From assembly GCF_001907295.1 (NCBI RefSeq), contig NZ_MQVR01000019.1, positions 1 through 33,860 on the forward strand: DNA of 33,860 bases. Direction: 5' to 3'. Shown here in pieces: positions 1 to 33,860 of the stretch. The stretch comes from Bowdeniella nasicola. GTDB lineage: Bacteria > Actinomycetota > Actinomycetes > Actinomycetales > Actinomycetaceae. Numbering within the stretch: position 1 is the first letter of the stretch; every line of letters starts with the position of its first letter. Below the pieces are notes generated by a model, which saw nothing but the letters and a program-made list of their open reading frames with translations, did not search any database and was not told the origin of the DNA. The translations under genes and the position numbers were made by a program.

Positions 1-335
1 CAGGCGTGTAGAAACCTTCATCTTCGGAGGGCCTCGACCCCTTCAACCAGCCGCCACGCCGCAAACCCGAACAACGCTACCTACACCCTGGATTGCGAAG
101 AGCCCTTCTAGCTCTTGTGGAACAAGTGTGAACAGTTGTGGAGATTTGGAGTCTGGCTGTGTGAAACTACATCTCTGTAGTTCAAAAAATGCGCGATCAT
201 CGCGCGAACCGGTGTTTCCCACAATCTGTGGATACGTGTGTGGATAAGTCGTTCCTGAGGCATACTAGGCAAGCACCGATACGTCAGCTCTGCCACACTG
301 AGCAGAGTGATCGTATGAATGTCTAGGGGAGTGTC
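1..335. promoter_or_regulatory. dnaA upstream region with DnaA-box-like sites
   Basis: No gene is supported in these 335 bases. A perfect DnaA box (TTATCCACA read on the minus strand) lies at 239-247, with an 8-of-9 match at 227-235 and weaker 7-of-9 sites at 116-124 and 137-145. Boxes upstream of dnaA are usually tied to autorepression of dnaA or to a second part of the origin. No promoter stands out: CTGCCA at 290-295 and TATGAA at 314-319 are 18 bp apart, but would start transcription almost on the ribosome binding site. The left end probably carries the upstream side of a divergent gene outside the window (rpmH in relatives). Confidence 0.5.
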
Positions 336-1823
336 ATGGATCTAAGCGAGTTGTGGAACAGTGTGATCAGCCGATTGCAGCAGGATCCCTCAAATCCTCG
401 CGTATCCATGGCTTTCACTTACCTGGCTCGCCCCACCGCGAAGACTGATCAGCACCTCATCGTCGAGGTTCCCTCCGGCATCGCTCGCGATCATCTCGAA
501 ACTCACCTACGCGATGCCCTGCACCAGGCGGTAGCCGAGATCACCGGCCAGGAACTTTCCCTGATTTTCGCGGTAAATCCGGAACTTGAGAACATGCCGA
601 TGTCGGCTGTGGAGGCTACCCCTGCGCCGGCTCGCGAGGTTCCGAAGACGCAGGAAGAGCCGGTGGCACCGCCGTTGAATGTCATTCACCCAAATTTTGG
701 GGAATCATCGAGCGCGAGCACGACCGAGCCGCCCGCACGGTCCCTTGCGAAACCGACGCCATTGCCCCTCGATGATGAGGATCCTGCGCGACTGAACCCG
801 AAGTACACGTTCGAAACGTTCGTGACCGGTCCCTCAAACCGATTTGCCCAGGCAGCGGCAACCGCTGTCGCCGAAGCTCCCGCGAAGGCATACTCCCCGC
901 TGTTCATTTACGGGGGCTCGGGTCTGGGAAAGACCCACTTACTGCACGCAATCGGCCACTACGCTAGGCATCTTTTTTCGGGAATCCGGGTCAAGTACGT
1001 CAACTCCGAAGAGTTCACGAACGACTTCATCAACTCGATTCGAGATGACAAGGCGGAGAATTTTCAGCGCCGTTACCGCAACGTCGATGTGCTCCTCATC
1101 GATGACATCCAGTTCCTGGGTGGTAAGGAGCAGACCGTCGAAGAGTTCTTCCACACGTTCAACACGCTGTACAACGACTCGAAGCAGGTCGTCATCACCT
1201 CGGATATTCCGCCCAAGCAGCTCCAGGGTTTTGGTGACCGACTGATCTCCCGGTTCGAGATGGGATTGCTGACCGACGTCCAGCCACCGGATCTGGAAAC
1301 TCGTATCGCAATCTTGCGGAAAAAGGCACAGGCTGAGAGCCTCGAAGTCGGTTCCGATGTTCTGGAGTACATCGCGACCCGCATTGTCACGAACATCCGA
1401 GAACTCGAAGGTGCCCTCATCCGAGTCACCGCATTCGCGAATCTCAACCGTACCCCGGTCGATCTGTCTCTCGCAGAACTGGTGCTGAAAGACATCATCA
1501 CCGACCCCAACGGGCAAGAGATCACACCGGCCATGATCATGACGCAAACAGCGAAACACTTCGACATCAGCATCGAAGCCCTACGCTCTCCTGACCGAAC
1601 GCGCACGATTGTCACCGCTCGTCAGATCGCGATGTACCTGTGCCGCGAGCTCACGGATCTGTCACTGCCGAATATCGGTGAGGCATTCGGTAAGGACCAC
1701 ACGACGGTCATGCACGCGGTCAAGAAGATCACCGCACAGCTGGCCGAAAAGCCCAACATCTACCAGCAAGTCAAGGATTTGACAATGAATATCCGCCAGC
1801 ATGCGATGCGGGGCGGGTCCTGA
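336..1823 (+). CDS. dnaA: Chromosomal replication initiator protein DnaA
   Basis: DnaA binds 9-bp boxes at oriC, oligomerises with ATP, melts the origin and helps load the helicase. The 495-residue product has the family's layout: N-terminal domain I (about 1-90), a Pro/Glu-rich variable linker (about 95-155), an AAA+ core with Walker A GGSGLGKT at 193-200 and Walker B ending in the Asp pair 256-257, and a C-terminal helix-turn-helix with the box-binding signature DHTTVMH at 454-460. The ATG at 336 follows an AGGGGAG ribosome binding site at 325-331, which decides the start. Perfect and near-perfect DnaA boxes upstream make autoregulation likely. Nothing is missing. Confidence 0.98.
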   Translation: MDLSELWNSVISRLQQDPSNPRVSMAFTYLARPTAKTDQHLIVEVPSGIARDHLETHLRDALHQAVAEITGQELSLIFAVNPELENMPMSAVEATPAPAREVPKTQEEPVAPPLNVIHPNFGESSSASTTEPPARSLAKPTPLPLDDEDPARLNPKYTFETFVTGPSNRFAQAAATAVAEAPAKAYSPLFIYGGSGLGKTHLLHAIGHYARHLFSGIRVKYVNSEEFTNDFINSIRDDKAENFQRRYRNVDVLLIDDIQFLGGKEQTVEEFFHTFNTLYNDSKQVVITSDIPPKQLQGFGDRLISRFEMGLLTDVQPPDLETRIAILRKKAQAESLEVGSDVLEYIATRIVTNIRELEGALIRVTAFANLNRTPVDLSLAELVLKDIITDPNGQEITPAMIMTQTAKHFDISIEALRSPDRTRTIVTARQIAMYLCRELTDLSLPNIGEAFGKDHTTVMHAVKKITAQLAEKPNIYQQVKDLTMNIRQHAMRGGS

Positions 1824-1835
1824 TTCGTGTCATTC
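1821..1835 (+). repeat. Direct repeat copy 1 flanking oriC
   Basis: TGATTCGTGTCATTC starts on the dnaA stop codon. It matches the copy at 2131-2145 in 14 of 15 bases, 310 bp away on the same strand. Function unknown. Confidence 0.6.
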
Positions 1836-1852
1836 ACAGCGAGTTGTGAATG
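1831..1852. repeat. Perfect inverted repeat just after dnaA
   Basis: CATTCACA, a 6-base spacer, then TGTGAATG form a perfect 8-bp dyad immediately after the dnaA stop. There is no T-run, so a Rho-independent terminator is unlikely. The arms resemble weak DnaA boxes (TCATTCACA is 7 of 9), so paired DnaA binding is possible. Confidence 0.45.
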
Positions 1853-2130
1853 GGCTGTGGGACCGTGCGATTTTCCGTGCACAACCGAAGCCAGCATCGG
1901 GGATGCGTTGGTGAAGAGATTTTGTCACTCACATCCAAGCGCTGGTTGTACCAGAAATATCCGCACTCTATCAACAGGCCAATGCCGCGAGATCATCACC
2001 AAAAATCGAGTTACCCACAGATTCCACACCCCCTATGATGATGACTACATAGTTACAAGAATTGGATCAATCCCGAAGTACTTGGGTCTAGCGGGCATGT
2101 GAGCTTCGATGGGCCCATCACGCGGCCGGT

Positions 2131-2145
2131 TGATTCGTGACATTC
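2131..2145 (+). repeat. Direct repeat copy 2 flanking oriC
   Basis: TGATTCGTGACATTC is the second copy of the 15-base repeat. It lies about 60 bp upstream of the dnaN start, so it could be a protein site in the dnaN promoter region. Confidence 0.6.
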
Positions 2146-2203
2146 TTAGACTGGGGCATTCGGTAGGATCCCCGGAGCATCCAAACGGAAGAAATGAGAG
2201 ATC

Positions 2204-3331
2204 GTGAAGTTCAAGGTTGATCGAGATGTGCTGACTGAAGCCGTCACCTGGACAGCCCGTTCACTGCCGACTCGGCCGGCCGTCCCGGTGCTCGCCGGCG
2301 TCCGGATTACGGCTCGCGAGGGTGCCCTGACCTTGTCGTCTTTCGACTACGAAGTCTCCGCGAAGTGCGAACTGCCCGCGGAAATTGAGTCCGCCGGCGA
2401 GGTTCTCGTCCTCGGTCGACTGCTCGCGGATATTTGTAAGTCGCTGCCGAATAAGCCCGTGACGTTCGAGTCCGATGAGCATTCGGTGTCGCTGATCTGT
2501 GGTGCTTCCCGCTTCAACCTCCTGACGATGCCGCTGGAGGATTACCCCGCACTTCCGTCGATGCCCAATCTCGCGGGCCAGATCGAACCCGGTGTCTTTA
2601 CCGATGCTGTCAGCCAGGTGTCGATCGCCGCTTCGCGTGATGACACGTTGCCGCTGCTCACCGGTGTTCTCATGGAGATCGAGGGTGAGAAGCTCACTCT
2701 CATGGCGACCGACCGCTACCGCCTCGCGCTGCGTGAACTCAACTGGATCCCGACCGATCCCGAGGTTTCGACTACCGCACTCGTGCGCGCCCGGACGCTC
2801 ACCGATGTCGCGCGTTCAATGACCGCCGGCGAAGACGTGCAGGTCACCCTGGACACCGAGGGCGAAGGTTCGCTCATCGGGTTCGAGGCCGGTGGAAAGC
2901 ACACGACCTCCCAGCTCGTCGAGGGTGACTACCCGAAGGTCCGTCGCCTATTCCCGGATGCCACTCCGACCTACGCCGTCGTCGATACCGCGGCGATTAC
3001 GGAAGCTGTCAAGCGCGTGGCTCTGGTGGCAGAGCGCAATGCGCCGATCCGTCTGACGTTCACCGATGGTGAGCTCGCACTGGAAGCGGGCCAGGGCGAA
3101 AACGCGCAGGCGTCGGAAGCGGTCCAGGCGAGCCTCGTCGGCGAAGATCTGGTGACGGCTTACAACCCGCCGTACCTGCTCGACGGACTTTCTGTCATTC
3201 AAACGCCGTACGTGCGGTTGTCCTTCACGCACCCGTCCAAGCCGGCCGTGCTCACCGGGCAGGAAAAGCTGGATGGCGATGACGACACGACGTTCCGCTA
3301 CCTCCTGATGCCGATTCGAGTTGGGGTCTAA
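2204..3331 (+). CDS. dnaN: DNA polymerase III beta sliding clamp
   Basis: The beta clamp encircles DNA as a dimer and tethers polymerase III and other partners. The 375-residue product has the usual family length, the typical start MKFKVDRDVLTEAV with the PTRPAVPVL stretch, three clamp repeats of about 120 residues, and the C-terminal end YLLMPIRV that contributes to the partner-binding pocket. GTG at 2204 is chosen because GAGAG lies a few bases upstream and the family N-terminus begins here. recF follows after only 12 bases, so the two genes are probably co-transcribed from a promoter in the oriC spacer. Confidence 0.97.
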   Translation: MKFKVDRDVLTEAVTWTARSLPTRPAVPVLAGVRITAREGALTLSSFDYEVSAKCELPAEIESAGEVLVLGRLLADICKSLPNKPVTFESDEHSVSLICGASRFNLLTMPLEDYPALPSMPNLAGQIEPGVFTDAVSQVSIAASRDDTLPLLTGVLMEIEGEKLTLMATDRYRLALRELNWIPTDPEVSTTALVRARTLTDVARSMTAGEDVQVTLDTEGEGSLIGFEAGGKHTTSQLVEGDYPKVRRLFPDATPTYAVVDTAAITEAVKRVALVAERNAPIRLTFTDGELALEAGQGENAQASEAVQASLVGEDLVTAYNPPYLLDGLSVIQTPYVRLSFTHPSKPAVLTGQEKLDGDDDTTFRYLLMPIRVGV

Positions 3332-3343
3332 CCACTCCGTCCC

Positions 3344-4492
3344 GTGTACATCTCCCACCTCGCGCTCGACACGTTCCGTTCCTACGACCATGCGGTCGTG
3401 GAATTCGGTCCCGGGGCGAATGCACTGGTGGGGCTCAATGGGCAAGGAAAAACCAACCTCGTTGAGGCGATCGCCTACCTAGCGACGTTCTCGTCCCACC
3501 GGGTCGCGGCCGACACTGCCCTCGTCAAGGCGGGCCATAATGCGGGTGTCATTCGTGCAAAAGTACAAGACGCCGACCGCTCCACAATGGTGGAAGTGGA
3601 GATTCTCGCGGGAAAAGCGAACCGGGCACGCCTGAATCGGAGCCCGGTGAAGACTCGCGAGCTGCTGGGGATCATCCACTGTGTCGTCTTCGCGCCCGAA
3701 GATCTCACGCTCGTGAAGGGCGATCCGAGCGATCGACGGCGGTTCCTCGATGAGCTGCTGATCCAGTTCACGCCTAGGCTCGCGGGAGTGAAATCCGATT
3801 ACGACCGTGTGCTCCGTCAACGTTCGGCGCTACTCAAAAGCGCCTATGGCCAGCAGCGTTCCGGGCGGGAGCCCGACCTTTCCACGCTGGACGTGTGGGA
3901 CGATCAGGTCGCTGACCTCGGCGCTCAGCTCATCGTCGCGCGAGCGGATGTCGTTACGGAATTACAACCTCTCGTCGCTGACGCCTATGATCAGGTCGCG
4001 AGTGGTCAGTCTGTCGCTTCGATCGGCATTAAGTCCTCGCTCGGGGAGCTCGAACTCGCTGAATTACAGGATTACGACCGTATCCGCGACGCGATGAGCG
4101 AGGCCTTACGGGACAACCGCGGCCGCGAAATCGAACGCGGCGTGACGCTGACTGGCCCACATCGCGACGACTTTATGCTTCACCTGAACGAATTGCCAGC
4201 ACGCGGATATGCGTCGCACGGCGAATCGTGGTCTTTTGCGCTCGCGCTCAGGCTCGCGTCCTACCAGCTGTTGAAGGCCGGTGATGAGGCCGATGGCAGA
4301 ACGCCCCCGATCCTCATCCTCGATGATGTCTTTGCGGAACTCGACAAACAGCGTCGGCGCCAACTCGCGGCGATTGTCTCCGATGCCGAGCAGGTTTTTG
4401 TCACGGCGGCGGTCGATTCTGATGTGCCCGATGAGCTCGAGGCGACGTGGTACCGCGTGCATGAATCGGAGGTGAGCCGATCCGATGACTGA
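3344..4492 (+). CDS. recF: DNA replication and repair protein RecF
   Basis: RecF is an SMC-like ATPase that, with RecO and RecR, loads RecA on gapped DNA at stalled forks. The 382-residue protein has Walker A GLNGQGKT at 30-37 and the late Walker B/D-loop ILDDVFAELD at 325-334, with the N-terminal MYISHLALDTFRSY stretch of the family. The GTG at 3344 has only a weak ribosome binding site and sits 12 bases after the dnaN stop, which suggests translational coupling. The 3' end overlaps dciA by 8 bases. Confidence 0.96.
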   Translation: MYISHLALDTFRSYDHAVVEFGPGANALVGLNGQGKTNLVEAIAYLATFSSHRVAADTALVKAGHNAGVIRAKVQDADRSTMVEVEILAGKANRARLNRSPVKTRELLGIIHCVVFAPEDLTLVKGDPSDRRRFLDELLIQFTPRLAGVKSDYDRVLRQRSALLKSAYGQQRSGREPDLSTLDVWDDQVADLGAQLIVARADVVTELQPLVADAYDQVASGQSVASIGIKSSLGELELAELQDYDRIRDAMSEALRDNRGREIERGVTLTGPHRDDFMLHLNELPARGYASHGESWSFALALRLASYQLLKAGDEADGRTPPILILDDVFAELDKQRRRQLAAIVSDAEQVFVTAAVDSDVPDELEATWYRVHESEVSRSDD

Positions 4493-5042
4493 CAAGGACG
4501 ATCGTGATGCCGCGGCACTGCAGGCGTTCAACCGCGCCCAACGTTTGACGCGAGGCGTGAAATACCGGCGTGGCCGGACCGGCCATAACCGCCAGATTCA
4601 CGCAGACGACCTCATCGAGGAAATCGATGCGCTGCCGCTTTCCGGGCCGGGGCTCGGTGATCCAGGTAGCGGCGCGCGGCGGTCGCGACGAGACCCGCAG
4701 CCGATCGCGAATATCGCGGAACGCTTCATCCGGATGCGCGATTGGTTCGCTGAGGTCGGTGCTGGCGCCATCCTAGGCAACTGGGAGTCCATCGTCGGTG
4801 AGCAGATGGCCAAACACTGCACCGCCGAGAAGTTCAGCGATGGTGTCCTCACGATTCGCACGTCCTCGACGGCATGGGCGACCCAGCTGAAGTTGTTACT
4901 TCCCCAAATCGAACGCCGGATCGAGGAAGAGGCGGGGGAGGGCATCGTCAGCGAAATCAAGATCCTCGGACCGGTCGCTCCGAGCTGGAAAAAAGGCCCT
5001 CGCGTGGTCAAAGGCCGGGGCCCGAGAGACACCTACAACTAA
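4485..5042 (+). CDS. dciA: DciA/DUF721 family replicative helicase partner
   Basis: This 185-residue protein belongs to the DUF721 (DciA) family. DciA proteins interact with DnaB and are thought to replace DnaC/DnaI in helicase loading in many bacteria, including mycobacteria, where the gene occupies the same place between recF and gyrB. The conserved domain is the C-terminal half (about 75-175): IAERFIRMRDWFAEVG, WESIVGEQMAKHC, then the LTIRTSSTAWATQLKLL strand-helix region. The N-terminal third is basic and low in complexity, as usual. The ATG lies inside the recF end (8-base overlap), pointing to coupled translation. Confidence 0.9.
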   Translation: MTDKDDRDAAALQAFNRAQRLTRGVKYRRGRTGHNRQIHADDLIEEIDALPLSGPGLGDPGSGARRSRRDPQPIANIAERFIRMRDWFAEVGAGAILGNWESIVGEQMAKHCTAEKFSDGVLTIRTSSTAWATQLKLLLPQIERRIEEEAGEGIVSEIKILGPVAPSWKKGPRVVKGRGPRDTYN

Positions 5043-5044
5043 GA

Positions 5045-5065
5045 TTATTCACAGCTTGTGGATAA
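5045..5065. promoter_or_regulatory. Pair of inverted DnaA boxes upstream of gyrB
   Basis: TTATTCACA at 5045-5053 (8 of 9) and a perfect box TGTGGATAA at 5057-5065 face each other across 3 bases, directly after the dciA stop. A possible -10 element TAAACT lies at 5089-5094, so DnaA bound here would sit at or just upstream of a gyrBA promoter. The regulatory role is inference; the boxes are seen. Confidence 0.6.
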
Positions 5066-7216
<2,151 letters not shown>

Positions 7217-7249
7217 CGAGCAACCCCCCGACGCGAAAGAAGTATCACT

Positions 7250-9784
7250 GTGAGCGATGAGCACACCAGCGACAACCTCGATGTCGTAACCGAGGGCCGC
7301 GACCGGATCGAGATGGTCGACCTCAAGACCGAGATGAAGCGGTCTTACCTCGACTACGCCATGTCCGTTATTGTCGGCCGTGCCCTGCCCGACGTCCGCG
7401 ATGGCCTGAAGCCTGTCCACCGCCGCGTGATTTACGCGATGTACGACGGCGGCTACCGCCCCGACAGCGCATTCTTTAAGTCGGCGCGCATCGTCGGCGA
7501 TGTTATTTCGAACTACCACCCACACGGCGACTCGCCGATTTACGACACCCTCGTGCGTCTTGTCCAGCCATGGTCAATGCGCTATCCGCTCGCTGTCGGC
7601 CAAGGTAACTTCGGCTCCGCCGGTGACCAGGGCGCTGCGGCCCCGCGTTATACCGAGGCCAAGATGGCGCCGATAGCCATCGAAATGGTGCGGGATATCG
7701 AGCGTGACACCGTCGACTTCCAGGACAACTACGACGGCCGCAATCAGGAGCCCGTCGTCCTGCCCGCGCGGTTCCCGAACCTGCTCGTCAACGGCTCCGA
7801 AGGCATCGCCGTCGGTATGGCTACCCGCATCCCGCCGCACAACCTGCGCGAAGTCGCCGAGGGCGTCAAGTGGCTGCTGGAGAACCCCGAAGCCGAAAAC
7901 GAAGAACTCCTCGAGGCGCTGCTCAAGCGCATCAAGGGCCCCGATTTCCCGACGGGCGCCCAGATCCTTGGGACCCGCGGTGTCGAAGAGGCCTACCGCA
8001 CTGGCCGCGGCTCGATCACGATGCGCGCGGTCGTCGAGGTCGACGAAATCAACGGCCGCACGTGCCTCGTCGTCACCGAACTGCCCTACCAGGTCAACCC
8101 CGACCGACTCCTGAAGCGCATCGCCGAAGGCGTCAACGAAGGCCGCCTGCCCGGCATCGCCGACATCCGCGACGAGTCCTCCGGCCGTACCGGCCAGCGC
8201 CTCGTCATCATCCTGAAACGCGACGCCGTCGCCAAGGTTGTGCTCAACAACCTGTACAAGCACACGGCGATGCAGTTGAACTTCCCGGCGAACATGCTCG
8301 CGCTCGTCGATGGCGTGCCGCGCACGTTGTCGATCGACGGTTTCATCCGCCACTGGGTGAACCACCAGATCGACGTCATCGTCCGCCGCACCCGCTACCT
8401 GCTGCACAAGGCGCAGGAGCGCATGCACTTGCTCGAGGGCTACATGAAGGCCCTTGACGCGCTCGACGAGGTCATTGCCCTTATCCGCGCCTCCCGCACG
8501 ACGGAAGACGCCCGCAACGGCCTCATGGAGCTCCTCGAGATCGACGAGGTCCAGGCCGAAGCGATCCTGTCGATGCAGCTGCGTCGCCTCGCCGCCCTCG
8601 AGCGGATGAAGATCCAGCAGGAATACGACGAGCTCAAGGAACAGATCCTCGACTACGAGGACATCATCGCGACGCCGGAGCGCCAGCGCTCCATCGTCGG
8701 CGAAGAACTCGACGCCCTCGTCGCAAAGTACGGCGACGAGCGCCGCACGACGATCCTGCCCTTCGACGGCGAGATGAGCATGGAAGACCTCATCCCCGAA
8801 GAAGACATCGTCGTCACGATCACCCGCGGCGGCTACGCAAAGCGCACTCGCATCGACAACTACCGCTCCCAGCGGCGCGGCGGCAAGGGCGTGCGCGGCG
8901 CGGCCCTGCGCGAGGACGACATCGTCGAGCATTTCTTCACGACGACGACGCACCACTGGCTGCTGTTCTTCACGAACCTCGGCCGCGTCTACCGCGCCAA
9001 GGCGTACGAACTGCCCGAGGGCGGCCGCGATGCCAAGGGCCAGCACGTCGCGAACCTGCTCGCCTTCCAGCCCGATGAGCGCATCGCCGAAGTCCTCGCG
9101 GTTCGGGACTACGAACACGCAGACTACCTGGTCCTCGCCACCCGCGAAGGCCTCGTGAAGAAGACGTACCTGACCGAATACGACTCCAACCGCTCCGGCG
9201 GCGTCATCGCGATCCGCCTGCGCGAGGACGAGGACGGCAACCCCGATCAGCTCGTCTCCGCGCGCCTGGCCTGCCAGGGCGACGACCTCATCCTCGTGTC
9301 GAAGAAGGGCCAGTCGATCCGCTTCACCGCGACCGACGACGCGCTGCGCCCCATGGGCCGCGCGACCTCCGGCGTCATGGGCATGCGCTTCAAGGACGGC
9401 GACGAGCTCCTCACGATGGACGTCGTCGAGGACGATGCCGACCTGTTCGTCGTCACCGAGGGCGGCTTCGCCAAGCGCACCCGCCTGTCGGAATACCGCG
9501 TCCAGGGCCGCGGCGGCATGGGCATCAAGGTCGCGAATCTCGTCGAACAGCGCGGCGATCTCGTCGGCGCACTTGTGACTCACGGAGCCGATGAGGTCCT
9601 TGTCATCATGGAACGTGGCAAGATCGTTCGTACAAAGGTCGCGGAAGTGAACCTGACCGGGCGCAATACCCAGGGCGTCACGTTCGCGAAGCCTGACAAG
9701 GGGGACCGTATCATCGCGGTGACCTTGAACAACGAAACCGACGATGTAGATGACGACGAGGACCAGTCGTCTGAGGAGGCGTAA
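7250..9784 (+). CDS. gyrA: DNA gyrase subunit A
   Basis: GyrA carries the breakage-reunion tyrosine of gyrase. In the 844-residue protein the catalytic residue is Tyr134 in the AAAPRYTE motif. The quinolone-resistance region reads GDSPIYD at 93-99, with Ser95 and Asp99 at the two main resistance positions, so the residues normally linked to fluoroquinolone resistance look wild type; Pro96 is not a classical position. The gyrase-specific GyrA box QRRGGKG is at 541-547 in the C-terminal wrapping domain, which separates it from ParC. The tail is strongly acidic. GTG 7250 follows an A/G-rich site. The stop shares one base with the next gene's ATG. Confidence 0.97.
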
Positions 9785-10344
9785 TGAGCCAGGAGAACAA
9801 GGGAGACAGCGCCGCGGACACGACCGTCGACGCCTCCTACTGGCAGGACACCACACAGCCCGTCTCCGACGCGTCGACGCCGCCTCCCCCGGAAACCGAC
9901 GTCGCGCCGGAGCCCGCCGCGGACGAGGACAAGCCTCGCACGGGATTCACCCTCCGCCGCGGCGAAGGCCTCACAACGGGCCTGCAGGTCGACTACCGCG
10001 TCGTCCAGCGCGTCGACCCGTGGTCGGTCATGAAGCTCGGCTTCCTGCTGTCGATCGCCATCGGCATCATGACGGTCATTGCCGCCGCGCTCGCGTGGCT
10101 GCTGCTCGACTCGTTCCAGGTGTTCTCCTCGATCACGCAGATCATCGGCGAGATCGACACGTCCTCGGGCGAGTTCTCCAAGCTGCTCGGCTACCTGCAC
10201 TTCGACAAGATCATCTCGATCGCGACCATCATCGCCATCGTCAACACGATCCTGCTCACCGCCCTCATGACGATCGGCGCGTTCATTTACAACATCGTCG
10301 CCTCGCTCGTCGGAGGGATCCACGTCACCCTCGTCGAGGAGTGA
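9784..10344 (+). CDS. DUF3566 domain membrane protein
   Basis: This 186-residue protein is the DUF3566 family member that follows gyrA in most actinobacteria; its molecular role is not established. The first 60 or so residues are acidic and Pro/Thr-rich and probably cytosolic. Two hydrophobic segments follow, at about 85-110 and 143-178, the second containing the Ile/Ala-rich run before a Gly-Gly-rich NIVASLVGGIHVTL end that is typical of the family. Its ATG overlaps the gyrA stop by one base, so it is translationally coupled to gyrase. Confidence 0.85.
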   Translation: MSQENKGDSAADTTVDASYWQDTTQPVSDASTPPPPETDVAPEPAADEDKPRTGFTLRRGEGLTTGLQVDYRVVQRVDPWSVMKLGFLLSIAIGIMTVIAAALAWLLLDSFQVFSSITQIIGEIDTSSGEFSKLLGYLHFDKIISIATIIAIVNTILLTALMTIGAFIYNIVASLVGGIHVTLVEE

Positions 10345-10405
10345 GCGGGAACACCCTCACCCAGTTTGGGAATGAGCCGGAACATGAGATATTCTCATGT
10401 GGCCC

Positions 10406-10479
10406 GGGCCTATAGCTCAGTCGGTTAGAGCGCTTCCCTGATAAGGAAGAGGTCGCTGGTTCGAGTCCAGCTAGGCCCA
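10406..10479 (+). tRNA. tRNA-Ile(GAT)
   Basis: The 74-base gene folds as a standard cloverleaf with acceptor arms GGGCCTA and TAGGCCC, the D-loop TAGCTCAGTCGGTTAGAG, anticodon GAT at 10440-10442 and the T-arm GGTTCGAGTCC. The full CCA is not encoded. Its position after gyrA and DUF3566 is conserved in actinobacteria. Confidence 0.97.
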
Positions 10480-10505
10480 CCGTGAATCCGTACAAGGAGG
10501 GCACC

Positions 10506-10658
10506 ATGAAGAAGATTCTGGCAATCGCCGCCGCATCCATCGCCGGGTATGCCCTGTGGGTCAAGATCCAGCAGGAGCGCGAAGAGCGCGATATCTGGGC
10601 CGAGGTCACCGACAGCTTCGGAGAGACTCCAGAAGACCTCATCGCCTTCCAGAAGTAG
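10506..10658 (+). CDS. DLW-39 family small protein
   Basis: A 50-residue protein starts at ATG 10506, with an excellent AAGGAGG site at 10494-10500. It begins MKKILAIAAASIAGYALWVK, a short hydrophobic helix probably in the membrane, followed by a charged QQEREERDIWAEVTDS segment. The DIWAEVTD stretch is a variant of the motif that names the DLW-39 family, small actinobacterial proteins found between tRNA-Ile and tRNA-Ala near gyrA. This copy has Ile in place of Leu. Function is unknown. Confidence 0.85.
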   Translation: MKKILAIAAASIAGYALWVKIQQEREERDIWAEVTDSFGETPEDLIAFQK

Positions 10659-10672
10659 ACTTCCTCTACGAA

Positions 10673-10745
10673 GGGGCCATGGCGCAATTGGTAGCGCACC
10701 TGCTTTGCAAGCAGGGGGTTAGGGGTTCGAGTCCCCTTGGCTCCA
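10673..10745 (+). tRNA. tRNA-Ala(TGC)
   Basis: A 73-base cloverleaf with acceptor arms GGGGCCA and TGGCTCC (one G-T pair), anticodon stem CCTGC/GCAGG and anticodon TGC at 10706-10708. The T-arm is GGTTCGAGTCC. CCA is not encoded. It lies 14 bases after the DLW-39 gene, as in related genomes. Confidence 0.97.
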
Positions 10746-10759
10746 CCCAAAGTGTCTTA

Positions 10760-10800
10760 CGGGAACACTCGACATCGAAAGATGTGGAGTGTTCCCGTTT
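10760..10800 (+). terminator. Strong intrinsic terminator after tRNA-Ala
   Basis: A 17-bp stem with a single mismatch (arms 10760-10776 and 10781-10797) closes on a GAAA tetraloop and is followed by TTT. It lies 14 bases after tRNA-Ala and probably ends the gyrase/tRNA transcript. Confidence 0.8.
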
Positions 10801-10930
10801 GGCTTCCTCTCTCTCGCCGTCGTGGTTGTCGTGTGCTTCGCGGATGATGGTGGCGAACGGTTCCGCCAGACGTGGGCGTAGTTGTTCGTCGTGCTCGGCG
10901 AGGCACTGGTTCACGTCGGCGAGGCCTGCC
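10800..10930 (-). pseudogene. Unidentified coding-like remnant
   Basis: Read on the minus strand this stretch gives a continuous hydrophilic, acidic frame (for example ADVNQCLAEHDEQLRPRLAE and FATIIREAHDNHDGE) with mostly G or C at third codon positions, as in the neighbouring genes. It is joined directly to the broken transporter upstream and has no stop of its own before the terminator. I do not recognise the family. It could be the 3' end of another gene fused by deletion, or a chance open frame. Confidence 0.3.
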
Positions 10931-12105
10931 CGGATGCGCTCGTGATGACGCTGCCCGTTTGCGCGACCGCTTCGACCATGCCGGCGCGCGTACCGAGGTG
11001 CTCGGCCTCGTGGCGCGCGGTGGACGAGGAAGATCGTGTAGTCGATGCTGAGCGCGACGAGGAACAGGAACGCGAGGATCGGTACCTGCAGGTCGAGCGC
11101 CTGCTGATCGAACAGGACTCGGCTCAGCCACGAACCCGCGCCGATCGCCGCGACGGCGCCCACCTGGGCATCGGCGTTCGCGATCGGGTGTACGGTTTCG
11201 CGCAGTTCGGCGACCTGGTTCAGGCTTTGCTCGGTGCTCGGCGAGTACTCGCTCGTCACCATGACCTTCGTCGGCGCACCGTCGGCATTCTGGCCCACGG
11301 GATGCGCCCGCACGACGCCCTCGACGTCGTTCGCGGCAGCGACGACGTTTTCAGCAGCGGTGGAATTGGCAACGATCCAGATCGCTGCGCCTCCCCGGGC
11401 GGGAAGTGCTCCGACAGGGTCTGCAGGCCCGTCGCCGATTCGGACTGCACGCGGAATTTTTCGAGATGGTCGAGGCCGACCGGCGTGCCGAACAGGCCGC
11501 TCGCCATGACGGCGAGCAGGGCGATACCGCCGACGAGACTGGCCGCGGGCCGCTTCGCGACGTCGAGGCAAGAATCGCCGACACGGTATTGCGCCACGCG
11601 GTCGCGAGCGCCGCCCGGTCATTGTCGGTGCGTTGGAGTTCCTCGCGGTAGCGCGAAATCAGCAGCAGCGCGTAGTTCGTGCCGGCACCGAAAACGAGCA
11701 CGCTGACGATTCCCGCGTCGAACGCGAAGCCCCACGCCGTGCCCGCGGCCGCGACGTCCTCACTGACCATCGGACCCTGCGACTCGCCGGCCGCATGCGA
11801 CAGCAGCACTGGCAGCAAACCCTTAAGGTCGGCGACGTCCGTCTCCGACAGTTCAGCCCCGTCATTGCGGGAGGCGACGACGAGCACCGACTGCTGATCG
11901 GCGTTCGGGAACGTCCCGAGCAGATCAGAAACCTGTGACGCTTCGGAATTGACGGGGGCCTGACGTTAGCGGACGGCGCCTGCGCACCGCGAAACACGCC
12001 GAACAAGACAGTGACGATAAGGAGCGCTTACCCAAGGGCGACCAACGCGCCCCGGCGCGAGGTCAGCCGGTCAGCAAGATGCGGACGAGTTGATAATTCA
12101 GCCAT
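10931..12105 (-). pseudogene. MMPL/RND-type transporter, frameshifted and truncated
   Basis: The minus strand encodes recognisable pieces of an MMPL-family membrane exporter in several frames. From ATG at 12105 comes a 25-residue start ending GALVALG before a TAA at 12030-12028. Then follow, in other frames, LLIVTVLFGVFRGAQAPS, ASQVSDLLGTFPNADQQS, the GAGTNYALLLISRYREELQR motif of the transmembrane domain, SLVGGIALLAVMASGLFG, and LALSIDYTIFLVHRA near 11050, ending GMVEAVAQTGSVITSA near 10935. At least four frame changes are needed. The C-terminal part of a normal 700-residue or longer transporter is absent. MMPL proteins export drugs or lipids; this one cannot be functional. Confidence 0.88.
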
Positions 12106-12165
12106 GACACCCACTTCACCAAGCGCACGGATCTCCCCACACCGTGGAAGTGGTGGAACTTCCTG

Positions 12166-12181
12166 TCAACCAAATGGTTAA
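12166..12181. promoter_or_regulatory. Operator-like dyad between transporter remnant and deacetylase
   Basis: TCAACCAAATGGTTAA is a near-perfect dyad (TCAACCA/TGGTTAA, 6 of 7). On the minus strand it overlaps TTGACA (bases 12169-12164), a consensus -35 box pointing toward the MMPL remnant. TetR- or MarR-type repressors often bind such sites in front of MMPL exporters. No such regulator gene is in this window. Confidence 0.45.
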
Positions 12182-12254
12182 TATATCCGCCGAAGGCGCA
12201 GTTTTTGGCGACGCGATAGGGTCGAAGTGATGTGTACGACAGGGGGCTTACATC

Positions 12255-13256
12255 ATGACTCGACGTTCGATTCCGACTCGCGCCGCCGCCATCGGCGCAC
12301 TCCTCGCGTTGTCGATCGCCGCGTGCACACCGACCGGCGATAAACCCGGCGAGAACTGACCGAGTGCGGCGCCGACGACCTCGGCCGCGCAACCGACAGA
12401 CAGCGCGTCGCCCGAACCGACGGCCACCGAATCCGAAGAGCCGACCGAAACTCCAGACCCGAGCGGCCGCAAGGCCAGCAATGTTCCAATGGAAAAGCTC
12501 AAGCCGGGCGAAAAGCCGCCGCAGTTCATCATCGTGTCGTTCGACGGCGCCGGCTCGCACACGAAGTGGCAAGAATTCATGGCGGTCGCCAAGAAGCACG
12601 ACGCGCGTTTCGTCGGCTTCGTGACCGGCACCTACTTCATCGACGATGCGAAGAAGTCCGTCTACCAGGGGCCCGGCCACAAGGCGGGCAAGTCCTCGGT
12701 TGGTTTCGGCGGCGATGTCGAGCGGATCCGCAACCTCGTCAACGATCTCAATGAGGCCTACGAGGCCGGCCACGAAATCGGCACTCACTACAACGGCCAC
12801 TTCTGTGTCGGCGCTGCCCTATCGGGCAACGACTGGTCGATCGCGGACTGGACGAACGAGATTGAGCAGTTCAAAAAGTTTTTGACCGACCACAAAAAGA
12901 TCAACGGATACGACGACTCCTTCCCCGACCTCAAGGTGCCGGTCGACCACATCAAGGGCGGACGCACCCCCTGCCTCGAAGGCAAGCTCGACCGCATGAT
13001 CCCCGCGTGGAAGGACGCCGGCTTCACCTACGACACGTCGATGGTGCTCTCCAGCGGGCTGTCGTGGCCGGTGAACAAGGACGGGATCTGGAAGTTCCAG
13101 ATGCCCGTCGTGAACTCGCCTGCCTTCAAGTTGCTCAACTTTGATCCCGCACGTGACCCCGAGGCTGCCGCCACGTTCGATGCCACGTGGCAAAAGCTCT
13201 CCGAGGGGGGCACCGCCTTGATGCCCCTCGACGAGTACCCCTTCAATCCACGCTAA
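12255..13256 (+). pseudogene. Lipoprotein polysaccharide deacetylase, nonsense-mutated and fused
   Basis: An ATG at 12255 with AGGGGG at 12241-12246 opens a lipoprotein signal whose lipobox ends LSIAAC at Cys24, but codon 35 is TGA (12357-12359). The same frame then continues through a Ser/Thr/Pro/Glu linker into a NodB-like deacetylase domain with SFDGAG (Asp97), HEIGTH (173-178) and RTPC motifs. Such enzymes remove acetyl groups from wall or capsule glycans. At about 13128 the deacetylase stops after NSPAF and runs into the end of a VOC (PhnB-like) domain, KLSEGGTALMPLDEYPF, ending at TAA 13254-13256. An internal ATG at 12489 would give 255 residues with no signal. I regard it as a broken chimera. 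Confidence 0.75.
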
Positions 13257-13787
13257 GGCTGGATTCAAGACCGCTTCGGAGTCTCGTGGCAGCTCATGTT
13301 GACCAATCCCGACGGGGAGCCCCGGCCCTTTGTCACCACGCAGCTCATGTTTGGTGGCGACGCACAAAACCGCGCGAAAGAAGCGATCGAGTACTATCTC
13401 GCGACCTTCCAAAACTCGCGTGCAGACACCATCGTGCCCTATCCCGAACCGACCGGACCCGCACCCGCGGGCGGCATCATGTTCGCCGAATTCCAACTCG
13501 AGAACCAGTGGTTTTCGGCCATGGACTCCGGCGTTGAACAGTACTTCTCGTTCACACACGGGGTCTCGCTTGCGGTCAAATGCCGCGACCAGGACGAGAT
13601 CGACCGCTACTGGTCAGCGCTTTCCGCCGTTCCCGAGGCGGAGCAGTGTGGCTGGTGCATGGACCAATTCGGCGTCAGCTGGCAGATCCAGCCCGAGAAC
13701 ACCACCGATCTCATGGCCGATCCGGCCTGCTTTCAGCGACTGGAACACATAAAGAAGATCGACATCGCCGAACTGATCGGCGAGTAG
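13257..13787 (+). pseudogene. VOC/PhnB-like protein, 3' part of the same broken frame
   Basis: This continues in frame from the TAA at 13254. The codons GWIQDRFGVSWQLML complete the VOC domain begun before the stop, so TAC (Tyr) to TAA is the likely mutation in a family whose motif is normally RYGW. A second VOC domain follows (about 13310-13740) with EAIEYYLATFQNSR, FRAMDSG-like FSAMDSGVEQYF and CGWCMDQFGVSWQIQP. PhnB-like proteins share the glyoxalase fold, but many have no known substrate. The only ATG near the front (13296) lacks a ribosome binding site, so independent translation is doubtful. Confidence 0.65.
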
Positions 13788-13791
13788 CAGC

Positions 13792-13836
13792 CCGATGGGC
13801 GGGTAGGACGCAGTGAGCCTCCTACCCGCCCATCGG
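13792..13836. terminator. Bidirectional hairpin between VOC remnant and sialidase
   Basis: A perfect 17-bp GC-rich stem (13792-13808 with 13820-13836) and 11-base loop lie between two convergent reading frames. No T-run follows on either strand, but position and stability suit a shared terminator. Confidence 0.65.
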
Positions 13837-13846
13837 CGTACGCGGT

Positions 13847-16000
13847 CTAGGACAGCGCAGTCTTCCGGCGCACGATCAGTGCCCCGAGGCCGCCGAGCAG
13901 CAGCGCACCCGCACCGATCGCGAGCGCCACGCCGCTCGACCCCGTGATCGGCAGGGCCGGCTGGCTAGATGTGCTCGGAGCAGCGGTAGCGGTCGGCGAG
14001 ACCGGTTCCGACGGATCCGCGGTCGGCTGCATCGTCGGCTCGTCCGTCGGGGCCACGGTTGGTTCCTCGGTGGGTTCGACCGTGGGCTCCTCGGTTGGCT
14101 CGACCGTCGGTTCCTCAGTCGGCTCCTCCGTGGGTTCCGGCTTTGTCTCCACGAGCTGGATGGTCGGCTCCGACAGCTTAATCGTCGTCACGTCCGAGCC
14201 CGAGGTCGATACCCATGTCGTTTCCGGCGTGAATGAACCCTTGTCGAGGTCCGCCTGCGTCACCACGTGGTACGGGAACGGGCAGTCATACGACTTGTTG
14301 CCACCGAGTGTGGAGTAGCGGCAGTTCTTCTTGGCGGTGGCGGGATCGAAATCCTCGAGATTGCCCGATGGCACGACTTTCGTCGTCGCGTTCGACAGGT
14401 TCGTGACGTGGAAGTTGAACTTCAGTACGTCGCCGACGGCGTAGGGGAGCTCCTTCGGGTTCGTGTGCTTCACGGTGACGGCGATGCGCCCGTCGACCTC
14501 ATCGGCGGTCTTCGGGACGATGACGCTTAGCGTTCCGCTCGAGATGCGCCCGTTCTTATCGGTGAGGGTGAGCGGGATCTGGTAGGTGCCACTCGACGCG
14601 CCGGCGGGGACAGCGACCTTCGCTGTGACGGTGGTCGTGCCACTCGCGGCAAGCTTCGTGAGCGTTCCGTCGAGCTCGACGGTCCAGCCCTGCGGCGCTT
14701 TCGCGGTGAGGGAATCGACGCTGATCGCGGGGCCGAATTGGTTCTGCACCGTGATCTCGGCGCTGCCGGTCGTGCCGCGTTCGATCTCGACTTCGTTGGC
14801 GGTCAGCGGCGCGCACAGCCCGTTCAGCCACGAGGTGTTGAACTTCGAGAAGATGATGCCGTTATGGCCGGGCTCCCACAGGAGACCGATCTTGCCATCG
14901 GGCAGTGTCGCGAGCGTGGAGTAGGCCATCTGGCCCTTTGCGAAGACCTTGGAGATCGGCCACGTCTTGCCGTCATCGCAAGAGACGCGCACCGTCCCGT
15001 TGGAGCGGTTGTCGGTCGTGGCGGCGTTCGAGAACAGGAGGACCTTTGCCTCGGGGCTGCCCTGCTTCGCATTCGGGAATGCGCGCAGGATTGAGCCGTT
15101 ATTCGTCGGGTCGATGAGCTGCTTGTCGTAATGCCACGGCCCGTAGGAATGTCCGCCGTCGGTCGAGTACGCGATCTTGCGGTAGCCGGAGCGGGCCGAG
15201 TCGCGCGAGTTCAGCATGACGGTGCCATCGGAGAGCTCGACGGTCTTGTTCTCATCCATCCCGGTGCCGAACGGCTCGCCAGACTTCCAGGTTTTGCCGT
15301 GGTCATCGGAGTAGATCGAGACGGACTGCAGGTCCCCGTTCGGCGGCAGGATCGCGTACTGCTGGATCAGGCGACCCTTGTACTTGCCGTACTTCAGTTG
15401 GATGCCCTGGCCGGAGGAGGCAAAGCGCGATCGGATCGACAGATCCGGCGTAATCTCGGCCGTGATATCGCGGCTCGTCCACGTCTTGCCATCGTCATCG
15501 GACTGCGCGACATAGGCGTGCAGGACCTCGCGGTCGTTCGGGTCGACGCCCGGCTTGGAACCGAAGAAGCCCTGGTTATAGGACTTCACGTGGAAGTTGA
15601 AGATCGTTCCGGTCTCTCGATCGACGAGGTAACTCGGATCCGAATACCCCTCCTTGGGGTCGGCCTTACCCGCATTGATGACGGTCTGCTCGCCCCAGGT
15701 CTTTCCGTTGTCCTCCGAACGGCGTTGCAGGATCGAGTTCGGGCCCGGCGCATCGATGCCGGTGGGGCGTCCGTCGTAGGATGCAAGGATGGTTCCTGCG
15801 TTAGTGACTGCGAGGGCCGGAATGCGGTAGTTCGGGAAGACCCCGTCGCCTCCCATAGCCAGTTGCTGCTGAGTGTATTGCGGTTGATCATCCGACCACA
15901 GGGAGTCGGCGTCATAGTCGCCTGAGGGCGCGGCCGACACGGGTAGAGCGAGCAGCATGGTGAGGGCGCATACGCCGATGGCGAGGCGAGAGGATCTCAT
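13847..16000 (-). CDS. nanH: Cell-wall-anchored exo-alpha-sialidase
   Basis: Sialidases release terminal sialic acid from host glycans. ATG at 16000 is chosen because AAAGGAG lies just upstream (16012-16006); a frame extension to 16021 lacks one. The 717-residue product has a signal peptide cleaved near VSA-AP (23-24), the catalytic YRIP motif with Arg59, and five Asp boxes (SEDNGKTW, SDDDGKTW, SDDHGKTW, STDGGHSY, SCDDGKTW). A NEW3-type beta-sandwich domain follows at about 405-490, another extracellular domain to about 610, a Pro-Thr-Glu repeat spacer (617-663), and the sorting signal LPITG at 683-687 with a hydrophobic helix and RRK tail. It should be covalently attached to the wall by sortase, and points to life on animal mucosa. 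Confidence 0.95.
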   Translation of the reverse strand: MRSSRLAIGVCALTMLLALPVSAAPSGDYDADSLWSDDQPQYTQQQLAMGGDGVFPNYRIPALAVTNAGTILASYDGRPTGIDAPGPNSILQRRSEDNGKTWGEQTVINAGKADPKEGYSDPSYLVDRETGTIFNFHVKSYNQGFFGSKPGVDPNDREVLHAYVAQSDDDGKTWTSRDITAEITPDLSIRSRFASSGQGIQLKYGKYKGRLIQQYAILPPNGDLQSVSIYSDDHGKTWKSGEPFGTGMDENKTVELSDGTVMLNSRDSARSGYRKIAYSTDGGHSYGPWHYDKQLIDPTNNGSILRAFPNAKQGSPEAKVLLFSNAATTDNRSNGTVRVSCDDGKTWPISKVFAKGQMAYSTLATLPDGKIGLLWEPGHNGIIFSKFNTSWLNGLCAPLTANEVEIERGTTGSAEITVQNQFGPAISVDSLTAKAPQGWTVELDGTLTKLAASGTTTVTAKVAVPAGASSGTYQIPLTLTDKNGRISSGTLSVIVPKTADEVDGRIAVTVKHTNPKELPYAVGDVLKFNFHVTNLSNATTKVVPSGNLEDFDPATAKKNCRYSTLGGNKSYDCPFPYHVVTQADLDKGSFTPETTWVSTSGSDVTTIKLSEPTIQLVETKPEPTEEPTEEPTVEPTEEPTVEPTEEPTVAPTDEPTMQPTADPSEPVSPTATAAPSTSSQPALPITGSSGVALAIGAGALLLGGLGALIVRRKTALS

Positions 16001-16022
16001 CGGGTCTCCTTTGACTGGCACG

Positions 16023-16039
16023 TCTGATCATACGTCAGA
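16023..16039 (-). promoter_or_regulatory. nanH promoter with overlapping dyad
   Basis: On the minus strand TATGAT (16032-16027) is a good -10 element 27 bases before the nanH start; no clear -35 box is seen. It sits inside the dyad TCTGA-N7-TCAGA (16023-16027 and 16035-16039), which could be an operator for a sialic-acid or carbon-source regulator. The regulator is unknown. Confidence 0.4.
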
Positions 16040-16102
16040 TCTCCACCAATGTTACATGGCAGGTGGGCGAGCGGGACGTGGTTATCGCGGGAAAAATCCG
16101 GC

Positions 16103-16108
16103 TAGCCT
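16103..16108 (+). promoter_or_regulatory. Possible -10 of a leaderless GH13 transcript
   Basis: TAGCCT ends 8 bases before the ATG at 16117, the spacing expected when transcription starts on the start codon, as is common in actinobacteria. There is no ribosome binding site and no clear -35 box. An alternative start at 16153 is also possible. Confidence 0.35.
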
Positions 16109-16116
16109 GAGAACAG

Positions 16117-17967
16117 ATGGCAATCTTCCGGGACACGAAAGCGGGCGTAGCTATGGGCAAGAATCAGTGGTGGCGCGACCAGGTGGTCTATCAGATCTAC
16201 CCCCGATCATTCGCAGACTCCAACGGCGACGGAATCGGTGACCTGCGCGGGACCATCGACCACGTCGACCACCTGGCCCAACTCGGCGTCGGCGTCGTGT
16301 GGCTCTCACCGATCTGTGCCTCACCGCAAGACGACAACGGCTACGACATCTCGAACTACCAGCAGATCGACCCGATGTTCGGCACGCTCGAGGACTTCGA
16401 CGAACTCGTCGCCGCCCTGCACGCGCGCGACATCCGCCTCGTCATGGACCTCGTCGTCAACCACACCTCCGATGAGCACGAGTGGTTCATCGAATCCGCC
16501 TCCGCGAAGGACTCACCCAAACGCGACTGGTATATCTGGCGCGAGGGCAAGGACGGGAAGGAACCCAATAATTGGGAGTCGTTCTTCTCGGGCCCGACGT
16601 GGGAGTGGAACGAAGCCACCCAGCAGTACTACCTCCACCTATTCAGCAAGAAACAGCCTGACCTCAACTGGGAAAACCCCGAGGTGCGGCAGGCCGTCTA
16701 CGCGATGATGCGCTGGTGGCTGGAGCGTGGTGTCGACGGCTTCCGTATGGACGTCATCAACCTCATCTCTAAGGTGCCGGGCCTGCCCGACGGCCCGGTC
16801 GGCCCGACGGGGCGCGGCTCCTGCTTCGACGCGTGCGCGAACGGGCCTCGCTTCCACGAATTCCTCGCCGAGATGCGCCGCGAGGTCTTCGACGCCTACC
16901 CGGATCGCACGTTCCTCACGGTGGGGGAGACGCCCGGCATCGGGATCGACGATGCGCTGAAGTGCTCAGACCCCGCACGCGGCGAAGTCGACATGGTCTT
17001 CCAGTTCGAACACGTCGGTCTCGACAACAATCCCGGCGACAAGTTCGCGATCGACCGGCCCGAGCATACACTCACGAATCTCGCCGGAAACCTCGCAGCC
17101 TGGCAGGAGGGGATGGACGAGCGCGGCTGGAATTCGCTGTACTTCGAAAACCACGATCAGCCACGATCGGTCAGCCGCTGGGGCGATGACTCCGAAGAGA
17201 TCTCGCCCGCTGGCGGGACGTGGCGAGAACGATCCGCAAAGGCGCTCGCGGGCATGCTGCACGCGCACCGCGGGACGCCGTACGTCTACCAGGGACAGGA
17301 ACTCGGGATGAACAACACCCCGTGGCAGCGCCTGTCGGAGTTCCGCGACCTCGAGGTCCTCAACTATGTCGCGGTGCGTCAGGCCGAAGGAAAAGTTTTC
17401 GACGACATGCTCGCCGGCATCGCGCGAGTCAACCGCGATAACGCGCGCACACCGATGCAATGGAGTGGCGAACCGGGTGCCGGATTCTCGACGGGCGAGC
17501 CGTGGATTGCCGTGAACCCGGCGGCCGCGTACATCAACGCGGCAGCCCAGGTGGGTAAGCCCGGTTCGGTTTTCGAGTTCTATCGCGCCCTGATCGCGCT
17601 GCGCCGCGAGAACCCGGTACTCGTCCACGGCGACTTCGAGCTGCTCTCGCCGCTCGCCGACTGCGCCCATCCAGACCTGTGGGCGGTGCGTCGGATGTTC
17701 GACGGAGAGAGCCTGACGGCGCTTGCGAACTTCTCGCGGGAAGACGCCGAGGTACCTAGCGAGTGGTGGCCGCAGGGCGCGAGCGTCGTCCTCGGCAGTG
17801 ACCTTGACGCGGACGCGCGCGTGCTGCGCGGCTGGGAGTTCGTGTTCCTGTCGCACAGGGCCGACCGTGCGACAGGTGGTCGTTCAGCGTGTGGGGCAGA
17901 TACTGCTCGACGATCTAGATATCGCGGACCCGACTGTGGACGAGGTTGGACAGGGCCACATCGATGA
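16117..17967 (+). CDS. GH13 alpha-glucosidase / oligo-1,6-glucosidase
   Basis: This intracellular-type enzyme (no signal peptide) hydrolyses alpha-glucosides such as isomaltose, maltose or trehalose-like oligosaccharides. [15 protein letters not shown] opens the barrel. The GH13 motifs are clear: [14 protein letters not shown] with nucleophile Asp212, acid/base Glu271 in VGETPG, and ENHDQPR with His346-Asp347. The QPR and INLISK signature suits oligo-1,6-glucosidases (subfamily 31). ATG 16117 may be leaderless; 16153 is an alternative. The last 40 or so residues (after VLRGWEF, base 17838 on) are unlike the family and run antisense to a glgC remnant, so the native end is lost by a rearrangement. 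The catalytic domains are complete and activity may survive. Confidence 0.88.
17847..17876. repeat. 10-bp inverted repeat at a rearrangement junction
   Basis: CCTGTCGCAC (17847-17856) and GTGCGACAGG (17867-17876) form a perfect dyad with a 10-base loop. It lies exactly where glucosidase-like sequence ends and the glgC remnant begins, so it may have promoted, or resulted from, the join. Confidence 0.55.
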
Positions 17968-18079
17968 GCCGGTAGCTTCCGCCCATTGGCAGGGCCGGTT
18001 TCACTCGATGATCGGTGAGCGCCCCGAGCCGGGATTCCTTGCCGCCGGCGAGAATGATCGCGGCAGGCGAGGTCATCAT
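17859..18079 (-). pseudogene. glgC-like nucleotidyltransferase N-terminal remnant
   Basis: From ATG at 18079 (or 18076) the minus strand encodes the start of a glucose-1-phosphate adenylyltransferase-like protein: [20 protein letters not shown], then [19 protein letters not shown], an in-frame TAG at 17917-17915 where the family has Trp, and [19 protein letters not shown]. GlgC makes ADP-glucose for glycogen or trehalose synthesis. About 70 of some 400 residues remain, with no ribosome binding site, so this is a dead fragment. It is joined antisense to the glucosidase end on one side and to a dehydrogenase fragment on the other. Confidence 0.88.
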
Positions 18080-18081
18080 TG

Positions 18082-18504
18082 AGGGAATCCCGAATGCCGG
18101 CCTGGGCAGAGGACGGCACGATGTATGCCTCCGAGTTCGGAGCCTCGACCTTCGACGAGCTCAACGTCATCGAAGCGGGCGGCAACTACGGCTGGCCCGA
18201 GGCCGAGGGGATCGCGAACGGTGTCTTCATCGACCCGATCGCGCAGTGGGCGACGGCGGACGCCTCGCCGAGCGGGATCGCGGTCGACGGGGATCGGGTG
18301 CTCATCGCGAATCTGCGTGGACGCAGCCTGCGCGCCGTCGACCGGAGCGATCCGACCCGGCAGGACCTGCTCATCGAAGGCCAGGGGCGGATCCGTGACG
18401 TGGTCGTGACACCCGAGGGTGAGATCTGGGCGGCGACGAGTAATCTCGACGGCCGCGGGGAGCCCGGCGAGCAGGGCGACCTCATCATCAACGTCTCGAG
18501 GTGA
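18082..18504 (+). pseudogene. PQQ-type sugar dehydrogenase, C-terminal remnant
   Basis: The plus strand carries the last third of a soluble aldose/glucose-sorbosone dehydrogenase: [52 protein letters not shown] and IRDVVVTPEGEIWAATSN, ending at TGA 18502-18504. These periplasmic or lipid-linked beta-propellers oxidise sugars with PQQ. The GNYGWP motif is diagnostic. Homology starts abruptly near 18082, where GGAATCCCGAA resembles the usual RNPEG stretch but is one base short, giving a frameshift. The N-terminal two thirds, signal and active-site half are missing. Confidence 0.85.
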
Positions 18505-18508
18505 GACA

Positions 18509-18546
18509 CAAAAGTGGCGGGCACCAACCGGTACCCGCCACTTTTG
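18509..18546. terminator. Bidirectional intrinsic terminator
   Basis: A 17-bp stem with one mismatch (18509-18525 and 18530-18546) and AACC loop has an A-run on the left arm and a T-run on the right. It can stop transcription from both convergent sides. Confidence 0.8.
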
Positions 18547-18556
18547 ATTGAGAAGG

Positions 18557-19492
18557 TTACTTCTTCAGATCGTCGATCTTCTTGTCGACGGCCTTCTTCG
18601 CGTTGTCCGCGGCTTCCTTGACGTTGTCGCCGGCGTCCTTGAGGTCCTCGCGAACCTCACCGAGCTTGCCGTCGTCCTTCTTGGCGAGATCGGAAGGCTT
18701 GACCTCGTCGACCGGCTTGGCGCCGAGGCCGCCGGCCGGAGCCTCGACCTTCACGTCCTTGCCGGAATCCTTCTCGACCTTGTCCTTGATCTCTTCGACC
18801 TTGGCGCCCACGGCGTCGGCAGCGTTCTTGGCGCCGTCCTTGACGTTGTCGACCGCGTCCTTGACCTTGTCGGCGAGCTGCGAATCATTCTTCGCGTGCA
18901 GCGCGACCGGCTTGGCGCCTTCGGCCTCGTTCCAGTACTCCTCCGCCCAGGGATCCTCGATCGGCTGGGTGCGACGCCACAGCAGGTAGCCAGCGCCAGC
19001 AGCAACGGTGCCGACGAGCACCCAACCGAAGGTCTTGGCAGCGGTGTTCGACTTCGGCTTCTTGCTAAGGGCCTTCTGCGCGGCCTTGCCAGCCTTGCGA
19101 GCCTTCTTGTCCAGACCCTTGGTCGACTGCGCGGCCTTCGCGGCATCGTGCATGGCCTTTTGAATCCGCGGCAGGTAGTCATCGGCGATGGCCTCGTAGG
19201 CGTGATCAACTTTCGGGCGCACGGCTTCCGTGGCGGCCTCGATCTTCGGCGCAGCAAATTTCACGGTTTCCTTACGGGCCCGGGCGTAGGCATCCTTGCC
19301 ACTGTCCAGGGCGTCCTTAACGCGCGGCTCGGCCCAATCCTGAGCCTGGCCGAAGTACTTCGCGGCCTGCTTCGACAGATCATGGGCCTGCTCGGAGACC
19401 AGGGAGCCCGCATCCTTAGCAGCAGAGCGTGCGCTCTTGGCTGCGAGAGCAGACTTCTTTTCGATCTTCTTCTTCTTGCAGCTGAACGACAT
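18557..19492 (-). CDS. Lys/Ala-rich single-pass coiled-coil protein, unknown
   Basis: A 311-residue protein that I do not recognise. GAGGAG just before ATG 19492 supports the start. The N-terminal half (about 1-150) is helical, rich in Ala and Lys. One membrane segment, FGWVLVGTVAAGAGYLLW, lies at about 153-172. Then comes an acidic IEDPWAEEYWNEAEG stretch and a long C-terminal part of repeated heptad-like units (DKVKDAVDNVKDGAKNAADA and DNVKEAADNAKKAVDKKIDD), resembling LEA or histone H1-like low-complexity repeats. It may link the membrane to DNA, wall or another partner. It has a good ribosome site and its own terminator, so it appears to be a single-gene transcript. Confidence 0.75.
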   Translation of the reverse strand: MSFSCKKKKIEKKSALAAKSARSAAKDAGSLVSEQAHDLSKQAAKYFGQAQDWAEPRVKDALDSGKDAYARARKETVKFAAPKIEAATEAVRPKVDHAYEAIADDYLPRIQKAMHDAAKAAQSTKGLDKKARKAGKAAQKALSKKPKSNTAAKTFGWVLVGTVAAGAGYLLWRRTQPIEDPWAEEYWNEAEGAKPVALHAKNDSQLADKVKDAVDNVKDGAKNAADAVGAKVEEIKDKVEKDSGKDVKVEAPAGGLGAKPVDEVKPSDLAKKDDGKLGEVREDLKDAGDNVKEAADNAKKAVDKKIDDLKK

Positions 19493-19718
19493 TGGGACTC
19501 CTCGTTCTTGTTGATTCCCACCACGTCATCTAAGCGTGGCTGCTGGTATCTATCTTGCCTTGTTCTGCCCGGGCGCGCAGGTCGTCGCCCCGGCAGCTGG
19601 GCCTAACTCTTCATCTTATTGCCCCACGTGAGCTGGCGCACCTAAAAGCGTGTTCATTCCCCGCGTACAGCGCGCTACCGCGTGCGCACGCGCGACGCGA
19701 ACATGGAACACTTAAACC

Positions 19719-20240
<522 letters not shown>

Positions 20241-20249
20241 GAGACGCGC

Positions 20250-21116
20250 ATGACGCACTCCTACGGCGAACAGCATCCCGCCTTGGCCCCGACGTGCCCG
20301 CGGCATCCTGACCAGGTCACCTACGTGTCCTGTCAGCGCTGCGGGCAGCCGACGTGTACGAAATGCCAGGTGCAAGCACCCGTAGGAGTGCGATGCGTCG
20401 ACTGCGCGCGCGAATTCAATAAGCGCGCGCCCGTCAAGCGGACGCTCGGCGGCGCGAAGGTCGGCGGGTTCACCGGCACGACGCAGGTCACGATGGGCAT
20501 CATCTACCTGTGCGTCGCCGTGCAGCTGCTCGGCTGGGTCTTCCCGTCGCTGCGGCAACTGCTCATCTTCGGGCCGGCGATCGGCGCGAGCGAGCCGTGG
20601 CGCATGCTCACGAGCGCGTTCCTGCACGCGAACCTGTGGCATCTCGCGCTCAACATGTTCGCGCTGTGGATGCTCGGTCAGGGCCTCGAGCCGATCCTCG
20701 GCAAGGCGCGCTTCATCCTGCTCTATCTGCTCTCGGCGCTCGGCGGCTCCACCTTCGTGCTGCTGCTCGCCTCACCCAGCAGCATGGACTGGGTGACCGG
20801 CACCGTCGGTGCTTCGGGTGCAATCTTCGGCCTGTTCGGGGCGCTGTTCGTCCTGAATAAGAAGGCCAAGGCCGACATGCGAGCGATCACGATCCTCATC
20901 GCGGTCAACCTCGCCTACGGCTTCATCGTCGCCGGGATCTCGTGGCAGGCCCACATCGGTGGCCTCGTCACGGGCGCGATCGTCGGCTACGGATTTATCT
21001 ATTCAGCCCAGAAAAAGTGGGCTTGGGGCGCTTGGGCGACCGCGGCAGGCGTGGCCGCAGCCCTCGCTGCTGCGGTCATCGTCAAGTATGCATCTGTGGG
21101 AGTTACACTCGTGTAA
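20250..21116 (+). CDS. Rhomboid family intramembrane serine protease
   Basis: The 288-residue protein joins a zinc-binding N-terminal region to a six-helix rhomboid domain. Cysteines 16, 28, 31, 36, 39, 49 and 52 with His19 form a B-box-like zinc site, typical of actinobacterial rhomboids. The active site is visible: Ser189 in GASG (187-190) and His235 in QAHIGG, with the HANLWHLALN oxyanion-helix motif before them. Rhomboids cut transmembrane substrates inside the bilayer; the substrate here is unknown. It lies 9 bases after ppiA on the same strand and ends facing a convergent reductase gene. Confidence 0.94.
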   Translation: MTHSYGEQHPALAPTCPRHPDQVTYVSCQRCGQPTCTKCQVQAPVGVRCVDCAREFNKRAPVKRTLGGAKVGGFTGTTQVTMGIIYLCVAVQLLGWVFPSLRQLLIFGPAIGASEPWRMLTSAFLHANLWHLALNMFALWMLGQGLEPILGKARFILLYLLSALGGSTFVLLLASPSSMDWVTGTVGASGAIFGLFGALFVLNKKAKADMRAITILIAVNLAYGFIVAGISWQAHIGGLVTGAIVGYGFIYSAQKKWAWGAWATAAGVAAALAAAVIVKYASVGVTLV

Positions 21117-21133
21117 CTATCCCCAGCTGGGGA
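21101..21133 (+). terminator. Two adjacent perfect palindromes after rhomboid
   Basis: AGTTACAC-TC-GTGTAACT (21101-21118) spans the rhomboid stop and is followed by TCCCCAGCTGGGGA (21120-21133). They may form terminator hairpins for the rhomboid transcript, but there is no U-run. Confidence 0.35.
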
Positions 21134-21139
21134 AAAGGC

Positions 21140-21159
21140 TGTGGATAACTTTATCCCCA
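21140..21159. promoter_or_regulatory. Inverted DnaA-box pair between convergent genes
   Basis: A perfect TGTGGATAA (21140-21148) and TTATCCCCA (21151-21159, 8 of 9) face each other across 2 bases, overlapping the end of the reductase gene. No promoter is expected here, so the sites may titrate DnaA or mark chromosome structure rather than control a gene. Confidence 0.5.
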
Positions 21160-21993
21160 AAGGTCGATGTAGACCTCGTCGGGATTCGAGCCGAACGACT
21201 GCGCGCGCTCCAGCGCGGAGACCGCGGCGACCTGGTCCTCGGTCAGCTCAACATCGACCGCCTGCAGGTTCTGCGTGATGCGCTCGGGCGTCACCGACTT
21301 CGGAATCACGACGTTACCGATCGCGAGGTGCCAGGCGAGGACCGCCTGCGCCGGCGTCACGCCAGCTTCCTTCGCAACCGCAACGACGACCTCATTGTCC
21401 AGCAGGCCGTGGCCCGACGACAGCGGGGAGTAGGCCTCGGTCGCGATCTCGTAACGGTGGTGCAGTTCCCGCAGGTCCGGACGCGAATGGTAGGGATGCA
21501 GCTCGATCTGGTTCACGACCGGGATATCGCCGGTCTCATCGATCAGGCGCTTGAGGTGATAGGGCAGGAAGTTCGAGACGCCGATCGATTTCACGCGGCC
21601 CTCGGCCCGCAGTTCAATCATTGCCTGGTACGTCTCGATGTACAGGTCGTCCTTCGGGCAGGGCCAGTGGATGAGGTAGAGATCGACATAGTCGACGCCG
21701 AGGCGCTCTAGTGAGCCCTCGAACGCGGCGCGCACATTGCCGCGGCCGTGGTCCTTGTTCCACAGCTTCGTCGTGAGGTAGATGTCCTCGCGTGCAACGC
21801 CGCTCGCGGCGATCGCCCGGCCGACGCCTTCTTCGTTGCCGTAGATCTTCGCGGTGTCGATCAGGCGGTAGCCATCGGCCAGGGCCTGACTTACGGCTGT
21901 TTCAGCGACGTCGTCTTCGACCTGCCAGACACCGAAACCGAGCTGGGGGATCGTCGTGCCATCGCGCAGGGACAGGGAGGGAACGTGAGGCAT
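21151..21993 (-). CDS. Aldo/keto reductase
   Basis: A 280-residue NADPH-dependent reductase of the aldo/keto reductase superfamily, close to the 2,5-diketo-D-gluconic acid reductase group. The catalytic tetrad is complete: Asp46 and Tyr51 in LIDTAKIYGNE, Lys76 in TTKLWN, and His109 in LYLIHWP. The coenzyme-binding IPKSVTPERI motif is near the C-terminus. There is no signal peptide. AAGGAG sits just upstream of ATG 21993. The natural substrate cannot be read from the sequence; methylglyoxal and other reactive carbonyls are common ones for this family. Confidence 0.93.
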   Translation of the reverse strand: MPHVPSLSLRDGTTIPQLGFGVWQVEDDVAETAVSQALADGYRLIDTAKIYGNEEGVGRAIAASGVAREDIYLTTKLWNKDHGRGNVRAAFEGSLERLGVDYVDLYLIHWPCPKDDLYIETYQAMIELRAEGRVKSIGVSNFLPYHLKRLIDETGDIPVVNQIELHPYHSRPDLRELHHRYEIATEAYSPLSSGHGLLDNEVVVAVAKEAGVTPAQAVLAWHLAIGNVVIPKSVTPERITQNLQAVDVELTEDQVAAVSALERAQSFGSNPDEVYIDLWG

Positions 21994-22063
21994 TAGGGCT
22001 CCTTGTTCTAGGACTAAAGCGGCAGTATGTCGCTCTTACCCTTAAGCCTACGACCGTCGGCGG

Positions 22064-22312
22064 CTACCGCCAGCCGATCGTCATAAGGAACCCGGACAGC
22101 ATCAGGCCGATACCGACGGCGAGATTCCAGTTTCCGATGGGCAGGGGCCAGCGCCCTCCCATGAGGTAGGTGATGACGACCCAGATGAGACCCAGGATCA
22201 TGAGGGTCACCATGACGGGCGCCCACCATTCAGGGGAGGTCGCGACCTCCCGCGTGCGGGGGGTCTGCGGCTGCTTCGGGGCCGCCTTCTTACGGTTGCG
22301 CGACTTCGGCAC
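22064..22312 (-). CDS. crgA: Cell division protein CrgA
   Basis: CrgA is a small membrane protein that binds FtsZ, FtsQ and penicillin-binding proteins and coordinates septal wall synthesis in actinobacteria. The 82-residue product starts at GTG 22312 with GGAGGA at 22317-22322, has a basic N-terminus (MPKSRNRKK), the conserved EWWAPVMVTLMILGL first helix and a second helix near the end, separated by the GRWPLPIGNWN loop. It sits beside the DUF881 gene and close to the pknB cluster, the same place as in mycobacteria. Confidence 0.95.
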   Translation of the reverse strand: MPKSRNRKKAAPKQPQTPRTREVATSPEWWAPVMVTLMILGLIWVVITYLMGGRWPLPIGNWNLAVGIGLMLSGFLMTIGWR

Positions 22313-22402
22313 GACATCCTCCGGGGGATAGGCAGGACAACTTCTCTTAGCTTAGTCTGGAGCAAGAACTCGACGAAATATAGCTCGAAAGAAAGCGGTG
22401 GG

Positions 22403-23140
22403 GTGAGCAAGCGCACGTACCCGTGGTGGCATCCGATGGGATCCTCCATTCCGGCCGGCTTGGTTGCCATCGGCGCCGGCCTACTCTTTGCTGCCAACGC
22501 TCAGCTCTTCGACGATCGCGAAAACCGCACGCCCCAAAACCTAGTGGAGCTCGTCCAGTTCGAGACGGCGAAGCTCGAAAACCGCGAAAAGGCGGTCTCG
22601 GCGCTGCGCGACAAGGTCGACCAGGCGATCGCCCAAGCGGGCCAGGACGACGACCAGAAAGAAACCCACCCGAGCATCTTTGGCTACCTCGACCGGGAAA
22701 TGACCGGCGACGCCATCGAGGTGCAGCTGTGGGACGCCCCGAAGACCACAGTCGAGTCGGGCGCCTTCGATCCCAATCAGCTCGTCGTCCACCAACAGGA
22801 CGTGGAAGCGATCATGAATGCCCTGTGGGCGGGCGGCGCCGAAGCGATGACGGTGCAGGGCCAGCGGCTCGCCTCCACGTCGGGTGTGCGCTGCGTCGGC
22901 AACGTCCTGCTCATCCACGATCAGCGGTTCTCCCCGCCCTATGTCATCACTGCGATCGGTGACCAAAAGAAATTGAAGGCTGCGCTCGATGCCTCCCCGC
23001 AGGTGCATATTTATCGGCAATATGTCGCGGCTGCCGGGCTCGGACTGTCGGTGACGGAAAAGTCGGCCGTGACAATGCCCGCGTATGACGGCACAATCGA
23101 GCTGAACTATGCCAAGGTTTTGGAAGGCCAGGATGACTGA
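22403..23140 (+). CDS. DUF881 family membrane-anchored protein
   Basis: A 245-residue protein beginning at GTG 22403. One N-terminal helix (about 14-35) anchors it, followed by a coiled-coil segment (about 45-80) and an extracellular domain of the DUF881 type, including GDAIEVQLWDAP, LVVHQQDVEAIMNALWAGGA and SPPYVITAIGDQ. Members flank crgA and division genes in Firmicutes and Actinobacteria, and the mycobacterial counterpart lies at the same locus. The function is not established, but a divisome or wall role is a fair inference. Its stop overlaps the sortase start by 8 bases. Confidence 0.88.
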   Translation: MSKRTYPWWHPMGSSIPAGLVAIGAGLLFAANAQLFDDRENRTPQNLVELVQFETAKLENREKAVSALRDKVDQAIAQAGQDDDQKETHPSIFGYLDREMTGDAIEVQLWDAPKTTVESGAFDPNQLVVHQQDVEAIMNALWAGGAEAMTVQGQRLASTSGVRCVGNVLLIHDQRFSPPYVITAIGDQKKLKAALDASPQVHIYRQYVAAAGLGLSVTEKSAVTMPAYDGTIELNYAKVLEGQDD

Positions 23141-23900
23141 GGCTCCACCCCCACCGTCCTTCCGTCGCGCGATGAGGCGACAGAAGAAGAAGCGGTCCGC
23201 ATTCGACATCGTCACGCTGATCATCGGCGAGCTGCTCTTCACCGCGGGAGCGTTCATCGGACTCTTCCTCGTGTGGCAGATGTGGTACACCAACTTCGAA
23301 GCCAACGAGAACAACGCCAAGGCGGTCGCCCAGCTCGAAGAGCGGTTCGCCCCGAAGGTCGAAAAGAAGGTGGAACCGGCGCAGCGGCGAACGGACGCGC
23401 CCCCGGCCGCCGAGATCAACGGCAAGAACAAGGGCTTCGCCAAGCTCTATGTGCCGCGCTGGGGCGACGACTACCAGGTGACGATCGCCGAGGGCCTGTC
23501 GTACTCCGAGGTACTCAACCACGGCCTGATCGGCCACTATCCCGACACCGCCCCGATCGGTGCGCTCGGCAACGCGGGGCTCGCCGCGCACCGGATGACG
23601 CGCGGCTCCGTCTTCCAGCACATCGATACGTTGCAAGAAGGCGATGAGGTTATCGTCGAGACGGACAAGGCGTGGCTCGTCTACAAGGTGCGCTCGCACG
23701 AGATTGTCCTGCCCGATGCGGGCGAGGTCCTCTACCCCGTGCCGCGCCAGCCGGACGCGGAGCCGACCGAATCGCTCCTCACGCTTACGACGTGCCATCC
23801 GCTCATGTCCACGCGCGAGCGGTATATCGTCTACACGGCGTTCGACTATTGGATCCCGCGCGATGCCGGCATGCCCGACGCGCTCGTGAAGGAGGGCTAA
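23133..23900 (+). CDS. Class E sortase
   Basis: Sortases cleave LPxTG-like signals and attach proteins to the wall; class E enzymes prefer LAxTG in several actinobacteria. I start at ATG 23133, which overlaps the DUF881 stop, rather than the upstream in-frame codon at 23109. The 255-residue protein has a basic N-terminus, one membrane helix (about 27-52) and the sortase fold with His153 in AAHRMT, Cys221 in LTTCHP and Arg230 in TRERY. It is a housekeeping-type enzyme by location; whether it handles the LPITG sialidase here is unknown. The next gene's ATG shares one base with its stop. Confidence 0.93.
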   Translation: MTEAPPPPSFRRAMRRQKKKRSAFDIVTLIIGELLFTAGAFIGLFLVWQMWYTNFEANENNAKAVAQLEERFAPKVEKKVEPAQRRTDAPPAAEINGKNKGFAKLYVPRWGDDYQVTIAEGLSYSEVLNHGLIGHYPDTAPIGALGNAGLAAHRMTRGSVFQHIDTLQEGDEVIVETDKAWLVYKVRSHEIVLPDAGEVLYPVPRQPDAEPTESLLTLTTCHPLMSTRERYIVYTAFDYWIPRDAGMPDALVKEG

Positions 23901-24061
23901 TGTACGGAGCAATCTGGCGGGTACTTCCCGGACCGTTCTGGCTGCGGCTCATCCTCGCGCTGCTGCTGCTAGCCGGCGTCATCTACCTCTTGTTCGAGTT
24001 CGTCTTCCCGGTGATCGAGCCGTACATGCCCTTCCAACAGGATGCCGTCGATATCGAATGA
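23900..24061 (+). CDS. 53-residue single-pass membrane protein
   Basis: This short gene is coupled on both sides: its ATG shares a base with the sortase stop, and its TGA overlaps the pabA ATG. The product has one hydrophobic helix (LRLILALLLLAGVIYLLFEF) and an acidic, Pro-containing C-terminus ending in DAVDIE. Similar small proteins follow class E sortases in other actinobacteria, but no function has been assigned that I know of. It may help sortase or the divisome; that is inference from position alone. Confidence 0.8.
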   Translation: MYGAIWRVLPGPFWLRLILALLLLAGVIYLLFEFVFPVIEPYMPFQQDAVDIE

Positions 24062-24630
24062 CCGTCCGCATCCGGATGATCGACAACTTCGACTCGTTCG
24101 TCCACACCATCACCTCCTACCTACGCCAGCTCGGCGCTGACGTCGAGGTCGTGCGCGCCGATATCGCGCCCACGGATCCGCGCGACGTCGACGGCGTCGT
24201 CGTCTCCCCAGGACCAGGCACGCCGAGCGACGCAGGTCATTCCATCGCCGCGATTAAGGCCTGCGCGACGCATCGCGTCCCGATGCTGGGCGTGTGCCTT
24301 GGTCATCAGGCACTTGGCGAGGCCTTCGGCGCTCGCGTCACGCACGCGCCCGAACTCATGCACGGCAAGGCCGATACCGTCACGCACGACGGGACGGGGC
24401 TGTTTGCCGGGCTGCCGTCGCCGTTGACGGTCGCGCGCTACCACTCGCTCGCGATCGACGCGGCTTCCGTGCCCGCCGAGCTACGGGTGACGGGCACATC
24501 GCCGACGGGCACCGTCATGGCGATCGAACACCGTGAGCTGCCGCTGTACGGAGTACAGTTCCACCCCGAATCGATTCTCACCGAATTCGGGGCGGAGCTG
24601 TTGAAAAACTGGCTAAATCTCGCGCGTTAG
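24058..24630 (+). CDS. pabA: Glutamine amidotransferase (PabA/TrpG)
   Basis: A 190-residue class I glutamine amidotransferase that feeds ammonia to chorismate-using synthases. The triad is visible: Cys80 in GVCLGHQ, and His169 and Glu171 in GVQFHPES; VSPGPGTP is the oxyanion loop. The N-terminus MTVRIRMIDNFDSFVH is typical of PabA/TrpG. At this location in actinobacteria it is usually PabA for p-aminobenzoate and folate, though some act for both folate and tryptophan. No trpE or pabB is nearby to decide. It overlaps the convergent pknB end by 4 bases. Confidence 0.92.
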   Translation: MTVRIRMIDNFDSFVHTITSYLRQLGADVEVVRADIAPTDPRDVDGVVVSPGPGTPSDAGHSIAAIKACATHRVPMLGVCLGHQALGEAFGARVTHAPELMHGKADTVTHDGTGLFAGLPSPLTVARYHSLAIDAASVPAELRVTGTSPTGTVMAIEHRELPLYGVQFHPESILTEFGAELLKNWLNLAR

Positions 24631-26468
24631 CTGCGATCCTCTCCAGGCGGTGACGGGATCTCTTTGCCTTTGCTCGGCGTCCCCGTCGGGTTGGGGGTCA
24701 CCGAGTCGGTCGGGGTCGGCGTCGTCGGAACGATGACGTCCCGCGCTTCCTTCGCGATCGTCAGCGCGATCGTCGTGCCGACCTCAACCTTGCCGGAACG
24801 GTCCTGCTGCAGCACCGTGCCCGGCTCATAATCGCCGGACTCCTGCTCCGTCGTCGTGACGGACAGGCCGAGTTCCTCGTTGATTATCTTCGTGGCTTCC
24901 TGCAGCGTCTTGCCCTTAAGGTCGGGCACGTTGACGTAGCCCGACGCGACCGTGAGCTCGATCGCCGCGTTCTTTGCGACCTTGGCGCCGTTTTCCGGGT
25001 TCGTCGACAAGACGACGTCTTGCTCCTTGCGGGGCGCGTCTTCCTGTTTCACGCTGGAGACCTTCAGGCCGGCCTTTTCCAAGACCTTGATCGCCTGCTC
25101 CTGGGACTGGCCCCTGACATCGGGCACGGTCACCACGCCCGGGCCGGAGGAGAAATGCACGGTGACGGTGCTGCCCTTCTTCACCTCTTCGCCTGGTGCG
25201 GGGTCGGAGGAGACGAAGATGCCGACGGGGATCTTGTCGTCGGCGACCTCATCGCCGATATTGATCTCGAGGCCCGCCTGGCTGAGCGCGTTGCGCACGC
25301 CCGCCTGGTTCAGATCGGTCATCACCGGGACCTTCACCATTTCGACTTCGGGCTCCTTGTTGCCGTTCATCGCGAGGTAGGCGGCGACGACGCCGAGGGT
25401 GACGACGAGGAAGGCGAGCAGCCCCCACAGCCAGCCCTTGGAGTTCTTCTTCTCCTCGGTGCGCAGCGCGGGCTGTGTCGAGGTCGCGGGCTCCGGGGGC
25501 AGCATCTGGGTGTCGCGCTGGACCGGGGTCGCCATAGCGGTGGTCGCTCCCGGCGCGATCCCGCCGGCGACGCCCCACACCGCGGTCGACGGCGCCGAGA
25601 CCGTGCCACCGCGCACAGCGGCGAGGAGGTCCTTGCGCATCGCGTCGGCGTCGGCGTAGCGCTGCTCGCGGTCCTTCGCGAGGGATTTCAGCACGACGCG
25701 GTCGAGCGCCTCCGGGATATCGGACGCGACCGAGGACGGCGTGCGCGGCGTTTCGCGCACGTGCTGGTAGGCGATCGCGACCGCGCTATCGCCGGTGAAC
25801 GGCGGCTGGCCGGTCAGCAGTTCGAAGAGCAGGCAGCCCGTCGAGTACAGGTCGGAGCGCGCGTCGACGACCTCGCCGCGCGCCTGCTCCGGGCTCAGGT
25901 ACTGGGCGGTGCCGACGACGGCATTCGCCTGTGTCATCGTCGCCTGCGAATCGGCCATCGCGCGCGCGATGCCGAAGTCCATGACCTTGACGTCGCCCTG
26001 CGGGGTGAGCATGACGTTGCCGGGTTTGATGTCCCGGTGGACGATGCCCGCGCGGTGCGCGTACTCGAGCGCGATGAGCACGCTGTTGACGATCTCGACG
26101 GCCTCGTTTATCGGGACGGCGGTGCCGTCCTTAAGCAGATCACGCACCGTGTGGCCCTCGACGTACTCCATGATGATGTACGGCAGGCTCACTTTTTCGC
26201 CGTTGCGCGGGGAGATGACTTCCTCTTCGCCAGTGTCGTAGACGCCGACGATCGTCGAGTTATTGAGCGCCGCGGAGGACTGCGCTTCCCTACGGAAGCG
26301 GGCGAGGAACACCGGGTCGCGCGCGAGCTCTTCGCGCAGCAGCTTGATCGCCACCCGACGCGAGAGTCGGGTGTCGTAACCGATATGGACTTCGGCCATG
26401 CCGCCACGACCGATCAACTCGCCGATCTCGTAACGGCCCGCCAGCATTTGCGGGGCTCGATCTACCAC
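24627..26468 (-). CDS. pknB: Ser/Thr protein kinase PknB with PASTA repeats
   Basis: PknB senses peptidoglycan fragments and phosphorylates growth and division proteins. GTG 26468 follows AGGAGG (26478-26473). The 613-residue protein has an intracellular kinase domain (Lys42, HRD Asp146, DFG Asp164, a Thr-rich activation loop), a membrane helix (about 343-364), and three extracellular PASTA domains (about 372-574) that bind muropeptides, followed by a Thr/Pro tail. Three rather than the four PASTA units of mycobacteria are seen. Its ribosome site overlaps the pknA stop, so the two kinases are coupled. It is the last gene of the FHA-kinase-wall operon. Confidence 0.96.
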   Translation of the reverse strand: MVDRAPQMLAGRYEIGELIGRGGMAEVHIGYDTRLSRRVAIKLLREELARDPVFLARFRREAQSSAALNNSTIVGVYDTGEEEVISPRNGEKVSLPYIIMEYVEGHTVRDLLKDGTAVPINEAVEIVNSVLIALEYAHRAGIVHRDIKPGNVMLTPQGDVKVMDFGIARAMADSQATMTQANAVVGTAQYLSPEQARGEVVDARSDLYSTGCLLFELLTGQPPFTGDSAVAIAYQHVRETPRTPSSVASDIPEALDRVVLKSLAKDREQRYADADAMRKDLLAAVRGGTVSAPSTAVWGVAGGIAPGATTAMATPVQRDTQMLPPEPATSTQPALRTEEKKNSKGWLWGLLAFLVVTLGVVAAYLAMNGNKEPEVEMVKVPVMTDLNQAGVRNALSQAGLEINIGDEVADDKIPVGIFVSSDPAPGEEVKKGSTVTVHFSSGPGVVTVPDVRGQSQEQAIKVLEKAGLKVSSVKQEDAPRKEQDVVLSTNPENGAKVAKNAAIELTVASGYVNVPDLKGKTLQEATKIINEELGLSVTTTEQESGDYEPGTVLQQDRSGKVEVGTTIALTIAKEARDVIVPTTPTPTDSVTPNPTGTPSKGKEIPSPPGEDRS

Positions 26469-26476
26469 GGGTCCTC

Positions 26477-27430
26477 CTATAGGGCCTCCGGCGCCGGCGG
26501 GGCCGGCGGCTCGGGTGGTGTTGGACTGGGAATATGGGCACAGTTAGCGAACTCGCGCGAGACCTGGGCCGCAGTGCGCGGTCGTTTCACGGGGTCTTTC
26601 GCTAGTAGGGCGCTCACCAGGCGCGCGAGGCGCGGTGGCACCCGAATGGGCAGGGGCGGGGGTGGCTCCAGGATATGTTTCATCGCGATCGCCACCGGAC
26701 TAGGTCCATCGTAGGGCCGATACCCGGTAATCACTTCAAACGCGGTCACGCCGAGAGCGTAGAGGTCTGTCGCGGGCGAGGACGGTCCACCCTTGACGCG
26801 CTCGGGCGCGAGATACTCGGCCGTGCCCATGACGCGGCCGGGTTCGGTGAGGTCGCTCGCGCCGCGGCCGAATGCGATCCCAAAATCAGTGACCCAGACC
26901 TGGTCGCCGGTGGGATCGGGTTTTACGAGGATGTTTGCGGGTTTGACGTCGCGGTGGACGACGCCGCGCTCATGTGCGTGTGCGAGAGCCGCGGCGACGT
27001 GCGCGAGGATCGCGGCGATCCGGCGGTAGGTCAGGCCCCCAACTTCGGCGTTCGGGGTGCTGCCTGCGGGCATATCCTCACTCGCGCCGCCCGCGGCCAG
27101 GACGTGCAGGGGGACGCCCGGGACATATTCCATCGCGAGATAGTCGATCGTGCCCGAGTGGCCATGCGCGATGAAGCGCGCGAGCGAGGGATGGTTGAGC
27201 GAACCGAGGTTCACGGCCTCGGCCGCGAGGCGGTCGAGGAAGACGCGCTGGGAGCGAAGCTCGGGGGCGAGGACTTTGATGGCGACCTGGCGAATGCCGG
27301 TCGGTTCGGCGTCGAGGTCGGTGCCGCGCCAAACCTCACCCATGCCGCCGGAGGCGAGACGTTCGTCGAGGCAGAAGCGGCCCGCGAGGACGGTCCCGGG
27401 CGCCGCGGCCTGGCTGATGAACGGGCTCAT
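26477..27430 (-). CDS. pknA: Ser/Thr protein kinase PknA, apparently soluble
   Basis: A 317-residue eukaryotic-like kinase with Lys52, HRD Asp161 and DFG Asp182, and the conserved GTAEYLAPE stretch. PknA acts with PknB in control of cell shape and division. Unlike mycobacterial PknA I see no membrane helix: the protein ends soon after the kinase domain with a Pro-rich tail (SPTPPEPPAPPAP). A Gly/Ala-rich insert of about 20 residues (112-132) lies before the HRD loop. ATG 27430 overlaps the pbpA stop (ATGA), so it is translationally coupled. Confidence 0.93.
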   Translation of the reverse strand: MSPFISQAAAPGTVLAGRFCLDERLASGGMGEVWRGTDLDAEPTGIRQVAIKVLAPELRSQRVFLDRLAAEAVNLGSLNHPSLARFIAHGHSGTIDYLAMEYVPGVPLHVLAAGGASEDMPAGSTPNAEVGGLTYRRIAAILAHVAAALAHAHERGVVHRDVKPANILVKPDPTGDQVWVTDFGIAFGRGASDLTEPGRVMGTAEYLAPERVKGGPSSPATDLYALGVTAFEVITGYRPYDGPSPVAIAMKHILEPPPPLPIRVPPRLARLVSALLAKDPVKRPRTAAQVSREFANCAHIPSPTPPEPPAPPAPEAL

Positions 27431-28884
27431 TTCTTGATCACCGCCTCCATCACGCGTTTGGCGATCGGGCCGGCGGTGCGGCCGCCGTCGGCCGCGGAGC
27501 CCGCGTCGCCACCGTTTTCGACGATGACGGCAACGGCGATCTGGGGATCGTCAGCGGGCGCGAAGGCCACGATCCAGGCGTGGGCGTGCGACTCGTTGCC
27601 GGTCTGCGCGGTGCCCGTCTTCGCGGCAACCTTCACGCCGGAGATCGCGGCGGGCTTTCCGGTGCCATCGGTGACGACGCCCTCCATGAGGGTCTTAATC
27701 GTCGCGGCGGTCTGGGCCGACATCGGTCGCGAGATCTCCCGCGGGGTCGGCGTCGAAATCGCCGATAGGTCGGCGTCGCGGATCGTCTTGATGAGCTGGG
27801 GTTGCATGAGGGAGCCGTTATTGGCGACGGCCGAGGCAACCATCGCCATCTGCATCGGCGTTACACGCACCTCGTACTGGCCGATGCCGCTCATCGCTAA
27901 CTGGGCCTGATCGCCGATGGTGCCCGTCGTCGAGGCGGCGACGCGCAGCGGCATATCGAGCTGGCTTCCGAAGCCGAAGTCTTTGGCCTTTTGCGTTAGC
28001 GCATCGGTGCCGACGCTCAGCGCGAGCTTTGCGAATGTCGTATTGCACGAGTGGGCGAAGGCATAGGTGAGGGGGCCGGTATCTGTCGGGCCGCAGCTGC
28101 CGCGGCCGGGGTTATGCAGGATCGCCGACGAGTTCGGCAGCTGGAACGTCGCATCGGTCGGGACTTCCTGCGTCGCATCGCCACCGTTCGCCTCCAAATG
28201 GGCGGCGGCAGTAACGATCTTGAAAACCGAGCCGGGCGGGTATGTCGTCGGGCCGATCGCGCGGTTATTGAGCGGCTTGTTCTCGTCGTCCTGTAGCGCA
28301 TTGAACGCGGCCTGCGCTTCCTTGTTCTTGTGAGTCGCGAGCGCGTTCGGGTCGAAGCTTGGCGTCGAGACCATCGCGAGGACCTCGCCTGTGTTCGGTC
28401 GCAGGGCGACGACGGCGCCGTTCTGGTTACCGAGCGCCTCGTAGGCGGCCTGCTGCGCCGCGGGATTCAACGTGAGCTCGACGGAGCCACCCTTCGGCTG
28501 CTTACCCGTGATGAGGTCCTGCAAACGGGAGATGAGCAGCGAATCCGCCGTCCCGTTCAGGACCTGCGATTCGGTGCGTTCCAGGCCGGTTGCTGAGTTG
28601 AAGGCCGTCGCAAAATAGCCGGTTACCGGGGCATACAGCGGGCCGTTGGCGTAGGTGCGTTGGAAGCGATAGACATCCTCGGAGGGCACCGAGGAGGCGA
28701 TCGCTTCGCCGGCGACGATAATCGGGCCGCGGTCGCGGCCGTATTCGCGGTAGATCTCGCGCACGTTGCGCGAGTCGGCGTTGAGCTTGGGGGCCTGGAA
28801 GAACTGGATCGTCGTCGTCGAGACCAACAGCGCGACGAACATGAGCATCATGACGACCGACAGGCGGCGCAGCGGGGTATTCAT
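27427..28884 (-). CDS. pbpA: Class B penicillin-binding protein (transpeptidase) PbpA
   Basis: PbpA cross-links peptidoglycan and works with the SEDS protein encoded just before it. The 485-residue protein has a short cytosolic N-terminus, one anchor helix (about 8-28) and a transpeptidase domain with the three beta-lactam motifs: Ser219-V-F-Lys222 (nucleophile), Ser279-Cys-Asn281, and Lys422-Thr-Gly. ATG 28884 overlaps the rodA stop by 4 bases. Its operon with pstP, pknA and pknB suggests that phosphorylation tunes its activity. Confidence 0.95.
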   Translation of the reverse strand: MNTPLRRLSVVMMLMFVALLVSTTTIQFFQAPKLNADSRNVREIYREYGRDRGPIIVAGEAIASSVPSEDVYRFQRTYANGPLYAPVTGYFATAFNSATGLERTESQVLNGTADSLLISRLQDLITGKQPKGGSVELTLNPAAQQAAYEALGNQNGAVVALRPNTGEVLAMVSTPSFDPNALATHKNKEAQAAFNALQDDENKPLNNRAIGPTTYPPGSVFKIVTAAAHLEANGGDATQEVPTDATFQLPNSSAILHNPGRGSCGPTDTGPLTYAFAHSCNTTFAKLALSVGTDALTQKAKDFGFGSQLDMPLRVAASTTGTIGDQAQLAMSGIGQYEVRVTPMQMAMVASAVANNGSLMQPQLIKTIRDADLSAISTPTPREISRPMSAQTAATIKTLMEGVVTDGTGKPAAISGVKVAAKTGTAQTGNESHAHAWIVAFAPADDPQIAVAVIVENGGDAGSAADGGRTAGPIAKRVMEAVIKK

Positions 28885-30320
28885 CGCAGCATCACCTCCT
28901 CGGTCTTTTGTAGGTCATCGGACAGGTCGCCGATCGTGGGCGGGACCGGGCCCTGCACGACCTGCGGCGTCGGCGCGGGCACGCCGGGGCCGCGCGCGCC
29001 GTTGGAGATGCGCAGCAGCAACCCGATGATCATCCAGTTCGCGATGAGGGAGGAGCCCCCCTGCGAGAGGAACGGCAGCGTGAGGCCGGTCAGCGGGATG
29101 ACGCGCGTGATGCCGCCGACGACGACGAACACCTGGAACGCGAGGATGAAGCCGATGCCGCCGCACAGCAGCTTGCCGAACGCGTCACGGATCGTGAGGC
29201 CGACGCGGATCGCCCGCAGCGCGAGGATGAGGTAGAGCAGGAGGATCGCGATGAGGCCGGTCAGGCCGAGTTCCTCGCCGAGGGAGGCGGTAATCGAGTC
29301 GGAGTGCGCTGCGTAGACGAGCTCGGGGTGGCCGTACCCCCAACCGGTGCCCATGAGGCCGCCCTGCGCCATGCCGAACAGGCCCTGGACGAGCTGATAG
29401 GAGCCGCCGGGGCTGCGCGCATACAGCTCAGGATCGAGCGGATTGCGCCATATTTCGTAGCGGGCGTAGACATGGCTGAAGAGGTTGCCGGCGACGATCA
29501 CCGCCGCGAGGAACATCGAGATCCCGATGATGATCCAGCTCGTGCGTTCGGTCGCGACGTAGAGCATCGCGACGAACAGGCCGAAGAACAGCAGCGAGGT
29601 GCCCATGTCCTTTTCGAGGACGAGGACCGCGACGGCGACGCCCCACGCGATGACGATGGGGCCGAAGTCACGGATGCGGGGCAGTTGCAGGCCGAGGATC
29701 TTCGGGCCCGCGAGGGCGAGGTTATCGCGCTGGGTCGCGAGGTAGCCGGCGAAGAACACCGCGAGCAGGATCTTCGCGATCTCGGCGGGCTGGAAGGAAA
29801 AGCTGCCGAAGCCGATCCAGATGCGCGAGCCGTTAATCGTCTTGCCGAGCCCCGGCACGAGCGGCAGGAGCAGCATGACCAGGCCGCCGACGAGCGAGAG
29901 GTAGGTAAAGCGCCGCAGCGTGCGGTGGTCTTTAAGAAGGAAGACGACGGCGATGCACAGCAGGATGCCGAGGACCGTCCACTGCAGCTGTCCGACGGCA
30001 AACGGCCGGGCGTCCGCGTTGCGGGCGAGATAGGCGATGTCGAGGCGGGCGATCATCGCGAGGCCGATCCCGTTGAGGGCGACGGCGATCGGCACGATGA
30101 CCGGATCCGCGTAGGGCGCGCGCCACCGCACGATGAGGTGGGTGGCGATCGCGAGCACCGCGAAGCCGCCGGCATACATCGTGAGACGAGCGGGGACGGC
30201 CCCGTCGACGGCGAGCCCGACCTGCAGATACGCGTATAGCCCCAGCGCGAGCGCGGGGATAAGCAGCAGCAGCTCGGTGAGCCGACCGGAGCGCGCCGGG
30301 CGCATCGCTACAGTAGCCAT
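28881..30320 (-). CDS. rodA: SEDS peptidoglycan glycosyltransferase (RodA/FtsW family)
   Basis: SEDS proteins polymerise lipid II into glycan strands and pair with a class B PBP, here PbpA. The 479-residue protein has about twelve membrane helices and the conserved FQPAEIAKILLAVFF, EKDMGTSLLFFGLF and GYQL-like SYQLVQGLFGMAQGG blocks, with the end PLTGLTLPFLSQGGSS that carries the family signature. RodA is preferred over FtsW from its position in the pbpA-pknA-pknB operon. The start ATG 30320 has GAGGTG upstream and lies inside the pstP end (13-base overlap). Confidence 0.94.
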   Translation of the reverse strand: MATVAMRPARSGRLTELLLLIPALALGLYAYLQVGLAVDGAVPARLTMYAGGFAVLAIATHLIVRWRAPYADPVIVPIAVALNGIGLAMIARLDIAYLARNADARPFAVGQLQWTVLGILLCIAVVFLLKDHRTLRRFTYLSLVGGLVMLLLPLVPGLGKTINGSRIWIGFGSFSFQPAEIAKILLAVFFAGYLATQRDNLALAGPKILGLQLPRIRDFGPIVIAWGVAVAVLVLEKDMGTSLLFFGLFVAMLYVATERTSWIIIGISMFLAAVIVAGNLFSHVYARYEIWRNPLDPELYARSPGGSYQLVQGLFGMAQGGLMGTGWGYGHPELVYAAHSDSITASLGEELGLTGLIAILLLYLILALRAIRVGLTIRDAFGKLLCGGIGFILAFQVFVVVGGITRVIPLTGLTLPFLSQGGSSLIANWMIIGLLLRISNGARGPGVPAPTPQVVQGPVPPTIGDLSDDLQKTEEVMLR

Positions 30321-31633
30321 GGCACCTCGGGGTGCGCGGCGCGCGATGACGGACTGTCGGTGGGTTCCTCGGATTGCGCGGGGGCGGGCGCCGGCTGCGT
30401 CCCGCCCGAGGAAGGGGGAGTGAGCAGGTCGCGGAAATTCTCGACGATGGCTTCGGCCTCGGCGAGCGAGGATCGCGTCGTCGGGGTGGCGAGGCGCTCC
30501 TTGGCGTAGGTGGGCAGATCCGCGACGGCGATATCGGTGCGGTGGTGGATATCGGACAGCGCGAGTGGGCCGAGGCGTTGCGGGATGCCCTGGAAGACGG
30601 TGACGACGCCGTCATCTTCGGCGACGTAGAACTGGGTGCGCGTCCACGAATAGCCGGCGGCGAGCGAGCCGATGACGATGATCGCTATGAGGAGTGCGCC
30701 GAGCGTGCGACCGATGATGCGGCCGCGGTGGCGCGGCGCGGCGGTGTCCTCCTCGCTCTCGTCCAGCTCGCGGCTGGGGCGCAGTTTGGCGGCGCGTCCG
30801 GCGGCGCCGGAAAACTCGCTCGCGCGGGTGCGGGCGAGCCGGTCGGTCGCGGCCGCACCGACGATCTGGGGGACGGTCGAGGGCTGGGCGCCGTCGCGCA
30901 GGCTGTTCGTCTCGACGGTGTCGCACACGATGACGGTCACGTTATCGGGCGCACCGGCCCGCAGCGCGAGGTTGATGAGCTCGTCGGCGCAGTCGCCCAC
31001 GTCGGCGATCTCCAGCAGCGTCTCGGTGATGGTCTCGTGGGAGACGACGCCGAACAGGCCGTCGGAGGCGAGGAGCCACCGATCCGCGGGGTGAGCTTCG
31101 CGTACCGAGGTGTCGAGCAGGACCTCGCCGTCGGTATCGCCGAGGGCCCGCAAAATCATGTTGCGCATCGGATGATGCTCGGCGTCTTCGGCCGAGATCC
31201 GACCCGTGTCGACGAGATGCTGGACGTAGGTGTGGTCCGTCGTCAGCTGTTTCAGCTCGCCCTCGCGTAGCAAGTAGGCGCGCGAGTCGCCGATATGGAC
31301 CATGCCGAGTTTGGTGCCGGAGCGCAGGATTGCGATACACGTCGTCCCGAGCCCTTCGAGGTCCGGGTCCGTATCCGAGCGGTTCATGAGCTCGTCGTGC
31401 GCGGATTCGACGGCATCGCGCAGCTGGTCGATGAGGTCATCGGCGCTGGGCACGTCATCGTCGAGGGGCGCGAGGTGGGCGACGGCGACGGAGGACGCAA
31501 TATCGCCGCCGGCGGGCCCGCCCATGCCGTCGGCGAGGACGAGCAGATGCGGCCCGGCATAGGCCGAATCCTGGTTATTGGAGCGCACGATTCCGACGTC
31601 GGAGCGGGCCGCGTACTTGAACTGGACGCTCAT
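30308..31633 (-). CDS. pstP: PP2C-type protein phosphatase PstP
   Basis: PstP removes phosphates placed by PknA and PknB and so resets the pathway. The PP2C domain (about 1-240) has Asp22 in SNNQDSAYA, Asp35-Gly36 in LADGMGG, and the later LASDGLFGV and GAPDNVTVIV metal motifs. A single membrane helix lies at about 305-325, with a short extracellular part and a Ser/Pro-rich tail to residue 441. ATG 31633 overlaps the fhaB stop (ATGA). Confidence 0.95.
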   Translation of the reverse strand: MSVQFKYAARSDVGIVRSNNQDSAYAGPHLLVLADGMGGPAGGDIASSVAVAHLAPLDDDVPSADDLIDQLRDAVESAHDELMNRSDTDPDLEGLGTTCIAILRSGTKLGMVHIGDSRAYLLREGELKQLTTDHTYVQHLVDTGRISAEDAEHHPMRNMILRALGDTDGEVLLDTSVREAHPADRWLLASDGLFGVVSHETITETLLEIADVGDCADELINLALRAGAPDNVTVIVCDTVETNSLRDGAQPSTVPQIVGAAATDRLARTRASEFSGAAGRAAKLRPSRELDESEEDTAAPRHRGRIIGRTLGALLIAIIVIGSLAAGYSWTRTQFYVAEDDGVVTVFQGIPQRLGPLALSDIHHRTDIAVADLPTYAKERLATPTTRSSLAEAEAIVENFRDLLTPPSSGGTQPAPAPAQSEEPTDSPSSRAAHPEVPWLL

Positions 31634-32118
31634 CGACGCAGCTCCATGACGTGCGAACCGATCCGCACGGGTGTGCCCGTCGGCACGGGCGTCGCCTGGA
31701 AAATGCGTGAGCCGTTGACGTAGGTGCCGTTCGTGGAGTCGAGATCTTCGACGTACCAGGCGCCCTCGTGCGGGAAGAAGCGGGCGTGGCGGCTGGAGGA
31801 GTAGTCGTCATCGAGCACGAGCGTGCAGGTGGAGGCGCGACCGACGATGACGGCCGAGTTCGCGAGCGGCACGGCGGATCCGGTGAGGGGCCCTTCGGTG
31901 ACGATGAGGCGACGCGGCTCAAAGCGGGCCGCGGGGGTGCGTTGCGGCCGGGCCTGGCGGCGCGGTTTGGTGCGGGCCGGCGCTTGGCGGCCGGGCCCAC
32001 GCGGGGTGACCGTCGTGCCGAAGACGTCGCGGCGCAGGACGCCGAGGGTGAAGAGGATGAAGAGCCAAAGCAGGGCAAGATAGCTCAGCCGCAACAGCGT
32101 GACGGCGAGTTCACTCAT
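31630..32118 (-). CDS. fhaB: FHA domain protein FhaB (FipA type)
   Basis: FHA domains bind phosphothreonine; FhaB is phosphorylated by PknA/PknB and links to the divisome in mycobacteria. The 162-residue protein has one N-terminal membrane helix (about 8-27), a basic Arg/Pro-rich linker, and an FHA domain in the C-terminal half with VGRASTC, SSRHARF and DSTNGTYVNG motifs, which include the phosphopeptide-binding Arg, Ser and Asn positions. It begins 4 bases after the fhaA stop. Confidence 0.94.
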   Translation of the reverse strand: MSELAVTLLRLSYLALLWLFILFTLGVLRRDVFGTTVTPRGPGRQAPARTKPRRQARPQRTPAARFEPRRLIVTEGPLTGSAVPLANSAVIVGRASTCTLVLDDDYSSSRHARFFPHEGAWYVEDLDSTNGTYVNGSRIFQATPVPTGTPVRIGSHVMELRR

Positions 32119-32122
32119 ATGC

Positions 32123-32824
32123 TCAGCCCTCGTTTCCTGGCTGATTCCAGAACATGATGCGGGTGCGGCCGATCGTGAGCGTATTGCCGTCGACGAGCGT
32201 TGCGGCCGGAACCTTATGGCCCTCGACGTACATGCCGTTCGTGGAGTTCAGGTCGGTGGCGATCACGCCGCGGGGCGTGACCCGCAATTCGAGGTGTTTG
32301 CGCGAGACGCCCGTATCGTCGACGACGATGTCAGCTTCCGAGCCGCGCCCGATCACGGTGACGGGACCGGTGAGCAGGTAGCGCCGACCGTCGATATCGA
32401 TGATGGGGTGACGTTCGCTCGCTGTCCCGGCGGTGGCGGGGGCGACGGCGCCGCGCTGCGTGGCGGACGTGATCTGGTACTGGCCCGTCGCGAGTGAATC
32501 GTCGAGGTTAAAGGTGACCTTGACTGGGCCGACGAAAGAATAGGACTGGCTCGCCGCATGTTCGGTCGCGGCGGCGGCGATTTCTTCGGCGAGGGCATCG
32601 GCGCCCCAGGATTCGAAGTTTTCCTCGTCCGTCGTGGACAGCGTCACCCTGAACTTATTGGGCGCGATCGTGCGGTCCCGGGCGACGGCCGCCGCCCGCT
32701 CGTCCATGGTGCGACGGACTGCCGACGCGATCTCGACCGGCTTGATTTCCGAGCGGAAGGCTTTGGAGAAGGCACCAGAAACGACGTTTTCCACCTTCTT
32801 TTCGAACTTGTCGAGAAAGCGCAT
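32123..32824 (-). CDS. fhaA: FHA domain protein FhaA with DUF3662 domain
   Basis: The first gene of the operon. The 233-residue protein has the N-terminal DUF3662 domain (about 1-125, beginning RFLDKFEKKVENVVSGAFSK) and a C-terminal FHA domain (about 150-230) with IGRGSEADIVV, VSRKHLEL and NSTNGMYVEG. The mycobacterial FhaA linker between the two domains is longer; here it is short. FhaA recognises phosphorylated partners such as MviN and tunes peptidoglycan synthesis. ATG 32824 follows a G-rich site. Confidence 0.95.
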   Translation of the reverse strand: MRFLDKFEKKVENVVSGAFSKAFRSEIKPVEIASAVRRTMDERAAAVARDRTIAPNKFRVTLSTTDEENFESWGADALAEEIAAAATEHAASQSYSFVGPVKVTFNLDDSLATGQYQITSATQRGAVAPATAGTASERHPIIDIDGRRYLLTGPVTVIGRGSEADIVVDDTGVSRKHLELRVTPRGVIATDLNSTNGMYVEGHKVPAATLVDGNTLTIGRTRIMFWNQPGNEG

Positions 32825-32862
32825 GGCTCGCCCCCTTCGGTCACGACTGTCGGTACATAGGG

Positions 32863-32905
32863 ATTCTATCGTTAGGAGTGTGCGCAGGCTCTCGCCCCTA
32901 ACGAT
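32863..32905 (-). promoter_or_regulatory. fhaA operon promoter with inverted repeat
   Basis: A -10-like TAGAAT (32868-32863, minus strand) lies 39 bases before fhaA. Beside it is the inverted repeat ATCGTTAGG (32868-32876) and CCTAACGAT (32897-32905), perfect over 9 bp with a 20-base spacer, so a dimeric regulator could cover the promoter. No clear -35 box is seen, and the factor is unknown. Confidence 0.45.
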
Positions 32906-32959
32906 TTCCTAATCGCGGGCCTGCCGCGCTACGATATCTGGTGTTCTCCTTTGAACGCT

Positions 32960-33046
32960 GCTCGAGTGGCGGAATTGGTAGACGCGCACGGTTCAGGTCC
33001 GTGTGCCCGTAAGGGCGTGGAAGTTCAAGTCTTCTCTCGAGCACCA
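32960..33046 (+). tRNA. tRNA-Leu(CAG), CCA encoded
   Basis: A type II cloverleaf with acceptor arms GCTCGAG and CTCGAGC, a long variable arm, anticodon CAG at 32994-32996 and CCA encoded at 33044-33046, unlike the two earlier tRNAs. It is divergent from fhaA. Confidence 0.96.
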
Positions 33047-33081
33047 TGGCTATTCATTAGTACTAGCCAATTTTCTTTAAG

Positions 33082-33119
33082 AGAACTCCCGGTCCCGGGT
33101 CACCAGGGCCGGGAGTTCT
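33082..33119 (+). terminator. Hairpin after tRNA-Leu
   Basis: An 11-bp perfect stem (33082-33092 with 33109-33119) and 16-base loop lie 35 bases after the tRNA. No T-run follows, so its efficiency as a terminator is uncertain. Confidence 0.5.
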
Positions 33120-33268
33120 GCGTTGGCGGGCCCCTGCGGCCTTCGACAACACCGTGACTAACCACCGCGCCATCGAGCGGCCCAGCTTCAAGCATTCTGT
33201 CGGTGCCGTTGCATACGATGACCAGAGCGGGTCTGGAGCACTCGCAGACTGTGAAGGAGACGTAGCGA

Positions 33269-33823
33269 GTGTCGCGACTGACAGAACTACTGAGGCAGGC
33301 CCGCAAGGTCGACAAGCAACTCGGTGACGACCTGGAGAAGGAGTTCGCCGCGCTGATGAAGCGGCGGACCTTCGGCCTGGTCTTCGAGCAGCACCAGCCC
33401 GAGGCTGTGGAGTTACCCGGGCGGGCCGTGCGTCGCGGGGACAAGGTGCGGGTGCTCCCGCCTCGGGGTGAGGTCAAGCAGGGCGACCAGCGACTGTGGC
33501 GCGTGGAGCGGATCGAGCGCGTCGACGGGGGCCGGATTGCTCACCTGCTCGAACTCGATGCCGAGAAGCCTCAGACCCAGGCAGTCATCACCGACGATCT
33601 GGTGGTGGTCGCGGAGTTCAACGACCGCATCTACCCGGGCCTCGTGGAGACGGGCAGGGTCGAGCGCGGCGGCGACAAGCCGTTCCACACGGTCATCAAC
33701 GCGGAGAACTTCCACGCCCTAGAGATGCTCACCTACACCCATCGGGGCAAGGTCGATGCCATCTACATCGGTCAAGTCCCTTGTAGTGGTGTAACGGCGT
33801 TTTCCTCTCGTTTGGGGTTTTAG
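33269..33823 (+). pseudogene. Type III-like adenine DNA methyltransferase, truncated
   Basis: GTG 33269 with AAGGAG at 33254-33259 begins the N-terminus of a large site-specific DNA methyltransferase: LLRQARKVDKQLGDDLEKEF, FGLVFEQHQPEAVELPGRAV and NDRIYPGLVETGRVERGGDK. Homology runs to GKVDAIYI (33769), where the family continues with the catalytic DPPY motif. Instead the frame enters 17 foreign residues and stops at 33823. The catalytic domain is thus missing, probably through insertion of a mobile element. Intact relatives form type III-like restriction-modification systems with a helicase-nuclease partner. Confidence 0.8.
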
Positions 33824-33860
33824 CTTGCTAGTGCGGGCGTGTCGGTATCGGTCATGGTCG
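33770..33860 (-). mobile_element. Probable end of an insertion sequence
   Basis: Methyltransferase homology ends exactly at 33769/33770, where a non-homologous stretch begins with GGTCAAGTCCCTTGTAGTGG. A minus-strand frame coming from outside ends with TAA at 33822-33820 (last residues TDTDTPALAS), as expected for the C-terminus of a transposase close to an IS end. An IS256-like element is my guess from the terminus, not a demonstrated match. The rest lies beyond the window. Confidence 0.5.

Follow-up and report, generated by a model that had tools for sequence, protein, structure and literature searches.

Polysaccharide deacetylases of the NodB-like superfamily (PF01522) include an actinobacterial lipoprotein branch, of which Bowdeniella nasicola KPR-1 encodes an intact, 426-aa member. 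PhnB-like VOC proteins (PF06983, '3-dmu-9_3-mt'), which are relatives of the solved chain 3oms, consist of two domains, the VOC domain being cytoplasmic as a rule. At the locus described here, parts of one gene of each type lie end to end on one strand. Arrangements of this sort have a described counterpart in the deletion-derived chimeric pseudogenes of bacteria, a topic tied to the deletional bias of their genomes (PMC2916853, PMC5447742). The locus resembles these pseudogenes, as the truncated ends of two genes are joined, premature stops are present, other joins lie nearby and a full-length relative was not found for the chimera, but it differs from them in that the join happens in frame, hence the idea of a fusion gene. 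A literature search, judged by titles and abstract openings, returned no paper on this locus. The locus is very probably an ordinary, recently decayed chimeric pseudogene, which arose by deletion or rearrangement, rather than a working fusion protein.

The window, i.e. the whole stretch of 33,860 nucleotides analysed, is an entire contig (NZ_MQVR01000019.1) of a 2.64-Mb draft genome of B. nasicola in 204 contigs, and the comparison locus is that of B. nasicola KPR-1 (NZ_FNQV01000010.1, family Actinomycetaceae; genome G003). The features of the window considered below are as follows.

12255–12356 (+), start codon, lipoprotein-type signal and start of a low-complexity linker; 34 codons closed by TGA, with a similar layout in the intact relative
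12357–12359 (+), first internal stop, TGA (codon 35), in the variable linker
12489–13127 (+), deacetylase-like core; 213 codons with 85% protein identity to KPR-1 codons 96–308
13127–13128 (+), deacetylase-like/VOC junction; blastn homology ends at 13127 and VOC alignments begin at about this point
13128–13253 (+), remnant of the first VOC domain; N-terminal part missing (about 80 codons in homologues)
13254–13256 (+), second internal stop, TAA (codon 334), in a conserved VOC column
13257–13787 (+), rest of the first VOC domain and complete second domain (PF06983), ending in TAG
13296–13787 (+), 163-aa ORF with its own ATG and one complete VOC domain; possible surviving product
13787–13843 (+), long, near-perfect hairpin in the spacer that separates the VOC fragment from the convergent sialidase gene; −43.4 kcal/mol, z −6.3
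13847–16021 (−), sialidase-like gene, convergent neighbour, with PT repeats and an LPXTG-type C-terminus; same neighbour in KPR-1
16117–17967 (+), alpha-amylase-family gene; 616-aa ORF, 578-aa ORF in KPR-1
17856–18062 (−), short 5' remnant of a gene present as a 388-aa ORF in KPR-1 (blastn)
18099–18504 (+), C-terminal remnant of a glucose/sorbosone dehydrogenase-like gene (Pfam and blastn)

Reading frame and parent genes

One plus-strand frame covers 511 codons (12255–13787), in which TGA and TAA are the only internal stops and TAG is the terminal one. A count of the frame confirms the earlier note, which had described a lipoprotein signal, a deacetylase and VOC sequence sharing a single frame broken by TGA at codon 35 and by TAA at 13254. 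It is the TAA that falls inside conserved sequence, while the TGA sits in the variable linker. The assertion that the TAA replaces a family tyrosine is borne out by the alignment, where this column holds Tyr in 34 of 35 VOC rows and Phe in the remaining one (the 35 rows represent 34 distinct genes, as L028 and L033 are the identical gene). The low number of stops was considered as evidence in its own right and dropped, as the most open frame contained three stops or fewer (terminal stop counted) in 38 of 1,000 first-order Markov sequences, and one minus-strand frame across the same stretch contains 2 stops only. The case rests on homology rather than on the openness of the frame.

The deacetylase-like part shares with the lipoprotein branch the signal, with a lipobox-like cysteine (LSIAACTP, by eye), the linker, and the SFDG, HYNGH, RTPC and YD motifs. 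It scores 22.6 bits against PF01522, below the gathering cut-off of 23.1, and is alike in this to the intact KPR-1 relative, which scores 14.9 bits. The designation 'NodB' in the earlier note relies on this sub-threshold Pfam match together with the conserved motifs, with conserved columns matched to what is taken here to be the NodB motif scheme. Among columns at least 95% conserved in an alignment of 81 rows (at most 80 distinct proteins), 53 of the 55 in the retained part are kept, whereas all 28 in the lost C-terminal part are gone, the histidine motif among them; N361, R362, A363, P364 and H370, which are present in 81/81 rows, belong to this missing part. The N-terminal motifs of the NodB set are thus kept and the C-terminal block is absent. 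Relative to intact lipoproteins of the branch, the window is devoid of the C-terminal 118 codons (with the NRAP and NHFNNW motifs) and has an internal TGA between signal and core, and a functional deacetylase is presumably not made. The same genome contains four other PF01522 matches, all above the cut-off, so deacetylases of other branches remain. A PDB search with the deacetylase-like relative gave no match (E up to 0.01).

The VOC half (13128–13787) corresponds to the last 219 codons of a PhnB-like gene, and its PF06983 match on 13257–13784 reaches 135.8 bits against a cut-off of 24. The part after the TAA shares 55% identity with an intact 313-aa VOC gene (genome G019) and 61% with the VOC gene of G017, which is open up to a masked stretch; five chains were retrieved in a PDB search with a VOC relative. 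The open frames of homologues extend over 302–379 codons from stop to stop, a range given without L027, whose frame enters a masked stretch. In the 35 VOC rows, 80–160 residues precede the junction column when counted from the upstream stop, hence about 80 from the likely start. The closest relatives have two complete VOC domains, whereas the first domain in the window is cut N-terminally and carries the TAA. Conservation of the remainder is high, as 54 of 58 VOC columns (at least 90% conserved, 35 rows) are kept overall and 53 of 57 from the join onward; the TAA accounts for one of the four lost columns. A match to the VOC query is present in 12 of 39 relatives (own genome included) and in none of the three other genomes of the genus, so the gene was gained here or lost there; it was probably once whole at this place.

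Junction and comparison with KPR-1

DNA homology to KPR-1 extends from 12405 to 13127 at 81% identity (blastn) and then stops, after codon 308 of the 426-aa gene, the C-terminal 118 codons of which are missing here. Because of this sharp end, the in-frame join that had been placed at about 13128 is located correctly. For both parents, homology breaks off at a single point and the outer end is absent, and each half has an intact full-length relative (426 aa for the deacetylase-like half, 313 aa for the VOC half). The missing ends of both genes were sought elsewhere in the same genome and none was found, in a search made with no positive control and with one query taken from a distant relative.

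In KPR-1 a spacer of 90 bp separates the intact deacetylase-like gene from the convergent sialidase gene, and no VOC match was found between the two or anywhere in 14.2 kb of the KPR-1 locus. The order of deacetylase-like, sialidase, alpha-amylase-family, glucose/sorbosone dehydrogenase-like and peptidyl-prolyl isomerase genes is common to KPR-1 and the window. In the other two genomes of the genus, G001 and G002, no deacetylase-like, sialidase or alpha-amylase-family match lies beside the peptidyl-prolyl isomerase gene (2/2; stretches of 6.3 and 12.8 kb ending at contig ends), and the deacetylase-like protein has no match in either whole genome.

The KPR-1 sialidase open frame (L026, 7984–9738) stops before the PT-repeat/LPXTG tail, and the window and KPR-1 differ on both sides of the deacetylase/sialidase spacer. 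The hairpin at 13787–13843 has no T-run on the plus strand and is possibly a shared terminator of the convergent genes; the hairpin seen by eye in the KPR-1 spacer has a different sequence, so the spacer as a whole is unlike that of the window.

Two further joins lie downstream. KPR-1 homology of the alpha-amylase-family gene ends at 17856, just before the KPR-1 stop codon, so that the gene has lost its own stop codon, and 1,566 bp of KPR-1 are absent at this point, before the 5' remnant. The third join falls between 18062 and 18099, where 585 bp of KPR-1 have no match; even in KPR-1, the Pfam match of the dehydrogenase-like copy begins only at profile position 75. As both joins leave truncated genes in the window, they are likely deletions here and not insertions in KPR-1. 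Another pseudogene, an MMPL-family transporter remnant in two frames (11014–11716, −), is situated between a tRNA-Ala gene and the deacetylase-like gene. With two further joins within 5 kb and the MMPL-family remnant, the deacetylase-VOC join is one of several scars.

The dN/dS ratio against KPR-1 is 0.092 for the deacetylase-like core and 0.319 for the signal and linker, compared with 0.244 for the sialidase, 0.117 for the alpha-amylase-family gene and 0.261 for a rhomboid-like gene. The value of about 0.09 in the core suggests a recent loss, these ratios being averages over the whole split from KPR-1 that cannot date it. Both halves look as if constrained until recently. As a rough scale, some 54 random base changes would be expected to give two nonsense changes in such a frame, a figure which assumes neutral decay and is no date.

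Origin of the chimera

A fused query, composed of the deacetylase-like and VOC protein with X at the TAA, matches 61 of 213 family genomes (own included), and only its own contig clearly spans both parts. The lone other match across the join, in genome G123, is weak (29%, residues 176–270, E 6e-4), and apart from it, the own contig and KPR-1 (residues 1–218), family matches start at query residue 205 or later. In an order-wide sample of 396 genomes, which shares members with the family sample, the query matches 231 (own included), with no fusion among the matches listed, where those of deacetylase type end at residue 219 at the latest and those of VOC type start at residue 210 at the earliest. 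All of the best 80 of 118 loci keep the C-terminal part of the deacetylase-like protein itself, and none of these 80 has a VOC match in the deacetylase frame. By best matches, the C-terminal part lies in the same frame in 79 of the 80; in L071 the best C-terminal match is about 600 bp upstream of the core, and a joined match still covers residues 60–422. In L073 and L074 a weak VOC match occurs 6–10 kb away on the opposite strand.

The earlier note had left two readings of the frame, a fusion gene that existed before two late mutations, or agreement by chance, and had proposed a search for an intact fusion in relatives. Such a fusion was not found in the 213 family genomes, the matches listed for the 396 order genomes and the 80 loci, the weak G123 match apart, and the KPR-1 gene has its own C-terminus, which speaks against the former reading; the latter gains support, as deletion joins stay in frame in one case out of three. 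A true working fusion, i.e. an exported deacetylase-like lipoprotein with a VOC module, lost by two late nonsense changes, would account for the frame kept over the join and for the retention of most conserved residues in both halves, but is highly improbable, since none that convinces occurs in the genomes searched. It would be devoid of the conserved C-terminal block on the deacetylase side and of much of the first VOC domain, it would couple an exported lipoprotein to a normally cytoplasmic domain, and the one-third chance of an in-frame join means that no ancestral fusion is needed. Read-through of TGA and TAA into one 510-residue protein, which the presence of only two stops might suggest, is improbable in the extreme, because each of the three stop codons terminates ordinary genes of the window (n=22 checked: TGA 7, TAG 5 and TAA 10), TGA with its 7 of 22 being a normal stop here; no relative with a fusion was found, and the product would be deprived of the conserved ends of both proteins. 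Recoding was rejected on this stop usage. Artefact, either a mis-assembled join or two stops that are base-call errors, might be suspected in a draft genome of 204 contigs, but is very unlikely, as the flanks of the join are ordered as in KPR-1 (deacetylase-like left, sialidase right), so that a mis-assembly would have had to place an insert within a conserved gene order. Erosion of a similar kind is seen at the two joins nearby, and the missing ends had no match elsewhere in the assembly in the search without positive control described above.

The pseudogene reading, by comparison, would start from a lipoprotein gene of deacetylase type and a two-domain PhnB-like VOC gene, located on one strand upstream of the convergent sialidase gene. 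A single event, deletion or illegitimate recombination, probably joined codon 308 of the deacetylase-like gene to a point midway in the first VOC domain, with the loss of the last 118 codons of the former and about 80 N-terminal codons of the latter, and the remainders would be in frame by chance. The nonsense codons in the linker and the first VOC domain would presumably have come after the join or along with it. After the deletion and before the nonsense changes, a fused ORF may have existed for a short time in this strain only; the 298 open codons across the join (12360–13253) and the otherwise complete VOC frame fit a young gene too.

Compatible with the pseudogene reading, the deacetylase part may be dead while translation from the ATG of the 163-aa ORF (13296–13787) gives a single-domain VOC protein, which is unlikely on present evidence. 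The ORF contains a complete PF06983 domain and preserves the codon-position GC pattern, and many of the listed order-wide matches cover only query residues from about 294 on, often in open frames of 160–210 codons (the ORF starts at query residue 270). Against this, no good ribosome-binding site is seen at the usual spacing (by eye), the domain derives from a two-domain protein, and a promoter scan of 12000–14000 found none, a result that says little, as 0.3 were expected by chance and the sigma-70 consensus only was used. That the second VOC domain was set free by the deletion and is now made as a new single-domain protein from the internal ATG at 13296 is rather improbable; if true, it would be a natural case of domain shedding, observed shortly after the break-up of a two-domain gene.

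The locus calls for caution: in a G+C-rich genome, two domains that are joined in frame and interrupted by few stops do not by that count as evidence for a fusion protein, and automatic annotation could log the stretch either as a fusion of deacetylase and VOC or as a pair of short 'genes'. As a chimeric pseudogene, it would provide a small example of stepwise gene loss, among sugar-related genes, seen between two Bowdeniella genomes.
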